A DNA stretch of 64,000 nucleotides, from assembly GCF_025370875.1 (NCBI RefSeq), contig NZ_JAMXFD010000012.1, positions 62,001-126,000 of the forward strand, read 5' to 3'. A program made the translations under genes and the position numbers. The notes beneath the pieces were generated by a model, which searched no databases, had not been told where the DNA came from, and saw nothing but the letters and a program-made list of their open reading frames with translations. This stretch comes from Laspinema palackyanum D2c (GTDB lineage Bacteria; Cyanobacteriota; Cyanobacteriia; Cyanobacteriales; Laspinemataceae). Shown one piece after another: positions 1 to 64,000 of the stretch (positions within the stretch are counted from its first letter, which is position 1; each line of letters begins with the position of its first letter).

Positions 1-888
1 GCGGTGGATGTGTTTCCCAAACCTCGACAGGGGGTGATGGGGAATTTTGAGGCGATTCGCCACGAACTGATTTCTAAGATTAAAGTGTTATCTGGGGTGA
101 CGGTGTTTACGTTGCATCGTCGGGGTGCAGAACATCGGGAGACCCGACGCGCATCCCCGGAGGTTCTTCCCCCTAAAAATGCTGGCAAAATCCTCATCCC
201 GGAACAGAAGCGAGTTGAGCCGGTGGTTCAAACCGTGAAAATTCCCTCGTCTTACACCCCGACTCCTCGTTATCCCTCTGCGCCTGCGAGTCCGGATGCG
301 GCGGGTTCATTTCGGGGGGTAAAAATTGTGGCGATCGGGGCTTCGACTGGAGGACCCCAAGCGTTACATACGATTTTGTCTCAACTGCCTCCGAAGTTTC
401 CGGTGCCGGTGATTTGTGTGCAGCACATTAGTGAGGGGTTTTTGAAGGGGTTGGTGGATTGGTTGGGTTCGGAATGTCACTTGCCGGTGAAAATTGCTCC
501 GGCTGGTGAACGACCCGAAGCGGGAATTATTTATTTTCCCCCGGAACAAAAGCATTTAGAGTTGGATAATAGCGGTCGGTTTCTGTATTCAACTCTCGGT
601 CCAGTTTCGGGACATCGCCCTTCGGTGACGGTGACGTTTAATGCCGTGGCGAAGTTTTATCGCCGTGCCGCATTGGGAATTTTGCTCACAGGCATGGGTC
701 GCGATGGGGCGGATGGGATGTTAGAACTCTTCAAGCAAGGGGGGGTGACGATCGCCCAAAATGAGGCCAGTTCTGTGGTGTTTGGAATGCCCCGAGAGGC
801 GATCGCCTTAAATGCGGCGCAGTATATTCTCCCGATTACGGATATTGCTCCCCTGCTCCTCCATCGCCTGATGAGCGATCGGCATTAG
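1..888 (+). CDS. cheB: Chemotaxis protein-glutamate methylesterase CheB, 5'-truncated by the window edge
   Basis: The reading frame is open from base 1, so the receiver domain and start lie upstream of the window; what remains is the end of the receiver (AVDVFPKPRQG), a Pro-rich linker and a complete CheB methylesterase domain. The catalytic triad is visible: Ser in GASTGGPQAL, His in CVQHIS and Asp in TGMGRDGADG. CheB removes methyl groups from glutamates of chemoreceptors and so resets adaptation. A natural substrate pair, two large MCP receptors, is encoded 16 kb downstream on the other strand. No cheR is visible here; it may lie just upstream. The call is secure; only the N-terminal part is unseen. 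Confidence 0.93.
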   Translation, partial: AVDVFPKPRQGVMGNFEAIRHELISKIKVLSGVTVFTLHRRGAEHRETRRASPEVLPPKNAGKILIPEQKRVEPVVQTVKIPSSYTPTPRYPSAPASPDAAGSFRGVKIVAIGASTGGPQALHTILSQLPPKFPVPVICVQHISEGFLKGLVDWLGSECHLPVKIAPAGERPEAGIIYFPPEQKHLELDNSGRFLYSTLGPVSGHRPSVTVTFNAVAKFYRRAALGILLTGMGRDGADGMLELFKQGGVTIAQNEASSVVFGMPREAIALNAAQYILPITDIAPLLLHRLMSDRH

Positions 889-959
889 GGATTCTCACTT
901 CATAGAAGGCGATCGGGAGCAATTATGGTGATTTACCTCAAATTTAAGTACGCCTCCCT

Positions 960-1223
960 CCGGTCCCCTCCCCTGTGTCTTGGGGAGGGTTAGGGTGGGG
1001 TCCTCCTGACGTGGCCAAGCCAAGTCAGGAAGAATGATTGGGTAGAGGGTCATAGTGACGAGGCGATCGCGCGTCACGAAGAAAGAGGTTGGACCCCCCT
1101 ACATACAGGCGCTTAAGCTGGAAAGAGTGCGTTATGTGGCGGTAAGCGGAGCTATCCCGTAGGGAATCGCCACATAACGCGGACCCCACCCTAACCCGGA
1201 CCTTGGCAAGGGGAGGGGACCGG
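960..1223. repeat. Palindrome-bounded interspersed repeat, copy A
   Basis: The ends are inverted copies of each other: CCGGTCCCCTCCCC followed by GTTAGGGTGGGGT at the left, ACCCCACCCTAAC and GGGGAGGGGACCGG at the right (1183-1223). A diverged copy in the same orientation lies at 46134-46372, and similarity continues past the right end through an ACTCTTGTAAG motif into a CCCCATC-rich tract. Inside is a perfect 13-bp stem (GCGTTATGTGGCG, 1129-1141, pairing with 1168-1180). It encodes no protein. It sits between the convergent ends of cheB and the kinase gene and could fold into a terminator. A MITE-like origin is inference. Confidence 0.75.
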
Positions 1224-1285
1224 AGGTGCAGTTCATAGAAAGGCGAATCACCATGAACATGAAAAACGTACTCTTGTAAGCATAC

Positions 1286-1354
1286 TCCCCATCCTCCCCA
1301 TCCTCCCCATCCTCCCCATCTCCCCCATCCTCCCCATCTCCCCCATCCTCCCCA
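1286..1354. repeat. CTCCCCATC microsatellite-like tract
   Basis: Imperfect tandem 9-bp units of the type TCCCCATCC/TCCCCCATC run right up to the stop codon of the kinase gene, with which the last unit is contiguous. A shorter tract of the same unit follows repeat copy B at 46420-46447, so the tract appears to belong with the interspersed element. Confidence 0.8.
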
Positions 1355-4300
1355 TCACCGCTGCTTCATCACCACCAAAGTAATATCATCAAACACCTTC
1401 TGTTCCCCAATAAACTCCCGCACATCCTGAATCACCCCTTCTCGAATCGCCTCCACCGACTCCTGCCAATACTGCGACACCACCTCACACAATCGGTCCA
1501 TCCCATAGAACTCTCCCGCCATATTTTCCGCCTCCGGTATCCCATCGGTATAAAGCACCACCCCATCCCCAGGATTTAACTCCACTTCTGCCTGAGTAAT
1601 AAAATCAGAAATATCCATCTCTAATCCCACAGGAAATCCTAAATCCACCGTATCCAGTCGCTCAATTTCTCCCGTTCCCCGAACCACCAAAACCTCCTCA
1701 TGTTGTCCCGTAATCCGCAACAGGCCATCGGCATAATCCAGTAACGCCAACGTCAGATTCTTATCCGTCCGCATCCGCTGCACGTTATCATGAATCATCC
1801 GGTTGATGGTATTGAGAAACTTCACATAATCCGTTTCATCATTCACCAACAAAGTCCGCACAGCAGTTTGGACCATCACCATTACCATTCCCGCTTCTAA
1901 TCCATGTCCCGTGACATCCCCAATCCCGATTTTGATATGTCCCTCATGGTTCAACACATCATAATAATCTCCCCCGATTTCATCAGCCGGTTCCATAAAT
2001 CCAGCGATTTCTAACCCAGGAATCGCTTGCAATTCTTCAGGGCGAGGCAACATTTTCTGTTGCAATTGGCGGGTGACATCCAGTTCTGCACTCATCCGCA
2101 GGTTGTCGGATTTGAGCATCTCATTCAAGGCGCTGATTTCTTCGTTGGCTTCCGCGAGTTGAGCAGTCCGTTCAATGACTTTATCTTCTAAGGTGCGATA
2201 GAGTTGGGCATTTTCTAAGGAAATTGCGGCTTGGGCGGAGATGACTTGTAACAGTTCAATCCGTTCTGGGGTAAATGCGCCGGTTGCTAAGTTGTTTTCC
2301 AGGTAAAGAATGCCGATGAGTTTGCCTTGGTTGACAATGGCGGCACAGAGAAGGGATTGGGTTTGCTGTTGGAGAATGTAAGGTTCTGAGGTGAAAATTC
2401 CCTCTTCGGTGGCGTTGGCAAGGATGACATTTTCCTGAGTCCGGGCGACATAATTAATGATACTTGGGGGGACAAAATTTCCGGTTTCTAGGGGGAGGGA
2501 TTCCAGGATTTGGACTTCCCCATTTGGGAGTTTGGCGGCTTCAATTTTGAGTTGATTATTGTCCGATAAAATCAGCACGCCTTTTTGTGCACCGGCATTT
2601 TCTATGGCAAGATTCAGGAGTTGGGCGAGGAGTTTATTGAGTTGGATTTCGCTGGAAATCGCTTGGGAGGCTTTGAGCACCGTGGCGATATCCAGGGTTT
2701 CCCCGGAACTGCTGCCACTGGTGGAGGTGGCGGAGAGTTTGCTGCCGGTGGAGGTTCTTAACTCAATGAGTTGGGGATAGCGGGTTTCTAGGTGTTGAAC
2801 TTTGGCGGTGGCCCCCCAGCGTTGATAGGCATAGTGGGCTTCTTGGAGGTAGAAGCGGGCTAAGTGAGGGATGTTGCGCGCGATGTAGAAACGGGCGGCG
2901 AGTTCGTAGGCGAGGGCTTCTTCGTTGAGGTATTCGTGTTCTTTGGCGAGGGTAATGGCGCGATCGTAGTAGTCTCGGGCATCGGAGGGGTTGCACAAGA
3001 CTCGGGCGCGTTCGGCTTCGACGAGATAATATTTATGCAGGTAGTTCATGGGGGCGTGTTGCGCCCAAAGTTGCATTTTTTCCTGGTTGGCAGTGACTTT
3101 TTCCAGGATGCGCTGTTGTTCGGGTTCGGAGGACTCGGGATAGAGGGCGAGGTGGGTGAGGGAATCGTAGAAATGGAAGAGAGGAACCGGATACTGGGCG
3201 ATCGCCATTCCCACATACTCTTCCCCCAAGGCTACATTTTCAGCCGCTTCTGGGAACCGTTCAAACAGGTAGCACAACATGATTTTGTTTAAATAACTCA
3301 AACAAAGCGCAATTCTATCCCCTGTTTGTTGATAAGATAACAGTTGACTCGATTCATCAAACGTATCACTATTGAGCGTCCAAGGTTCTTCAGTCGGAGT
3401 TAATAGCTTAAAACCCGATTCTCGAAACGATTCCATCCACCGTAACGATATAGCTTGCTTTAATTTGATGAGTTCATCGCTGTAAGTAGAAATTGCATTG
3501 TTGATATGAAGCAGTTCTTGGCCTGCCCAGTAGGAATGGACGCAGTACATCAACAACGCAGAACCCCCATACAGGATATCTCCGGTTTCTAATCCACTTT
3601 GATAGGCTTGTAACAATTTTTCTACGCTATGGCGGATAGGCTCCTTCCAGTGTCGAATGAACGTATTAAAAATATATAAAGTTTTGGTTTCTATCTCTTT
3701 GGTGTTTAGGCGATTCTGTAAATTCAAACCTAATAAACCAAATTCATATCCCGATTCTAAATCATTTTCTACCCCACATAAAAGTATGGCATAAGCTACA
3801 TATCCTCCTGGAGATTGAGAGGTAGTACCATACTGGAGGAATAAACCAGCCATCCGGAGTAAAATGAGGGGATAAATTTCAGGAAATCCAATAGCGGCAG
3901 CGCTAGATAAACTCACAAAAACCCGAGTGGCTGCCAACTTATAAGGGTCGAGCATCGGTGGCATATCAATTAAATCGGAAATCCGCTTTCCTGCCCAAAC
4001 TGATCGAGTTTCTGTCATCGCCTGCCCAATATCAGAGGGAGTGGGTTGCTCCGGAAGTGGCATTCCTAACCGTTCCAGAATTTCTAGCCCACTTTTTTTC
4101 GCTTCTCCTAGTTCATTCTGTGCAACATACCCTTGTATCTTCAGTTCATACACTTTCACGGTGTCCAAAACCGTGATAGCTTGGTGCAAAATTACTTCAC
4201 TGAATTCTTCCATCAAGGCATAAGAAGCACTAAACAAGGCGGCTTCAACCGCTTCTAAATACAGGGCCAAAGTTAAATCATATTGATCTTCCCAACTGTT

Positions 4301-6649
4301 TTGGGGAAGTAACTCGATCGCCGTCTGGAAGTAACGTAAGGCCGATTTAAAAGCAGCCGAGGCTTTGGCTTTTTTACCAGCTCTCTCATTTAATAAAACT
4401 AACTCCTGTTGTAAGGATTCCTCAACAATGGCTTCCCGGCCCAAGTTGAGTTGATGGACGATATCAAAGATATTCTGCTCGCGGTTTTCTAAGGGGATAT
4501 TTTCGAGGAATAACTGACCAATTCTTAGATGGACCGCTTGTTTATCAGTGTCCGGAATTAAAGAATAAGCCGCTTGCTGGATGCGGTCATGAGCAAATTT
4601 ATACCCCACTGTTACCCCCTCTGCAATCTCGGGGATATCCAATTCCATTAGCTTATAGTCGTCCCCCAGGGGTAAAATCAAAGTCTCGGAGATGGCCTCC
4701 CATAATGCGGCTGCCGTTTCTGAACGGGATTTCTGAGAGACAAGGGCCAAAGTTTCTAGGTCAAAGCGATAGCCCATACAAGCCGCTAATTTTAAGCAAG
4801 TTTGGGTAGTTTCGGGTAGTTTTTGAACTTGCTCTACCATCAAATCCACCACATTATCTGTAATATTTTGGGCCGCTATTTGATGAATATCCCACTGCCA
4901 GCAGCGACGGTCCGAGTCAAAATTTAAGATTTTATTTTTATAAAGAGAGCTTAAAAACTGGGTGAGAAAAAATGGATTTCCCTTAGTTTTGACCTCTACT
5001 AACTCCGCCAGGGGTTGGGCAATTTCTTCCGTAGTATTTAGGGTATCGGCAACCAACTGGGTGACATCACTCAGACTCAACGGAGTCAGAAAAATTTGAT
5101 TGACGATCGCTTGGTTTTTTTGAAGTTCCTCTAGGGTGAGCATCAAGGGATGTGCGGAGGAAACTTCGTTATCGCGATAGGCCCCGATGAGATATAAATA
5201 CTGACTCGCCGGGGTGGTCATCAGAAGTGCTAACAATTTCAGGGAAGCGTTATCAGACCATTGCAAATCATCTAAAAAGACAACCAGGGGATGTGACGCT
5301 TGGGTAAAGACTTGGATAAAGTTTTGGAAGACTAATTTAAAGCGATTTTCCGCTTCTGTTCCCGGAAGTTCGGGGATAGGGGGTTGTTCACCAATGATGG
5401 CTTTCAGTTCGGGAATGACATCAATGATAATTTGTGCATTAGGCCCGAGTGCCGTCAGCAGTTTCTCCCGCCAAGTGGCGATTTGGGTCGCGCTTTCTGT
5501 CAGCAATTGCAAGATTAAAGACCGAAAGGCTTGCACCAGAGAAGCATAAGGAATATCCCGTTGCAGTTGGTCAAATTTGCCGGAGATAAAATAACCCCGT
5601 TGACGGGTAATCGGTTTATAAACTTCCTGGACTAAGGCTGATTTCCCAATCCCAGAATATCCCGCTACCAGCATCAGTTCAGTCTGTCCACCGCTACAAA
5701 CTCGCTCAAACCCCAAGAGCAGTTCGGCGATTTTTTGCTGCCGTCCATACAGTTTTTGCGGCAATTGGAATCGGTCCGAACTATCCTGAGTCGCGAGAGG
5801 AAAAGGTTGGATTTGTTCAGTGTTTTGCCACTGGCGCAAACCTTCTTCTAAATCCCTCTTTAATCCATAAGCGGATTGATAGCGGTCTTCCGCATTTTTG
5901 GACATCAATTTTAAGATGATGTGCGAAATTGCTTCAGGAATCCCTGGATTAAGCTCATGGGGTGGAATGGGTTGTTGAGCGAGATGGGAATGCACCAGGG
6001 CCAGGGGGTCATCGCTGGGAAAGGGAACTCTGCCGGTAAGCAGTTCGTAGAAGGTCACCCCGAGGGAATAAAAATCACTGCGATAGTCTACAGTGCGATT
6101 CATCCGTCCGGTTTGTTCTGGGGCAATATAGAGGAGGGTTCCTTCTAAGAGATTCGGATTGCGAAAGGTGGGATTTTCTCGACTGAGTTGGGTGGAAATA
6201 CCAAAATCGATAAGTTTGAGTTCTTGAGTTGTGGGGTTAAGAACGAGGTTGCTGGGGTTAATATCTTTGTGGATAATTTGTTGCTGATGGACGTGATCCA
6301 AGATGTCGGCAATAACAATGGCAATGGGTAAAAATTGACTCAGGGTTAGAGGTTGATTTTGAATGATTGTCTTGAGGGAAACCCCGCCAAAATCTTCAAT
6401 CACCATCACCCATTGACGCTCCGACCTTTCTAAGCGATAGGCATTGATGATCCCGGGAAAATTTAGAGACCTAGTGGTTTCATACTCCCGCTTAAACTGG
6501 GCGATTTTTTCCGGGGAGGGGTAGGCTTGATTGAGCAGTTTGAGGATAACGGGTTGGTTATCGGATAGACCCACGGCGCGATAGATTCGGGAGTTGCTGC
6601 TTTCGTGGAGTAGTTCGCCGATTTGGTAGTCTAAAATTGCGATCGCCAT
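1355..6649 (-). CDS. Ser/Thr protein kinase - AAA ATPase - GAF - PP2C (SpoIIE-type) phosphatase signalling protein
   Basis: A 1764-residue multidomain protein. Residues ~8-270 are a Hanks-type kinase with Lys37, catalytic loop HKDINPSNL (127-135) and DFG (148-150). Then comes an AAA_16-type ATPase with P-loop GYSGIGKSALV near residue 335, a long helical, probably TPR-like region, a GAF domain, a coiled coil and a C-terminal SpoIIE/PP2C-like phosphatase domain (metal residues in EIGGDYYD, GDVTGHG and YTDGIPE). Kinase and phosphatase activities thus sit in one chain, a layout known from large cyanobacterial and proteobacterial regulators. It starts 16 bp after the P450 stop codon, so it is probably co-transcribed with the P450. 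Substrate and GAF ligand are unknown. Its role in the peptide locus is inference. Confidence 0.9.
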   Translation of the reverse strand: MAIAILDYQIGELLHESSNSRIYRAVGLSDNQPVILKLLNQAYPSPEKIAQFKREYETTRSLNFPGIINAYRLERSERQWVMVIEDFGGVSLKTIIQNQPLTLSQFLPIAIVIADILDHVHQQQIIHKDINPSNLVLNPTTQELKLIDFGISTQLSRENPTFRNPNLLEGTLLYIAPEQTGRMNRTVDYRSDFYSLGVTFYELLTGRVPFPSDDPLALVHSHLAQQPIPPHELNPGIPEAISHIILKLMSKNAEDRYQSAYGLKRDLEEGLRQWQNTEQIQPFPLATQDSSDRFQLPQKLYGRQQKIAELLLGFERVCSGGQTELMLVAGYSGIGKSALVQEVYKPITRQRGYFISGKFDQLQRDIPYASLVQAFRSLILQLLTESATQIATWREKLLTALGPNAQIIIDVIPELKAIIGEQPPIPELPGTEAENRFKLVFQNFIQVFTQASHPLVVFLDDLQWSDNASLKLLALLMTTPASQYLYLIGAYRDNEVSSAHPLMLTLEELQKNQAIVNQIFLTPLSLSDVTQLVADTLNTTEEIAQPLAELVEVKTKGNPFFLTQFLSSLYKNKILNFDSDRRCWQWDIHQIAAQNITDNVVDLMVEQVQKLPETTQTCLKLAACMGYRFDLETLALVSQKSRSETAAALWEAISETLILPLGDDYKLMELDIPEIAEGVTVGYKFAHDRIQQAAYSLIPDTDKQAVHLRIGQLFLENIPLENREQNIFDIVHQLNLGREAIVEESLQQELVLLNERAGKKAKASAAFKSALRYFQTAIELLPQNSWEDQYDLTLALYLEAVEAALFSASYALMEEFSEVILHQAITVLDTVKVYELKIQGYVAQNELGEAKKSGLEILERLGMPLPEQPTPSDIGQAMTETRSVWAGKRISDLIDMPPMLDPYKLAATRVFVSLSSAAAIGFPEIYPLILLRMAGLFLQYGTTSQSPGGYVAYAILLCGVENDLESGYEFGLLGLNLQNRLNTKEIETKTLYIFNTFIRHWKEPIRHSVEKLLQAYQSGLETGDILYGGSALLMYCVHSYWAGQELLHINNAISTYSDELIKLKQAISLRWMESFRESGFKLLTPTEEPWTLNSDTFDESSQLLSYQQTGDRIALCLSYLNKIMLCYLFERFPEAAENVALGEEYVGMAIAQYPVPLFHFYDSLTHLALYPESSEPEQQRILEKVTANQEKMQLWAQHAPMNYLHKYYLVEAERARVLCNPSDARDYYDRAITLAKEHEYLNEEALAYELAARFYIARNIPHLARFYLQEAHYAYQRWGATAKVQHLETRYPQLIELRTSTGSKLSATSTSGSSSGETLDIATVLKASQAISSEIQLNKLLAQLLNLAIENAGAQKGVLILSDNNQLKIEAAKLPNGEVQILESLPLETGNFVPPSIINYVARTQENVILANATEEGIFTSEPYILQQQTQSLLCAAIVNQGKLIGILYLENNLATGAFTPERIELLQVISAQAAISLENAQLYRTLEDKVIERTAQLAEANEEISALNEMLKSDNLRMSAELDVTRQLQQKMLPRPEELQAIPGLEIAGFMEPADEIGGDYYDVLNHEGHIKIGIGDVTGHGLEAGMVMVMVQTAVRTLLVNDETDYVKFLNTINRMIHDNVQRMRTDKNLTLALLDYADGLLRITGQHEEVLVVRGTGEIERLDTVDLGFPVGLEMDISDFITQAEVELNPGDGVVLYTDGIPEAENMAGEFYGMDRLCEVVSQYWQESVEAIREGVIQDVREFIGEQKVFDDITLVVMKQR

Positions 6650-6665
6650 CAGATTCTGTCCTGGT

Positions 6666-8015
6666 TTAGGGTCTACAGGGGATACCGACCCTCATCCAGA
6701 GTTCCCGATCCGGACGGATGGTTAACCCCGCCTTGGGTAGGATATTCCCTTCACCCTGTAATGTTAGTCGATAGCATTGAGCAATTGTAGATGAAATTAA
6801 CTGAATTTGCATCAGAGAAAATTCATTGCCGATGCAAAGGCGAGGTTCTACCCCAAAGGGAAGGTAAGCATATTTAGAATGCTGGGCGTTTTCTTTCGCG
6901 AAGCGATCGGGCCAAAATCGTTCGGGATGGGGAAAATTGCGCGGGTCACGATGCAGCAGATAGGGACTCACCCAGACTTGGGTTCCGGGTTGTAAGGTAT
7001 AATCCTCCAGGGGAATTTCTGCTACAATTTCGCGCACGATCGCCGAGTTGGGAGCATAAAACCGCAGGGTTTCTTTGACCAGTTTTTGTCCATACCCTAA
7101 AACCCTCAGATTCTCTGCATCCGGAAGTTTTTCTCCTAATACTCGGTCTAACTCTTCCCGAAATAGAGTCTCGATTTCTTCTACATTTTGGGAGAGAGAG
7201 TAAAATAGCCATATTAAACTGGTGGGAATGGTATGATGCCCTGCAAAAAACATCTGCAAAACTTCCCCAATGATTTCTGATGGCTCCAGGGGCGTCCCCG
7301 AGTCATCTTTAGCACTGATGAGAAATGAGAGCATATCCCCTCGGTCTTCTCCTGCGGTAAGGCACTGCTCAATCAGAGATAAAGTTGCCTCCATTTTGGG
7401 TTTAGCTCGCAACCGAGTTAAGGAAAAAATGTTAGTAATCCCCTGTCCTTGGCTGACTGTAAATGCCTCGCCCAGGGCTTCCTCCAAGGGAATCAGGCCC
7501 GCCCGTTTCTGGTTTTCAGTTGCCGATCCATAGCCTTCGAGTTCGGCATCAAATAAGACTCGGGCTGCAATCCGTGCGCTGAGAATCAGGAATTCTCGAT
7601 CCAGGTTCACCCGTTCTCCCAGTTCCCACCCCGCCAGCATTTCTCGGGTACAATCCACAATAGTTTGAGCGTAAGCGGCAATCCGCTGATGGTGAAAGGC
7701 AGGCTGCATGAGACGGCGGCGCGTTTTCCAGATTTCTTTTTCTAAACTGGTTAATCCATCTCCCCAATATCCCCGATTTGATTGTTTGAGGAGTTCAGGT
7801 TTTAGCAAGTTTTGGGCATTTTTAACAAACACTTCCTGAACTAAATCGGGGTGATTAAGCAAATAAATACTATTAGACCCCATTTGGAAGAAACAAATAT
7901 CACCGTAGCGGTGGGCCACGGTTTCTAAAAATCCCAGAGCATTGGCTTGAAAGTGGATGGTATTTCCCATCCCAAACAAGCCTCCATCAGGACCGGGCGG
8001 ATAAGAACGGTTCAT
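6666..8015 (-). CDS. Cytochrome P450, CYP110-like
   Basis: Haem-thiolate monooxygenase of about 449 residues from the preferred start. Visible family marks are PPGP near the N-terminus, ETLRF (ExxR), a PERFWPDRF segment and the Cys-ligand loop FGVEPRLCIGNEF. The I-helix reads FFAGHHTIPT: the usual acid before the conserved Thr is replaced by His, which may alter oxygen activation or indicate an unusual substrate. An in-frame ATG at 8057 adds 14 residues, but it lies inside a palindromic repeat (8049-8170); the ATG at 8015 puts the PPGP motif at the N-terminus as in relatives, so I prefer it. Neither start has a clear Shine-Dalgarno. It lies between the YcaO cyclodehydratase and the kinase on the same strand, which suggests a tailoring role. 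That role is inference. Confidence 0.9.
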   Translation of the reverse strand: MNRSYPPGPDGGLFGMGNTIHFQANALGFLETVAHRYGDICFFQMGSNSIYLLNHPDLVQEVFVKNAQNLLKPELLKQSNRGYWGDGLTSLEKEIWKTRRRLMQPAFHHQRIAAYAQTIVDCTREMLAGWELGERVNLDREFLILSARIAARVLFDAELEGYGSATENQKRAGLIPLEEALGEAFTVSQGQGITNIFSLTRLRAKPKMEATLSLIEQCLTAGEDRGDMLSFLISAKDDSGTPLEPSEIIGEVLQMFFAGHHTIPTSLIWLFYSLSQNVEEIETLFREELDRVLGEKLPDAENLRVLGYGQKLVKETLRFYAPNSAIVREIVAEIPLEDYTLQPGTQVWVSPYLLHRDPRNFPHPERFWPDRFAKENAQHSKYAYLPFGVEPRLCIGNEFSLMQIQLISSTIAQCYRLTLQGEGNILPKAGLTIRPDRELWMRVGIPCRP

Positions 8016-8048
8016 AACGAGTTCAAGGTAATACGGAATTCGGTTGTG

Positions 8049-8170
8049 ATACTCCATACGGTACTAATAAGTCTAGAAAAACAATCGGCATCAAGCGGTA
8101 TGTGTAGGGGCCTGCGCATCGAAGCCCCTACAATCCGTTTTTATAGACCTTTAAATACCGTATGGAGTAT
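8049..8170. repeat. MITE-like palindromic element with 15-bp exact terminal inverted repeats
   Basis: ATACTCCATACGGTA at 8049-8063 is the exact reverse complement of TACCGTATGGAGTAT at 8156-8170. Nested inside is a perfect 9-bp stem TGTAGGGGC/GCCCCTACA (8103-8111 and 8124-8132). The left arm overlaps the longer candidate N-terminus of the P450. Insertion between the cyclodehydratase and P450 genes is the simplest reading. Confidence 0.7.
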
Positions 8171-8201
8171 GATAGGTATTTAAAAACGAGTAGGGTGGGC
8201 A

Positions 8202-8291
8202 CTGCCCACCTTTCCTTCCGGTGGGCAATGCCCACCCTACTTTTAACTGCCCACCTTTCCTTCCGGTGGGCAATGCCCACCCTACTTTTAA
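8202..8291. repeat. Two tandem 45-bp units containing GGTGGGCAATGCCCACC palindromes
   Basis: Two adjacent 45-bp units start with CTGCCCACC at 8202 and 8247. They contain the strong hairpin GGTGGGC...GCCCACC also used after thiC (31028-31044). Downstream of the cyclodehydratase gene they could attenuate read-through into the P450 gene. Confidence 0.8.
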
Positions 8292-8316
8292 CTACTACTT
8301 TTAACTACTTTCTCTC

Positions 8317-10557
8317 TTACAGAAACATGGCAATCGGATTTAACTGTTCTTCCGTTAGGGGTTGACCCAAGTCTCCTATATGCACGGGGACTTCATAGAG
8401 GCGACCGGGAGCAAATCGGGCCCAAAAGTGCCGCATCCCTGGAACAATGGTTTTAACGACATGGAGTCCAGTATCGGGTCGGGTTTGGTCTAACACCAGA
8501 AGAGATAATCCTTTTGAGCGCACGATTTCCCCGCAGGTGATGACATCGGCATATAAATCCTGACTGGAGAGGGAAGCATAATCCGATCGCCTTTTCTGCG
8601 GTAAGCTCGGATCCGGAGTCAGATAGGACTGATTCTCCGTGGTGGCTAGGGTCAACCACTCCAGCACTTCCCGGTCTTCGATGCGATGATCTGGGGTTTC
8701 TGCAATCAGGGTGGGTAAAAACTGATTGAGTTCGGTCAAGGCTCGCAGAATCCCTATTTGCGGATCAAAATGTGCTCCGAATGCCAGAATCACCTTTGAC
8801 CCCGGTTGATCCCGGCGTGCCGAAATCGCAGCGAAAGTGGGGATATTAAAATCACTGGTGATATCTAGGACCCACAGACTGCGATCGCGGCTGTGGTAAT
8901 AGTCTAAAAGGGTCTGAAAGTAAGGTTCATCAAAGCTGGCGAGGTCTACTGCTGGTTTCTTGAGTCGATTGTACCACCACAGGGCGACGCTATCTCGCTC
9001 TACCAATTCCATAAATCCTTGCAATATTGCTTCTTCTTTGCTATTTCCCGCCGCACAGCCGTTAGAATCACCCCGAGCAAAGGTGGCGTGATGTTGACGG
9101 GAATAACCGTAGAAGCAATAGGCAGTGGGGAGATAACGGGGTTCGGACTCGGTTAAAGACCAGACTGGAGTCCAGTCAATCTCTTGGGTTTCATCGAAGG
9201 GTTCGGGAACCCAGTTGAAGCGGGTTTGTTGAGCATTCAGGCGATCGCGTTCTTGATACTGGCGATCGCTAAACAGCATACAAGCGTTGGGGTGAATAGC
9301 AGTTTCCAAATCTTGATACCGGGCGCGGATCCGGGCTTCATCCCCTTGAAAAACACCGGAATACCGCTCGATCGCCTCACATAAGGCGCTGGTTTTAGCT
9401 TGAATCTCCAATTTCCCCTTACCACCGGCTAGGGTCCGCAACCCTTGCCGGAGAAAATAGAGGTTATTATCGGCTAGGGCAAAGTTATGATTCGCAATAT
9501 AAGAATGCAGGGGTGACTGGTCATCTCCAGCAATCAACGAGGGTTGCAAGCTGCTAATCATGCCGGTAATCGGACTGATGTGATGCGCTAATTTCTGATA
9601 GGTTTCCTCGGGAGAGCAACTGCGATGTCCGCCATCCTCCGTAAAGGTTTTGGGGCGAGTTTGCAATTGGGGGGGCACTGACTGCTGTTTGGCAACCCAG
9701 TCAGGGTTCCCACAGGCGGGACATTGGGGCCGTTGGAGGAGGGGATGGTGCTGTTTTGCTAAGGTGAGGGCGTTGAGGGTAATCACCTCACCTTGTAGGA
9801 CTGGGGGGCGATCGCAGACAATCCATTGAGCAATTGCTGTAGCAGCGACGGCAAAAGCCATTTGCACCGTGGAAGGCAAGGCCAAAAATCCGGGAGCAAA
9901 AGGACCACAACGCCCTTTCTCTTCCAGATAGGTTTCTAGTTGGCGATGTCCCCGTAATCGATGAGCTAGACAGTGCCAGCATCCCGTCTGTTTGGGGATA
10001 AAAATCGGGCCGATCCACAGTTCCTTTCCCAAAGGTTTGAGCAACAGCCAAGGACGGTTAGCAGTGAGAGCCTTTTGGCTATAGGTTTCCAGTTCCGGAC
10101 GGAGGTAATCATCGGTGATCACCACTGCGCGATCGCCATCCTCCCCGATTCGCACACCGATTGCTTCCAGACTTGCTTGTAAGGGTGCGGTATCCAGGTT
10201 GGCGATGGGGATCAGCGACACCGTAGTTGCTTCCAACCGTTGGACTACAGTTCGTGAATTTATCCCGAGTCCATCCCAAAATGCTGCTTGCTGGGGTGTC
10301 AGGAGTGCAGGTTCATCCACAAGATGCCCGCCATCGCGTAACCGTTGGAGAATATAAAAGACTTCCGCAATGGATAAATGTCCATCCAGATGCTTGATAA
10401 TTTCCGTTTCCGTATATTGCCCATCCAGCAGGGGGGCAATCTGGATATATGCCTCACCCCCCAACAGAAATTGTCCGGTTTCGGACAGCAAAAATACCCC
10501 TTCCGAGGGGATTATTTCATACCGATAACCGGCTTTAAACTGGGGGCGAGGAATCAT
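8317..10557 (-). CDS. Fused RiPP leader-binding (E1/ThiF-like) and YcaO cyclodehydratase, TOMM type
   Basis: A 746-residue fusion typical of thiazole/oxazole-modified microcin (TOMM) systems. Residues 1-90 look like a winged-helix leader-recognition region. Residues ~105-290 are an E1-like scaffold with a zinc tetracysteine site (CWHC 193-196, CPAC 279-282). From ~335 the YcaO domain begins, with the ATP/Mg residues in SALCEAIERY (391-400) and EEAILQGFMELVERD. YcaO enzymes use ATP to cyclodehydrate backbone amides at Cys, Ser or Thr into azolines. The C-terminus (ending LNPIAMFL) lacks the PxPxP tail of many azoline-forming YcaOs. Two candidate precursor peptides lie immediately upstream on the same strand. 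No McbC-type dehydrogenase, protease or exporter is visible nearby. Domain identity is strong; the product is unknown. Confidence 0.88.
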   Translation of the reverse strand: MIPRPQFKAGYRYEIIPSEGVFLLSETGQFLLGGEAYIQIAPLLDGQYTETEIIKHLDGHLSIAEVFYILQRLRDGGHLVDEPALLTPQQAAFWDGLGINSRTVVQRLEATTVSLIPIANLDTAPLQASLEAIGVRIGEDGDRAVVITDDYLRPELETYSQKALTANRPWLLLKPLGKELWIGPIFIPKQTGCWHCLAHRLRGHRQLETYLEEKGRCGPFAPGFLALPSTVQMAFAVAATAIAQWIVCDRPPVLQGEVITLNALTLAKQHHPLLQRPQCPACGNPDWVAKQQSVPPQLQTRPKTFTEDGGHRSCSPEETYQKLAHHISPITGMISSLQPSLIAGDDQSPLHSYIANHNFALADNNLYFLRQGLRTLAGGKGKLEIQAKTSALCEAIERYSGVFQGDEARIRARYQDLETAIHPNACMLFSDRQYQERDRLNAQQTRFNWVPEPFDETQEIDWTPVWSLTESEPRYLPTAYCFYGYSRQHHATFARGDSNGCAAGNSKEEAILQGFMELVERDSVALWWYNRLKKPAVDLASFDEPYFQTLLDYYHSRDRSLWVLDITSDFNIPTFAAISARRDQPGSKVILAFGAHFDPQIGILRALTELNQFLPTLIAETPDHRIEDREVLEWLTLATTENQSYLTPDPSLPQKRRSDYASLSSQDLYADVITCGEIVRSKGLSLLVLDQTRPDTGLHVVKTIVPGMRHFWARFAPGRLYEVPVHIGDLGQPLTEEQLNPIAMFL

Positions 10558-10682
10558 AGGTTCGTCAGTGACTTCTGATGGATTGGGTCAAGGTTTGGAT
10601 GCCATCGGGTTAAACGACCTCAGACCGGATGTAAGCATCCCGCATCTGCCAGTTAAACAGGAGACCATCTGTTTTAAAGGCT

Positions 10683-10997
10683 TTAAATGGTCAAGTAAGG
10701 AATAACGTGAGTCTGTTTTCCGCTCAGAATATCATTGATTTCTGTTTCCTTCATCGCCGTAGGACAAGGAGGGATCTCAAAGAACCGCTTGAATCGGACT
10801 TTTTGAAACAACTCAATGATTCCTAGTCGAGTAGCGTTGTTTTCATCCTCTACATTATGGGAGTTGAGAAAATCTTCAATTGCCTTGCGAGGATGTAACT
10901 CAAACTCATTTTTAAAGGTTTCGTTAGTCCAAGCATAGGCAACTATTCTTGCCCATTCTTCTAAGGAAATGTATTCTTCGGAAATTTCTAGGGACAT
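10683..10997 (-). CDS. NHLP-type RiPP precursor peptide, core ending PYLTI
   Basis: A 104-residue peptide with a nitrile-hydratase-alpha-like leader: EEWARIVAYAWTNETFKN followed by HPRKAIEDF, then an EIPPCP segment and a C-terminal ILSG motif (90-93) resembling the double-Gly-type cleavage site of such leaders. The putative core after SG is 11 residues, KQTHVIPYLTI, with two Thr as possible cyclisation sites. It shares leader, IPPxP, SG and PY features with the neighbouring 93-residue precursor. An AGAGGA-like Shine-Dalgarno (AGAGGA) precedes the ATG by about 7 nt. It lies 125 bp upstream of the cyclodehydratase gene on the same strand. The RiPP role is inferred from leader type and context; the exact cleavage point is a guess. 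Confidence 0.75.
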   Translation of the reverse strand: MSLEISEEYISLEEWARIVAYAWTNETFKNEFELHPRKAIEDFLNSHNVEDENNATRLGIIELFQKVRFKRFFEIPPCPTAMKETEINDILSGKQTHVIPYLTI

Positions 10998-11097
10998 CTA
11001 ATTTTCCTCTAAATTTAAACGAACTTTCTCCAACCCCTTCTTCACTGCGACGCCCTACTCATCATGAGGTAAGCCAGTTCCCGCGTTAGATTTTTGA

Positions 11098-11379
11098 CTA
11101 ACAAAGACAGGTATAAGGCAGTGCAATTGCCGGTTCATCACCGCTGGCAATGGCTTGTATATTCGGAATATCCCCTGGATTGGGTGGAATTCGCAGCACA
11201 CGAACCTGGGTCATATCTTCTGGAAAAGCACCCGGGGGAAATTTGTCCTTAAACTTTTCTATGGCTACACGGGGATGTTTTTCAAACTCATCTTTAAATT
11301 CGGTATCTTTCCAACATAAAGCCATGATCAACCCCCATTGCAAGGAGGTTAAATATTGCGGTTCCGTTTGGTTTTCCAT
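11098..11379 (-). CDS. NHLP-type RiPP precursor peptide, core ending PYTCLC
   Basis: A 93-residue peptide whose leader (LQWGLIMALCWKDTEFKDEF, then HPRVAIEKF) matches the nitrile-hydratase-leader pattern, with RIPPNP at 63-68 and AIASG at 76-80. The putative core after SG is 13 residues, DEPAIALPYTCLC, with Thr90, Cys91 and Cys93 as plausible azoline sites. It is first in the apparent operon, 100 bp before the second precursor. A sigma70-like promoter lies about 150 bp upstream. No clear Shine-Dalgarno precedes the ATG. It could alternatively be a stand-alone small NHase-like protein, but its place beside a YcaO cyclodehydratase makes a precursor the best explanation. Confidence 0.77.
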   Translation of the reverse strand: MENQTEPQYLTSLQWGLIMALCWKDTEFKDEFEKHPRVAIEKFKDKFPPGAFPEDMTQVRVLRIPPNPGDIPNIQAIASGDEPAIALPYTCLC

Positions 11380-11525
11380 GTTGAGTTAGGTCATAATAAG
11401 TGGTTAGACTGGCATGATTAATTAATCTTCATCCATTCTCGGCCTTGAACACTCTAGTCTGCGTTACAGAACAGGATGTTGACAAGGGAAGCACACTTAG
11501 ATTCTGGGTTCATAATGATAGGTTA

Positions 11526-11562
11526 GCCGTGATTATATACGGAGTCAAGAGCAAAAGGTCAA
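11526..11562 (-). promoter_or_regulatory. Candidate sigma70-type promoter of the RiPP operon
   Basis: On the minus strand TTGACC (11562-11557) is followed after 17 nt by TATATA (11539-11534), itself part of TATATAAT. Transcription would start near 11526, giving a 5' leader of about 147 nt before the first precursor. This is a motif match only. Confidence 0.45.
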
Positions 11563-12054
11563 TTTAATTTTTATTAAGGTTGATTGACAAAGACAGTCAT
11601 CTGTTGTAAGGCACTTAAAACCAAGGGACCTCGGTCTTATAGGGTAAAACTTCAGGCGTAGGATTCAGGATTTGTAACCATTTAGGGGATTGCCAAAAAT
11701 AAATCATAAAACGTTCGTAGTGACTCCTTGATGGAGTCTTCTTTAAAGAAACCCCTAAAGGGGGGACGTTGAACGTTTGGAGGTTTTTTTTGAGTTCCCT
11801 TAGCTATCCTAGGGTCAGCCCAGGCAAACAACAATTTATTCCCCTGTTTAATCCAAGATTGAGCCGCTAAGGTGAGAGAGAGTGTCCCCGTTAAATTCAG
11901 GTTCCGCCGAATACGACGATAAGAACCGTTTTGCTTGCTCTCGGGAATGATAATTCGTCCCGAGGACTTCCCCTCCCCATCAACCCGGGACAAATGACCC
12001 ATGACCAATGACATAAAAAATGATAAAATCAGATGAACGGTTCACGAGGTTAGC
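11563..12054. other. Intergenic region between the RiPP operon and the Uma2 gene, with a dispersed repeat
   Basis: No convincing gene. At 11711-11780 there is a copy of the dispersed GTTCGTAGTGACTCC...CTTTAAAG family seen also at 16332-16523, 43127-43190 and 43905-43970. A 110-codon minus-strand frame crosses this repeat and is judged spurious. Confidence 0.6.
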
Positions 12055-12624
12055 ATGGGCGATCGCCAACTCAACAGTTACACCCTTCCTTCCCCTGATT
12101 TAGCACCGGAGAACGGTCTGTCTTACCCCTTTACCTCGGATCAGACTCCCGGATCGCAGCAATCTCCCACTCAGGAACGGGTTACCCAAACTCTCTCTCA
12201 GCTTTTAATCCAGCACCTGCGTGGTACGAATGCTGTTGTTTCTCTTCATCCGAGGCCGGTTTATATTGAAGCCGCATCTGCCTACTGTTATCCTGATTTA
12301 ATGGTCAGCCATGACCCTCGGGATTTAGATCGCCCCCACGGACGCGATGGGGTGATTCAATATCCCTGTTTGATTATCGAGGTGATATCTCACTCGGGTT
12401 CTGCCGGTGAGAAACTGGGTCAATTTGAGCAGTATCGTCAAATTGAGACTTTAGAGGAATATGTTTGGCTTGATCCCACTCAACCTCAACTGAATTGTTG
12501 GCGTCAAATTGAACCGGGAGTTTGGGAAATCTATCGCTATGAACCCGGGGATGATGTTTATTTGGATAGCCTAAGTTTTCTAATCGAAATTGAGGCTATT
12601 TATAACCGGGCCCTGATTTCATGA
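12055..12624 (+). CDS. Uma2-family (DUF820) PD-(D/E)XK nuclease-like protein
   Basis: A 189-residue protein of the Uma2 family, which is strongly expanded in cyanobacteria and has a restriction-endonuclease-like fold. Core residues visible are the Asp of YPDLMV and the Glu of CLIIEVIS, followed by the characteristic EKLGQFEQYRQIETLEEYVW helix-strand and a WLDP motif. The cellular role of the family is not established, although it is often treated as a putative endonuclease linked to mobile DNA. It stands alone on the plus strand between two minus-strand operons and ends 20 bp from the convergent cheW. The N-terminal ~40 residues are poorly conserved-looking, so a later start cannot be excluded. 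Confidence 0.82.
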   Translation: MGDRQLNSYTLPSPDLAPENGLSYPFTSDQTPGSQQSPTQERVTQTLSQLLIQHLRGTNAVVSLHPRPVYIEAASAYCYPDLMVSHDPRDLDRPHGRDGVIQYPCLIIEVISHSGSAGEKLGQFEQYRQIETLEEYVWLDPTQPQLNCWRQIEPGVWEIYRYEPGDDVYLDSLSFLIEIEAIYNRALIS

Positions 12625-12644
12625 GGTCATTCCTCAAACCCGTC

Positions 12645-13139
12645 TCAATCCAGGAGTTTATCCAAGTTCAGATAGAAGGCGACGGTACCGGCATCGGTGG
12701 TAATAATTTTTTCCACGGCTGCCGGTGCCGTATTTTTACTGTCCTTGCCTTGTCGATAGGAGATGGGAACTTCTGCAAAGTGATCTTCAGGAATATCTAA
12801 AATGGCGGGTAAATCTTGGAGGGGAATGCCGATACGATCGCCGTTGGTGAGGGTGCAGACAATTAAATAAGACCGTTCCTCCTGAGAATCCTTTGGGGTG
12901 ACAAATAGCCTGGATAGATCTAATAGGGTAATCAAATCTGCATCAATTTTAACGAGGCTGCGGCCCCCTTCGAGAGTCCCCTGGGGGGTGAATTCGGTGA
13001 GGACACGCTGCACCCGTTCGATGGCGATCGCGTATGTTTCCCCTGCGACTTCAAAGAGAACGAGTTTGCGCGCGGGAGTGCGCTGAATGGTGGTCTTTTT
13101 ATTGTGGAATCGGCGGCTGTACTTGGAGGGTGAAAACAT
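12645..13139 (-). CDS. cheW: CheW-like coupling protein (end of chemotaxis operon)
   Basis: A 164-residue protein with one CheW domain: RKLVLFEVAGETYAIAIERV opens the first SH3-like lobe, and LITLLDLSRLF plus YLIVCTLTNGDRIGIPLQDL form the rest. A basic N-terminal tail of about 24 residues precedes the domain. CheW proteins link receptors to CheA in the signalling array. It is the last gene of the minus-strand chemotaxis cluster, about 250 bp downstream of cheA, the gap being partly filled by a GAGTGCGAGCATCTTGCTCGC repeat. Being the second CheW of the cluster, it may serve one receptor specifically; that is inference. Confidence 0.88.
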   Translation of the reverse strand: MFSPSKYSRRFHNKKTTIQRTPARKLVLFEVAGETYAIAIERVQRVLTEFTPQGTLEGGRSLVKIDADLITLLDLSRLFVTPKDSQEERSYLIVCTLTNGDRIGIPLQDLPAILDIPEDHFAEVPISYRQGKDSKNTAPAAVEKIITTDAGTVAFYLNLDKLLD

Positions 13140-13394
13140 AGCAGGGATGCTCCATTAGGGAAGAGTGGATTGAGAACAATTATAAGACTTAGGACGGGAT
13201 GAAATATAGAGATTCTTAGTCAGGTAAGGTACAGATCCGATGGTGAGGATATGGACTTTGGAGTGCGAGCATCTTGCTCGCTATTTTTATAGCAAACTGA
13301 TTTAGAGGCGCTATATCCTGCTTACGAAGGCAGAGAACGACAGCAAATCGGGAGGTTGAACGAAGAGAACGACTGAATTTGGGGCGTTGAACTG

Positions 13395-16244
13395 TTATAG
13401 GGTGGCTCCGACTAATTGAGCGATCGCATCTAATAATTGACGTTCATTATAAGGTTTGGTAAAGTATTGAACGGCACCCAATTCCATTGCCCGTTGACGA
13501 TGTTTTGCACCGCTGCGGGAGGTCAACATCGCCACGGGAATGGTTGAAAATTGGGGATTTTCTTTGACTGCGGCGAGGAATTCAAACCCATCCATGCGGG
13601 GCATTTCAATATCTGCAATGATTAAAGCACATTTTAACCCCTGATGCAATTGTTCCAGAGCATCTTGACCATCTTTGGCCTGGGCGACGCGATAGCGAGC
13701 GCGAGTGAGGGTTAACGAGAGCATTTGGCGAATGGTATAAGAGTCATCAATCACTAGAATTTGGGGTTGAGAAGGCAGGGGGGGAAGCAGGGGGACGGGG
13801 CTGCGAGTGCCTAGGGGCAGGAAATGATTTCGTCCCAGGGTTTCATTTTGAATAACCACGGCTTTTTGGAGGTGAGGATGGAGTTGTCCAATTAAGTCAT
13901 CCACATCGAGAATGTTGACGACTTCCCCATCGCCGAGAATGGTGCAACCGAGGATGCCGTTGGGTTTTGATAAGGGTTGGGGGAGGGGTTTAACCACGAG
14001 TTCCTGTTGTCCGACGAGGCGATCGACGACGATCGCCAGAATTCCCTCACTTGAGCTTAAAACCAGGACCGGCATATAGTCTTCCCCAACCGGAATCGGA
14101 GAAGGAACATCCACAGAGGACTCGTTGTAATGGAGTAAATGATTCAAGGGAACCAATCGAATATACTCGTCCCGCCACCGTAACATCGGTTGATGCATCG
14201 CCATCTGGATTTCACTGGCGTTAACGTGCAGAATCTCTTCTACGGCATCCAGGGGTAAGGCGAGGGTATGATGTTCGATCCGGACTAATAAGGCATCGGA
14301 AATCGAGAGCATCAAGGGGAGTTTAATGATAAAGGTAGTTCCCCGACCGATGCGAGAGTCTACTTTAACCGTGCCTCGCACTTGGCGCAGGTTGCTTCGC
14401 ACAATATCTAAGCCTACCCCACGTCCTGATAAATCAGTGACCTCACGTTTGGTACTGAATCCGGACCAAAATAGGAAGTCGTAAAGTTCGTTGAGAGAGA
14501 GTTCTAGGGATTGTTCTTCGGAGACGAGACTTAATTCAACCAGACGGGAACGAATGGTTTCGGGGTCGATGCCTTGGCCGTCATCAGAGATGGTGATGAT
14601 GGTTTGTCCCCCTTGATGGCGCGCTTCGATTTCGATTTGGCCGTTGGGGGGTTTACCGGATGCTTTGCGGTCTTCCGGGGATTCGATGCCGTGGTCGAAG
14701 GCATTTCGCACTAGATGGACCAGGGGGTCGCGCAAGGCGTGTAATAAGCTTTCATCGATTTTGGTATCTCGTCCGATGAGGAGGAGGTTGACATCTTTAT
14801 GATAAGTGCGAGACATATCGCGGATGGCGCGAGGCAGGTGGTCTACGGCGCGACTGAAACTGACGACGCGCAACTGCATGACTTGAGACCGGAGGCGATC
14901 GCAAATTCGTCGGAGGCGATCGGTACTCCGGTCCAGATTGAGGGCTACTTCGTCGATTTTGGCACTGGAGTGGGCGATCGCCTGGGTGGTTTCGATGGTT
15001 TCTCGGGCTGTATCATGAAACTCCGTATAATGATCCATTTCTAGGGCGTCGAAACCCAGGGGATGAGCGGGACTTCGACCCTGATGGCTTTTTTCTCCGG
15101 CAAGACGGTCATATTCTTCCCGCAGTTGTACCCCAAATTGATTCAAATCGCGGATGTGCCGTCTCAGACGTTTGACTTCCCCGCGCAGTTGAGTTTCCTG
15201 CACTTCTAAATGGGTGCGACTGATCACTAATTCTCCCACGAGGTCCACCAGTTCAGTGAGGCGATCGAGTTCCACCCGGATGGTGGGTTTGACTCCGGAT
15301 TCACTGGGGGAGGAAGTCGGGAGTAGGGAGGGGTCGGCAGGAGGCGCACTCGGGGGACTGTCCGAGGGGAGGATCTCCGTGGGAGAAGGGACTGGAGAAA
15401 TTGCTACATCCGGGTTAGGATGGGGAATATCCATCGGTTGTAAGACGATGGGTAATTCTTGTAATACTTGTTCCCGGAGGGTTTCTAAATTTTGGGCAAT
15501 TATCCAGCCCACTTTCTTCAGGTCTTCTCCGGATAAATTGGGGGTATCCACAGCGGTCCGCAGAGATTCGGCAATTTCCCCCAGTTCCGGGACTTCCAAC
15601 ATACCGGCTAATCCCGAAAGCTGATAATAAATTTCATTAAAAACCTGATAAGATTTCTCTAAATTGTCCTCTTGCATTTGCGAGAGTTCAGTTTCTAGTC
15701 GGTTAAAGATGGGGGGTAAATCTTGTTTAAAAATGGTCTGAATTACCCCGGTATTGGCGGGATGTTTTTGCATCCATTCGGCGGGTTCTTTTAATCCACC
15801 ACATTCGGCTTCTAACTCTTCTTTGATGAGGGCGATCGCCTCCAAATCCGCCTGGAAATCTTTCGGGTCTTCTGTTTGCTTTTCCCGGACTAATGCCGTA
15901 GATTGGGCGGTGAGTTTTTTTAATAAGTCAACCCCTTGGAGGAGTTGAGTAATGGAACGGCTACTTAGGGGAGTATCTTCCGGGCGATCGCGCAAAATTG
16001 CAAAACAATCTTCTATCCGGTGTGCGGCAGTCGAAAGCGACTGAAAACCAAACATCAACGCCGAACCCTTAATCGAATGGGCGGCCCGAAACATTTCCTT
16101 AATGGTGCTTTTTCGCGCTTCTGCGGTCTCAATTTGTTCCATCGCCAACAACTGAGTTTCTAACGCCTGTAAAAACTCATCGGTTTCCGCGATAAATGCC
16201 CCCAGAAGTTCTTGAATATCGTTAAAGTCCATTAATGATGACAT
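13395..16244 (-). CDS. cheA: Hybrid chemotaxis histidine kinase CheA with C-terminal receiver
   Basis: A 949-residue kinase. Residues ~1-110 are an Hpt domain with the phospho-His in AAHSIKGSA; a second helical Hpt-like segment (~170-265) and a Pro/Ser-rich linker follow. Then come the dimerisation helices, the ATPase domain with N box LVHLVRNAFDHGIE and G boxes DDGQGID and GRGVGLD, a CheW-like regulatory domain, and a receiver (~825-945) with Asp in IIADIEMPRMDG and Lys in YFTKPY. Such CheA-REC hybrids occur in cyanobacterial phototaxis/pilus (Pix/Pil-like) operons. It lies directly downstream of two MCP genes and upstream of cheW. No separate cheY is in this operon, so the fused receiver may be a phosphate sink or the output. 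Separate receivers are encoded at 28567 and 55125. Confidence 0.93.
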   Translation of the reverse strand: MSSLMDFNDIQELLGAFIAETDEFLQALETQLLAMEQIETAEARKSTIKEMFRAAHSIKGSALMFGFQSLSTAAHRIEDCFAILRDRPEDTPLSSRSITQLLQGVDLLKKLTAQSTALVREKQTEDPKDFQADLEAIALIKEELEAECGGLKEPAEWMQKHPANTGVIQTIFKQDLPPIFNRLETELSQMQEDNLEKSYQVFNEIYYQLSGLAGMLEVPELGEIAESLRTAVDTPNLSGEDLKKVGWIIAQNLETLREQVLQELPIVLQPMDIPHPNPDVAISPVPSPTEILPSDSPPSAPPADPSLLPTSSPSESGVKPTIRVELDRLTELVDLVGELVISRTHLEVQETQLRGEVKRLRRHIRDLNQFGVQLREEYDRLAGEKSHQGRSPAHPLGFDALEMDHYTEFHDTARETIETTQAIAHSSAKIDEVALNLDRSTDRLRRICDRLRSQVMQLRVVSFSRAVDHLPRAIRDMSRTYHKDVNLLLIGRDTKIDESLLHALRDPLVHLVRNAFDHGIESPEDRKASGKPPNGQIEIEARHQGGQTIITISDDGQGIDPETIRSRLVELSLVSEEQSLELSLNELYDFLFWSGFSTKREVTDLSGRGVGLDIVRSNLRQVRGTVKVDSRIGRGTTFIIKLPLMLSISDALLVRIEHHTLALPLDAVEEILHVNASEIQMAMHQPMLRWRDEYIRLVPLNHLLHYNESSVDVPSPIPVGEDYMPVLVLSSSEGILAIVVDRLVGQQELVVKPLPQPLSKPNGILGCTILGDGEVVNILDVDDLIGQLHPHLQKAVVIQNETLGRNHFLPLGTRSPVPLLPPLPSQPQILVIDDSYTIRQMLSLTLTRARYRVAQAKDGQDALEQLHQGLKCALIIADIEMPRMDGFEFLAAVKENPQFSTIPVAMLTSRSGAKHRQRAMELGAVQYFTKPYNERQLLDAIAQLVGATL

Positions 16245-16331
16245 GGTGGTTCAGAGTAGAAGTGTCCGTGACCAAATTCGATGAAACCGCACGCAGGTTC
16301 AACGCTTCCTGTGTCCCGATTCGTTGACTAT

Positions 16332-16523
16332 CAGTTTGTAGTAACCCCTTCATGGGTTATTTTAAGATAACTCAATCAAAGAGTCACTCCCAACAGTTTG
16401 TAGTAACCCCTTCATGGGTTATTTTAAGATAACTCAATCAAAGAGTCACTACCAACAGTTTGTAGTAACCCCTTCAAGGGTTATTTTAAGATAACTCAAT
16501 CAAAGAGTCACTACCAACAGTTT
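16332..16523. repeat. Three tandem 62-bp repeats plus a 6-bp partial
   Basis: Units begin with CAGTTTGTAGTAACCCC at 16332, 16394 and 16456, with a final CAGTTT at 16518; they differ at only a few positions. Each contains the small palindrome AACCCCTTCATGGGTT. They fill the MCP-cheA gap. Unlike CRISPR, there is no variable spacer. Confidence 0.95.
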
Positions 16524-16547
16524 AAGAATTTTAGCGTTTTAAATTCC

Positions 16548-19500
16548 CTAACTGCGGAAATTAGAAACCGAGTCCTGAAGCTGAGTGACTGCGATCGCCA
16601 GTCCATCTAAAGACTGACGAACTTGCAAAGATTTTTCTGCCGTTGTGGTAGAAATTGAACTCACTTTTTGCATCACTCCCGCAATTTCCGAAGCATTTTC
16701 GGTTTGATTATTCGCGGCCCGGGTGATATTTTGAACCAGGGCATTCATCTGGCGACTGACTTCAATAATGGCAACTAAATGATGTTTCGCTTCAGCAGCT
16801 AATTTAGTTCCCGCGACTACCTCCTGAGTGCCTGCTTCCATTGCTTCGGTGACCCGTCCGATTTCGCTTCTAATTTGTTCGACAATTTCGGAAATTTCCT
16901 CCGTGGCTGAACCCGAGCGATCGGCTAATTTGCGGATTTCTTCGGCAACTACGGCAAACCCTAACCCCTGTTCTCCGGCGCGGGCCGCTTCAATGGTAGC
17001 ATTCAGGGCCAATAGGTTGGTCTGAGCCGCAATTTGAGAAATTGACGTCACAATTTTACCAATTTGTTGAGAGCTTTCTCCCAACCGTTTAATCATTTTC
17101 CCGGTTTGTGAAATGGTTTGACGCAGTTCATTAATGCCTTCAACCGCCCGGTCTACGGATTGGCCTCCCACCTCCGCAGTTTCGGCGGCTTGATGGGCGA
17201 CCTTTTCTGCTTTTTGAGCCACGGTACAGATATCTTGAATTGAGTTAGCCATGCGCTCAATTTGGCGCAAGGAGAACTCAACTTGTTGAGCTTGTTCTCC
17301 GGCCCGTTCTGTTAAATCTTGAGTATTGGCGATGGATTCACGGGTGGCGCTACGGACTTCCGTGGCGAGTTCTTGAATCCCGGTTACGACTTTTTTGAGG
17401 GAAGAAACCAAAAAATTAAAGGAGTCGGCTAAAGCCCCGAGAACACTATTATTAACTTCGGCGCGCACGGTTAAATCTCCTTTAGCGGCCCCTTTGATTT
17501 CCATTAACAGTTTGAGAACCTGTTGAGTCAGTTCATCGGCTTCAAATTTGCGGTCTTGGGCGAATTTTTCCAACTCGTCGGCGACTTTTTTGCGCTCGGT
17601 GATATCAAACCGGATGCCAATATATTTGACAACTTTACCCTGAGCATCAAAAATGGGAGAAATGGTGGTATCTACCCAATAATATGTGCCATTTTTGCAC
17701 TGGTTTCTGAGTTCTCCTTTCCAGACGCGACCGTTACTGATAGTTTTCCACATCTCCTCAAAGAGGGCTTTGGGATGATATCCGGAGTTAATCATCCGAT
17801 GATTTCTGCCCAGGAGTTCGCCGCGAGAGTATCCAGAGATTTCGCAGAATTTATCATTGACAAAGGTAATGTTGCCTTCGCTGTCGGTTTCACTGACGAT
17901 CGCTGCTTCATCGAGGGCATTTTGACGAGTTTTGAGTTCTTGAAGCAGTTGAGCTTGTTCGGCCGCCAGGACTCGAAATTGTTCCTCGGTTTGTTTGAGG
18001 GGGGTGATATCATGAGCAACGGCATAAAGCAGTTGCTGTTCTGTAGAAGGATTAGCACTCCAAGCTAACCATTTATAAGAGCCATCTTTACAGCGATAGC
18101 GATTTTCAAAATAGAGGGTTTCTATGCCGGTAGTCAGTTTTTGGGTTTCGGCAATGGTGGCTTCAATGTCATCGGGATGAACAAAGTCCATAAACGATTG
18201 ACCGATGAGTTCCTGTTCACTGTAGCCGAGGATACTGGTCCAAGCGGGATTAACCCGCTGGAACGAGGAGTCAAAGCCGAAGATACTCAGCAAATCTAGG
18301 GAAATGGTAAAGAATTGATCGCAGGTGACTTGGGCTAATTTGCGATCGGTAATATCAGTATAAACCCCTAACCATTCGCGAATACTGCCATCGGTGGTAT
18401 TGAGAATGGGAACCGCACGAACACTCATATATCGATACTCGCCATCGTGACGGCGCAGACGCTGTTCAATTTCATAGAGCACGCGATTTTGAACCGCGTG
18501 GTCCCAGGCTTGGGCCGTCTGTTGACGCTCATCGGGATGAACCGCATTGAGCCATCCTCGACCCTTGAGTTGGTCGAAGGTTTGGCCGGTGAAGCTAGTC
18601 CAAGCCGGTTGTTCCGTGACGAATTCGCCATCGGCAGCGGTGTTCCAGATGATTTGAGAGGTGGCTTCAATCAGGGAACGGAAGCGCGCTTCGGAAGTTT
18701 GGAGGGCTTTTTCGGCTTGTTTGCGATCGCTGATGTCGATGCCCATTTCCAGGACCAGCCGTTTCCCATCCACATCGTTACAGGGGTAATCATATATTTG
18801 GTAGGTGCGCCCGGTGTTAGGGTCTTGCCATTCCCACTGCTGCGGCTGTTTGGTTTCAAAGACTTGGGTGCGAATCTCGGAGTGCAGTTTGCCACCGGGG
18901 TTCAAGAGAGTGGCAGCAGAACCCGGGTCCCCAAAGAACTCGACAAATTGGCGGTTGGCTAACTGGACGGTATTGCTGCGATCGACCAGGTAGAGGAAGG
19001 CGGGAATCCCATCAAACAGGGTGGTGAGTCGCTGGCGTTCCGCTTCTAATGCCTTCTCAATGGCTTTGCGATCGCTGATATCCCGGACTAAAGCCAGCAG
19101 GAGGGTTTCTCCCAGGCGGGAAAATTTGCCCAGGCGGATTTCTACGGGGAAGGTACTGCCATCGGCACGTCGGTGGAGACTTTCCAGGGTGAGGGCTTCG
19201 CTAGGATGTAACTGGGCCACAGCGAGGGTGCGTTCCTCACTGCGAAATCGCGGTTCGATCGCCTCTAAATTCAAGGTCAGGAGTTGATTCTGGCTATATC
19301 CTAAGCTCTGGCAAGCCCGCTGATTGACCGCTAAGATTTTGCCATCTAAGGTGGTCAAGAAGAAGGCATCAGCCGCATTTTCCACCAACTGCCGGAACCG
19401 TTCTTCACTCTCAGCGAGGGCGTTTTCTTGTTGTTGGCGATCGCTGATATCCCGAATCACCGTAGAAATACAATCAATTTCCCCGTTGTCTTCTATGTGG

Positions 19501-20231
19501 GCGACGAGCACTTGGGAGGCGGGAAATAATTCCCCATTGAGGCGTTTCATCAGGATTTCCCCAGTCCAGACCCCCTCAGCAATGGTTGTGGCGATCGCCT
19601 GTTCTAATTTCTGGCGATCGGGTCCGTCTTTAACAAAATCAAAAGCGGTGAAATCCGAGGCGGGTTGAGCTTCTGGAATCCCCGTCATTTTGCGGGAGGC
19701 TCGGTTCAGGTAACTGACCTTACCCTGACTGTCGCAGACGCCGACAAAATCGGGGGTATTTTCAATAATCCGCGCCAGTCGTTTCAGGGCCGCTTCGGCT
19801 TGTTGGCGTTCTTTAATTTCCCCTTCCAGGGCTTGATTAGCCTGCTCTAGGGCAGCTTTCGCACTGGGTAGGGCCAGGGCTGCCGGTAGCGTCGGGACCA
19901 TTTCGAGGGCCGTTAATAGGGAAATACCAGCGGTGAGGGCTTTGATACTCCCGGAAACCCAATAGTCTGGACGCCAAAGGGTCCAGACTTCCATCACATG
20001 GGTGAATCCACAAGTAATAATAAAGGCCGCAAATAACAGAAAAATCCGACTAAAGGGTAAATCCGGGCGTTGCAAGACGAAATAAATCAACATCCCCACA
20101 ATCGAAAAATAGGCCACGGCGATCGCCAGGTCGGATCCGGCGTGCAGCCACACTAAAACTGGATTCCACAGGTAACAATGACCGTGGGGAATAAAATTTG
20201 CCGTGAGGAGGATGGATAAGGGTTCCAACAT
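16548..20231 (-). CDS. Methyl-accepting receptor with ethylene-receptor-type membrane domain and six PAS domains
   Basis: A 1227-residue receptor. Residues 1-~112 carry three membrane helices matching the plant ETR1 ethylene-binding domain: [12 protein letters not shown] and [15 protein letters not shown]. Asp34, Tyr41, Cys74 and His78 align with ETR1 Asp25, Tyr32, Cys65 and His69 at a constant offset of nine, Cys and His being the copper ligands. After a coiled coil, about six PAS domains (~145-880) follow, then a HAMP-like linker and an MCP signalling hairpin with the conserved tip around [20 protein letters not shown]. Output must go to CheA/CheW encoded in the same operon. A related domain in Synechocystis SynEtr1 binds ethylene and affects phototaxis. 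Ethylene binding here is predicted from residues only; the equivalent of ETR1 Pro36 is Val45. Confidence 0.9.
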
Positions 20232-20556
20232 ACAGGGTGCGTCAATCAGTAACGGCGTTTAGGGGGGTCAGAATCACAGAGAGAATAGAGAGGAGGGGCC
20301 GTATATCAACTGCCCCACCTCCCGAGCACAGACCTTCTCCAAATGGGGGGGTCCTAGACATCGGTATCGTACAGGGAAGATCAACTGGGTTTCTTGAAAA
20401 GCTTTCTAAATCAATTGCCACCCATTGAAAACAGCAACCCGGTTTTTAGTCTGCTTAAGTTGAAACTGTAGATGCCCTGGGAAAATTATCTCCTTGAGGA
20501 GAAAAAGCATACAGAACCAAAAACCCTATCCGGTTGAGTTTTGGTTTACTCCTGGG
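20232..20556. other. Non-coding gap between the two receptor genes
   Basis: No gene seen. It contains AAACCCAGTTGATC/AACCGGGTTGC-like fragments of the dispersed AAACCCGGTTT repeat family and a small CTCCTTGAGGAG palindrome near 20490. An internal promoter is possible but none stands out. Confidence 0.5.
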
Positions 20557-23500
20557 CTAACTTCGGAAATGGGCCACAGATTGCTGAAGACTCTCCACTG
20601 AGACTGCCAAGCCATCTAGGGAATTTTGAACCTGGACTGATTTTTCTGCCGTATTTCCAGAAATGGCACTAACGGCACGAATCATACTCACAATCTCCGT
20701 AGCACTATTTGTCTGCTTCGTTGCTGCGAGGGTAATATTTTCCACCAGAGCATTCATTTCCCCACTGACTTGGATGATCTCAATTAAATGGGTCTTGGCT
20801 TCTGCGGCCAGTTTAGTTCCGATCGCCACTTCCTGAGTGCCTGCTTCCATCGCTACAATCGCCCGTCCAATTTCACTCCTGATCTGTTCGACGATTTCGG
20901 AAATTTCCTCCGTTGCCAATCCTGAGCGATCGGCTAACTTGCGGATTTCTTCAGCGACAACAGCAAAACCCAGCCCTTGCTCTCCGGCTCTGGCCGCTTC
21001 AATCGTAGCATTAAGTGCCAATAAATTGGTTTGAGCCGCAATTTGGGAAATGGAAGTCACAATTTTGCCAATCTGCCCGGAACTGTCCCCTAACCGTTCG
21101 ATGGTTTTCCCCGTTTGAGAAAGGGTTTGTCGCAGTTTGTTAATTGCCTCCACCGCCCGATCCACCGACTCCCCACCCACTTGGGCTTTTTCGGCAGATT
21201 GTTGGGCCACATTTTCCGCTTGTTGAGACAGGGCAAACACTTCTTCAATCGAGTTGACAATCTTCTGAATTTTCTGGATTGTCTCCTCAATTTTTTGGGC
21301 TTGTTCTTGGGCTTGGTGGGCCAACTCTTGAGTATTGGAAATCGATTCCCCGGTGGCAGTATTGGCTTCCGTTGCCAGGTGTTGAACTCCTTTGACCACT
21401 TTTCGTAAGGAGGAAATCAAAAAGTTAAAGGAGTCAGCTAAAGCCCCGAGAATGTCGTTGGTGACTGCCGCCCGCACGGTTAAATCCCCCTTCGCTGCCC
21501 CTTTAATTTGTTCCAACATTTTCAGCACCTGTTGCGTCAGGGAATCCATCTCCGCTTGCCGTTGAGCGGACATGATTTCTAGGTCCGCGATTAACTGGGT
21601 CTTGGACGCTTCTGCACCAATGCGATCGCCCACTTCTTGTTGTAGTTTCTCGTTGATTTCCTGCAACTCCTGGGTGCGCTGGGCGACTCGATTTTCTAAA
21701 TCGGTGGCTAACTGTTCTAGGGCTTCTTGATTCCGCCGTTGTTCGGTCACATCTCGGGTAATTTTAGAGAATCCCTGCAACTCTCCTTGGGCGTCCCGTA
21801 AAGGGGTAATAATCACATTGGCCCAAAATTGACTCCCATCTTTTTTGACCCGATACCCTTCATCTTCAAATCGTCCCTCGGTTTGGGCCGCTTTGAGTTC
21901 GGCTTCCGGTTTGCCACTGGCGCGGTCCTCTAGGGTATAAAACCTCTGGAAAGGCTGACCTAGAATTTCTGGAGCACGATATCCTTTAATTCTTTGCGCC
22001 CCCATATTCCAACTGGCCACTCGACCCGCTACATCCAATCGAATAATGGCATAATCCTTGACACTCTCTACCAAAGAACGAAACCCTTCGTCACTTTCTC
22101 GGCGCGCTTCTTCCGCTTGTTTGCGTTCGGTAATATCTAACCCCGAGGCAATATATCCGAAAAAATTGCCCTCGCTATCAAACCGAGGCAATCCACTCAT
22201 CCAACTCCAACAATACTCCCCATCCCAGCGTTTGAATCGCACTTCTAATTGGAAGGGTTGCCGCTGCTCAAATGCGGTTTGATAAATATTAACGTATCGG
22301 TCTCTATCCTCAGGATGCAAAATTTGCATCCAGCCATAACCGAGGTCTTTTTCTAACGGTCGTCCAGTAAACTCGACCCACCGTTTGTTAAAATAGCTCA
22401 CCTGTTTATCGGGCCCGGCAATCCAAATGATGGCCGGAACTGTATCCGCCATCAACCGAAATTGTTGTTCACTTTCTTGTAAAGCGCGTTCGGCTTGTTT
22501 GCGTTCGGTGATGTCCAAGGCGATCGCCACACAGGAGAGTTTATGAGTCTGTTGAATGAGTTGAATATACATCTCAATCGGATAGATACTCCCATCTGCT
22601 CGGCGATGCATTGCTTCAAACCGAATTCTCTGTTCGCGGCCCTCTAATAAGGGAGCCAAAGCAGTTTTAGCTTCCCCTAGATTCACCACTGCTGGATTGA
22701 TATCCAGTGCTGTTTTTTTAAGGATTTCCTCCTGAGAATACCCCAAATTCAGACAGGCTCCTTTGTTTACATATTCAAAGCCCAGGGTATCCACATCAAA
22801 AACATAAATCTCGTTCAGACTAGACTCGACGAGATTAAACAACCGCATCCGTTCTTGTTCAGATTGGACCCGTTCCGTAATCACTTCGGTCAACAGCATA
22901 ATGCCGCCGATTTCTCCGGTGCGATCGCGCCAGGGATACATCTCCCATTTCACCCAATCGATGCTCCCATCTACCCGGGTATAACCTTCCGCGTCACAGC
23001 TAAAGGATTCTCCTCCTAAGACGCGCCGGAGCATATCTTTCACATGATCCGGCAGTTCCGGAAATAGCTCGTGGTGCGATCGCCCAATAATGTTTTTAAC
23101 CCTCTGAAAGTCTTCTCTCTTATCCAGTTTATAATCTTTAACCCACCGTTCGGAGGCGACTACATAGCACATTTGGCGATCGAGCATCGCCACTGCTGCC
23201 GGAAGATGTTCCAGAAATAATTTGAATTCTTCTTCCCGTTGGTGCAATTCCGTTTCCAACTTCCAGCAACGGCTGACATCTCGCACACTCACCCAAATCA
23301 CCTCACGGTTATCTACAAGGGTGAGCGGTTTTCCCGAAATTTCCAGTTCCAATACGCTACCCCCTTTCGGTTTGAGGGCTTTCCATCTTAACGAGCCTCC
23401 CTCGCTCACTGCCGCTTCAAAATCAGCCTGAGATTGCCCGAAACTGGATAACTGGTTAAAAAAGTTTTTGCCTCGGAGTTGGGTCCGTTCCATGCCGTAC

Positions 23501-24327
23501 AATTGACCGGCTTTTTCATTGGCATCTAAAATCGTTCCATCCCGTTGCTGAATCAAAATTCCCTCATTAATTTGATTCATAAAATCCGGGAAATCCGAGG
23601 CAATTGCTTCGGTATATCCCGAAATTTTTTCATAGGTTGAAATGATTCCCACTGGCTTTCCCTGGGGAGTTTTAACCGGCCATTGATGAATTTTCCAAAG
23701 CGATTCTGACCCCTCGCCTGGGTGGGGATTCGGCACTTGTACTAACAGGGTTTGTGAATCCTCTGGGTTAATTTTCACCCAATTTTTCAACAGCTTACCC
23801 CCCCAAGAGAGTGCGCCCTCAGTTTTGCCGATGATTTGTGCTGGAGATGCCACACCCACTTGTTCCGCAAAGCGCTGATTTCCCCCCAGGTAAACTCCTT
23901 GGTAATCTTGCCAAGATACCGCCCAAGGTAAGCAGTCCAGGGCCATTTGTAGGAATGAACCGCTCGCAAAGATTCCACTGCCGAGGGTTTCCCGGATGCC
24001 TTGACGGTAAGTGAATAGGGCAAGCATCAAGGCGATCGCACTCGCGCTTTCCAAAGCATAGCTTAGGGTTTCCCCAAGGGTTGAAACCGGAAGGGCGGCT
24101 GTGGAGAATAGATGGAAGAAGCGACTCCCGGTGGCGACTGCTAAAAAAGCACTCACTATCCATAAGAAACGGCAATGCAGACGAAACACTGTGATTTGCA
24201 GGAGGATTAAAGTCATCCCCAAATAGGACAGTGCAATGATCCATTCTGCCCCATTCTGCATCCCTACCCAATTCGTATCGCTCCCGATGGCAAAATACAG
24301 TTGAGAACCTATCCCATTTATTAACAT
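20557..24327 (-). CDS. Methyl-accepting receptor with three-helix membrane domain and multiple PAS domains
   Basis: A 1256-residue paralogue of the neighbouring receptor. The N-terminal ~115 residues form three membrane helices of the same layout, but the copper-site motif is lost: where the neighbour has CGFTH this protein reads ATGSRFFH, and the SD motif is AE. About six PAS domains follow (starting near [15 protein letters not shown] and ending with the [15 protein letters not shown] unit), then a coiled coil, HAMP-like segment and MCP domain with the same [20 protein letters not shown] tip. The signalling halves of the two receptors are highly similar, implying duplication with divergence of the sensory part. 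It probably feeds the same CheA. The ligand is unknown; the PAS domains may bind flavin, haem or small molecules. Confidence 0.9.
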
Positions 24328-24374
24328 AATTCCCCCTCAAAGTAAAACGAAATTTGCCCGAGGTTATAAACGAT

Positions 24375-24896
24375 TTACCACCCTTCCGATTGGGCGATCG
24401 CTTCCACATCTAAAATCATCACTAAGCGTCCCGTCCAATCATATAATCCCCTTAAAAAAGGAGCGAGTTCTTCCCCCACATCCATGCTAGAAACCATGCG
24501 TTCCAGATGAACCGAAATCACCCCTTGCACCCGAGATACAGCCAAACCCATTCGCATCATCACCAAGTTTCCATCTCGCGGATCCGGGGCTTCTAAAATT
24601 AAAATTCGACTATGCACCGAATGACTATCCACCCCCTCAGTCCGCAAAAACCGACCGAAATCCGCCACCGCTAAAATTTCTCCCCGCAAATTGGTCAATC
24701 CTAAGACAAAATGACGGGTATTCGGCACGGGTGCGATCGGTTGCTGCCCCAAAAATAGCACCTCCCGCACTGACAACAAATCCACCGCAAAGAGACTCTC
24801 TCTTTGACCAAACAACAGAAATTGCTTCAGATTCCCTGCATTGGGGGAAACCGGCAACTCACTCATCCCAGAATTGAGTGTCAATTTTCCAGCCAT
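24375..24896 (-). CDS. cheW: CheW-like coupling protein (first gene of chemotaxis operon)
   Basis: A 173-residue CheW-domain protein: KQFLLFGQRESLFAVDLLSV, VPNTRHFVLGLTNLRGEILA and the VSRVQGVISV strand are typical. An alternative ATG ten codons in (MSELPVSPNAG) is possible. It lies 47 bp upstream of the first receptor gene, as in pixI-pixJ or pilI-pilJ arrangements of cyanobacteria, so it is the probable dedicated coupler for the receptors. Upstream there is no further gene on this strand for about 500 bp, so the operon promoter should lie in 24897-25080. Confidence 0.9.
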   Translation of the reverse strand: MAGKLTLNSGMSELPVSPNAGNLKQFLLFGQRESLFAVDLLSVREVLFLGQQPIAPVPNTRHFVLGLTNLRGEILAVADFGRFLRTEGVDSHSVHSRILILEAPDPRDGNLVMMRMGLAVSRVQGVISVHLERMVSSMDVGEELAPFLRGLYDWTGRLVMILDVEAIAQSEGW

Positions 24897-25087
24897 ACCG
24901 CCTTAATTTTTGAGAAACCACAGCCTTTAAATCTTAGAGTCTTTCGACTGAAGGAAGGACAAAATACACTACAATCAATTATTATAAAGCAAAACTTTCA
25001 TCCCGTTGGTCTGGGGAGAAATTCTCCAACTCTTCTCAATCAGGGACATCGATAGCGTTTCCCACAGTTATGAGGTCCGTTTTGGGA

Positions 25088-25136
25088 GTGCGAGCATCTT
25101 GCTCGCTATTGTCCCAAGCGAGCAAGATGCTCGCAC
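25088..25136. repeat. 20-bp perfect inverted repeat of the GTGCGAGCATCTTGCTCGC family
   Basis: The arm at 25088-25107 pairs exactly with 25117-25136 across a 9-nt loop; each arm is itself partly palindromic. A single arm occurs at about 13261-13281 between cheA and cheW. The rest of 24897-25500 shows no gene. Confidence 0.85.
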
Positions 25137-25500
25137 ACGTTTTCTTTGAGGAACCTGATAGATACAGTTTACGCGAGATGAAAAAATCAAAGGTGTCGGA
25201 TGACCCCCATAAGCGCCAGTCTTTAGAAACGCTGCTGGCACAGATGAGGGGCCTGTTGTCTTAGGAGGAGTGGGGGTCTGTTTGAAGTGGGGGAATTGTG
25301 GGTGCCTGGTGGGACATGGCGGGATTTGATTGCCGTCGCCACTAGGAAAAGTTGTCACTCAAATCTATATTTTCCGACTCACCGGAAATCAAACGGCGAT
25401 GGTGAGTAACAAGGGTAAAAAAAATAGGGTGGCCCGGTGTTGTTGCTCGACTATCTTGCATGTTTTTTTTAATATAGCAATCGCCAATCCAGTTAGGACG

Positions 25501-25848
25501 TTAGGCGCAGGCCAAGTGAAGGACATTTTCTATGGCCTCTCGTAAGGTATCAAAATCTTTGAGTTGGTGTCGAATGCGGCTTTTTAGCCACGACCAACAG
25601 TGTTCAATTTTATTGAGGTCTGGAGAGTAAGCTGGCAGATACCAAACGGAGCATCCAGCCTCAATTACCATCTCCTCAATACGGCCCCCTTTATGAAAGG
25701 TCGCATTATCAATAATCAAGATCTGTCCGGGTTTCAAAGTGGGGATGAGACAGATTGAAAGCCACAGTTCAAATACGTTTCGATTGCAGGCCCCTTCTCC
25801 GGTAAAAGGAGCCAATAATTCTCCATTACACAAAGCTGCAATCATATT
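25501..25848 (-). pseudogene. Truncated IS630-family transposase, C-terminal DDE part
   Basis: About 115 residues remain, covering the last two catalytic acids of an IS630/DDE_3 transposase: Asp in LIIDNATFHKG and Glu in PDLNKIEHCWSWLKSRIR. The N-terminal half, including the DNA-binding domain and the first Asp, is missing. The frame is cut exactly where the intact IS630-type element begins (TA at 25848-25849), and the missing half is not found on the far side of that element, so the insertion was accompanied or preceded by a deletion. The gene is dead. It differs in sequence from the intact neighbour and so is a separate IS lineage. Confidence 0.85.
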
Positions 25849-25849
25849 A

Positions 25850-26942
25850 AGCGGTCAGGCAAAATAAATTGCATATTTTATGATTTTGAGGTTAAATGAG
25901 TAATTTAAGCAATAAATATGCCTAAATAAGGAGAATCATCCATGAAATTTATAAATTTATGTCCCGAAACTGAAAAAATGCTAGAAAGAATTTATCACAA
26001 TAGCCAGCATCATAAAGTTAGGCAAAGAGCTCATTGTATTCTTTTAAGTCATAGAGGCTTTAAAATGGAAAAGTTATTAGAAGTTTTCCAAATAAGTCGT
26101 CGGACTTTACAATACTGGTTTCAACGCTGGGAGCAAAACAAATTAACCGGGTTGTATGACCAACCTGGAAGAGGAAGAAAAACCAAGTTAACACCTCCCC
26201 AAAAACAGCAAGTTAAGGAGTGGGTAAAAGCAGAACCAAAACACCTAAAAAGGGTCATAAACCAAGTTCAAGACTCATGGGGAATTAAGGTCAGCAAAGA
26301 TACGATAAAAAGAATATTAAAACAGTTAGGTATGACCTGGAGAAGAATGAAGAGAGGATTGGCTGGAAGTCCCTTTGAATGGGAAGTTGAGTTCAATCTG
26401 GAAAAACTAAAAGAATTAAAAGAGTTAGATAAGAATGGAGAAATCGACTTGCATTTTTTAGATGAATCAGGGATGTCTTTGACGCCTTCACTACCTTACG
26501 GATGGCAAGATAAAGCCGAGAGGATTATTCTTCCAAGTTCTTCCAGTAAAAGGTTGAATGTATTGGGAGTAATGAATCGACGGAATGAATTAAAGTATGA
26601 AACCTATTCGGGAAATCTAAATAGCGAAAAACTCATTAAGTTTTTAGATAAATTTAGTGAAAACTTAATCCAAAGAACTGTCGTAGTAATGGACCAAGCC
26701 TCAATTCACACCAGTAACGCAGTCCTAGAAAAACTAGAAGAATGGAAGACCAAGAACCTGGAGCTATTTTGGTGGCCTCCGTATTCACCTAAACTAAATT
26801 TAATTGAAATTTTATGGAAATTTCTCAAATATGAATGGATTAAAATAGAAGCTTATAAAAGCTGGCAAAAGTTAGTTGATTATGTGACTAATGTCCTCGA
26901 TAATCTGGGAAAAGAATATGCAATTAATTTTGCATAACTGCT
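25850..26942 (+). mobile_element. IS630-type insertion sequence, about 1.09 kb, apparently intact
   Basis: The ends are imperfect inverted repeats of about 27 bp: left AGCGGTCAGGCAAAATAAAT, right (reverse complement) AGCAGTTATGCAAAATTAAT, both continuing into TGCATATT. Each end is flanked by a TA dinucleotide (25848-25849 and 26943-26944), the target duplication expected of IS630/Tc1-mariner elements. It contains a single complete transposase gene. Base composition is AT-richer than neighbouring genes. Confidence 0.85.
25942..26937 (+). CDS. IS630-family transposase, full length
   Basis: A 331-residue transposase with an N-terminal helix-turn-helix region (RRTLQYWFQRWEQNKLTGLY), a second winged-helix region (VSKDTIKRILKQLGMTWRRM) and a complete DDE catalytic core: Asp in HFLDESGM, Asp in VVMDQASIH and Glu in NLIEILWKFLKYEW. 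An AAGGAGAA Shine-Dalgarno lies just before the ATG. The stop codon falls inside the right terminal repeat, so coding and end sequences overlap, as in many compact IS630 elements. All catalytic residues are present and no frameshift is seen, so the element may still be mobile. Lys-rich, AT-biased codon use sets it apart from the host genes. Confidence 0.93.
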   Translation: MKFINLCPETEKMLERIYHNSQHHKVRQRAHCILLSHRGFKMEKLLEVFQISRRTLQYWFQRWEQNKLTGLYDQPGRGRKTKLTPPQKQQVKEWVKAEPKHLKRVINQVQDSWGIKVSKDTIKRILKQLGMTWRRMKRGLAGSPFEWEVEFNLEKLKELKELDKNGEIDLHFLDESGMSLTPSLPYGWQDKAERIILPSSSSKRLNVLGVMNRRNELKYETYSGNLNSEKLIKFLDKFSENLIQRTVVVMDQASIHTSNAVLEKLEEWKTKNLELFWWPPYSPKLNLIEILWKFLKYEWIKIEAYKSWQKLVDYVTNVLDNLGKEYAINFA

Positions 26943-26944
26943 TA

Positions 26945-27110
26945 GGTTGGGTTGAGGAACGAAAACCAACAAATATCCTGCGGATTATTTTAGAAAACCA
27001 ACAAATACCCTATTATTTGATTATTTGGGGTCATTTGGCTTGGTTATTCGGTTTGATATTCCTGTAATGATTAGCCTGGTAGGTTGGGTTGAGAAACGAA
27101 ACCCAACCCT
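26945..27110. repeat. GGTTGGGTTGAGNAACGAAACCCAACC palindromic repeats
   Basis: Two related units, at 26945-26972 and about 27080-27108, each fold into a GGTTGGGTT/AACCCAACC hairpin; the first has a degenerate right arm. This type of short palindrome is dispersed in many cyanobacterial genomes. They occupy the gap right of the IS element. Confidence 0.65.
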
Positions 27111-27119
27111 TACAAGCAT

Positions 27120-27200
27120 TTACCCATCCAGAAACTCAAAGATTCCCTCCGGGACGTGAAAGCGATCGCGCCCATCATCCAATAGTTGTAACCTAGGTAT
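27120..27200 (-). pseudogene. Possible C-terminal gene remnant
   Basis: The minus strand reads in frame IPRLQLLDDGRDRFHVPE followed by GIFEFLDG and a stop at 27120-27122. The composition looks coding, but there is no upstream part: a GAAACC repeat begins directly before it. I do not recognise the family. It may be debris of a gene broken by the repeats or the IS insertion. Confidence 0.3.
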
Positions 27201-27295
27201 AGAAACCGGGGTTTTCCTGGGGATGCTGCATTCTCACAGAGATTTTGCCATAAACCAGGTTTCTCCACATATAAGCGATCGCCTTTAATCTGCCA

Positions 27296-27619
27296 TTACA
27301 ACGCCACCACTCGTGTTTCAGCTTGTCTGAAAGACTTCGGTTTGACTACGATTTCCACATCCCGACCCAACGCATTTAAAAAACGAAATAGCCGAGTCGT
27401 GGAAAAACCCGATAGCTTGCCATTCACTAATGCCGACACTTTAGGCTGGTCAATTCCTAACAGTTCTGCCGCCTCAGTTTGAGTCATATTTTGGGCGGCG
27501 ATAATCCCACTAATTCTCCGGGCCAGTTCTGCCTTGACCAGTAATTCATCAGAATTTTCTAACTCTAAATCTGCGAATATATTGCCACTACCTGCTTGTA
27601 CTTTAATCGGTTGATTCAT
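27296..27619 (-). CDS. HigA-like XRE antitoxin
   Basis: A 107-residue helix-turn-helix protein: MTQTEAAELLGIDQPKVSAL is a clear Cro/XRE motif, followed by a short C-terminal region ending in VKPK. The frame extends further upstream, but the ATG at 27617-27619 (MNQPIKVQ) is chosen because it starts 7 bp after the toxin stop codon. The toxin-first order and the Gp49-like partner are typical of higBA modules, in which the antitoxin binds and masks the mRNA-cleaving toxin and represses the operon. The module lies in a patch of IS and toxin-antitoxin debris, fitting horizontal acquisition. Confidence 0.85.
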   Translation of the reverse strand: MNQPIKVQAGSGNIFADLELENSDELLVKAELARRISGIIAAQNMTQTEAAELLGIDQPKVSALVNGKLSGFSTTRLFRFLNALGRDVEIVVKPKSFRQAETRVVAL

Positions 27620-27626
27620 ATTTTTT

Positions 27627-28040
27627 CTACGGAGTGATATAATTTTCTGAGTAATGTTCTTTGGCCCGTTTAAGCCTTGCCTCAATTAGCTCAATATCCT
27701 GCTTAGGCGTTGCAATCCCTTTTTTTGACTTTTTCTGAAAAGCGTGTAGGACATAGACCACCCCAGCTAATTTTAAAGTGTAAACTGCTCGATAAGTGTC
27801 TCCGTCAAAATCTTCGACAACTTCAAGCACCCCAGCCCCCTTAAAGCCTTTGAGCGGTTTCGCAGACGGGTGCTTTTCACCACATTGAGCCAGATATAGC
27901 GCATAACCAACACCTTGCCGAACCTCCTCCGGGAACTCCTTTAAATCCTCACCAACACCTTGCCGAACCTCCTCCGGGAACTCCTTTAAATCCTCAAGAG
28001 AACTGCCAACCCACTCAACTGGTTTTAGTAATTCACTCAT
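27627..28040 (-). CDS. HigB-like toxin (phage Gp49-like, RelE/ParE fold) with internal duplication
   Basis: A 137-residue protein of the HigB/Gp49-like family: GYALYLAQCGEKHPSAKPLK, FDGDTYRAVYTLKLAGVVYV and LHAFQKKSKKGIATPKQDI are the family core. Relatives are about 110-125 residues; here a perfect 45-bp tandem duplication repeats the 15-residue unit EDLKEFPEEVRQGVG near residues 16-46. The duplication lies in the first helical region, upstream of the catalytic part, and keeps the frame. Whether the toxin remains active is unknown; lengthening of this helix could weaken activity or antitoxin binding. It is the first gene of the module, with the antitoxin directly downstream. Confidence 0.85.
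   Translation of the reverse strand: MSELLKPVEWVGSSLEDLKEFPEEVRQGVGEDLKEFPEEVRQGVGYALYLAQCGEKHPSAKPLKGFKGAGVLEVVEDFDGDTYRAVYTLKLAGVVYVLHAFQKKSKKGIATPKQDIELIEARLKRAKEHYSENYITP
27906..27995. repeat. Perfect 45-bp tandem duplication within the HigB-like gene
   Basis: Bases 27906-27950 and 27951-27995 are identical over all 45 positions, implying a very recent event or an assembly artefact. It adds exactly 15 codons. Confidence 0.95.
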
Positions 28041-28124
28041 GCCTCAATTATGCTACTTTTGGCATATCATGTCAATCCCTGAATCCTGCTAGACTGAACT
28101 TAAGAAACTAATGAAGCTAAGTTG

Positions 28125-28326
28125 ATGAAAATTAAAGCGATTATTCATCCAGCAGAAGAAGGGGGTTCCGCAGGCAGAAGTCCCAGCCCTTCCCGGCTGC
28201 ATTACCGAAGGCGGTACCGGGGAAGAGGTTACGCAGAATTTACAAGACGCAGTTGAGAGTGGGCTGAGTGTTGCGAATAATAGCCTAAAAAAACAGAGCC
28301 TACAGACGAAGCCGACTTGGGAATGA
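28125..28326 (+). pseudogene. Frameshifted HicB-like antitoxin remnant
   Basis: The ATG at 28125 opens MKIKAIIHPAEEGG, the usual HicB N-terminus. Beyond a +1 shift near 28165-28175 the next frame continues AEVPALPGCITEGGTGEEVT and QNLQDAVESGLSV to a TGA at 28324-28326. The two parts join as a HicB beta-sheet domain interrupted by a frameshift where relatives have a Phe/Tyr-Trp pair. No HicA toxin is seen beside it, so the module is degenerate. It is found by reading both frames; no single frame shows it. Confidence 0.75.
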
Positions 28327-28339
28327 TCGCCTCAGACTC

Positions 28340-28411
28340 AGAAACCGGGTTTCTCTGATAAGTTTCTGCCTCTTTCCCAAAATTTCACCAGAAACCCGGT
28401 TTCTCCGCATA
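28340..28411. repeat. Paired GAAACCCGGTTTCT palindromes
   Basis: AGAAACCGGGTTTCTCTG at 28340 and CAGAAACCCGGTTTCTCC at about 28389 are both self-complementary and inverted to each other across ~30 nt. Equivalent pairs occur at 27201-27265 and 29381-29449. Confidence 0.8.
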
Positions 28412-28566
28412 GTCTTTTTGCTCTTATTCTGGGATAACTTCAAAAGCATTTTGATTCAGATAGCGGTTACCGAACTCTCAGGGTACAGAGGCTTAAAGCA
28501 GTGAGGCAATCGGATAAAATTGGGATAAATTTAGTGATTTTGGTCTAAATTTTGCCGCTTTCCTCT

Positions 28567-28926
28567 TTATAATAAGCGTTCCACAATGTTAACCAATTGC
28601 TGGGGGTCAACAGGTTTGGTAATATAAGCATCAGCTCCCAAATCCATGCCCCAAGTCTTATCAATCTCGGTATTTTTCTGACTACAAAAGACCACAGGTA
28701 ACTTGGACGTCTTGCGATCGCCGCGTAACTCTCGGATCACCTCAAATCCATTCATCCGAGGCATCACCACATCCAGAATGACCAGATCCGGTGCCGTCTC
28801 CTGAATCCGGGCGATCGCCTCCTCCCCATTGGTTGCCACAACTACCTCCATCCCGGCTTTTTTCAAAATCCGGCCAATCATCTCCAGTTCGCTCGGCACA
28901 TCATCTACCACTAAGATTTTGCTCAT
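28567..28926 (-). CDS. Single-domain response regulator (CheY/PilH-like)
   Basis: A 119-residue stand-alone receiver: VVDDVPSE supplies the acidic pair, LVILDVVMPRMNGFEV the phospho-accepting Asp, FCSQ the switch Ser and ADAYITKPVDP the conserved Lys. There is no output domain, so it must act through protein contact, as CheY or PilH proteins do. It is monocistronic here, with about 640 bp to thiC on one side. The chemotaxis CheA encoded at 13395-16244 is a possible phosphodonor, but this link is inference; cyanobacteria carry many such receivers. Confidence 0.9.
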   Translation of the reverse strand: MSKILVVDDVPSELEMIGRILKKAGMEVVVATNGEEAIARIQETAPDLVILDVVMPRMNGFEVIRELRGDRKTSKLPVVFCSQKNTEIDKTWGMDLGADAYITKPVDPQQLVNIVERLL

Positions 28927-29113
28927 CTGACGGTTCCCTCGCTTAACAACATTCTTCTAATCTTATCTTAGCTTGCTCGTTAGAGATTTCCTCACCCTAT
29001 CCCCAACTTCAACCCCTCCATCTTTACCCCGGCAAGACAATCCAAATTAACAGATGCCAAACTTCAGAAAATTCCCCTCTAAACCATCAATTCCCCATAA
29101 CAACAAAAACCCC

Positions 29114-29221
29114 CTAAGTAGTTAGGCGAAAAGATTCCTCTATTCGCTTTGCCTAAAACCCTTGCACCGTAATGATTATGCCGCTCATCCAAGCAGGGAT
29201 TAATTACGCCTACCTACTTAG
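29114..29221. repeat. 108-bp element with 15-bp terminal inverted repeats
   Basis: CTAAGTAGTTAGGCG at 29114-29128 pairs with CGCCTACCTACTTAG at 29207-29221 with one mismatch. The size and structure are MITE-like. No coding potential inside. Confidence 0.6.
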
Positions 29222-29380
29222 CCCATTCTAAATCTTTGAGGAAAATTAGAAATCCCCCCAAAGAACCCACTCGCCTTCCCCTATTGTACCCACATCTGAG
29301 GCCCAACCTAAACATTCCAGATTCTGGAGTTGAACACCCTCAAACCCGAGAGGTTTGCGGAAGGTTTTAGAACCCGGGGA

Positions 29381-29449
29381 CAAAAAACCGGGTTTCTGGC
29401 CCTAATTGGCTACCCAGCAGGCAGAGAGTTCCTCCAGAAACCCGGTTGT
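29381..29449. repeat. Paired AAACCCGGTTT palindromes upstream of the thiC riboswitch
   Basis: AAAACCGGGTTTCTGG near 29385 and CCAGAAACCCGGTTG near 29433 are inverted to each other and form a long-loop hairpin. Same family as 28340-28411. The remaining part of 28927-29543 shows no gene. Confidence 0.75.
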
Positions 29450-29543
29450 CTTCCCCCTCTACAACTCGCCAGACCCCGGCGAATTGTAAAGATTTTTAAG
29501 CCAAATCACTCTTCCCTACAAACAGTGATAGAATCCGAAATTG

Positions 29544-31013
<1,470 letters not shown>

Positions 31014-31027
31014 GAGTAGAAGAGTAG

Positions 31028-31051
31028 GGTGGGCATTGCCCACCTTATTTT
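31028..31051 (+). terminator. Intrinsic terminator after thiC
   Basis: GGTGGGC-ATT-GCCCACC forms a perfect 7-bp GC-rich stem followed by TTATTTT. The hairpin is a member of the GTAGGGTGGGCATTGCCCACC repeat family also found at 8191-8291, here in a terminator position. Confidence 0.75.
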
Positions 31052-31084
31052 CTGACCTGATAAATTTATGACCGATTTTTCAGA

Positions 31085-32557
31085 TTACGTCACCCGAATG
31101 AGATTTTTGCAAAAATTCTGAATCTTGACCCTTGTTTCTTCTGTAAAATTGAGGTCTTTCCAGATGATTTGATTAATTTGTTCTACATATTGACGGGCGG
31201 CTTTGGGTGAGACTTGGTTGAGATAGGCTTCACGGGCGATCACACTCATTTGAGTTAGAGCAATCCGGCTAAATTTAGGAATCGGAATCCGCGCAACATA
31301 GCCCGAGGTAATCATATTCGACCGATTTAAAAGACTTCGCACGATAAAAGTCACGAGATGACTGTTCAAATAGGCTAACAGCCACCAGGTATCCGAGTCC
31401 GAGGTAATAATATTAGCATTGACTCCATAAGTGGAATTGGGGGGAAGATAGCAAGCAGAAAAGGTGACTCCCATTGAGGAACAAGTAATCCCGGGCTGAT
31501 ATAATAAAGATTTATTCCGAATGGTGAAATTGGGAATGGTTTCCGCTACCGATAAAAAGTCATCGACTAAGTAAGCATTCGGTTTCGTAAAAAAGCGACA
31601 GGACCCGGGATTTTTATAAAAGGGAATGGTAAATCCCGGGCGAGGATCTTTGGATAAATAGGTGCGATCGCTGCCTGTAGAAATCCCAGTTACACAAGAA
31701 AAAAGATTTCCCAGTCGTGGAGACTCGAACAAGTTTTGGATCTCATCGGGAATATCAATAATAAATTCTGAATTATCCGCTTCCCCCGCTAGGGTGATTT
31801 TTTCGAGGGGCAATTCTGTCCATTGTTTCTGAATTAATATCCGCTGAAAATCCCGTTGATTCAGGGTACGATTCGCCACCTTAACCGTCCCTTGATAATC
31901 AGTTCCTTTTTGCAATATCATGATACAAGTCCGGACATCTGCCCCTTGGTCTAAAAATAAATCATTAGAACAAAGCAGCAGGTAATGAACGGCACAGGTT
32001 TTTAAAATTTTATGGCGTAAGTTCTGATGCGCTTTAGCAGTTAAGAAGGAATCGAGGGTAATCAATCCGATTAAAGCCCCAGGTTTTGCACAATCGATTA
32101 AAGCCGCTATAAATAAAGCGTACATATTATGCACCCCGATGTCCCAAAAGAGACGAGATAAGCGGGTTTTGTTGTCTCGAATATAGGTGAGTTCATGACA
32201 ATTATAAGGAGGATTAGCCAGATAAAAGTCATAATCTAAATCTATCGGCGTATTGAAAATACTCAAAAGTTTCTTTTGCTGATAGTATTGCAAAAAATCG
32301 GTTTGAGTAAAATTAATGACAGCGGGTAAATCAAACGGTAAAATGTCCATTCCCTCCACGGAAATGCCCTGATTTAACAATGGAATTACCATTTCACCTT
32401 GACCGATACAAGGATCCAGTGCAGTGCGGCCCTGGGGGTTGAGTTTTATCAACACCTGGGCGATGAACTCAGCGACAAAATCTGGAGTGGAATAATACCC
32501 GGTTTCTCGCCGGTCAATTCCCGCCTTAGTTTCAATTTTTTTTAAATGTCGTCCCAT
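31085..32557 (-). CDS. Orphan N6-adenine DNA methyltransferase (TaqI-like, with target-recognition domain)
   Basis: A 490-residue gamma-type amino-methyltransferase. The SAM-binding motif appears as ALDPCIGQGEM (~residue 42) and the catalytic motif IV as FYLANPPYN (~132). After the catalytic domain (to ~residue 245) a C-terminal half with KNPGSCRFF and GYVARIPIPKF resembles the specificity domain of M.TaqI-like or type IIG enzymes. No nuclease domain is fused and no restriction gene is adjacent, so it appears to be a solitary methylase or the remaining half of a system. It is flanked by thiC (convergent) and an amine oxidase (divergent). The target sequence cannot be read from the gene. Confidence 0.85.
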   Translation of the reverse strand: MGRHLKKIETKAGIDRRETGYYSTPDFVAEFIAQVLIKLNPQGRTALDPCIGQGEMVIPLLNQGISVEGMDILPFDLPAVINFTQTDFLQYYQQKKLLSIFNTPIDLDYDFYLANPPYNCHELTYIRDNKTRLSRLFWDIGVHNMYALFIAALIDCAKPGALIGLITLDSFLTAKAHQNLRHKILKTCAVHYLLLCSNDLFLDQGADVRTCIMILQKGTDYQGTVKVANRTLNQRDFQRILIQKQWTELPLEKITLAGEADNSEFIIDIPDEIQNLFESPRLGNLFSCVTGISTGSDRTYLSKDPRPGFTIPFYKNPGSCRFFTKPNAYLVDDFLSVAETIPNFTIRNKSLLYQPGITCSSMGVTFSACYLPPNSTYGVNANIITSDSDTWWLLAYLNSHLVTFIVRSLLNRSNMITSGYVARIPIPKFSRIALTQMSVIAREAYLNQVSPKAARQYVEQINQIIWKDLNFTEETRVKIQNFCKNLIRVT

Positions 32558-32625
32558 ACTTATTGTAATAAATTTAGACCCAATCTATAATAAAATGACC
32601 AATCCATTTCTGGGTTATCGCTTAA

Positions 32626-34023
32626 TTGCCTATGTCCTCTATCCCTCTTGTCAAAGGGCTTTTTAACCGCCGTCGGTTCCTTCAGTTGAGTTTATTTGCT
32701 AGTACATGGGGTTTGAGTTTAGCTTGTTCTGAAAACCGGGCTCAATCTTCACCGCCCAAAGTGTTAGTAATTGGGGCGGGAATTGCGGGTTTAGCCGCAG
32801 CGCGAGAACTTCAGGGACAGGGGTTTCAAGTGACGGTTTTGGAAGGACGCGATCGCATTGGCGGCAGAATTCACACCAGTCGCACTCTGGGGTTTCCGGT
32901 GGATTTGGGCGCATCCTGGATTCATGGGATTACGGACAACCCCATCGCGACTCTAGCGCGCGGGTGGGAAATTCCCATCTTACCCACAGATTTTGACAAT
33001 ATTATACTATACAACAACCAAGGAAATCCAATTAGCGATCGCGATTTTGAGGTGGGTTATGGAGTCTACGAACAAATTCGCGATCGCGCTGCATCCATAG
33101 CAGAAAACTCCGAACAGGACCTTTCCATTGCTTCCGCATTACAACAAGTTTTAGCCGCCCAAATCCTAACCCCTCAACAAGCTCAACTGGTTGAATGGGG
33201 GTTCAATTCTGAATTTGTGACGGAATTCGGGGCGGATTTAGAGAGTCTCTCCAGTTGGTATGCCGATGAGGGTTCAGAATTGGACGGAGGGGATTATCTC
33301 TTTCCCCAAGGATATGACCAAATTATCACGGGATTAGCGAATAATCAGGAGATTCAGTTGCAACAAAAGGTTACTGAAATCCGTTACAGCAGTTCCGGTG
33401 TCTCTGTCACGACGGAACGGGAAAGTTTTACGGCAGATGCGGCGATCATGACGTTACCCCTGGGGGTTTTTAAATCTGAAGCTATCAAATTTTTCCCAGA
33501 ATTACCGGACAACAAACAAGCGGCTATCAATCGCTTGAGTATGGGAGTTTTAAATAAAGTTGTCTTAAAATTTCCTGAACAATTTTGGCCTCAAGACTCT
33601 CAGATATTGGGCTATCTTCAGGAGAAGGGTCCCGATTTTTCGGAATTTTTAAATTGGCAATTTTATAGTCAACAACCGGCATTAATCGCTTTGATGGGGG
33701 GTAATTTTGCGCGGGAGATTGAACAACTTTCTGAGGGAGAAATTCGCTCACGAGTGATGGGGGTGTTGCGACGGAGTTATGGCGATCGCGTTCCCGAACC
33801 CGAAAGCATGATGGTGACGCGATGGAGTCAGGATCCGTTTGCCTTGGGGTCCTATTCTCATATTGCCGTCGGGGGAGACAGTGGCGATCGCGATATCTTG
33901 GCTGAACCCATCGGCGATCGGCTCTTCTTCGCGGGAGAAGCCACCTCTCGGGACTATCCCGCCACCGTACATGGCGCTTACCTCTCCGGCATTCGGGAAG
34001 CGAAACGATTGATTAACCGCTAA
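32626..34023 (+). CDS. FAD-dependent amine oxidase with Tat/lipobox signal
   Basis: A 465-residue flavin amine oxidase. The N-terminus carries a twin-Arg-like motif [11 protein letters not shown], a hydrophobic stretch and a lipobox-like LACS, suggesting Tat export as a folded, possibly lipid-anchored enzyme. The dinucleotide fold is [19 protein letters not shown], followed by [11 protein letters not shown] and the C-terminal FAD contact [20 protein letters not shown]. The family oxidises polyamines or other amines, or acts as a monoamine oxidase; the substrate is not evident. It starts 68 bp from the divergent methyltransferase gene and is monocistronic. Confidence 0.9.
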
Positions 34024-34132
34024 AAACCCCTTTCATACTTCTCAATTCTCACCGTGATCGAGTAAGATCTAAAAAATACCGACTGCTAAAATAGTCAAGC
34101 GGTTACTGAGTCAAGCGCGAAAAACAGCAAAA

Positions 34133-35833
34133 ATGTCAACCCCCCATCGGCATAATAAAAATCGGCGAAGAGAGAGAAATAAAACTGGGTTCAACCTTCT
34201 CAAGCAAATCATAAAGTGGAGCGTCGCTTCCCTTCCCGTAAAATTTTTTATCCGGAAGTTTCAGCGGTTTTTTGGCCCGCATTCCATGCAATCGGCAGCG
34301 TTACCCCCTAATGAAGAAGAACGCTTACAAGCTCTCTACCGCTATAGCATTTTAGACAGTGAGGTTGAAGACTCATTCGATGATTTAACCGCCCTAGCTG
34401 CTTCAATTTGCGGAACTCCCATTGCCTTAGTCAGTCTGATTGATTCCAATCGTCAATGGTTTAAATCTAAAGTTGGTTTAAACGCCTCCGAAACTCCCAG
34501 AAATATCTCGTTTTGCGCTCATGCAATTCTGAACCCCAATGATATTCTCGTTGTTCCGAATGCGTTAGAAGATGAGCGGTTTGTGGGTAATCCCCTCGTT
34601 ACTTCTAATCCCAATATCCGGTTTTATGCGGGAACGCCGGTTGTCACCCCCGATGGATTTCCTCTGGGAACCCTTTGTGTGATTGATACCATCCCGCGCC
34701 ATCTTACTTCCGAACAATTGGAAGGACTGCGGTTGTTAGGACGACAGGCGATCGCCCAAATGGAATTACGACTCCAAGTTAAACGATTAGAACGTCAAAT
34801 TGCTCGACAAAAAGATGCTACAGCCAAACTCCGTGCGACCGATTCCCAAATTGTCGATTCGTTAGAAAACATGACCGATGCTTTTTTCGCTGTTGATCGC
34901 CAATGGCGGTTTAGTTATGCGAATCAAAAAGTTGGAGAAATTTTACAACGAGACCCCAATAATCTGCTGGGAAAAATTATCTGGGAAGAATTGCCTGAAA
35001 CCGTGGGTTCTACATTTGAACGAGAGTATCGAAAATCTGCCTCGGAACAAGTCAGCGTCACCTTTGAAGACTGTTCTCCCATCACCAATCGCTGCTTTGA
35101 AGTGCGGGTCTTTCCATCCTACGAGGGACTCTCTGTATTTTTTCATGACATTACCCAACGAAAAAAAACTGAAGAGGCACTCTGCCGGGAACAAGAAAAA
35201 GTCCAAGAATTACTCTTAAATATTTTACCACCAACCATCGCCCAACAGCTTCAAAAACAACCGGGTCTGATTGCGGAGAAATTTGAGGCGGTCACTATTT
35301 TATTTGCGGATTTAGTGAAGTTTACGGAACTCTCCACCCAGGTTTCCCCCCAGGAACTTGTGACTCTTCTCAATACCATTGTTTCCACTTTTGATCGCCT
35401 CACGGAAAAACATGGATTAGAGAAAATTAAAACCATTGGGGATGCCTACCTCGTAGTCGGTGGCGTTCCCCTCTCTCGACCGGATCATGCCGAAGCGATC
35501 GCAGAAATGGCCTTGGATATGCAAGAGGCGATCGGCCAGTTCAACACCGAATATCTCACAAATTTAAGTCTACGAATTGGCATCAACACCGGACCCGTGG
35601 TCGCCGGTGTCATTGGCATCAAAAAATTCACCTACGACCTCTGGGGAGATGCTGTAAACACCGCCTCTCGCATGGAATCCCACGGAATCACGGGAAAAAT
35701 TCAGATTTCCGAAACCACCTATCATTTATTACAAGATAAGTATAAAATTGAGGAACGCGGTCTGATCGAAATTAAAGGCAAAGGAGAAATGAAAACCTAT
35801 TTTCTCACAGGTCGAAATCGGTCTGCTCTTTAA
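34133..35833 (+). CDS. GAF-PAS class III nucleotide (adenylate) cyclase
   Basis: A 566-residue cyclase. After a basic N-terminus, residues ~60-210 are a GAF domain (NEEERLQALYRYSILDSEVE is the usual lead-in), ~240-350 a PAS domain, and ~375-560 a class III catalytic domain. Metal-binding Asp residues are in TILFADLVKFTELS and KIKTIGDAYLVVGG; Lys in EKIKTIG and Asp in YDLWGDAVNTASRM fit adenine specificity. It should make cAMP in response to signals sensed by the GAF/PAS part. The 3' end overlaps the convergent tsaE gene by 29 bp. No transmembrane segment is obvious, so the protein is probably cytosolic. Confidence 0.9.
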   Translation: MSTPHRHNKNRRRERNKTGFNLLKQIIKWSVASLPVKFFIRKFQRFFGPHSMQSAALPPNEEERLQALYRYSILDSEVEDSFDDLTALAASICGTPIALVSLIDSNRQWFKSKVGLNASETPRNISFCAHAILNPNDILVVPNALEDERFVGNPLVTSNPNIRFYAGTPVVTPDGFPLGTLCVIDTIPRHLTSEQLEGLRLLGRQAIAQMELRLQVKRLERQIARQKDATAKLRATDSQIVDSLENMTDAFFAVDRQWRFSYANQKVGEILQRDPNNLLGKIIWEELPETVGSTFEREYRKSASEQVSVTFEDCSPITNRCFEVRVFPSYEGLSVFFHDITQRKKTEEALCREQEKVQELLLNILPPTIAQQLQKQPGLIAEKFEAVTILFADLVKFTELSTQVSPQELVTLLNTIVSTFDRLTEKHGLEKIKTIGDAYLVVGGVPLSRPDHAEAIAEMALDMQEAIGQFNTEYLTNLSLRIGINTGPVVAGVIGIKKFTYDLWGDAVNTASRMESHGITGKIQISETTYHLLQDKYKIEERGLIEIKGKGEMKTYFLTGRNRSAL

Positions 35834-36335
35834 ATGTTCCTGCATCAGGTTCGCGATCGCCTCCGATCGCCAAGGGCATCAGGGCATCCAAATTAAAGTC
35901 CCCAACGGGGATTAATTCTACTTGACGACCCTCTTCCTGATGAGTCAGGACCAGGCGTAAATAATCATCAGGCTTGTAGGGTAAGCGTTCCGCCCATTCG
36001 ATCGCCACCAGACCCGGTTCCGTCTCCGTCCCTTCCCAGTAACTCTCCAGATTTAGTCCTGAGACTTCAGTGGGGTCCAAGCGGTAGAGGTCCAAATGAT
36101 ACAGGGGGATGCGGCCTTCCAGATATTCCACAATTAAGGTAAAGGTGGGACTGACAATGGATTCAGCGATCGCCAAACCCGACCCAATCCCTTGCACCAG
36201 GGTGGTTTTACCCGCGCCTAAATCTCCTTCGAGTAAAATTGTGGTCCCTGGAAGGCAGCGTTGTCCGAGGATGAAGCCTAGAGATTTCGTCGCATCTGCA
36301 TCGGGCAACAGGAACTTAAGGATGGATTGACTCAT
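35805..36335 (-). CDS. tsaE: tRNA threonylcarbamoyladenosine biosynthesis ATPase TsaE
   Basis: A 176-residue P-loop protein, slightly longer than the usual ~150-160 residues because of an acidic C-terminal tail that overlaps the cyclase gene. The Walker A motif is LEGDLGAGKTTLVQGIG; SPTFTLIVEY, LYHLDLYRL and VAIEWAERLP are the other TsaE signatures. It works with TsaB and TsaD to make t6A37 in ANN-decoding tRNAs, and is essential in most bacteria. The start ATG lies at 36333-36335 without a strong ribosome-binding site. Confidence 0.95.
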   Translation of the reverse strand: MSQSILKFLLPDADATKSLGFILGQRCLPGTTILLEGDLGAGKTTLVQGIGSGLAIAESIVSPTFTLIVEYLEGRIPLYHLDLYRLDPTEVSGLNLESYWEGTETEPGLVAIEWAERLPYKPDDYLRLVLTHQEEGRQVELIPVGDFNLDALMPLAIGGDREPDAGTFKEQTDFDL

Positions 36336-36431
36336 AGATGAAAGAATAAGCGAAGACCAGAACTGGGGAATCCGAGAGAAAAGTCTTAAAAATTATAACA
36401 GAATGACCGATAAAAAGACGATTAATTGGAC

Positions 36432-36481
36432 TCCCTATTGAGCCGTTAACTCTTGAGTAGTTTAGCGGTTAAATAGGGGGA
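36432..36481 (-). terminator. Possible terminator hairpin of the yvcK-like gene
   Basis: CCCTATTGAGCCGTTAAC pairs imperfectly with TTAGCGGTTAAATAGGG around a 10-nt loop. On the minus strand a CTTTTTATC tract follows about 15 nt later. Function is uncertain. Confidence 0.4.
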
Positions 36482-36588
36482 TTTGGTCCAGTTCAGTGCT
36501 GTGGGAAAAGGTTAGTAATTTATAAATCTGAACCTGAGAAACGATGTAAGCGAAAGGTGTGTGAGGAGACCGAAACGGTGAAAGCGCA

Positions 36589-37986
36589 CTAGCGGGCGGC
36601 CGAGAGGATACCGGCAGTGCTTTTAATATGAACGTGAGCATACCAGCGGATCAACACCTGGGCCAAGAGTTGGTGATCATGACGGACATAACCCGTTTCC
36701 CGGTCCTCCTGCATCACATTAGCGAACACCACACTGCGGCCAAGTTCAGTAATCGTGGGGCGATCGACATATACGGGATGAGAGTTATCTTGGGAATAGC
36801 GAATCAAAGATTGAGCCGAAGGCATTTGCTGTTGTACCAATACGGAACTAAACAGCTTTAATCCACAAGCGCGATCGATAGCTTTAATATGATCGGCAAC
36901 AGTGTAGCCATCGGTTTCGCCCGGTTGGGTCATGATATTGCAAACATAAATTTTAGGAACATTGCGCTTGGCAATTTCTTCGGCAATTTCCGGCACTAAT
37001 AGATTAGGAATTACGCTGGTATAGAGACTTCCCGGGCCCAAAATAATGAAATCAGCCTCACGAATCGCCTGAATGGCTTTAGGTAGCGGGGGTGGATTAG
37101 CTGGAGTGCAGCCAATTTTGACAATTTTGCCATTGGCTTCCGTAATACTGGATTCTCCCTCAATGCGACGACCATCAGCCAACTCCGCCCAGAGATTGAC
37201 ATCACAGAGGGTAGAGGGGAGGACTTGACCCCGGACCGCCAGAACCTTAGAACTCGTGGCGATCGCCCGTTCCAAATCTCCACTAATATCACTCATCGCC
37301 GTCAGAAACAGATTCCCAAAACTATGGCCCGTCAGCCCATTTCCGGCCTTAAAACGGTATTGAAACAGTTCCGTTAATAACTTTTCCTCATCAGCGAGGG
37401 CCGCTAAACAGTTGCGAATATCTCCCGGAGGCAGCACCCCATTTTCTCGGCGCAGCCGTCCCGAGGACCCACCATCATCGGCTACAGTGACGATCGCCGT
37501 AATGTTAGCACTATAAGTCTTGAGTCCCCGGAGTAGGGTAGAAAGACCCGTGCCACCTCCAACCACCACAATTTTCGCGCCCCGATTTAACTTACGGTGA
37601 TGCAGCAAGACATCAATCAACTCATCCTCGGCACCGGGTCTTAACACTTCCGTAATCGAGCCTACAGTGCGGGTTTGGCCCCAGAGAATAAAGAAAATCC
37701 CAAACAGGAGGACAAAGGGACCGCTGATATAGCTGGGAATCACCGTTGCCAGTTGGGTCAGTGTTTTTTCAATCAACTGAATCGCGAAAAAAATCGGAGT
37801 CAGTTTAACCCAGATTGCCAAACCCAGCAGGGTTAATAAGACCCCAACCGCACTTAAGAGCAGCCAGCGTTTGACGAATAATCCAGGGGCTAACCATTTA
37901 AACCAATGGTTAAATCGCATCCCTCGCCGGAACAGGGGGTCCGGCTTGAGGGCATGGAAAGCTTGTTTGAGTAAACCAATTGACAT
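36589..37986 (-). CDS. YvcK/CofD-like (UPF0052) gluconeogenesis factor, membrane-anchored
   Basis: A 465-residue protein. Residues ~45-115 contain two hydrophobic segments, then the Rossmann-like YvcK/CofD domain starts at [20 protein letters not shown] and continues with [16 protein letters not shown] and [10 protein letters not shown]. Relatives bind UDP-sugars and influence cell-wall synthesis and central carbon metabolism; no catalytic activity is established. The N-terminal membrane anchor is common in cyanobacterial members and distinguishes it from the ~320-residue Bacillus YvcK. The gene is monocistronic and divergent from the lipid-transport ATPase gene. Confidence 0.9.
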
Positions 37987-38396
37987 GATTAATTTTAGGA
38001 GAGGGGATTAAAAGAGGAGAGAGTCGAAAGTTACACCTTTTTGGTTTTGATTCTAATTGCAAAAGGTCTGTTCCGAACTCAACCGGACAATAGCCTGTCA
38101 CAGATCAGAGGTCACCTCCTTCTGCTAGATAGGGGAATATGCTTACCAGGATATCGGGATTGTTCCCGAATGGCGAGAGAGCCCGGCCAGAATCGCCCCC
38201 GTAGAGAGGAGGGAGTCCGGATTAGAATCGATCAGGGTGAGGCTGTGTCGCGCAACAATCCTCCAGGTTGAGTTGAAGCGAGAGCTTTCAATCCCTAGGG
38301 AGAGAAGCAAAGATGGACTTCCCACCAGCCCGGTGGCTGGACTACTATACTTAACCTTTAGTGACCAGTCCGCAGAGCGTTACCGCAGTTGAGCCG
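37987..38396. other. Divergent intergenic region with unexplained GC-rich conserved-looking stretch
   Basis: No protein gene. It should hold promoters for both the yvcK-like gene and the Mla-type ATPase gene. A perfect 6-bp hairpin CCAGCC-CGGT-GGCTGG lies at 38325-38340, just before a TATACT hexamer. The stretch 38160-38300 is purine-rich with GGAGGGAGTCCGG and could be a structured RNA, but I could not match it to RNase P RNA or 6S RNA. Confidence 0.4.
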
Positions 38397-39179
38397 ATGA
38401 GTGATCCGTTGATTGAATTGAAGGGAGTGTCTAAGTCCTTTGGGCGGAATGTGATTTTAAACGAAGTGGATTTATGCATTTACCGCAACGAGGCCCTCTC
38501 AATCATTGGACCCTCTGGGACAGGCAAATCAACAATTTTGCGGATTATTGCGGGATTGCTGGAGCCTGATGCCGGGGAAGTTTATGTGCAGGGAATTCGC
38601 CGCGATCGCTGGATGGATGATTTAGCTGATCCCATTGGCATTGGTATGGTCTTTCAGAATGCGGCCCTATTTGATTCCTTAAACGTGGATGAAAATGTCG
38701 GATTTTTCCTCTACGAACACTCCAAATTATCCCGCAAGCAAATTCGACAACTGGTCACCGAGAAGCTAGAAATGGTAGGGTTGCCAGGAATCGGCAATAA
38801 ATACCCAGCCGAACTGTCTGGAGGGATGCGAAAGCGGGTGAGTTTTGCCCGGGCGATTATGGCGAATCCAGATGACCCCACCGCCAGTCCAGAAGTGCTG
38901 CTCTATGATGAACCGACGGCAGGTTTAGATCCGATCGCCTCTACGGTGATTGAAGATTTAATCCGAGAGTTACAGGCGGCCCGAGGCGGCTGTAGCACTT
39001 ATGTGATGGTCACGCACCAAGATAGCACCATTCGCCGAACCTCTGATCGGATCGTGTTTTTATTTGATGGGAAAGTGCAGTGGCAAGGTGGAATTGAGGA
39101 GATTGACACCACCGAGAACCCCTTAGTCCGACAATTTTTCAGTGGGAGCATTACGGGACCGATTCAACTAGCCGGTTGA
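38397..39179 (+). CDS. ABC transporter ATP-binding protein, MlaF/TGD3-like
   Basis: A 260-residue ATPase. Walker A is GPSGTGKSTI, the signature motif is LSGGMRKRVSFARAI, Walker B is LLYDEPTAGLDPIAS and the H-loop is MVTHQDSTIRR. The LSGGMRKRV signature and length are typical of the MlaF family, which powers phospholipid transport with an MlaE permease and MCE-domain MlaD. A GTG at 38361 would add 12 residues; ATG 38397 is preferred because the domain begins immediately after it. An MCE gene follows 141 bp downstream, supporting the assignment. The permease is not in this window. Confidence 0.9.
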   Translation: MSDPLIELKGVSKSFGRNVILNEVDLCIYRNEALSIIGPSGTGKSTILRIIAGLLEPDAGEVYVQGIRRDRWMDDLADPIGIGMVFQNAALFDSLNVDENVGFFLYEHSKLSRKQIRQLVTEKLEMVGLPGIGNKYPAELSGGMRKRVSFARAIMANPDDPTASPEVLLYDEPTAGLDPIASTVIEDLIRELQAARGGCSTYVMVTHQDSTIRRTSDRIVFLFDGKVQWQGGIEEIDTTENPLVRQFFSGSITGPIQLAG

Positions 39180-39320
39180 GCATAAGGCGATCGCAAGACA
39201 GCATGAAGGTAAGAGTGCCGTGGCAGTATGGCATTATCAGAGTCTGGGTAGCACTGCACAGGTGGGAGTCAAAATCATAGCAACAACGTCAAGAGAGCAA
39301 CTATCGCAGAAGGAGAATCC

Positions 39321-41024
39321 ATGCGTTCGTCACGAAAGCTGAGAGAAGGATCAATTGGTTTATTACTTTTGGCCGGTTTAGGATTATTTGGCGGCATTAT
39401 TTTATGGCTGCGCGGGGTTGGATTAGGCCGCGAAAGCTATACCCTGGTTGTCTCATTCCCTAACGTTGCGGGGATGCAGGTGGGGGGGCCGGTACGCTAC
39501 CGGGGAGTCTCGGTGGGCCGGATTGCCAATATTATCCCCGGAACCAATGGAGTCGATGTGGAGCTGATAGTGGCTCCAGCGACCCTGGTGATTCCTAATG
39601 CCGTGTTGATCGAGGCCAATCAGGGGGGGTTAATTGGAGAAACCTGGGTGGATATCAACCCCCTCCAGGCTTTACCGCCTCAAATTATTAAAACCACCAC
39701 TCCCCTCGCTTCAGACTGCAATACGGAGTTAATTTTGTGCAATCGGGAGCGTCTTGAGGGACAGATTGGGGTGAATTTTGACGAACTCATTCGCGGTTCG
39801 ATGCGCTTTACGAATTTATTTTCAGATCCAGCCTTTTTTGCCAATCTGAATGCCTTGGTGAAAAACTCCACGGTTGCCACGGCTGAAATTACCCAACTCA
39901 GCCGGGAAATCGGGGTCTTGACCCAATCCGTGGAACGAGAGTTAGGTCTTTTCTCCACTGCCGCCCTTCAATCGGCCTCGGCCCTGAATACTGCTGCTGG
40001 ACAAATTGGCAATACGGCGAATCAGGTGGGGGCAATTTCGACCCAACTGGGGAGGACGGTGAATCAATATGGGGCGATCGCCGGGGATATCCGGGCCGCC
40101 ACCAATCAAATTGGGGCGACTGCCAATCAATATGGGACGATCGCCGGGGATATCCGCACCGCCACCAATCAAATTACCGCCATCTCCAATCGCTATGGGG
40201 CGATCGCTGGGGACCTCCAACGCACGGTGAATCAAGTGGGTGCCGCTGCTGAAGAATATCGCGTCGTTGCCGGGACCTTTGGTGCGAGTGCCGAACGGAT
40301 CAGTGGAACCATCGATGGACTCGGTGGCACCATTAATGGACTCGGCGGCACCGCTGGAGAACTCAACGTCACCGCCAGGGACCTGCGGACCCTAATTGGC
40401 AGTGTCAATGAACTCGTTGCCACCAATCGCGGTACCCTCGTCACCACCCTCAACAACATCAACACCACCAGCGAACAACTGCGAATCAGCGCCCAACAAA
40501 TTACCCCCCTCGTCGCTAGGGTTGAACAACAACTCAATCAATTTGAGGATTCTCAACTCTTAGCAAACCTAGATACCCTCTCCGTTACCGCAAATCAACT
40601 CGCCGCCAATGCCTCCGCTGCCTCTGCCAATCTCGCCCAACTCACCGATACCGCCATCTCCCCGGCCAATCTGCTGTCCTTACAACAAACCCTAGATTCA
40701 GCCCGCGCCACGTTCCAAAATGTCCAAAAAATCACCTCGGATTTGGAAGAGTTAACCGGCGATCCCGCTTTATTTGAGAGTATTCGGAATATTTTGCTGA
40801 TCCTGGGGGATCTGCTCTCTTCTACGGAACAACTCGAAGAGCACGCGCGGTTTGCGATGGCTTTAGCGCCCCTTTCTCATACCGTCAGCGACCCTTCCTT
40901 ACAGTCCCAACTCCTCCCGCCTGCTTCCGGAGAACAGAGACCCCAACAGCTTGATCCGGCTGTTGGGCCCCAGACTGCATCCCCAGGCCCTAATCCTGAT
41001 AAGCTCACCGCACGCACCCGTTGA
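39321..41024 (+). CDS. MCE-domain (MlaD/TGD2-like) lipid transport protein with 21-residue repeats
   Basis: A 567-residue protein with one N-terminal membrane helix (GLLLLAGLGLFGGIILWLRG) and an MCE domain (~35-115: VVSFPNVAGMQVGGPVRYRG then VSVGRI). The rest is a long helical domain. Within it, at about 40068-40256, three 21-residue units starting YGAIAGDIR, YGTIAGDIR and YGAIAGDLQ follow each other in frame. MCE proteins bind lipids and form rings or tubes between membranes. AGAAGGAG five bases before the ATG is a good ribosome-binding site. Together with the upstream ATPase it makes an Mla/TGD-like system for outer-membrane or thylakoid lipid traffic. Confidence 0.92.
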   Translation: MRSSRKLREGSIGLLLLAGLGLFGGIILWLRGVGLGRESYTLVVSFPNVAGMQVGGPVRYRGVSVGRIANIIPGTNGVDVELIVAPATLVIPNAVLIEANQGGLIGETWVDINPLQALPPQIIKTTTPLASDCNTELILCNRERLEGQIGVNFDELIRGSMRFTNLFSDPAFFANLNALVKNSTVATAEITQLSREIGVLTQSVERELGLFSTAALQSASALNTAAGQIGNTANQVGAISTQLGRTVNQYGAIAGDIRAATNQIGATANQYGTIAGDIRTATNQITAISNRYGAIAGDLQRTVNQVGAAAEEYRVVAGTFGASAERISGTIDGLGGTINGLGGTAGELNVTARDLRTLIGSVNELVATNRGTLVTTLNNINTTSEQLRISAQQITPLVARVEQQLNQFEDSQLLANLDTLSVTANQLAANASAASANLAQLTDTAISPANLLSLQQTLDSARATFQNVQKITSDLEELTGDPALFESIRNILLILGDLLSSTEQLEEHARFAMALAPLSHTVSDPSLQSQLLPPASGEQRPQQLDPAVGPQTASPGPNPDKLTARTR

Positions 41025-41067
41025 GTCCCCAAACCCATCCCCGGGAAAACGGGTTAACCACAAAGAA

Positions 41068-41118
41068 ACCAGTCCCCCTCCTTGAGGCTCAATTGAGCCG
41101 CAGATGAGGGAGACTGGT
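41068..41118 (+). terminator. Long hairpin terminator after the MCE gene
   Basis: ACCAGTCCCCCTC (41068-41080) pairs with GAGGGAGACTGGT (41106-41118); the inner GGCTCAATTGAGCC is a perfect palindrome. A TAAATTTT tail follows. It separates two convergent genes and may serve both. Confidence 0.7.
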
Positions 41119-41178
41119 CTAAATTTTGAGGGAATGTTTAGAAAACTCGACTAAAACAATGGGTTGTTTTGCAGTCCT

Positions 41179-41603
41179 CTAATCGTCATCTTCTTCGTCG
41201 AACTCCTCATCGTCTTCGTTGAGCAAGTCATTTTTACTGTTATCGACCTGAATCAGGTGGATGTGCTTGTAACCCAGTTTAATTTCAAACTCATCACCGG
41301 GCTTTAATCCCATTGACTGGGTATAAGTTGAACCAATGACAATTTGTCCGTTTTTGTGGACGCTGACTCGAAAAGTTGCCTCTCGACCGCGACCATCTTT
41401 TGACCCCTCTGGACTCAGGGGAATCCCGCGAGCTTCCAGCACGGCATCATAAAAGTCCGTGAGGTTTACCCGGAACTCTTCATTTTTTGACTTGCTGTAG
41501 TATCCACAGCGCTTGGCGGTTTCTCGGCGGGGTAAGTGCGAGAGTTCTTTTACTTTTTGAAGCAGCGCCTTTCCTTTAAGGGGGGTTGTAGCAATTTCAC
41601 TCA
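41179..41603 (-). CDS. cyAbrB-type transcriptional regulator
   Basis: A 140-residue cyanobacterial AbrB-like protein. The N-terminal motif KALLQKVKELSHLPRRETAK and RCGYYSKSKN are typical of this cyanobacterial-only group, and the C-terminal SpoVT/AbrB-like swapped hairpin follows (FRVSVHKNGQIVIGSTYTQS), ending in a very acidic tail (EDDEEFDEEDDD). These proteins bind DNA broadly and affect nitrogen/carbon balance and other global programmes. The start is ATG 41601-41603 by homologue length; an in-frame TTG at 41611-41613 has a better spaced GGAAGGA site and would add three residues (MKA). Monocistronic. Confidence 0.92.
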
Positions 41604-41905
41604 TTGCTTTCAATGATTATCCTTCCCGATCTAAAAACTGAAAATTCAGCCGCATCATTCAATTTGGCCTAGTTAAAAATATATCCTCAAATCTGTGATT
41701 TTTAACCATAATTTTTTATAAAAAAATTAAACGGCTCAATTTTTCACCCCGGTTCACCTGAATAGACCCGGGGGGGTTCAAACCCCGGCCTTATAGCTAA
41801 ATCGGTTAAATCCCGAGTAAAAACATCGCCCCATAAGACTTTCAGTCGGTTTTAACCGACTTCATTTGTTACACGGGGGATTGATCCCCCGTCGGTTGTT
41901 GCCAC
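41604..41905. other. Non-coding gap between cyAbrB and lpxD genes
   Basis: AT-rich near the cyAbrB start (probable promoter zone, 41680-41740), then a CCCGGGGGGGTTCAAACCCCGG palindrome-like stretch (about 41768-41788). No gene or tRNA could be built from the GGTTCAAACC motif. Confidence 0.5.
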
Positions 41906-42955
41906 TTAATTTGACTTGGAGCCCAACAAGCGCTGGAGTTGCTTGAGGGATTGATAAATTTCCGGAAGACGGTTGTAGATGGCAACGGTTTTCAGCCACT
42001 GTTTGTTAGGAATCGCTGGAAAACCCGAGACGATCGCCCCGGGAGGAATATCACTGGTAATGCCGGTTTTGGCGGAGGCGATCGCACCATCTCCCACTGT
42101 CACCTGATTGTTAACCCCCACTTGACCGCCTAAAATCACGTTGTTGCCTAACTTGGCCCCACCGGCTAATCCCACTTGAGCGGCTATAGCACAATTTTTG
42201 CCAATTTTGCACCCATGACCAATCTGCACTAAATTATCAATTTTTGTATTCTCCCCAATCCGGGTTTCCCCGACTGCGGGACGGTCGATGTTGCTATTAC
42301 AACCCACTTCTACACCATCCTCTAGGACGGTGTAGCCCGATTGCTCCATTTTCACCCAACCGGCGCGAGAGGGCACAAATCCAAACCCTTCAGACCCAAT
42401 CACGGCCCCCGCGTGAATGGTGCAACCCTTGCCGATGCGGGTGCGTTCATGGATGACGCAATGGCTATGCAAGACGGTCCCTTCGCCTATTTCAGCATGG
42501 GGATAGAGGGTGACGTTGGCATGAATGCAGACATGGTTGGCAATTTTGACCCCCTGGGCGATGGAGACAAAGGCCCCGATCGCCACATTCTCGCCCAAGG
42601 TGGCACCCGGGTGAATCGAGGCGGTGGGATGGATGCCTGATCGGAGTCGAAAGGGTTGATAAAACAAGGCGATCGCATGAGCAAATAATAATCGCGGTTC
42701 CCGGGTCGCCACCCAGACGATTCCGCGATCGCTCGCCTGTTGCTGCAACTGGGGATTCATCGGCAAAATCAACGCCGTAGCAGCAGTCCCCGCGATGCGA
42801 TCGGCAAATTTACCCCCTTCGATATAACTCAGACTCCCGGGAGTTGCCTCGTCTACTGCTGCCACTCCCGTGATTTCCGGGTCCTCCCCCCTGAAAACAG
42901 GGGGACTATCAGGCAGATGAATGGCAAGTTTTTGGACAATTTCACTAAATTTCAT
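41906..42955 (-). CDS. lpxD: UDP-3-O-(3-hydroxyacyl)glucosamine N-acyltransferase LpxD
   Basis: A 349-residue acyltransferase of lipid A synthesis. The N-terminal domain (MKFSEIVQKL start, ITGVAAVDEATPGSLSYI) is followed by a left-handed beta-helix of hexapeptide repeats from about residue 115 (IHPTASIHPGATLGENVAIG onward) with the catalytic His region of VQIGHGCKIG. The frame is open upstream, but ATG 42953-42955 gives the standard MKFSEI start; an ATG 15 bp further upstream is possible. It adds the second 3-hydroxyacyl chain from acyl-ACP. No other lpx gene is adjacent here. Confidence 0.95.
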   Translation of the reverse strand: MKFSEIVQKLAIHLPDSPPVFRGEDPEITGVAAVDEATPGSLSYIEGGKFADRIAGTAATALILPMNPQLQQQASDRGIVWVATREPRLLFAHAIALFYQPFRLRSGIHPTASIHPGATLGENVAIGAFVSIAQGVKIANHVCIHANVTLYPHAEIGEGTVLHSHCVIHERTRIGKGCTIHAGAVIGSEGFGFVPSRAGWVKMEQSGYTVLEDGVEVGCNSNIDRPAVGETRIGENTKIDNLVQIGHGCKIGKNCAIAAQVGLAGGAKLGNNVILGGQVGVNNQVTVGDGAIASAKTGITSDIPPGAIVSGFPAIPNKQWLKTVAIYNRLPEIYQSLKQLQRLLGSKSN

Positions 42956-43374
42956 AATGGCGATCGGCATATCTCGAAGGTTTGCCCGGGTAATAAAAAC
43001 CCGCACCCTCAAGGGTGGGGCTACACAAACAAAGCCTGCCTTCGCAGGCTACAAGAGGGGCGATTCGCGAATCGCCTCTACATTTAGCGTTTAGTAAGGG
43101 GATTGCAAAAAATAAATCATCCAGATGTTCGTAGTAACCCCTTTAGGGGTTTCTTTAAAGATGACGGGCGTGAAGGAGTCACTACAAACGTTTTGGCGGT
43201 TTTATTTTTTGGAGTTCCCTAAAAAAAATTGCGTAAGTCCTATTCTCCCAGAAGTCGAGTTGTTTTCTGCCAGTTCTCCGTGGCACTAAAGTATCCACTC
43301 CAAACGGTTTCAACCGCTAAAAATACCATAAAACTTGTCCCAGGCTTTAACCTCCGGACAATCCCTACCTCTAG
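42956..43374. other. Repeat-rich gap between lpxD and the YkvA-like gene
   Basis: No gene seen. It holds a GCCTGCCTTCGCAGGC hairpin (about 43035-43050), a GAGGGGCGATTCGCGAATCGCCTC palindrome (about 43055-43078) and, at 43127-43190, a member of the GTTCGTAGTAACCCCTTTAGGGGTT...CACTACAAACG family. Confidence 0.7.
43127..43190. repeat. GTTCGTAGTAACCCC...ACTACAAACG interspersed palindrome
   Basis: GTTCGTAGTAACCCC at the left and GAGTCACTACAAACG at the right are inverted to each other, with an AACCCCTTTAGGGGTT inner palindrome and CTTTAAAG. Related copies: 11711-11780, 16332-16523, 43905-43970. Confidence 0.75.
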
Positions 43375-43406
43375 CAAAAAACAAAGCCTACTGATCCAGC
43401 AGGCTT
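43375..43406 (-). terminator. Intrinsic terminator of the YkvA-like gene
   Basis: On the minus strand AAGCCTGCTG-GAT-CAGTAGGCTT (one mismatch) is followed at once by TGTTTTTTG. It begins 28 bp after the stop codon of the 43435-43755 gene. Strong match to a rho-independent terminator. Confidence 0.85.
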
Positions 43407-43434
43407 GAGGGGTGCTATTTATTTAAGAAATGAA

Positions 43435-43755
43435 TTATTGATTGACGGAACTGGCTTCTACATCTACTACCGTAGAACCCCCCACCGTTGAGGCGGTATT
43501 GACAGGATTGGTGGATTCTCCTACTTCACCTTTTCTGGCTTTAAAATAATCCATTGCCATTTGGGACAACTCAGAAACTAACAAAGTTGCCAGGGCGATG
43601 TCGTCAAGTTGCCCAATCACGGGGATGAAATCGGGAGCAACATCAATCGGGCTGAAGAAATAAGCCACGGTTCCCAAAATAATCCACCAGCGATATTTGG
43701 GGTTGCGAAGGGTGTTGCGATACCAGTTGTAAATTGATTGAATAGAGTTATTCAT
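43435..43755 (-). CDS. YkvA-like DUF1232 membrane protein
   Basis: A 106-residue protein with the DUF1232 core: RWWIILGTVAYFFSPIDVAP followed by DFIPVIGQLDDIALATLLVS. The family is widespread; the Pro-Ile-Asp-x-x-Pro-Asp-x-x-Pro stretch is its hallmark, but no biochemical function is established. One hydrophobic segment suggests membrane association. A GGAGG site precedes the ATG by about 8 nt. The gene is monocistronic with its own terminator. Confidence 0.88.
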   Translation of the reverse strand: MNNSIQSIYNWYRNTLRNPKYRWWIILGTVAYFFSPIDVAPDFIPVIGQLDDIALATLLVSELSQMAMDYFKARKGEVGESTNPVNTASTVGGSTVVDVEASSVNQ

Positions 43756-43904
43756 AAGTTGGTCCTCCAGTTACTCTTCAATCTTGACAAAGCGATCGCC
43801 CAATTGTCGGTGTAGATAACCCCCCTATTTTTACCAGGGAAGTTCTACTATTGACCGATCTCTCTGTTGAAGACTCCCCCTTAAACTAGCTCTGTGAAGA
43901 GGCA

Positions 43905-43970
43905 ACCCCTGAAGGGGTTACTACAAACGTTCGTAGTGACCCCTTTAGGGGTCATCTTGATATCAGGACA
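43905..43970. repeat. AACCCCTGAAGGGGTT / ACCCCTTTAGGGGT interspersed repeat
   Basis: Two back-to-back palindromes joined by ACTACAAACGTTCGTAGTG, itself an inverted repeat. Same family as 43127-43190, which lies on the other side of the YkvA-like gene. Confidence 0.75.
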
Positions 43971-44010
43971 GACGGGGTTACCCCTTAAACCCATCGTCTC
44001 CGAAGGCAAT

Positions 44011-45441
44011 TTATGCCTCCGCCACGAGGAAGGCGACGGCTTCCACATGGGAGGTTTGGGGAAAGAAATCTGCCGGTTGTAGGCAACTAAGGCGATAAAT
44101 TCCGCTATCACAGAGGATTTTTAGGTCCCGGGCGAGGGTGGAGGGTTTGCAACTGATGTACACAATCTGCTGGGGTGCAATCTGAATCAGGGTCTCCAAG
44201 ACGCTGCGATCGCAGCCTTTTCTCGGGGGATCCAATAAAACAATATCCGGTTTCTCTCCAGAGGGTAATCCCAGACTCTCTAATTGCGGCAATAATTTTT
44301 CAACGGACCCTTCATGAAAGGAGACATTTGTCAAGCCATTGAGTCGGGCATTTTCTTGGGCGATCGCGATCGCTGCTGGATTGATTTCCAAGCCGATCGC
44401 CTGTTGGACCCGTTTGGCGAGGGGGAGGGTAAAAGTGCCAATCCCGCAATAGGCATCCACCAATCGCTCAGTCCCCTGCAAATCCAGGCGAGAGGCGATC
44501 GTCTCTAACAGGACTTCTGCCGTTTCCGGATTCACCTGAAAAAACGTATCTGAGCGGAGTTGTAACTGGACTCCGGCAAATTCATCCACAAAATAGGGTT
44601 GACCCGCAACACAGCGCGTTTCCTCCCCTAAAATTGCATTGGTCCGGTTGGGGTTGTAATTGAGGCAAACTCCCACCAAATCCGGATAGCGACTCAACCA
44701 TTCCTCCGCCTGAGTCTCAATATCCATCAACTTCCGATTAGCAGAGACCAAAGTCAGCAAAATCTGTCCAGTCCGGCGACCTATTTGCAGCGCCAAGTGC
44801 CGGAGATTGCCCCGGTGTTCCGTTTCATTGTAAATCGACCATCCCCGGTCCTGAATGTCCTGTTTCACCTCAGCCAGGAGCGGATTTAATCGGGGGTCCT
44901 GGACCGGACATTGATTGATGTTAACCAAGTGATGACTATTTTTTTCATAGTATCCCGCTTGGACCTTGCCGGAAGAGGAACGACTGAGGGGATAGGTGGC
45001 TTTGTTGCGATAGCCAAAGGGAGAAGGAGAGGGCAAAATCGGCTCCACCTGCGGGTTCTCAATGCCGCCAATTCTGGCGATCGCTTGAGTGACGAGATTT
45101 TGCTTGGCTTGGAGTTGAGCAGAATAAGCCACACTTTGCCACTGACAACCCCCGCATTTATCCGCGACGATACAATGGGGGCGGATCCGACTTGGAGAGC
45201 GTTCCAGGACCTCTAGGAGTTTGCCATGGGCATATTGAGGCTTCACCCGCACCAGCCGGACCAACAGGCGATCGCCGGGAACCGCATCGGGAACGAAAAC
45301 CACTCGCCCCTCATAGCGCCCCACCCCGTCCCCGGTGTCGCTTAAATCCTCAATTTCTACTTCGATCGCGCAACCTTGTTGCCAATTTTCATCCTGCCGA
45401 TCCCCGACTGGGTACTTGTTTTGCCCATTAGTGGCACTCAC
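44011..45441 (-). CDS. rlmD: 23S rRNA (uracil-C5)-methyltransferase RlmD (TrmA/RumA family)
   Basis: A 476-residue enzyme. An N-terminal TRAM domain ([20 protein letters not shown]) is followed by the four-Cys iron-sulfur motif ([12 protein letters not shown] and a later Cys), the SAM-binding region [19 protein letters not shown] and the catalytic Cys motif [14 protein letters not shown]. It methylates a uridine of 23S rRNA; members can also act on other uridines, so the exact site is inferred. GTG at 45439-45441 (MSATNGQ) is chosen since AGAGAGG lies about ten bases upstream; the frame extends to a TTG at 45477 with no support. Confidence 0.88.
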
Positions 45442-45519
45442 TGTAAATTTACCTCTCTTTATTTGTGTTCCCCTCAATGGCTAAACTACAGAAATGGATC
45501 TCCGATGTTTTGTAAAACC

Positions 45520-46005
45520 ATGAGTGTAGTTAGTCAAGTTATTCTCAAAGCCGACGATGAACTCCGTTATCCGACGAACGGGGAACTCACCAGTTTAACA
45601 CAATTTTTTCAAACCGGCCAGCAACGGGTGCGAATTGCTACTACGTTAGCTGAGAGCGAGAAGAAAATTGTGGAGCAAGCCAGCAAACGCCTTTGGCAAA
45701 AGCGCCCCGATTTTATCTCTCCGGGGGGCAATGCCTACGGCCAACGTCAACGGGCTCAGTGCCTCCGGGACTTCGGCTGGTATCTGCGTCTAGCCACCTA
45801 TGGCGTCCTCGCCGGAGACAAAGAACCGATTGAAAAAATCGGCATCATTGGTGCCCGGGAAATGTACAACGCCCTCGGAGTTCCCATGCCAGGAATGGCC
45901 GAGTCCATTGTCTGCCTCAAAGAAGCATCCTTGGCCCTTCTGAGTCAAGAAGATGCCACCGCTGCTGCCCCTTACTTTGACTACATCATTCAAGCGATGT
46001 CCTAA
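45520..46005 (+). CDS. apcD: Allophycocyanin alpha-B subunit ApcD
   Basis: A 161-residue phycobiliprotein. [19 protein letters not shown] is the ApcD-type N-terminus, and the phycocyanobilin-binding Cys lies in [21 protein letters not shown]-like [11 protein letters not shown] and the C-terminal [12 protein letters not shown] also match. ApcD is a terminal emitter of the phycobilisome core that passes energy mainly to photosystem I and takes part in state transitions. The length from ATG 45520 is exactly that of ApcD. It is separate from other apc genes, as is usual. Confidence 0.97.
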
Positions 46006-46046
46006 GTCAAAGAGCCTTTCAAATCCAATTTTGATGAGCTAGATTG

Positions 46047-46098
46047 TAGCGGATAGAGATTAGTGTAGCAAGCATTAATACCTATCCGCTATTCTTTT
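46047..46098 (+). terminator. Possible terminator after apcD
   Basis: TAGCGGATAG (46047-46056) pairs perfectly with CTATCCGCTA (46082-46091) over a 25-nt loop, followed by TTCTTTT. The loop is long but the position, 42 bp after the stop codon, fits. Confidence 0.6.
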
Positions 46099-46133
46099 GG
46101 AAAAAACCGACATCCCTACATTTAACTGCACAT

Positions 46134-46447
46134 CCGGTCCCCTCCCCTGTGTCTTGGTCCGGGTTAGGGTGGGGTCCTCTTTAAGCTTAAGCAGGTGAGG
46201 AGGAATGAATGGGTAGAGGGTGTCGGCGGTGACCCGCTTAAGCCAGTTACGAAGAAATAGGTTGGCACCCGGGGTTCCATACAGGTGCGATCGCCTTCAA
46301 GAGTGGGTGAGGAGGCTGGAGCCCCCGAAGAACCCCACCCTAACCCTCCCCTTGGCAAGGGGAGGGGACCGGAAGTAAGGCAAATCAGTATGAGCGTAAA
46401 AAACCTACTCTTGTAAGTCTTCCCCATCTCCCCCATCCTCCCCATCC
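46134..46447. repeat. Palindrome-bounded interspersed repeat, copy B, with CCCCATC tract
   Basis: It runs from CCGGTCCCCTCCCCTGTGTC at 46134 to GGGGAGGGGACCGG ending at 46372, then through ACTCTTGTAAG into a short CCCCATC tract (46420-46447). It is collinear with copy A (960-1354) along its whole length but lacks the inner GCGTTATGTGGCG stem. It has no gene. Confidence 0.8.
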
Positions 46448-46586
46448 CTTGAGTAAATAAAAAAAAGATCCGGAAAATTTATAAAAAATTGGCTTATTTA
46501 GACGAGCATTAAGATAAGCAGCTAATCAGTAGCGTCAGGGTTCATTGGATGCAATTCCTATCAATATAATCCACAAGAACTGGTCT

Positions 46587-48029
46587 ATGATGAACAAAAT
46601 CAGCAGCTATCCCCTCGTTCTAATTACCTTATCGTTACTGAGTGCAGCAACGGTTACGCTAGGGAGTCAACAAGAGAGATTCGATGGGGGTAAAGTCCTA
46701 GCAAATGTTCCCACGGTTCAGCCGAGTATGAACGCCCAGCAACGGGTTATTTATGTTGATCCTAAGCGGGGAAATGATTCAGTCAGTGCCGGTCAAAGTG
46801 AGGCGAATGCGTTACGAACCATTACCGCTGCATTGGGACGGGCACAGTCGGGAACGGTGATTCAATTGGCACCGGGACGCTATCATGCCGGGGAAGTTTT
46901 TCCCTTGAAACTGCAACCGGGAGTTATTCTGCGCGGGGATGAAAGTGGCCGGGGTGATGGGGTGGTGATTACTGGAGGAGAAACCCATCTCAGCCGCATT
47001 TGGGCGGGTCAAAATATTACGATATTAGCCGGAGATAGTAGTCAAATTCTGGGAGTGACGGTCACCAACCCTAATCCTTACGGGACTGGAGTTTGGATAG
47101 AAAATGCCAATGCGATTGTTAGAAATAGTACCTTTACGAATAATAATCGGGAGGGTATTTTTGTATCAGGGACGGCTCAACCGATTATTGAAAATAATCA
47201 GTTTATGTATAATGGAGGAAATGGAATTTCAGTAACGAAGGAGGCGAAAGGGGAAATTCGCCGGAATGTGTTTCAGGATACGGGTTTTGCCTTGGCGATC
47301 GGGCATAATGCCGCCCCGGTGGTTGCCGGTAACCACATTCATCAAAATCGCATTGGGATTGTGGTGACGCAAGCAGCACGTCCTATTTTAGAGGGGAATA
47401 TTATCGAAAATAATAGCGATTATGGGTTAGTGGCGATCGCTGAATCTCAGCCTCAGATTGCTGCTAGTAATACCTTTCGCGGGAACGAACGGGAAAATCA
47501 ACTGATCGCCCGCAATCCCCAGGGAATTCCGCCGACTCCGGAAGAATCCACAGGCGTTCAGCAGGCTTATTTCACCTGCGAACCCTACGGCAACAATTAT
47601 GCAACAGTGGCTCAACAAGGGTATGCCTCAATTCCCCAAGCGATGATTGTTTGGAAGACTTCAGAGGTGGATTTACCTGAAAATCGCTGCAATGAAGTGA
47701 CCCAGAAGTTAAACCAAAAGGTGACGGCTTATGGGGGTCAGTTGCATAAAATGTTATTCGCTACGGGACGGGTGAATAATGATAAAGTCGTTTGTTTGGT
47801 GAAGGATTTACAAGAGAGTTGTCAGCCGGATAATATGTTGTTCACGTTGAGTGGATTTAATGCCAGTGACCCCACTCAAGTGTTGCGCCAGTTGATTGCC
47901 TTTAGTGTGGAAGGCAAGGGCAATCCGGTACAAGAGTTTGGTGAGGAGGCGATCGCCCCCTTAGAATCAGTGGCCCACAATTTAGAACCGGCATTGGGAT
48001 TGTGGTTTGTCAGGGGGTTAACTCAATAA
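46587..48029 (+). CDS. Exported DUF1565 beta-helix protein with COP23 C-terminal domain
   Basis: A 480-residue protein starting with a signal peptide (SSYPLVLITLSLLSAATVTL). Residues ~55-310 are a DUF1565 right-handed beta-helix: IYVDPKRGNDSVSAGQS, then repeated turns such as IENNQFMYNGGNGISV and GNIIENNSDYGLVAIAE. The C-terminal ~150 residues (YFTCEPYGNNYATVAQQGY, RCNEVTQKLN, VVCLVKDLQESCQPDN) match the COP23 family of circadian-oscillating membrane-associated proteins described in Cyanothece. Function of either domain is unknown; beta-helices often bind carbohydrate. Start at 46587 or the adjacent ATG 46590. A paralogue with a protease domain follows 263 bp downstream. Confidence 0.85.
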   Translation: MMNKISSYPLVLITLSLLSAATVTLGSQQERFDGGKVLANVPTVQPSMNAQQRVIYVDPKRGNDSVSAGQSEANALRTITAALGRAQSGTVIQLAPGRYHAGEVFPLKLQPGVILRGDESGRGDGVVITGGETHLSRIWAGQNITILAGDSSQILGVTVTNPNPYGTGVWIENANAIVRNSTFTNNNREGIFVSGTAQPIIENNQFMYNGGNGISVTKEAKGEIRRNVFQDTGFALAIGHNAAPVVAGNHIHQNRIGIVVTQAARPILEGNIIENNSDYGLVAIAESQPQIAASNTFRGNERENQLIARNPQGIPPTPEESTGVQQAYFTCEPYGNNYATVAQQGYASIPQAMIVWKTSEVDLPENRCNEVTQKLNQKVTAYGGQLHKMLFATGRVNNDKVVCLVKDLQESCQPDNMLFTLSGFNASDPTQVLRQLIAFSVEGKGNPVQEFGEEAIAPLESVAHNLEPALGLWFVRGLTQ

Positions 48030-48292
48030 CCGTGCAGGCGATCGCCACTCTTTCTTTAGTTTCTTTTTCTCTCAACACCTTGGGCAGTTTGCCTATATCA
48101 AGGCGCGGTTTATTCTGCGTCTTTTTTGTCTTCTTAAGGGATAAAAAGTTATAAAATGGGGGTTTATTAAGGTTAAAAACCTGCTAACTCACCTCATTAT
48201 CTTGTATTTGAATCACGGGAAGCAAAGCCTATAAATGTGCGAAATTTGCCCGCTCTAAGTCCCTATTTATAACCTACAAATAACAAATAATC

Positions 48293-50560
48293 ATGAATTT
48301 TAATCATCAATTGTTGGCAGGAATTGTCACCATTGCAGTGGCAACTTGGAATCCCATTGCCTTAGCATTGACTCAGGCGGAAGTGGATGCGGTGGCATGG
48401 CAAGTTTCGGTTTTAATTAGTCCGAATTTGACCCAGCGGGGGGATGCGTTTTTGATTGAAGGAGAAAAAACGGGGAGTGGGGTGATTGTAGCGCGAGAGG
48501 GGAATAATTATTATGTGCTGACTGCTTTGCACGTCGTGTGGAAACGGGGGGGATTTCATGCGATCGCCATGCCTGATGGCCAAGTGTACTACGTTGATGC
48601 ATCGGAAAATAGTCCGGATATCATTCCCCTGGGACAACCTTCCGGAGAGTTGGGACAAACGATCGCCGGATTGGATTTGGCGTTACTGCGTGTGCAAAGC
48701 GATCGCACCTATCCCTTGGCCCGAACTGCCCCGAATCCCCTCCAGGCGGGAACTCCAGTATTTGTGAGTGGATGGCCCAATCCCGATGATTTGCGGGAAA
48801 AAATTCGCGATCGCCAGTTAGTCGAAGGTGCGATCGCTGAAGTGACTCCGCCCTCGGATGATGGCGGGTATCGCTTACTCTACAGCAATCCGACGCGCAG
48901 TGGCATGAGTGGAGGCGGTATCTTTAATGCCAATGGTGAACTGATCGGGATTCATGGCAGGGGACGGGGAGTTCAAAATAATTGTAGTACCCCAGAAGTC
49001 AATGCCAACAACAGTTGTGGAATGTATATCGGGGAGTTTTTAGCAGACGATCACGTCCAAAGTCTCCAGTTATCCTGGAATCAAACTCCCATCGATCCAG
49101 GGATGATTCAATATGGATTGACTTATACCAGTCAAACTAATCGCGTCAATGGTTCTCCCGTAGCGCGCAGTACCCCACCCCCTGTCATCTCCCCAACAAT
49201 CACACCGGAGACGCCCCAACCCTCGCCATCCCCTGCACCCCTTGCCGAGTTTCCCACCCCCTCCCCAGAGGCGATCGCCTCGGCACAAACGATTTATTAT
49301 GTTGACCCCAATCAGGGCACCAATGCCGCTACTGCCGGATTAACCCCAGAAAATCCCTTTCGGAGTATCTCCTATGCCCTACAAGGTGCGCGTCCCGGAA
49401 CCGTAATTTATCTCGCCCCGGGATTGTATAGCGCCCGGGAAACCTTTCCCCTCAAACTGAATCCGGGGGTAATTTTAATCGGCAATGAATCCCAACAGGG
49501 AGAAGGAGTAATTATTCGCGGGGGAGGAATTACGTCAACTCGCACCGCTGGGCGGCAAAATTATACCCTATTTGCTGGAAACAATAGCCAAATTTTAGGG
49601 GTAACCCTCACCAATCCGCATTCCAACGGAACGGCAATTTGGATTGAAGATACAACCACTGTTTTAATTCGCAATAATACCTTGATGGATAATCCCCGAG
49701 AAGGCATTTTAATCGGAGGAACCGCTACTCCCATCCTGGAAAAAAATCGGTTTATTAACAATGGCGGAAATGGAATTTCGGTCATCCAGCAAGGGGCGGG
49801 AGAGATTCGCAGTAATGATTTTACCAACAATGGAATTGGGGTGGCGATCGCAGGCATGGCAAATCCCTCGATTTCGGACAATCATATTCGCAGCAACCGC
49901 AACGGCATCGTAGTTACTGCATCAGCAACGCCTACTATTCAAGGGAATATTCTGGAAAATAATCAAAATTATGGAATTTTAACCCTCGGATTGGCCGCAT
50001 CCTCCCTCGGAGAGAATAACCTATTTAGAAATAATGGAATCAGTAGTCAACTCACCGCTAGAGTTCAAGACTGGGGGGTAGATCTTCCTTCCCGAACCGT
50101 CACTTCTACAGTTTTTGGTTGTGTGGAATATGAAGGGGGTTTAGCTACTTTTGCTTACACCGGCCCCGGGTCGATTCCCCTGCCCTTTTTGAACTGGAAT
50201 CATACCGCTTCTGACTCGGGATTAAACCGATGTCGGTTAGTCACGTCCAGTTTAAATAAAATTGTAGCGTTAACGGGTCAAGAGTTATCGAATATGGCAC
50301 TTTCTACCGGACGAGTTCATAATAATAATGCGGTTTGTTTGGTGGAACAGTCCGGGGGAATTTGCCAAGATAGCAACTTGTTATTTTACCTCGGAGGAGA
50401 AGAACAGCGTAATCCCGGTGAAGGATTATCCTCGTTACTTCCTTTCAGGGGGGCAACGGCAGGAAATCCGGTACAACAGGTAGAAACCGGGGCATTCATC
50501 CCCTTAAAAGACTTTGCACAACGCTTGAAACCCGAATCAGGGTTATGGTTTACGGATTAG
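48293..50560 (+). CDS. Exported trypsin-like serine protease - DUF1565 beta-helix - COP23 protein
   Basis: A 755-residue modular protein. A signal peptide (MNFNHQLLAGIVTIAVATWN) precedes a chymotrypsin-fold protease (~residues 30-255) with triad His in VLTALHVVW, Asp in GLDLALLRVQ and Ser in TRSGMSGGGIF. A Pro/Ser/Thr-rich linker (~285-330) leads to a DUF1565 beta-helix (IYYVDPNQGTNAATAGLTPE onward) and a COP23-like C-terminal domain (VFGCVEYEGG, NRCRLVTSSLN, NAVCLVEQSGGICQD). The last two modules are paralogous to the upstream gene. It probably acts in the periplasm or outer layers, with the beta-helix/COP23 part guiding the protease. Substrate unknown. It could be co-transcribed with the upstream paralogue or independent. 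Confidence 0.88.
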   Translation: MNFNHQLLAGIVTIAVATWNPIALALTQAEVDAVAWQVSVLISPNLTQRGDAFLIEGEKTGSGVIVAREGNNYYVLTALHVVWKRGGFHAIAMPDGQVYYVDASENSPDIIPLGQPSGELGQTIAGLDLALLRVQSDRTYPLARTAPNPLQAGTPVFVSGWPNPDDLREKIRDRQLVEGAIAEVTPPSDDGGYRLLYSNPTRSGMSGGGIFNANGELIGIHGRGRGVQNNCSTPEVNANNSCGMYIGEFLADDHVQSLQLSWNQTPIDPGMIQYGLTYTSQTNRVNGSPVARSTPPPVISPTITPETPQPSPSPAPLAEFPTPSPEAIASAQTIYYVDPNQGTNAATAGLTPENPFRSISYALQGARPGTVIYLAPGLYSARETFPLKLNPGVILIGNESQQGEGVIIRGGGITSTRTAGRQNYTLFAGNNSQILGVTLTNPHSNGTAIWIEDTTTVLIRNNTLMDNPREGILIGGTATPILEKNRFINNGGNGISVIQQGAGEIRSNDFTNNGIGVAIAGMANPSISDNHIRSNRNGIVVTASATPTIQGNILENNQNYGILTLGLAASSLGENNLFRNNGISSQLTARVQDWGVDLPSRTVTSTVFGCVEYEGGLATFAYTGPGSIPLPFLNWNHTASDSGLNRCRLVTSSLNKIVALTGQELSNMALSTGRVHNNNAVCLVEQSGGICQDSNLLFYLGGEEQRNPGEGLSSLLPFRGATAGNPVQQVETGAFIPLKDFAQRLKPESGLWFTD

Positions 50561-50662
50561 GGGGCGACTGCCTCAAGATTGGGTAAAAGTCGGTGAAAAT
50601 GAATAGCCATTGACTGATAGGATAGATCAAAGCAACTCCAAATCAGCTCTAGGGATAACGTT

Positions 50663-53125
50663 ATGGTTCCGAGTACCGCGATCCGTTTACCCAATCACAG
50701 GTGGCAGATTTACCCTCAAAAACCCGAACTCGCCCAGCAAATTGCTGAGGCAGTGGCACTGCCACCAATTTTGGCGCAAGCACTGATTGATCGCGGCATT
50801 GAAACCGTAGAAGAAGTCAAGGCATTTTTAGACCCGGAATCGGTGAGTTTGCCTCCTCCGGTGGAGGAGTTTCCAGACTTGGCACTGACGGTAGACTTAT
50901 TAGAAAAGGCGATCGCCACCGGGTCAAAAATTGCGATTTGTGGCGACTATGATGCGGATGGTATGACCAGTACCGCCCTGTTAATGCGGGCATTACGGGC
51001 ATTGGGCGCGAATGTGGATTATGCCATTCCCAGTCGCATGGCAGAAGGTTACGGCATCAATGAGCGGATTGTCCGAGAATTCCACAGTGAAGGGGTGAAA
51101 ATTATTCTAACCGTGGATAATGGTATCGCTGCGGTTAAACCCATCGCCCTCGCCCGAGAATTGGGGATGGATGCGATTATTACGGACCACCATGAACTCC
51201 CAGACGAATTGCCTCCGGCGACAGCAATTCTCAACCCGAAACTGATTCGGGAAGCATCTCCCTATCGCGGAGTTGCTGGGGTGGGAGTCGCCTATATCTT
51301 AGCTATTTGTTTAGCACAAAAGTTAGGACAATCCCAACCCTTAATTAAACCTTTACGAGAACTATTAACCCTCGGAACCATTGCGGATTTAGCCCCGTTA
51401 ACCGGAGTGAATCGCCGCTGGGTTAAACGAGGATTGCGCCAGTTACCCGAGTCGGAGTTGGCAGGGGTACAAGCGTTAATTCAAGTTTCCGGTGCCAGTA
51501 GCAGTGGGAAAACCATGAAACCGGATGAAATCGGGTTTCGGTTGGGACCGCGCATTAATGCGGTGGGACGGATTGGCGACCCGCAGGTGGCGATCGAACT
51601 GCTGACGACGGATGATCCAGGGATTGCCTTAACTCGGGCGATGCAGTGCGAACAAATCAATCAGGACCGTCAGCAGATGTGCGAAACCATCGAGGCGGAG
51701 GCAGTCGCCTGGGTTGAAAGCAGTGGCATGGATTATTTAGGCAGTCGGGTGTTAGTCGTGGTCCAACCGGGTTGGCATCATGGTACCATTGGCATTGTAG
51801 CTTCTCGCTTGGTAGAACGCTACGGTGTGCCGGTATTTATTGGCACTTATGAGGACGATCGCCAGGAACATATACGCGGATCGGCGCGGAGTATTCCAGA
51901 ATTTCATGTGTTTGAGGCGATGCAACATTGCGATCGCTGGTTGGGAAAATATGGCGGACATCGCGCAGCAGGCGGATTTACCTTAAGTGCCCAGAATTTA
52001 GACGGGTTTCGCCAAGGGTTAAGTGAGTTTGCTCATGGATGTCTGGAACCCCATCATCTCAAACCAGCGATCGCCATTAATGTGCTGGCGGAATTTGAGC
52101 AAATTGACCTGGAATTATACCGGGAAATCGATCGCCTCCACCCCTGCGGCATTGAAAACCCATCCCCCGTTTTCTGGACGCCGAATGTAGAAGTAGTGGA
52201 CCAGCGCATTGTCGGCAAAGGACATATCAAAGTTACCCTAGAAAGCTCAACGCACAGTTTTCCCCCCGATTCGCCCAAAATTGCCACGCCGCGCCGGATT
52301 CAAGGGATTGCATGGCGCTGGGGGGATTATTTTCCCCTGCCTCGATACCTTGATGTAGCCTATAAGTTGCGGGAAAATACTTGGAATGGTCAGACGAATG
52401 TAGAACTAGAACTGATCAGTGCCCGTCTGCCGGAGAACGAAGAGAGTCGTCCGAGTGAGATTAACCACCAGTCTGTGCCATCCCCCCTGCCAGTTCGGCG
52501 ATCGCTGAAAATCCCAGCGAAACCAGCAATCCGGGAATCCTTTCCCCAGACAACCGGGAGAGTTACTGCGCCTCGGGTGACTCCGGTGCTCCCGGAAGCA
52601 CCTCCGGTGACGGTTAATCCAGAATGGTTATCGGGAATTGCCTTACAATCCTTACTCACTCACTTACAGGGTCGGGTGTTGTTCTATGGTGCCGGTAGAC
52701 CCGAAATTGGCGAAACAGCCTGCGAAATTGAGTGGAACTTTCCCAAACGTCCCTGTGATACGTTGTTGCTCTGGACTTTACCCCCTTCCGGGACTCACCT
52801 GCAATGGTTACTGGCAAAAGGGATGCCGCGTCAGGTTTATGTTTACAATCACTTACCGCCTTTGCCGTCCCCCATGCAATTGCGATCGCACCTGCGCGAT
52901 CGCCTCCAAGAGGCGGGGACTCAACCCTTGAACCTGTTACAACTCGGGCAAGAATTGTGGGTGGCACCGAGTACCTTGCTGGCTGCTTTACGCGAATTGG
53001 GCGATTCCTATCCAGAATTTCCTCCCACCCAAACCCTCGATCGCGAATTAGAACGGTTGTATCGTTGGTATGCCTTTCCTCCCGGGAAATTAGCGCAAAT
53101 CAATTGGCGATCGCATGAGCATTAG
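50663..53125 (+). CDS. recJ: Single-stranded-DNA-specific exonuclease RecJ
   Basis: An 820-residue RecJ, longer than the ~560-580-residue core because of a cyanobacterial C-terminal extension (~600-820). The DHH phosphoesterase motifs are IAICGDYDADGMTSTALL, LTVDNGIAA, IITDHHELPD and the DHHA1 motif GKYGGHRAAGGFTL. It degrades 5'-ended single strands in recombination and repair. The extension contains WLSGIALQSLLTHLQGRVLF and has no motif I recognise. The ATG at 50663 is followed quickly by the family start. It ends 6 bp before the convergent PAS-CRP gene. Confidence 0.95.
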   Translation: MVPSTAIRLPNHRWQIYPQKPELAQQIAEAVALPPILAQALIDRGIETVEEVKAFLDPESVSLPPPVEEFPDLALTVDLLEKAIATGSKIAICGDYDADGMTSTALLMRALRALGANVDYAIPSRMAEGYGINERIVREFHSEGVKIILTVDNGIAAVKPIALARELGMDAIITDHHELPDELPPATAILNPKLIREASPYRGVAGVGVAYILAICLAQKLGQSQPLIKPLRELLTLGTIADLAPLTGVNRRWVKRGLRQLPESELAGVQALIQVSGASSSGKTMKPDEIGFRLGPRINAVGRIGDPQVAIELLTTDDPGIALTRAMQCEQINQDRQQMCETIEAEAVAWVESSGMDYLGSRVLVVVQPGWHHGTIGIVASRLVERYGVPVFIGTYEDDRQEHIRGSARSIPEFHVFEAMQHCDRWLGKYGGHRAAGGFTLSAQNLDGFRQGLSEFAHGCLEPHHLKPAIAINVLAEFEQIDLELYREIDRLHPCGIENPSPVFWTPNVEVVDQRIVGKGHIKVTLESSTHSFPPDSPKIATPRRIQGIAWRWGDYFPLPRYLDVAYKLRENTWNGQTNVELELISARLPENEESRPSEINHQSVPSPLPVRRSLKIPAKPAIRESFPQTTGRVTAPRVTPVLPEAPPVTVNPEWLSGIALQSLLTHLQGRVLFYGAGRPEIGETACEIEWNFPKRPCDTLLLWTLPPSGTHLQWLLAKGMPRQVYVYNHLPPLPSPMQLRSHLRDRLQEAGTQPLNLLQLGQELWVAPSTLLAALRELGDSYPEFPPTQTLDRELERLYRWYAFPPGKLAQINWRSHEH

Positions 53126-53130
53126 TCGCA

Positions 53131-54267
53131 CTATTCCCGAATCGTAATATGATGGGTGTTATCGATACTAATTTTTCCCTGATGCTGTAACTCACTCAGG
53201 AGGCGGGTAACGGTAACGCGAGTTGTGCAGGAAGCTTCAGCGAGTTCCTGATGAGTGAGGCGCAGACTCAACCGGGTCCCCTTGGCAACGGGTTCGCCGA
53301 TGATGGTTTTTAAAACTTGAAGGAGGGTCAGGAGGCGATCGCTCGCTCGCCTTCTGCCAAATACGGATAAGAACAATTCAGATTGCTGTAATCGCAGAGT
53401 GACCCCTTCGGAAATCAACTGAGTCAAGTAAGGGGACTGAGCGATTTCCCGATGGGAAATCGCGATTAATTCTACGGTTTGGGAAAGGGCTGTCGCTTGA
53501 TAGATGGGGAGGGCAGTTAAAGTCGCACAAAAGGGGCTTCCTTGACCCGCTATTCCCATCAACACCTCACTATTATTTTCCGTCAAGGTACTCAATTTTA
53601 CCCACCCTTTACAGATCAGCCAGAGGGCATCCGGTTGTAACGGGATATGTTCTCCTTTACAAAAACTGTGCCGGGTGCGATCGCAAAACAGGTCCTCGGT
53701 GCACTTTTGTTTCTGCGCTTGCGCTCGTTGGCGATCGCTGATGTCGCCGATACAGAGGCAGATGGAAACAATATTACCCCAGGCGTCCCGTTCCCTAGAG
53801 AGGGTCAGCGCCGCGTCAAAGGGTTCCCGATTGGGGGAATAGAGTCTCACTTGCCACTCCTGCTCCTCCTCCCCCTGTTGCCGCCTTTTCAGTTCTTCCC
53901 GAAACTCCCGTCGGCCCTCAATCGGAACCAAAAGAGTGAAGGGTTTGTGCAGTAGCAATCCCTGAGTGCAGTCGAATAATCGGGTCGCGGCACGATTCAC
54001 TGAGGTGATCGTACCGGCGCTATCCAGGGCCATGTAAGCATGGGGTGCTTGCTCAAATAGGTTTTGATAACGCCTGCGTTCTGCTTCTAGTTGGGTGCGA
54101 GATTCAACCAGTTGTTCCTGTTGCTCGGCCAGTTGTTCTAAAGCAACGAGCAATTCTTCCGAAGCGGTCCCGAGTTCTTTAAAGGCGATCGGCAGTAAAT
54201 CACCGTTAGGCTGGATCTGCGAAGGTTCAGAACTGCGGTAATACAGACTTTCAATGCGCTGATTCAT
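53131..54267 (-). CDS. PAS-domain CRP/FNR-family transcriptional regulator
   Basis: A 378-residue regulator. An N-terminal coiled coil (LEQLAEQQEQLVESRTQLEA) leads into a PAS domain (~70-185: YQNLFEQAPHAYMALDSAGT to ISDRQRAQ), a cNMP-binding-like beta-roll (~195-300) and a C-terminal winged helix of Crp type (TRLSLRLTHQELAEASCTTR then VTVTRLLSEL). Usual CRP proteins are ~220 residues; the PAS fusion is uncommon and suggests that a redox, light or ligand signal gates DNA binding. The beta-roll lacks an obvious RxS cAMP-phosphate motif. A receiver gene lies divergently 857 bp away. Target genes unknown. Confidence 0.88.
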   Translation of the reverse strand: MNQRIESLYYRSSEPSQIQPNGDLLPIAFKELGTASEELLVALEQLAEQQEQLVESRTQLEAERRRYQNLFEQAPHAYMALDSAGTITSVNRAATRLFDCTQGLLLHKPFTLLVPIEGRREFREELKRRQQGEEEQEWQVRLYSPNREPFDAALTLSRERDAWGNIVSICLCIGDISDRQRAQAQKQKCTEDLFCDRTRHSFCKGEHIPLQPDALWLICKGWVKLSTLTENNSEVLMGIAGQGSPFCATLTALPIYQATALSQTVELIAISHREIAQSPYLTQLISEGVTLRLQQSELFLSVFGRRRASDRLLTLLQVLKTIIGEPVAKGTRLSLRLTHQELAEASCTTRVTVTRLLSELQHQGKISIDNTHHITIRE

Positions 54268-55124
54268 CGTGGTGACATACTGGGTAAATAAATCGAGTTT
54301 AAAAATACCTTCCTCCTTAGCAATCTTATCGATTTGCTGTTAGTATAGTGGGTTGACTGGAGTTAAATCTTGGCTTTCTAGTCTTCTGTTCCGAGAGTAG
54401 AAAATTAATACTGGTCAAATTATACCCGAGTCCTTATGAATAGGCAAGCTTTAGACTGTTTTTTCCAGAGTGCAGAACCCGGGAGAAACTCTTCTGTTCA
54501 ACCCTTTTAGGGTTCCCCTCTTCCCCAAGGGCGATCGCCCCAGGGTCCACAACTGGCGATTGCCCGGTAACCCAGTTTCCGGAAAATTAAGGACCCTTCC
54601 CTTTGGGTCCGTAGTTGGACAAACTCCTTTATCCATAAGGGCTTGAGCATTTCCTGTATCCCTGAATACATGAAATGCTCAAAAATAATTCTCTCTCGGG
54701 ATAGAAGCCAAACTTTAGACTGGGTTTTATAGTCAGGTGAAAATTAAATCTTCCCCGAAATAAATTCGGCTTTGGACTGAATGAGCTTACCTCAAAACAG
54801 GAAACTTATTCCCAGTTTTTAGAGTCATTGACTCCCCAGGCAACCTTGAAAAAGTCAGGATTATTTCCCAATAAACTGGCCCTTCCCAAGCAGGGATGTA
54901 TGAGTTGATATTATGAAAATCATTAAAATTATAAAATCACCTCAAAGTTCGCCCCTCTCTCTTTTAAGCTCATAAATTTATCGGAGAAATTATTTTTGAC
55001 CCTCAGAATGTTTAATCTGTAGACCGAAAAAAGTTTCTCTGTAACCGAATTTCCATCTATCCCAAGTAGAAAGTAGCTCTACCGTACCGGACCGGAACAA
55101 CAAATATAATCTGAGAAGAAACTT
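54268..55124. other. 857-bp non-coding region with degenerate CTTTAGACTG repeats
   Basis: No credible gene. CTTTAGACTG-type words recur near 54449, 54713 and 54771, each followed by GGTTT- or GAAT-type sequence, so an old repeat may be present. Fragments of the CCCAGTTTCCGG repeat family lie at 54540-54600. Promoters for the PAS-CRP gene and the response regulator should be at either end. Confidence 0.5.
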
Positions 55125-55586
55125 ATGAATCGAGTAGCAACGCGCACCAAAATATTAGTCGTTGAAGATAATTTAGCTTATGCCAATATCTTAAAAATCA
55201 CCTTTGACTACTCGAAATTTTGGGCAGAAGCGGAAATCAAGACCGTCAATGATGGAAAGGAAGCGATCGATTACCTCTGTGGGGTTCAGGGAAATTCAGG
55301 CGATTGCCAGGAGTCGGGCCAGTTACCCGATTTGATTCTCTCCGATATCAATATGCCCCATTTATCCGGATTAGAATTACTGGCTTGGATTCGACAAACG
55401 CCTCATCTGAAACATTTACCTGTTATCCTGATGAGTAGCCATATCCAGCCTTTAGAACTGGAAATTATTAAGAGCTTAAAGGCTAATTATTATTTTATTA
55501 AGCCTTTAACCATTCAAGACTTATTAAGTCACCTGAATCACAGCATGGAGCAACTTCAACCGAGTCAAGCTCACGTTGTAGACTAA
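55125..55586 (+). CDS. Single-domain response regulator (Rcp1-like)
   Basis: A 153-residue stand-alone receiver: LVVEDNLAYANILKITF, DLILSDINMPHLSGLELL with the phospho-Asp, VILMSSH and the Lys of YFIKPL. The extra loop between beta2 and beta3 (CGVQGNSGDCQESGQ) resembles Rcp1-type regulators that pair with phytochrome kinases, but no such kinase is in the window. It has its own terminator at 55647-55682 and is monocistronic. The partner kinase cannot be deduced. Confidence 0.88.
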   Translation: MNRVATRTKILVVEDNLAYANILKITFDYSKFWAEAEIKTVNDGKEAIDYLCGVQGNSGDCQESGQLPDLILSDINMPHLSGLELLAWIRQTPHLKHLPVILMSSHIQPLELEIIKSLKANYYFIKPLTIQDLLSHLNHSMEQLQPSQAHVVD

Positions 55587-55646
55587 CCCCACTTCATGAA
55601 TTCCGAACCGAAAGAGGCTAGGGGATTAACCCTCTCTTCTCTTTAT

Positions 55647-55682
55647 CCCCCAGAACAAAGCTGTTTTCAGGGGGTTTTCTCT
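55647..55682 (+). terminator. Intrinsic terminator after the response regulator
   Basis: CCCCCAGAACA (from 55647) pairs with TGTTTTCAGGGGG (to 55674) with a small bulge and is followed by TTTTCTCTT. It begins 61 bp after the stop codon. Confidence 0.8.
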
Positions 55683-56329
55683 TGTTTGGGCGCAATTCAA
55701 GTTTTGAATATCTTTTTCAAATTCTCCTGATTCCCCAACCTATCCGCCGGTCAATTCATCCTAGGGATGTCATTTCCACCGGCTTAAAGGGTACAAGATG
55801 GCTGGCCATTCAAACCTAATCACCGACTAATCCTCATTAATCCTTGAAACGAGAGGAGATAAGCAGGCGAAATCAGTCAGGGAATCGGGTAATTGGGGTT
55901 CGGGTAATTAGGGTTGAGAAATTCAACGGAAATCCAGGCGACTTCCCTCAACTCCGTCGTATCCGTCGCTACGTTAGTGCATTACATTCAATCCTATCCT
56001 CAGATAGAAAAGCGACTGTCCAAAAGCCGTTATCTTAGGGAACAGGGTAGTCTGGATAAATTTAACTTGATAGTGAGTCTACACCCGTTCGGCACTCGTG
56101 GCTACTATTGCGATGGAGAATTCCGGGTCTAATTGGGGGTAAAATGAACTCTAAGGGTTGATCCAATTGTCCTAAATTCGGGAATTCTCAAAGTAGTCAT
56201 TTGGCCAGGGGACCAGATGAACGGGGCCGCTTTACCGCTGGGGTTAAGTCAACAATAGAAAATACACAGAATTACCAGTTTTTATCGTCCCCTGTGTCCG
56301 TCAAGAGCGATTGTAGCAAAGAGGCGAAT
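55683..56329. other. Non-coding region; one doubtful small frame
   Basis: No gene recognised. A 72-codon frame at 55914-56132 (start TTG) has a plausible stretch VVSVATLVHYIQSYPQIEKR but no ribosome-binding site or known relative; it may be a remnant. Otherwise nothing seen. Confidence 0.4.
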
Positions 56330-56566
56330 ATGAGCCAACAATGGTTTGCTGAACAGGATAGCTTATCCGATGCAGTAGAAGAACTTGCAGAAACGACCGT
56401 TTCCCTAGGGGTAATCTCTAGTTTTATGGTTCGCTATCAGGGTCAAAAGCGTCAATTTTATTTACCGAGTCAGAGTGACCCTGAACCTCTGACAGCAGAA
56501 CAGGCATACTTGCGGTTGAAACAGTTGATGGAAGAATCGGGGCTATTGAGGCAGATCTCATCCTGA
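56330..56566 (+). CDS. Small conserved-looking protein of unknown function
   Basis: A 78-residue protein beginning MSQQWFAEQDSLSDAVEELA. The ATG at 56330 is chosen over the longer frame because GAGG lies 5 nt upstream and the upstream part has no coding character. Predicted content is mixed: an amphipathic N-terminal helix, a beta-like centre (SSFMVRYQGQKRQFYLPS) and a C-terminal helix. No membrane segment, no Cys. I do not recognise a named family; the acidic, well-balanced composition suggests a real gene. Confidence 0.6.
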   Translation: MSQQWFAEQDSLSDAVEELAETTVSLGVISSFMVRYQGQKRQFYLPSQSDPEPLTAEQAYLRLKQLMEESGLLRQISS

Positions 56567-56971
56567 GCGCTTTCTGGGATTCCAGCCATTCACCGCCAAT
56601 TTCTGTATCCCTTTCCGGGATTAGGGGGTGCCGTGGACTCCCACGGTCCTCAAGGGTCGTCTGCTGTTTCTGCGCTAGCAGAAGCGATCGCCTTTAATGA
56701 AATTTTTATTTTGGGGGATTTCCAGACCCCTACCCTACCTTAAGCCCTGGGAGTTGGGAGAAAGCAAGACTCCACCGGAGTCTTACTAGAGCCATTCTCC
56801 CAGGCTGTTTGTGCAGGGGTGAGTTTCTCGGGTCGGCTTTGGCAATCCAGGGTCCTAGGGGGGACTCCTAATCACGAACCTCATGAAGGCGACTGCGAGA
56901 TTCAAAGGCGATCGCCCTTATCCATAGCTAGGATGGTGACAAAAAGCCAGAAAATAAAGCGCTACAGTGTT
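56567..56971. other. Non-coding region between the small gene and psb30
   Basis: No gene seen. Contains a CCGTGGACTCCCACGG palindrome (about 56630-56645) and an AGACTCCACCGGAGTCT palindrome (about 56768-56784), the latter possibly a terminator for the upstream small gene. Confidence 0.5.
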
Positions 56972-57000
56972 GATGCAGCGGCTCGAATCGCCGCTGCATC
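56972..57000 (-). terminator. Hairpin directly after the psb30 stop codon
   Basis: GATGCAGCGGC (56972-56982) pairs perfectly with GCCGCTGCATC (56990-57000). It abuts the stop codon at 57001-57003. On the minus strand the tail is not T-rich at once, so it may act as a stabiliser or terminator. Confidence 0.65.
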
Positions 57001-57132
57001 TTACATATCGCCGCCGCGAAATGCCAGCAAAAAGATGACAACTGGACCCGCAATCAAAATCAATCCCACGAAAGTGAGTTGAAGAATTGTTTCCAGATTG
57101 AGGTTGCTTGCAAAACTACTTAAAAAATCCAT
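57001..57132 (-). CDS. psb30: Photosystem II protein Psb30 (Ycf12), 43 residues
   Basis: A short frame encoding [20 protein letters not shown] then [16 protein letters not shown] and AFRGGDM. One transmembrane helix with the LIxxAGPxVIFLLxxRGG pattern is the hallmark of Psb30/Ycf12, a peripheral subunit of photosystem II near cytochrome b559 and PsbJ. A near-ideal GGGAGG ribosome-binding site sits 4-5 nt before the ATG at 57130-57132, supporting expression. The gene is too short for routine ORF filters. A perfect hairpin follows the stop codon. Monocistronic, as usual in cyanobacteria. Confidence 0.9.
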
Positions 57133-57397
57133 TTTTCCTCCCAACGGTGCCTGTCCTGAGTAGATATCTAAAACTAACAGTGCTTTACCCTACCCCGAAT
57201 GAGAGAGGGGATTTGCCACACTGTAAATCAAAATCCGCATACAATCTTACAAGTGAATGGCTCATTTTTTTAAGGAAGTTTACAAAAATCTGGAAAAGAC
57301 ATGAACCTAGACCGGGTGTTTTTTTGCCCCCGGGTCGAAGATTCCCCTGCGATCGGCGAGTAAAAAGCGCTATTGTGAAAAGGCACGAGGGTTCTAT

Positions 57398-57790
57398 ATG
57401 AGGGATTTAACCGTGGCAAGTTGGCGTTGTATCAAGCAGTGTGGAGCCTGCTGTCATCTGGAGCCAGAGGAGCGTCCAGAATTGGCAGAGTATCTATCCG
57501 AGGAAGAGTTGGGCTTATATCTGAGCATGGTAGGGCCAGATGGATGGTGTATCCATTTGGATCACCTCACCCGGGAATGTACAATCTATGACGATCGCCC
57601 CCGCTTCTGTCGGGTCCTCCCCAATGTGTTTGAGGAGATGTACGGCATTGAACCCGAGGAATTAGACGAATTTGCCATCGAATGCTGTCAGCAGCAAATC
57701 GAGGCTGTTCACGGCGATCGCAGCTTGGAAATGCTCCGGTTTAATCAAGCCGTTGGGGTTTCCCTACTTGAACTGCCCCCCCTCGATTAA
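57398..57790 (+). CDS. YkgJ-family cysteine-cluster protein
   Basis: A 130-residue protein with the cluster CIKQCGACCHLEPEE near the N-terminus and later CxIYDDRPRFCR, matching the YkgJ/CxxCxxCC family thought to bind zinc or an iron-sulfur centre. The middle (LYLSMVGPDGWCIHLDHLTR then ECTIYDDRPRFC) is the usual family core. No enzymatic role is established. It lies 131 bp upstream of the paired GDT1-like genes on the same strand and could share their transcript; a metal-related link is only suggestive. Confidence 0.85.
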   Translation: MRDLTVASWRCIKQCGACCHLEPEERPELAEYLSEEELGLYLSMVGPDGWCIHLDHLTRECTIYDDRPRFCRVLPNVFEEMYGIEPEELDEFAIECCQQQIEAVHGDRSLEMLRFNQAVGVSLLELPPLD

Positions 57791-57921
57791 GCCCGTTCTC
57801 TGTGTCCTCGATTGCTCTCTCCTCCTTGATCTTCCTGTGGGTAGAGGAGTTTGCCCCAGGGACGCTCTGCTCTACCGTCCGGTTGATTTTTGGGGAGAGA
57901 GTCGGGAATAATGAAAGAACA

Positions 57922-58407
57922 ATGAAAAAACAACAGCAGTTACTCTCCATGCCAGCAAACACTTCTTCTGTTACCGAACTCACCGAGAGCCTTTCCCCCT
58001 TGTCTGCCGCCGTCCCCCCCAATGCAGAAGCCAGCCTAGAACACGCCCTCACCCTACCCGCTTCCCTAGAACTCTCACCACCCCCACCACCCCAGGCTGC
58101 ACCCAAAACCCGTAGCCCTAAATCCCGTCAGGGGGCCTGGAGTGTGTTCGCTTCCACCTTCGTGACCATTTTCCTAGCTGAATTAGGGGATAAAACCCAA
58201 GTCGCCACCCTGTTAATGACCGCTGAATCCCAATCTCCCTGGATTGTCTTTGCCGGTGCCGGTTCCGCATTGGTCGCGACTAGCTTGTTAGGGGTCCTCC
58301 TTGGTCGCTGGTTAGCAACTCGCATCTCCCCCAAAACTATCGAAAAATCAGCGGGAGTTGTCCTGCTGTTTGTCTCTGCCATGCTGGTGTGGGATATTCT
58401 GCATTAA
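57922..58407 (+). CDS. Half-size UPF0016/GDT1-family manganese exporter-like protein (first of pair)
   Basis: A 161-residue protein. A Pro/Ser-rich, probably cytosolic N-terminal region (~1-70) precedes three membrane helices, the first with the family motif AELGDKTQVATL. Full-length GDT1/TMEM165/Mnx proteins have two such motifs in one chain; here each half is separate and the second half follows 82 bp downstream. I recall half-size pairs in cyanobacteria being described as hemi-manganese exchangers (Hmx1/Hmx2) that act together. Start ATG 57922 is chosen as the first with coding character; an upstream frame exists. Transport of Mn2+ is inferred from family. Confidence 0.85.
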   Translation: MKKQQQLLSMPANTSSVTELTESLSPLSAAVPPNAEASLEHALTLPASLELSPPPPPQAAPKTRSPKSRQGAWSVFASTFVTIFLAELGDKTQVATLLMTAESQSPWIVFAGAGSALVATSLLGVLLGRWLATRISPKTIEKSAGVVLLFVSAMLVWDILH

Positions 58408-58489
58408 AATCGACTCTTCACGGCAGCCCCACCCTTTCCCTCGTTTCTTTGTTCAGGACCCTTTTAAACCTCAAGCAGGATAGCAAACA

Positions 58490-58828
58490 ATGGACTGGCA
58501 ACTTCTCGGCGTAAGTTTTATCACGATTTTTTTAGCAGAATTGGGAGACAAAAGCCAAGTGGCGGCGATCGCCCTCGGAGGTAGCTCAAAATTCCCGCAG
58601 TCGGTATTTTTCGGAACTGCTGGTGCCCTTGTTTTAGCCAGTTTGCTCGGAGTGTTAGCAGGAGAAGGGGTAGCCCAACTCCTTCCGGCCCATCTCCTCA
58701 AGGCGATCGCCGCCCTGGGTTTTGCCATCATTGCCCTACGTCTCCTGTTCGGCAAAGAAGAGGACGACGACGAAGACTCTTCCTCCGACGCAGAAACCCC
58801 CGCAATTGCCCTCTCAGACCCCGATTAA
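58490..58828 (+). CDS. Half-size UPF0016/GDT1-family manganese exporter-like protein (second of pair)
   Basis: A 112-residue protein with three membrane helices, the motif AELGDKSQVAAI in the first, and an acidic C-terminal tail (KEEDDDEDSSSDAE). It has the same topology as the upstream protein but without its N-terminal extension, so the two likely assemble head-to-tail as a heterodimer that recreates the two-motif exporter. A CAGGA-like site lies near the ATG. A symmetric hairpin terminator follows (58862-58881). Confidence 0.87.
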   Translation: MDWQLLGVSFITIFLAELGDKSQVAAIALGGSSKFPQSVFFGTAGALVLASLLGVLAGEGVAQLLPAHLLKAIAALGFAIIALRLLFGKEEDDDEDSSSDAETPAIALSDPD

Positions 58829-58857
58829 ATCTGCGTAAGTTCTGCCTAAGCATAAGC

Positions 58858-58886
58858 AAAAGCCCCCAGATAACTGGGGGCCTTTT
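58858..58886. terminator. Bidirectional hairpin terminator between convergent genes
   Basis: GCCCCCAG-ATAA-CTGGGGGC (58862-58881) is a perfect 8-bp stem with AAAA on the left and CTTTT on the right, so it can stop transcription from both sides. Confidence 0.85.
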
Positions 58887-58915
58887 ACTGACTTAAATTT
58901 TCTATCCGAAAACCC

Positions 58916-59431
58916 TTATGAAGCGAGGCGTTGTTGTTGATTGCGATACATCCAACTCAGCAAAATGCCACTGCTGCCTAGTTTGAACAGTTCCAGCATC
59001 CAATACCCTTGCTGCATTTGATTCATGCCCGAGGGAATCCCTTGCATCGGCTCAAATACATTCAGTTGCATCGCCAAAGCGCTCATTTGCGGCGTTAAGC
59101 TATAGGTATCAATCAACACCACCAATAGCAGGATAACGGATAGGAGAATAGCAGGAATGGTCCAGTTGGGGTTAAATTGATGCCGTTTAACCACCGTGAG
59201 AATTCCGGTCAAAACTAACGCGGCACATAATAATTCAATCCGATTAAACATCCCAAATAGTAGATAACCGGCGGAAGCAAACCCGGCGGCTTTCATCATT
59301 CCTGCTGCATACATACTGGGCAGAATCACCAGATCTAGCAACAGGCAGGCACTCAGCCAGAACCCCAGGCTGAATAGGACGATGGTTTGCCAGATCGGTT
59401 GTTTGATTGTAACCGTTGGATTCGTTTCCAT
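58916..59431 (-). CDS. Four-helix membrane protein of unknown function
   Basis: A 171-residue protein with four predicted membrane helices: IVLFSLGFWLSACLLLDLVI, a segment around ASAGYLLFGMFNRIELLCAA, TIPAILLSVILLLVVLID, and LELFKLGSSGILLSWMY. The polar loop between helices 3 and 4 contains QGIPSGMNQMQQGYW. The layout resembles DUF4149-like cyanobacterial membrane proteins, but I cannot name the family with confidence. It is divergent from queC, with an inverted repeat (59496-59527) upstream that may regulate it. Confidence 0.72.
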   Translation of the reverse strand: METNPTVTIKQPIWQTIVLFSLGFWLSACLLLDLVILPSMYAAGMMKAAGFASAGYLLFGMFNRIELLCAALVLTGILTVVKRHQFNPNWTIPAILLSVILLLVVLIDTYSLTPQMSALAMQLNVFEPMQGIPSGMNQMQQGYWMLELFKLGSSGILLSWMYRNQQQRLAS

Positions 59432-59495
59432 AAAATTTCCTCTACCGCTCCGTCTTTGTTTTTAGCTTAACGAATCAGCCCGGGAAAATCCATAA

Positions 59496-59527
59496 AGTAA
59501 CATTTCAAAAGGATACAAAATGTTACT
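59496..59527. promoter_or_regulatory. 10-bp inverted repeat, putative operator in a divergent promoter region
   Basis: AGTAACATTT (59496-59505) pairs with AAATGTTACT (59518-59527) around a 12-nt centre. It lies 65 bp upstream of the membrane-protein gene, a typical operator position. It is AT-rich and not a hairpin terminator. It does not fit the NtcA consensus GTAN8TAC. Confidence 0.45.
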
Positions 59528-59681
59528 AAAATGAAGGGAATTACCCGAAAAAATGTAAACATTTATTGCAGAGGGTCCAAGGGAGGGGAGGAATGGGGTC
59601 CCAGGACCCGGAGACAGATGCCGGGGCGATCGCATTCCACTCCCTGGGAGAATAGTAAAAAAGGCTCACCCAGAAAAAAGC

Positions 59682-60368
59682 GTGAAAGCAGTTATTTTAT
59701 TATCCGGAGGATTGGACTCCTCCACGGTGCTCTACCAAGCCAAAGCCGATGGCTGCACCTGTTATGCCATGTCCTTTGATTACCAACAACGGCATCGCCG
59801 GGAACTCGAAGCAGCCAGGGCGATCGCCCAATCGGCGGGGGTCGCCGAACATCAAATTGTCTCCTTTGACTTGCGACAGTGGGGAGGGTCCGCCCTCACC
59901 GACGACAACATGGACCTCCCCTGCGATCGCTCCCTAGAGGAAATGGCTCAGAGTATTCCCATCACCTACGTTCCTGCTCGAAATACCATCTTTCTGAGCT
60001 TTGCCCTCGCCTACGCCGAAGCCATCGATGCCCGTCGGGTTTACATTGGGGTGAATGCGATCGACTATTCCGGCTATCCCGACTGCCGTCCCGACTATAT
60101 CCAAGCCATGCAGAATGTCTTTCGACTCGGGACAAAACAGGGGAGAGAATCCGAGACAACAGAAATTGTCACCCCCCTAATTGAGCTGAAAAAAACCGAA
60201 ATCATCGAACTGGGGAATCAGTTAGGGGTCCCCTGGGAAAAAACCTGGTCCTGTTATGCCGGAGGCGATCGCCCTTGTGGAGTCTGTGACTCTTGTCAGT
60301 TAAGGTTAGCCGCATTTTCAGAACTGGGATTAACCGATCCCCTCCCCTACCTTCAACGGGGTTCTTAA
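59682..60368 (+). CDS. queC: 7-cyano-7-deazaguanine synthase QueC
   Basis: A 228-residue ATP-pyrophosphatase: LLSGGLDSSTVLYQA is the PP-loop, DYSGYPDCRPDYIQAMQNVF the substrate region, and CYAGGDRPCGVCDSCQLR the zinc-binding Cys cluster. It converts 7-carboxy-7-deazaguanine to preQ0 in queuosine synthesis. The start is GTG at 59682; an AAAGG-like site lies upstream. No preQ1 riboswitch consensus was seen in the leader and no other que gene is adjacent. Confidence 0.96.
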   Translation: MKAVILLSGGLDSSTVLYQAKADGCTCYAMSFDYQQRHRRELEAARAIAQSAGVAEHQIVSFDLRQWGGSALTDDNMDLPCDRSLEEMAQSIPITYVPARNTIFLSFALAYAEAIDARRVYIGVNAIDYSGYPDCRPDYIQAMQNVFRLGTKQGRESETTEIVTPLIELKKTEIIELGNQLGVPWEKTWSCYAGGDRPCGVCDSCQLRLAAFSELGLTDPLPYLQRGS

Positions 60369-60939
60369 CCCGAAATTATCACGAATCCCCCTGCTCGGGG
60401 TCGGTTTTACATAGGGAGAACACCCCGGGTTTTAGTCCCTTCGCCATCCCGTAGGGCATCGGCTTTTTAAAGACTGAGAAACTCCTAGAGTATGCTCTAT
60501 TCCCCCTGAATCGAGTCAAGGGGATTCGCTTTCTTGTGCCTAAATTTAAGGGTTCATCTGAAAATTTGCCTGAGTCCGGCAAAAGAGCAAAACCATTCCT
60601 TAAGATAGAGGGTTGCCTTTGCCAACGGCTCTACAATGTTTAAAGTCTACAGCCTAAATTAGGCAGGAAAGCAGTGACCCGGTTCGGGACAACTCAAACC
60701 TTGCCCAAATCCCCGCCCCTGGGGTATCCGCCAGAATTGGCAGGGTTCCAAACCCACATCCTCAAGGTCGAGTTTTATAGGGTGGCGGACTCCACCAGAC
60801 AAAGCTTCCTCTATCTGGAGAATCATGATCTGCTCTTGTTAATCTAACTTTTTTCAAAAGTATCATCTTCCTCTGGTTTGTTGTCATATTCTCAGCCTAA
60901 TTGTTAACCTAGAAATGTTGTAGCAACGATAGGAACGAC
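60369..60939. other. Non-coding region upstream of the CopG-like gene
   Basis: No gene recognised in 571 bp. It includes AGCCTAAATTAGGC (about 60652-60665) and other small palindromes. The last 90 bp are AT-rich and probably hold the promoter. Confidence 0.45.
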
Positions 60940-61128
60940 ATGGCTAGAGATTATATGCTTAGGATTCGATTAAATACTCAAGAATTAGACCGCCTGAAAG
61001 CAGAAGCTGAACGGCGTGAACTTTCAATGTCAGAAGTAATTCGAGACTACATTAAACGAATGCCTAAACCCAAAAAAGGTTCAGATGGATTATTAGATGA
61101 AGTTCAAACGCCAGCAATGGTGGAATGA
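60940..61128 (+). CDS. CopG/ribbon-helix-helix small DNA-binding protein
   Basis: A 62-residue protein: YMLRIRLNTQELDRLKAEAE gives the beta strand and first helix, and ERRELSMSEVIRDYIKRMPK the second helix of a ribbon-helix-helix fold. Such proteins are often antitoxins or plasmid-type repressors. The stop overlaps an ATG (ATGA) of a frame opening MKISVTSEYF at 61125, which suggests a translationally coupled partner, but that frame loses coding character after about 25 residues where it meets the end of the convergent gene. The partner therefore seems truncated, leaving a solitary antitoxin-like gene. Confidence 0.75.
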   Translation: MARDYMLRIRLNTQELDRLKAEAERRELSMSEVIRDYIKRMPKPKKGSDGLLDEVQTPAMVE

Positions 61129-61200
61129 AAATTTCTGTCACATCAGAATATTTTCAGCAAGATAGCATCTTGAATTGGATCGGGTACTTAAAAACGAGTT

Positions 61201-62928
61201 CTAATGATCATCAACATCTAAATCGGGTGGGGAAGAGGAGACTGACTCCTCATCCTCATCCTGATTCTCATCCTCATAGAAATCGAAATGCTGTGAAGAA
61301 GACCGGAGCAATTCGTCCTCCTCCAGATCGAAATCGCGGGATGCAGAGGAGGAGTGTTGCTCAGACTCATCGAGATCGAAATCCGATCCTGACGAAGGAG
61401 ACTCCTGCTCTGGGGTATTCAGTTCTAAATCCGTGGGCAAGGAGTCAAACGAGTCTAGGTTAGATGAGATGGGGTTTGTCACTTCGGGACGATAAATCCG
61501 AATTTGGTTCAAACGAGGGCCTTCCGTAGAGACCACCGTAAATTCCAAATTATCGTAGAGGAGGGTTTCCCCCTCCGCTGGGATTTTTTGGAACTGATAG
61601 AGGAGGAAACCCCCCAGGGTCTGATATTCATCGGTCAGGGGTAAGTCAAAATTGAGCAATTCATTGACTTCTTCCAAGTTCATTTGAGCTTGGACCATCC
61701 AGGTTTGCTCATCGACCATTTGGATGGTTAACTCTTCAGAATCGGAGAGTTCGGGACTCTCGCCAATAATTTGGGCGACTAAATCACTAATGGTTACTAA
61801 ACCGGCAGTCCCGCCAAATTCATCAACCACCATGACCATTGGTCGTTGCGATCGCTGGACGATGGGCAACAACTCGCTTAAAGGGGTATATTCGGCAACG
61901 AACCGCGCCGGACGAATCCAGGGCGCTAGGGGAGTATCTGGGGTGAGGACTCCCTGGGCTAAAGGTCCGGCCAATTCTTTAAAATAGATGATACCGCGAA
62001 CGTCATCTAAAGATTCCCCAATCACCGGATAGCGGGAGTGACCTGTACTCACCACCTCGTTGAGCAACATTTGAAAGGTGGCATCATAAGAGATCCCATG
62101 AATGCTCGTTCGAGGCACCATCACTTCCCGAGCACAGACTTCCCCAAATTCAAACACATTATTGAGCAGTTCTCGCTCCTCGGCTTCTAATCCTGTGGAT
62201 TCGCGTTCCGTGGCGATAATCAGTTGTAATTCTTCAGGAGTGATGCGATTGGACCAAGCCTGAGCGTTAAAGCGAATACCCCCTAGACTGAGGAGCCAGC
62301 GGGTTGAGCGGTCCAGGATCCAGATAAAGGGGTGAAAAAATCGGGCGATCGCCAAACTCGGGGGGCCCAGGAGTCGCGCCAGTTGCTCAGAATAGAGCAA
62401 CGCCAAAGTTTTGGGACATAATTCGCCGAGGACAATTTGCAAATAAGCCACGATTAAAAAGGCCAGGGGGATTGCCAGGGAATGAGCGATCACCTGAGCA
62501 ATATCCGGCCTAATTGGCAACCAGACGATCCATTCGGCCACTAAAACCGCCATCGTATTTTCCCCAATCCAGCCTAGGGCCAGACTGGAGAGGGTAATGC
62601 CTAACTGAGTCGTCGAGAGCAGACGCTCGATATTGCGATGGAGATGTTGGACAATTTTGGCCTGGATGTCGCCATTATCGGCCAAATGATTAATCCGCGA
62701 TCGCCGCACGGAAACGATCGCAAATTCCGTCGTCACGAAAAAAGCATTAATGGCGATCAGTCCAAAGACCGCAAGCAACCGCAGTACGACATCTTGCCAG
62801 GTCTGAAGGGAATTCCCCGGGACCACCACCGCTAAATGACTCGCGATCGCACTGCCGGAGTGCAATCCCACGACCCCCAGGGTGACCATCCCACCCACCG
62901 CAGAAAAATAGCTTAAAGAACGCACCAC
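61201..62928 (-). CDS. CNNM/CorC-type (DUF21-CBS-CorC_HlyC) membrane protein with acidic repeat tail
   Basis: A 575-residue protein. After two N-terminal hydrophobic segments, the DUF21/CNNM membrane domain (~50-235: FFVTTEFAIVSVRRSRINHL onward) is followed by two CBS domains (~250-370, with REVMVPRTSIHGI), a CorC_HlyC transporter-associated domain (~385-465) and an extraordinary acidic tail (~500-575). The family is implicated in Mg2+/Co2+ or Na+-coupled export. The tail repeats an SSxxFDLDE-like unit (SGSDFDLDESE, SASRDFDLEEDE, SSQHFDFYEDEN) and is about half Ser, Asp and Glu. Substrate is inferred from family only. Confidence 0.88.
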   Translation of the reverse strand: MVRSLSYFSAVGGMVTLGVVGLHSGSAIASHLAVVVPGNSLQTWQDVVLRLLAVFGLIAINAFFVTTEFAIVSVRRSRINHLADNGDIQAKIVQHLHRNIERLLSTTQLGITLSSLALGWIGENTMAVLVAEWIVWLPIRPDIAQVIAHSLAIPLAFLIVAYLQIVLGELCPKTLALLYSEQLARLLGPPSLAIARFFHPFIWILDRSTRWLLSLGGIRFNAQAWSNRITPEELQLIIATERESTGLEAEERELLNNVFEFGEVCAREVMVPRTSIHGISYDATFQMLLNEVVSTGHSRYPVIGESLDDVRGIIYFKELAGPLAQGVLTPDTPLAPWIRPARFVAEYTPLSELLPIVQRSQRPMVMVVDEFGGTAGLVTISDLVAQIIGESPELSDSEELTIQMVDEQTWMVQAQMNLEEVNELLNFDLPLTDEYQTLGGFLLYQFQKIPAEGETLLYDNLEFTVVSTEGPRLNQIRIYRPEVTNPISSNLDSFDSLPTDLELNTPEQESPSSGSDFDLDESEQHSSSASRDFDLEEDELLRSSSQHFDFYEDENQDEDEESVSSSPPDLDVDDH

Positions 62929-63106
62929 TGCAACTCATCTTGAAACATTTGGATTACCCATTTTAACCTTGACCGTTTGGCACTGGAGCGTTAACGGCGA
63001 AAAATTAGTCCCCGTCGCCATAGCAGGACATCCCCCTAACTTAACCCCAATGCTAGGGTTGATTAGAGGGCTTGTGGAACGACCTGTGCTCAGAAGAGTC
63101 CCCGGT

Positions 63107-63781
63107 CTATTGGACCGGAATTTCTGACATTTTTAGTTCAAGTTCCTGATCGGGATAGTCCGTCAGGGTCAAGGACAGTTTCTGTGCATTTTCCAGCAAG
63201 GCCGAGGGAATGCTGACGGTCCCGGAATAGCTCTGATCCCCCGGGGGCAAATCTCCCGGCAATCCTTGGGTTGTCGCACTCAGCGATCGCCCCTTATCAT
63301 CGGTGACGTTCAAGAAACTGTACAGAAACTGTACCGATCGCGAACCGCCATTTTTTAAACTGACATCCAGCAACAGCGCGGACCCTTCTCGCCGCACCCC
63401 GGTGACCTGCAAACTCACGTCCTGGTCCTTGGTGGCGATCGGAAACCGCTCGTCTTTCTTCGGTTCTTCGGCGGCTTTGGCTTCTGCTTCCGGTTCCGCT
63501 GCTTTCGTTTCGGCCGCTTCCGGTTCCACTTCTTTGCCCGAGATTCTCGCCTTGACCGTTTTGATTACTTCGTCTTCCTTCAACAGCTTGAGCCCTTGAC
63601 CCTTCCCTGTCGCCGCAGGGGAATTTGATTCTCCCGAGGTATTCGGACGAACGTCAGGCTGGGTGACTTCCTTGAGCGCAGCTTTGCCTAACTCTAATCC
63701 TAGGGAGGCACTCAAGGCACCCGCGCCAAACATCATGGATAACAGTAAAAACGTCAGGACAACAGTTGGGTTGACTTTCAT
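63107..63781 (-). CDS. Membrane-anchored exported protein with Ala/Glu-rich linker
   Basis: A 224-residue protein with an N-terminal hydrophobic segment (NPTVVLTFLLLSMMFGAGAL) serving as anchor or signal peptide, a low-complexity linker (~95-125) of Glu, Ala, Lys and Pro (EVEPEAAETKAAEPEAEAKA) and a C-terminal beta-rich domain (~130-224) of DUF4352-like appearance (DVSLQVTGVRREGSALLLDV, SYSGTVSIPS). No catalytic motif is visible. It may be an extracytoplasmic binding module. The family is not identified with certainty; the reading frame is well supported. A divergent or upstream gene lies beyond the window end. Confidence 0.75.
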   Translation of the reverse strand: MKVNPTVVLTFLLLSMMFGAGALSASLGLELGKAALKEVTQPDVRPNTSGESNSPAATGKGQGLKLLKEDEVIKTVKARISGKEVEPEAAETKAAEPEAEAKAAEEPKKDERFPIATKDQDVSLQVTGVRREGSALLLDVSLKNGGSRSVQFLYSFLNVTDDKGRSLSATTQGLPGDLPPGDQSYSGTVSIPSALLENAQKLSLTLTDYPDQELELKMSEIPVQ

Positions 63782-64000
63782 AGTGTTTTTTTTCTTTTAT
63801 GCGATCGCCGCAATACCGACTCATTGTTCTAGCTTCAAGAGTACCTCGCCTTTCCCGGGGGGAAAATGACACCAGCCCTTGATAAACCCAGGCATCTCGA
63901 TTTTAATCCCTATTTTTTTATTCCATCTCGTTCTCAAAGAATCCGTTTCCCGCTTGGCTCCAACTGATGAGATCTCCGGTTGCACTCTACCCCTAGACAG

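Follow-up and report, generated by a model that had tools for sequence, protein, structure and literature searches.

Background

The systems closest to the locus described here differ in their precursors, in their tailoring enzymes and in what accompanies them. In NHLP-Burk TOMM clusters (TIGR03795, TIGR03903; Haft 2010, PMC2887384), a large Ser/Thr kinase is part of the cluster. Cyanobactin clusters employ the heterocyclases PatD, TruD, LynD or MusD on PatE-like precursors. In bottromycin biosynthesis the P450 BtmJ stands in place of a flavin dehydrogenase in a YcaO pathway and converts a C-terminal thiazoline into a thiazole by oxidative decarboxylation (PMC5103208). LynB7, of the LynB7/BarH/PtmU3 enzymes, also yields a C-terminal thiazole through oxidative decarboxylation (PMC10127204), its substrate being an NRPS/PKS product.

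Here we report a locus in a 64,000-nucleotide stretch of the Laspinema palackyanum D2c genome (the window) where an intact TOMM-type RiPP cassette combines NHLP-clan precursors with a large kinase; it belongs with the TOMM-plus-large-kinase systems known since Haft (2010), as a variant of them. The probable function of the cassette, in this cyanobacterium, is to convert two short peptides into natural products that contain rings. The explanation that best accounts for the whole, to which we assign a probability of about one half, is that of an intact TOMM cassette in which the P450 would serve as azoline oxidase and the kinase as signalling partner.

Results and discussion

Layout of the cassette and its flanks

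All four genes named in a preliminary description of this DNA (pre1, pre2, YcaO and P450) were confirmed as intact minus-strand ORFs (Table 1). That description set the limits of the locus at 6666-11562; the four genes stand, and the boundary does not, since a giant kinase gene starts 16 bp past the P450. The kinase presumably forms part of the same unit as the peptide, YcaO and P450 genes, and the cassette as a whole may be an operon. Co-transcription of YcaO and P450 is uncertain because the 259-bp gap between them contains repeats, namely an inverted-repeat element (arms of 34 nt, 85% complementary; 17 genomic places including this one, E up to 1.8e-12) and a tandem duplication. The promoter formerly considered plausible was not borne out: a consensus scan of 6500-12100 gave 5 sites against a shuffle average of 6.6, not above chance.

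Table 1. Features of the cassette and its surroundings (window coordinates)
Feature	Position	Strand	Evidence or remark
Ser/Thr kinase-AAA-TPR-GAF-SpoIIE protein, 1764 aa	1355..6649	-	
Kinase 3' end (from aa about 1440: end of GAF, SpoIIE)	1355..2332	-	high DNA identity among same-locus kinases
Kinase TPR block (aa 700-1200)	3050..4552	-	swapped as a unit among kinases of the genus
Cytochrome P450, 463 aa	6666..8057	-	PF00067 (E 4.8e-61)
122-bp inverted-repeat (MITE-like) element	8049..8170	.	between YcaO and P450; overlaps first P450 start codon
45-bp repeat, two tandem copies	8201..8290	.	YcaO-P450 gap
Fused leader-binding/YcaO heterocyclase, cyanobactin (LynD/TruD/MusD) kind, 746 aa	8317..10557	-	TIGR03882, TIGR03604, PF02624, PF21084
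pre2, NHLP-clan precursor, 104 aa	10683..10997	-	sub-threshold TIGR03793/TIGR03795; shuffle-tested similarity
pre1, NHLP-clan precursor, 93 aa	11098..11379	-	sub-threshold TIGR03793/TIGR03795; shuffle-tested similarity
Decayed TP-methylase N-terminal fragment (aa 2-62)	11627..11933	-	just upstream of pre1; tblastn
Uma2-family gene	12055..12624	+	conserved flank of exchange locus, outside cassette
CheW-like gene	12645..13139	-	conserved flank of exchange locus

The cassette contains neither a protease nor an exporter. A genome-wide search for the NHLM transporter TIGR03796 gave 71 matches, none over the cut-off and the best far below it; all 14 control genomes match too, so that the result says no more than that there is no clear NHLM transporter. 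The TP-methylase fragment, the relict of a different peptide cassette, was recovered by tblastn (E about 5e-11 and 1.8e-5), and no shuffle out of 200 scored above 21.9 bits. A 110-aa ORF at 11682-12014 matched no family in the Pfam and NCBIfam search and was recognised only through comparison with a second locus.

Precursor peptides and heterocyclase

In profile searches neither precursor reached a curated cut-off. Their best matches were TIGR03795 (E 0.0086 and 0.027; 16.4 and 14.8 bits, cut-off 41) and TIGR03793 (E 0.0091 and 0.031; 15.8 and 14.1 bits, cut-off 50.9). The NHLP leaders claimed earlier for both peptides nevertheless hold as relatedness to the clan, because pre1 aligns with pre2 at a local score of 99, where 1000 shuffles reached 44 at most, and they also match the precursors of two other loci, L048 and L104 (scores of 75-94, with shuffles peaking at 45-49). 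These lie beside homologous YcaO genes, so homologues of the peptides do not always occur without such a gene, a pattern that would have counted against the assignment. Genome-wide, TIGR03793 returned no match, the window's own precursors included, and is thus uninformative.

The pre1 leader likely extends to ...IASG, leaving the core DEPAIALPYTCLC with a final Cys, and the pre2 core is likely KQTHVIPYLTI; both are predicted cleavage sites. A heterocyclisable C-terminal core stands beside the enzyme in pre1 (TCLC), and the last residues of pre2 offer only Thr. The preliminary description's fused leader-binding/YcaO cyclodehydratase was recovered with TIGR03882 (157.7 bits, cut-off 36.9), TIGR03604 (276.9, cut-off 219.25), PF02624 (E 1.3e-104) and, at the N-terminus, PF21084. 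Over its full length it is homologous to cyanobactin heterocyclases (phmmer: LynD 5.4e-220, TruD 9e-212, MusD 2.1e-220). These profiles and homologies, together with the precursor shuffle tests, support the earlier reading of the locus as a TOMM-type RiPP cassette. Unlike cyanobactin clusters, the window has NHLP-clan precursors in place of PatE-like ones; inspection by eye of the ORFs around the locus recognised no PatE-like precursor and no PatA/PatG-like protease.

In the pathway we propose, the YcaO protein would bind both precursor leaders and form azolines from Thr and Cys in the short C-terminal cores, and the product would carry azoline or azole rings. Every chemical step here is a prediction; a new product is plausible.

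The P450 and the enzymes in its slot

The P450 matches PF00067 and has the cysteine-ligand loop. Its I-helix motif is altered (AGHHT, where all 12 compared relatives have Glu), and without this acid ordinary hydroxylation is a less probable activity; the Cys loop, FGVEPRLCIG, carries a Glu at a position that is Gly in 11 of 11 compared relatives. Translation more likely begins at Met15 (MNRSYPPGP) than at the first start codon, which lies inside the inverted-repeat element. The nearest relatives in the samples searched are about 34% identical, as is the best of 91 plasmid records. Other sampled genomes yielded no intact copy of this P450, and none was found beside YcaO elsewhere. Two further P450-TOMM loci (L157, L158) have a P450 that is 28-29% identical and is placed, along with SagB, upstream of YcaO.

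In sibling cassettes the P450's slot is taken by a PtmU3/LynB7-type enzyme or, more rarely, by a SagB dehydrogenase. The best solved-structure match of the amidohydrolase-like sibling proteins is PtmU3 (E 5.5e-40 and 1.3e-43; runner-up 1.4e-27 and 2.7e-26). The window YcaO and its nearest relatives (L048, L102 and L103; clade support 1.0) have all three oxidase kinds as companions, and every member of the clade has a kinase or kinase pieces close by. The window has no PtmU3-type enzyme, and a search of its genome at E 1e-8, run with no positive control, found none; SagB gave a single partial match there (25%).

Because the P450 occupies the slot of these enzymes, it may be an azoline oxidase. 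Most likely, it would convert the C-terminal Cys-derived thiazoline of pre1 (...PYTCLC) into a thiazole by oxidative decarboxylation, since LynB7 and the bottromycin P450 do so on a C-terminal thiazoline. This analogy draws on slot and core, and the likeness to BtmJ is one of role; unlike the window, the bottromycin pathway includes two YcaO proteins as well as a follower peptide. Of the precursors beside the PtmU3-like enzyme, 16 were chosen by eye at 12 of the 26 loci with that enzyme; 11 of these terminate in Cys, 4 in Ser and 1 in Thr. As for pre2 (...PYLTI), it lacks a C-terminal Cys, Ser or Thr and fits decarboxylation poorly.

P450s of other RiPPs cross-link aromatic residues, and a doubtful but serious alternative is that the window P450 acts on a different residue, most probably the Tyr of a Pro-Tyr motif, by hydroxylation or aryl cross-linking, and leaves the azolines unoxidised. 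Both window cores contain this motif (ALPYTCLC in pre1, VIPYLTI in pre2) whereas the C-terminal Cys occurs in pre1 only, and the Tyr position varies in siblings that have the PtmU3-like enzyme (PYTC, PLTC, PPTCC, PLATS). The RiPP P450 model ApyO gives 160.7 bits, which falls short of its 525-bit cut-off and of the 194.3 bits given by the albaflavenone-synthase model. The slot-for-slot swap with a PtmU3-like enzyme and SagB within one YcaO clade suggests azoline oxidation instead.

The window alone leaves the P450's membership unsettled, given the repeat-filled gap and the lack of an intact copy in other sampled genomes. We consider it unlikely that the gene is a passenger, acquired separately, whose position between the TOMM genes and the kinase is accidental, although it is the only one of its kind in the genomes searched, is missing from all listed sibling cassettes and is parted from YcaO by a repeat element. 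The gene is intact, and remnants of its 3' end directly precede a window-type kinase in four further locus copies from four species, so that the P450-kinase neighbourhood predates their divergence. These remnants and the other oxidases in the slot make it likely that the P450 tailors the peptide, as first proposed. That the cassette is a decaying relict with the kinase as its retained part and peptide genes that no longer yield product is more improbable still: three genomes (G001, G004, G005) have lost the biosynthetic genes at this locus but kept the kinase, and pre2 lacks a fitting core, but all window ORFs are intact and the YcaO domains are kept at high score.

The giant kinase and exchange at the locus

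The large Ser/Thr kinase that marks NHLP-Burk TOMM clusters is present here, as are tandem NHLP-related precursors and a cyclodehydratase; unlike those clusters, the window has a P450, no adjoining SagB, precursors and kinase below curated cut-offs, and a kinase ending in SpoIIE rather than a cyclase. Its domains are Pkinase (aa 12-258), AAA_16 (299-487), a TPR-like middle, GAF (1337-1478) and a SpoIIE phosphatase (1569-1762); TIGR03903 (TOMM_kin_cyc) matches in part, at 153.1 bits against a cut-off of 705.75.

Through the CheW-like flank the locus was located in 7 of 14 family genomes. The comparison covered eight genomes of the genus; in seven genomes of the genus the locus holds the window cassette, a PtmU3-type cassette, remnants plus kinase, or nothing (in G001 the retained kinase is split into two ORFs). 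Cassettes and parts of the neighbouring giant kinase have been swapped or lost here between related species. The kinase 3' end is 87-100% identical in DNA to otherwise divergent same-locus kinases (20-codon windows; one final window 83%). Plain domain conservation was rejected as the explanation, a non-syntenic kinase (G003:C318) being only 72-80% identical there. Four orphan kinases of the window type have one deletion junction in common and, outside the TPR block, a dN/dS near 0.1, which indicates purifying selection.

At a second locus a TP-methylase (PF00590), TPR proteins and an acidic peptide of 87-106 aa precede a kinase of the same family, and kinase blocks have recombined between the two loci, which carry two peptide classes. 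The arrangement resembles split borosins, a likeness based on PF00590; unlike them, the window has only the decayed TP-methylase fragment. In agr/comQXPA-like systems, peptide, processing genes and sensor part are exchanged together and the output part is kept. The breakpoints within the kinase gene and the TP-methylase remnant fit such exchange. Against it, the kinase N-block is also found where peptide genes are absent, and the similarity among precursors follows every kinase domain to much the same degree (11 loci, 55 pairs; Spearman 0.50-0.67, with TPR 0.54 and kinase domain 0.55). Since all blocks correlate about equally, this points to co-inheritance of peptide and kinase and weakens the case for TPR-specific co-evolution. 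A single contrast among the B alleles sets G002 apart from G003 and G006 in the TPR stretch as well as in the core end (ATTC versus ATS).

The kinase would be a signalling partner of such cassettes that travels with them, whole or in parts, and it may act as a receptor. We tentatively extend this to a modular peptide-receptor system, itself a rather improbable proposal, in which RiPP cassettes (P450-TOMM, PtmU3-type TOMM, borosin-like) would be interchangeable ligand makers before giant kinases that exchange sensor and TPR blocks by recombination and share a uniform GAF-SpoIIE output across two loci. Strains that have lost the peptide genes would retain the kinase, under purifying selection, either as listeners or as receptors for immunity or defence, and the P450 product would be one ligand.

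Conclusions

If our reading is true, three unrelated enzymes, a P450, a PtmU3-type enzyme and the flavin enzyme SagB, have been fitted into a single slot in one small pathway, and they would provide a natural set in which to compare azoline oxidation with C-terminal decarboxylation. The role of large kinases beside TOMM genes has been a standing question since 2010. Because the same kinase occurs with and without different peptide cassettes in one genus, the idea that the peptides may be ligands of the kinases is directly testable.

Extent and composition of the cassette

The window carries an intact TOMM cassette (a YcaO-dependent RiPP system) whose unusual P450 and a kinase have been neighbours for some time. 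The four genes named in the preliminary description lie on the minus strand where it placed them (Table); the YcaO protein exceeds the curated cut-offs of both TIGR03882 and TIGR03604, and the cytochrome P450 matches PF00067. The assignment of the precursors to the NHLP clan holds: they miss all curated cut-offs, but their similarity to each other and to precursors adjoining homologous YcaO genes lies far beyond 1000 shuffles. The proposed promoter was not borne out (5 promoter-like sites versus 6.6 in shuffles), and the unit had been closed too early, as a gene begins 16 bp past the P450 whose 1764-aa product has profile matches to Pkinase, AAA_16, GAF and SpoIIE and a partial similarity, under the cut-off, to TIGR03903 'TOMM system kinase/cyclase fusion'. 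A large Ser/Thr kinase beside some TOMM precursors has already been published (Haft 2010, PMC2887384); within the open-access literature searched we found no account of a P450 or of cassette exchange in TOMM-kinase loci.

Table. Coordinates and content of the features discussed (G, genomes; L, fetched loci)
Feature	Location	Content
Precursors pre1, pre2	11098-11379, 10683-10997	
YcaO	8317-10557	
P450	6666-8057	
Giant kinase (kinase A)	1355-6649	
Inverted-repeat element	8049-8170	MITE-like, 122 bp; 17 genome places at E up to 1.8e-12, this copy included
Between flanks, window		pre1, pre2, YcaO, P450, kinase A
Between flanks, G005		kinase A alone, 93.8% aa identity
Between flanks, G002 and G003		long precursor, 46% identical YcaO, PtmU3-like gene, kinase B
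Between flanks, G004 (closest relative by flank)		kinase B, one small ORF
Between flanks, G001		kinase B as two ORFs, YcaO remnant
Between flanks, G007		nothing
B-type kinases, G006 and G001	L119:11860-17210, L205:140-5490	each two overlapping ORFs, broken at about the same place
YcaO of G003:C318	L101:9706-11970	in-frame TAG, reads as two ORFs; precursors, PtmU3-like gene and kinase intact
Anaerolineales MAG locus	L048:9698-21784	YcaO closest to window's (58%), then SagB, PhyH-like, amine oxidase, giant kinase with terminal guanylate cyclase domain
Second P450-bearing TOMM cluster (two genomes, one cyanobacterial family)	L157:1614-13091, L158:3855-14720	precursor core ...TACCCCCPCCTCT, P450, methyltransferase, subtilase, YcaO, SagB, two further enzymes
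Second locus	L212:3624-11987, L213:4053-12325, L215:55-5345	TP-methylase, TPR proteins, small acidic NHLP-like peptide, giant kinase
Tandem giant kinases (example)	G005:C1:3181967-3198482	

Heterocyclase and its companions

Among solved structures the window YcaO strongly matched only MusD, LynD and TruD (each E 1e-211 or lower), the LynD match spanning residues 3-744; judged by sequence, it is a cyanobactin-type heterocyclase paired with NHLP-clan precursors. A grouping of YcaO proteins from these families was reported earlier in PMC4603692, in the available text of which the words 'P450' and 'kinase' are absent. The YcaO tree places the window with L048, L102 and L103 (support 1.0; window and L048 alone, 0.83). 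The companions are SagB, PhyH, amine oxidase and kinase in L048, and a PtmU3-like protein with kinase or kinase pieces in L102 and L103, which indicates that three kinds of oxidase serve one heterocyclase clade.

Of the YcaO places found in cyanobacterial genomes we surveyed 60, taking up to 20 kb at each (a split YcaO at G016:C76 was among those excluded); 50 were usable, with at least 8 kb of downstream sequence or a visible kinase. A PF04909-type (amidohydrolase-like) protein lay downstream in 23 of the 50, together with a giant kinase in 20; SagB occurred in 15, one with a kinase, and neither protein in 12, again one with a kinase (Fisher 8e-9 for the PF04909-kinase link, uncorrected for relatedness between loci). 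The PF04909-type loci lacking a downstream kinase were L102, L111 and L178; in L102 insertion-type genes interrupt the cassette and kinase pieces lie on the opposite side. Giant kinases of the window's family number 17-32 per genome in six genus genomes (G000, G002, G003, G004, G005, G007; E up to 1e-150), so that by calculation one would fall within 8 kb downstream by chance in about 2% of cases; some are in tandem. A P450 was near YcaO at two of the 60 loci (L157, L158), upstream, 28-29% identical to the window P450 and accompanied by SagB, methyltransferase and subtilase; in a set of 80 loci one lay within 10-12 kb only at L060 and L068.

The P450 in the oxidase position

Overlapping samples of genomes from the phylum (386), the family (14) and the order (388) yielded no P450 relative above about 34% identity, with scoring in two of these searches capped at four candidates per genome; the plasmid records listed gave none either. 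The I helix reads AGHHT, in contrast to the Glu (AGHET or GGFET) seen at that place in all 12 relatives compared; the Cys loop, FGVEPRLCIG, has Glu where 11 of 11 have Gly. Loss of the acid from the I helix hints at an unusual mode of oxygen activation or at C-C cleavage.

Two sibling PF04909-type proteins matched PtmU3 best among solved structures (E 5.5e-40 and 1.3e-43; runner-up 1.4e-27 and 2.7e-26). LynB7, a relative of PtmU3 and BarH, is described as converting 2-thiazoline-4-carboxylate to thiazole by oxidative decarboxylation (PMC10127204), a reaction type assigned in bottromycin to the P450 BtmJ, with a flavin dehydrogenase absent (PMC5103208). In the window's own genome a PtmU3-like gene gave no match at E 1e-8 (a search run without positive control), and the sole SagB match was partial (25%). 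The window P450 is probably an azoline oxidase. The 16 sibling precursors picked by eye from 12 of 26 PF04909-type loci end in Cys (11), Ser (4) or Thr (1), frequently as PYTC, PLTC, PPTCC, PLATTC or PLTSC. Pre1 ends in PYTCLC and pre2 in PYLTI; the latter argues against a single end reaction shared by both.

Cassette exchange and kinase persistence

The flanking genes, among them a Uma2-family gene (12055-12624) and a CheW-like gene (12645-13139) on one side, are conserved in seven of 14 family genomes, all members of the window's genus, with differing content between the flanks (Table). The DNA of G005 tracks the window as far as 6772, inside the P450, and again from 11814. Kinase B is a divergent type at this same locus: in 100-codon windows, kinases A and B share 42-67% DNA identity over the first 1400 residues and 90-97% from about residue 1500, with a breakpoint near 1440-1450; the non-syntenic kinase of G003:C318 shows 72-80% in that 3' region. 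The split of the G006 and G001 B-type kinases may reflect a shared frameshift or a recoding site.

Relatives of kinase A also stand at a second locus (G004 94%, G007 87%, G002 80% aa), which in G000, G003 and G005 is occupied by different kinases along with a TP-methylase (PF00590), TPR proteins and a small acidic peptide; L212, L213 and L215 represent a candidate split-borosin cassette linked with the window's kinase family. The G002 kinase there is A-like to residue 712, after which a TPR block to about 1150 resembles the second-locus kinase of G005 (maximum chi-square 783 versus a permutation maximum of 16.3, 0/300). Such block-wise shifts mean that the histories of the output, TPR and kinase-AAA blocks are separate.

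A single shared junction precedes kinase A in G005, G004, G007 and G002: TP-methylase to about residue 61-67, then the last 34 or so P450 residues, both pieces decayed. In the window, too, this TP-methylase fragment is present, followed by the whole TOMM cassette, the P450 end and kinase A. The simplest history is a single deletion from a window-like arrangement, followed by spread across species and loci. Since that event the orphan kinases have diverged with dN/dS values of 0.14-0.35 in the TPR block and 0.07-0.13 elsewhere (NG86; dS is high in the swapped block).

The giant kinases may possibly sense cassette peptides; against this, precursor similarity tracks every kinase block alike, kinase A is retained where the peptide genes are gone, and for many kinases in these genomes no peptide partner is known. 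Within the genus, TOMM cassettes have been exchanged and lost while the kinases persist.
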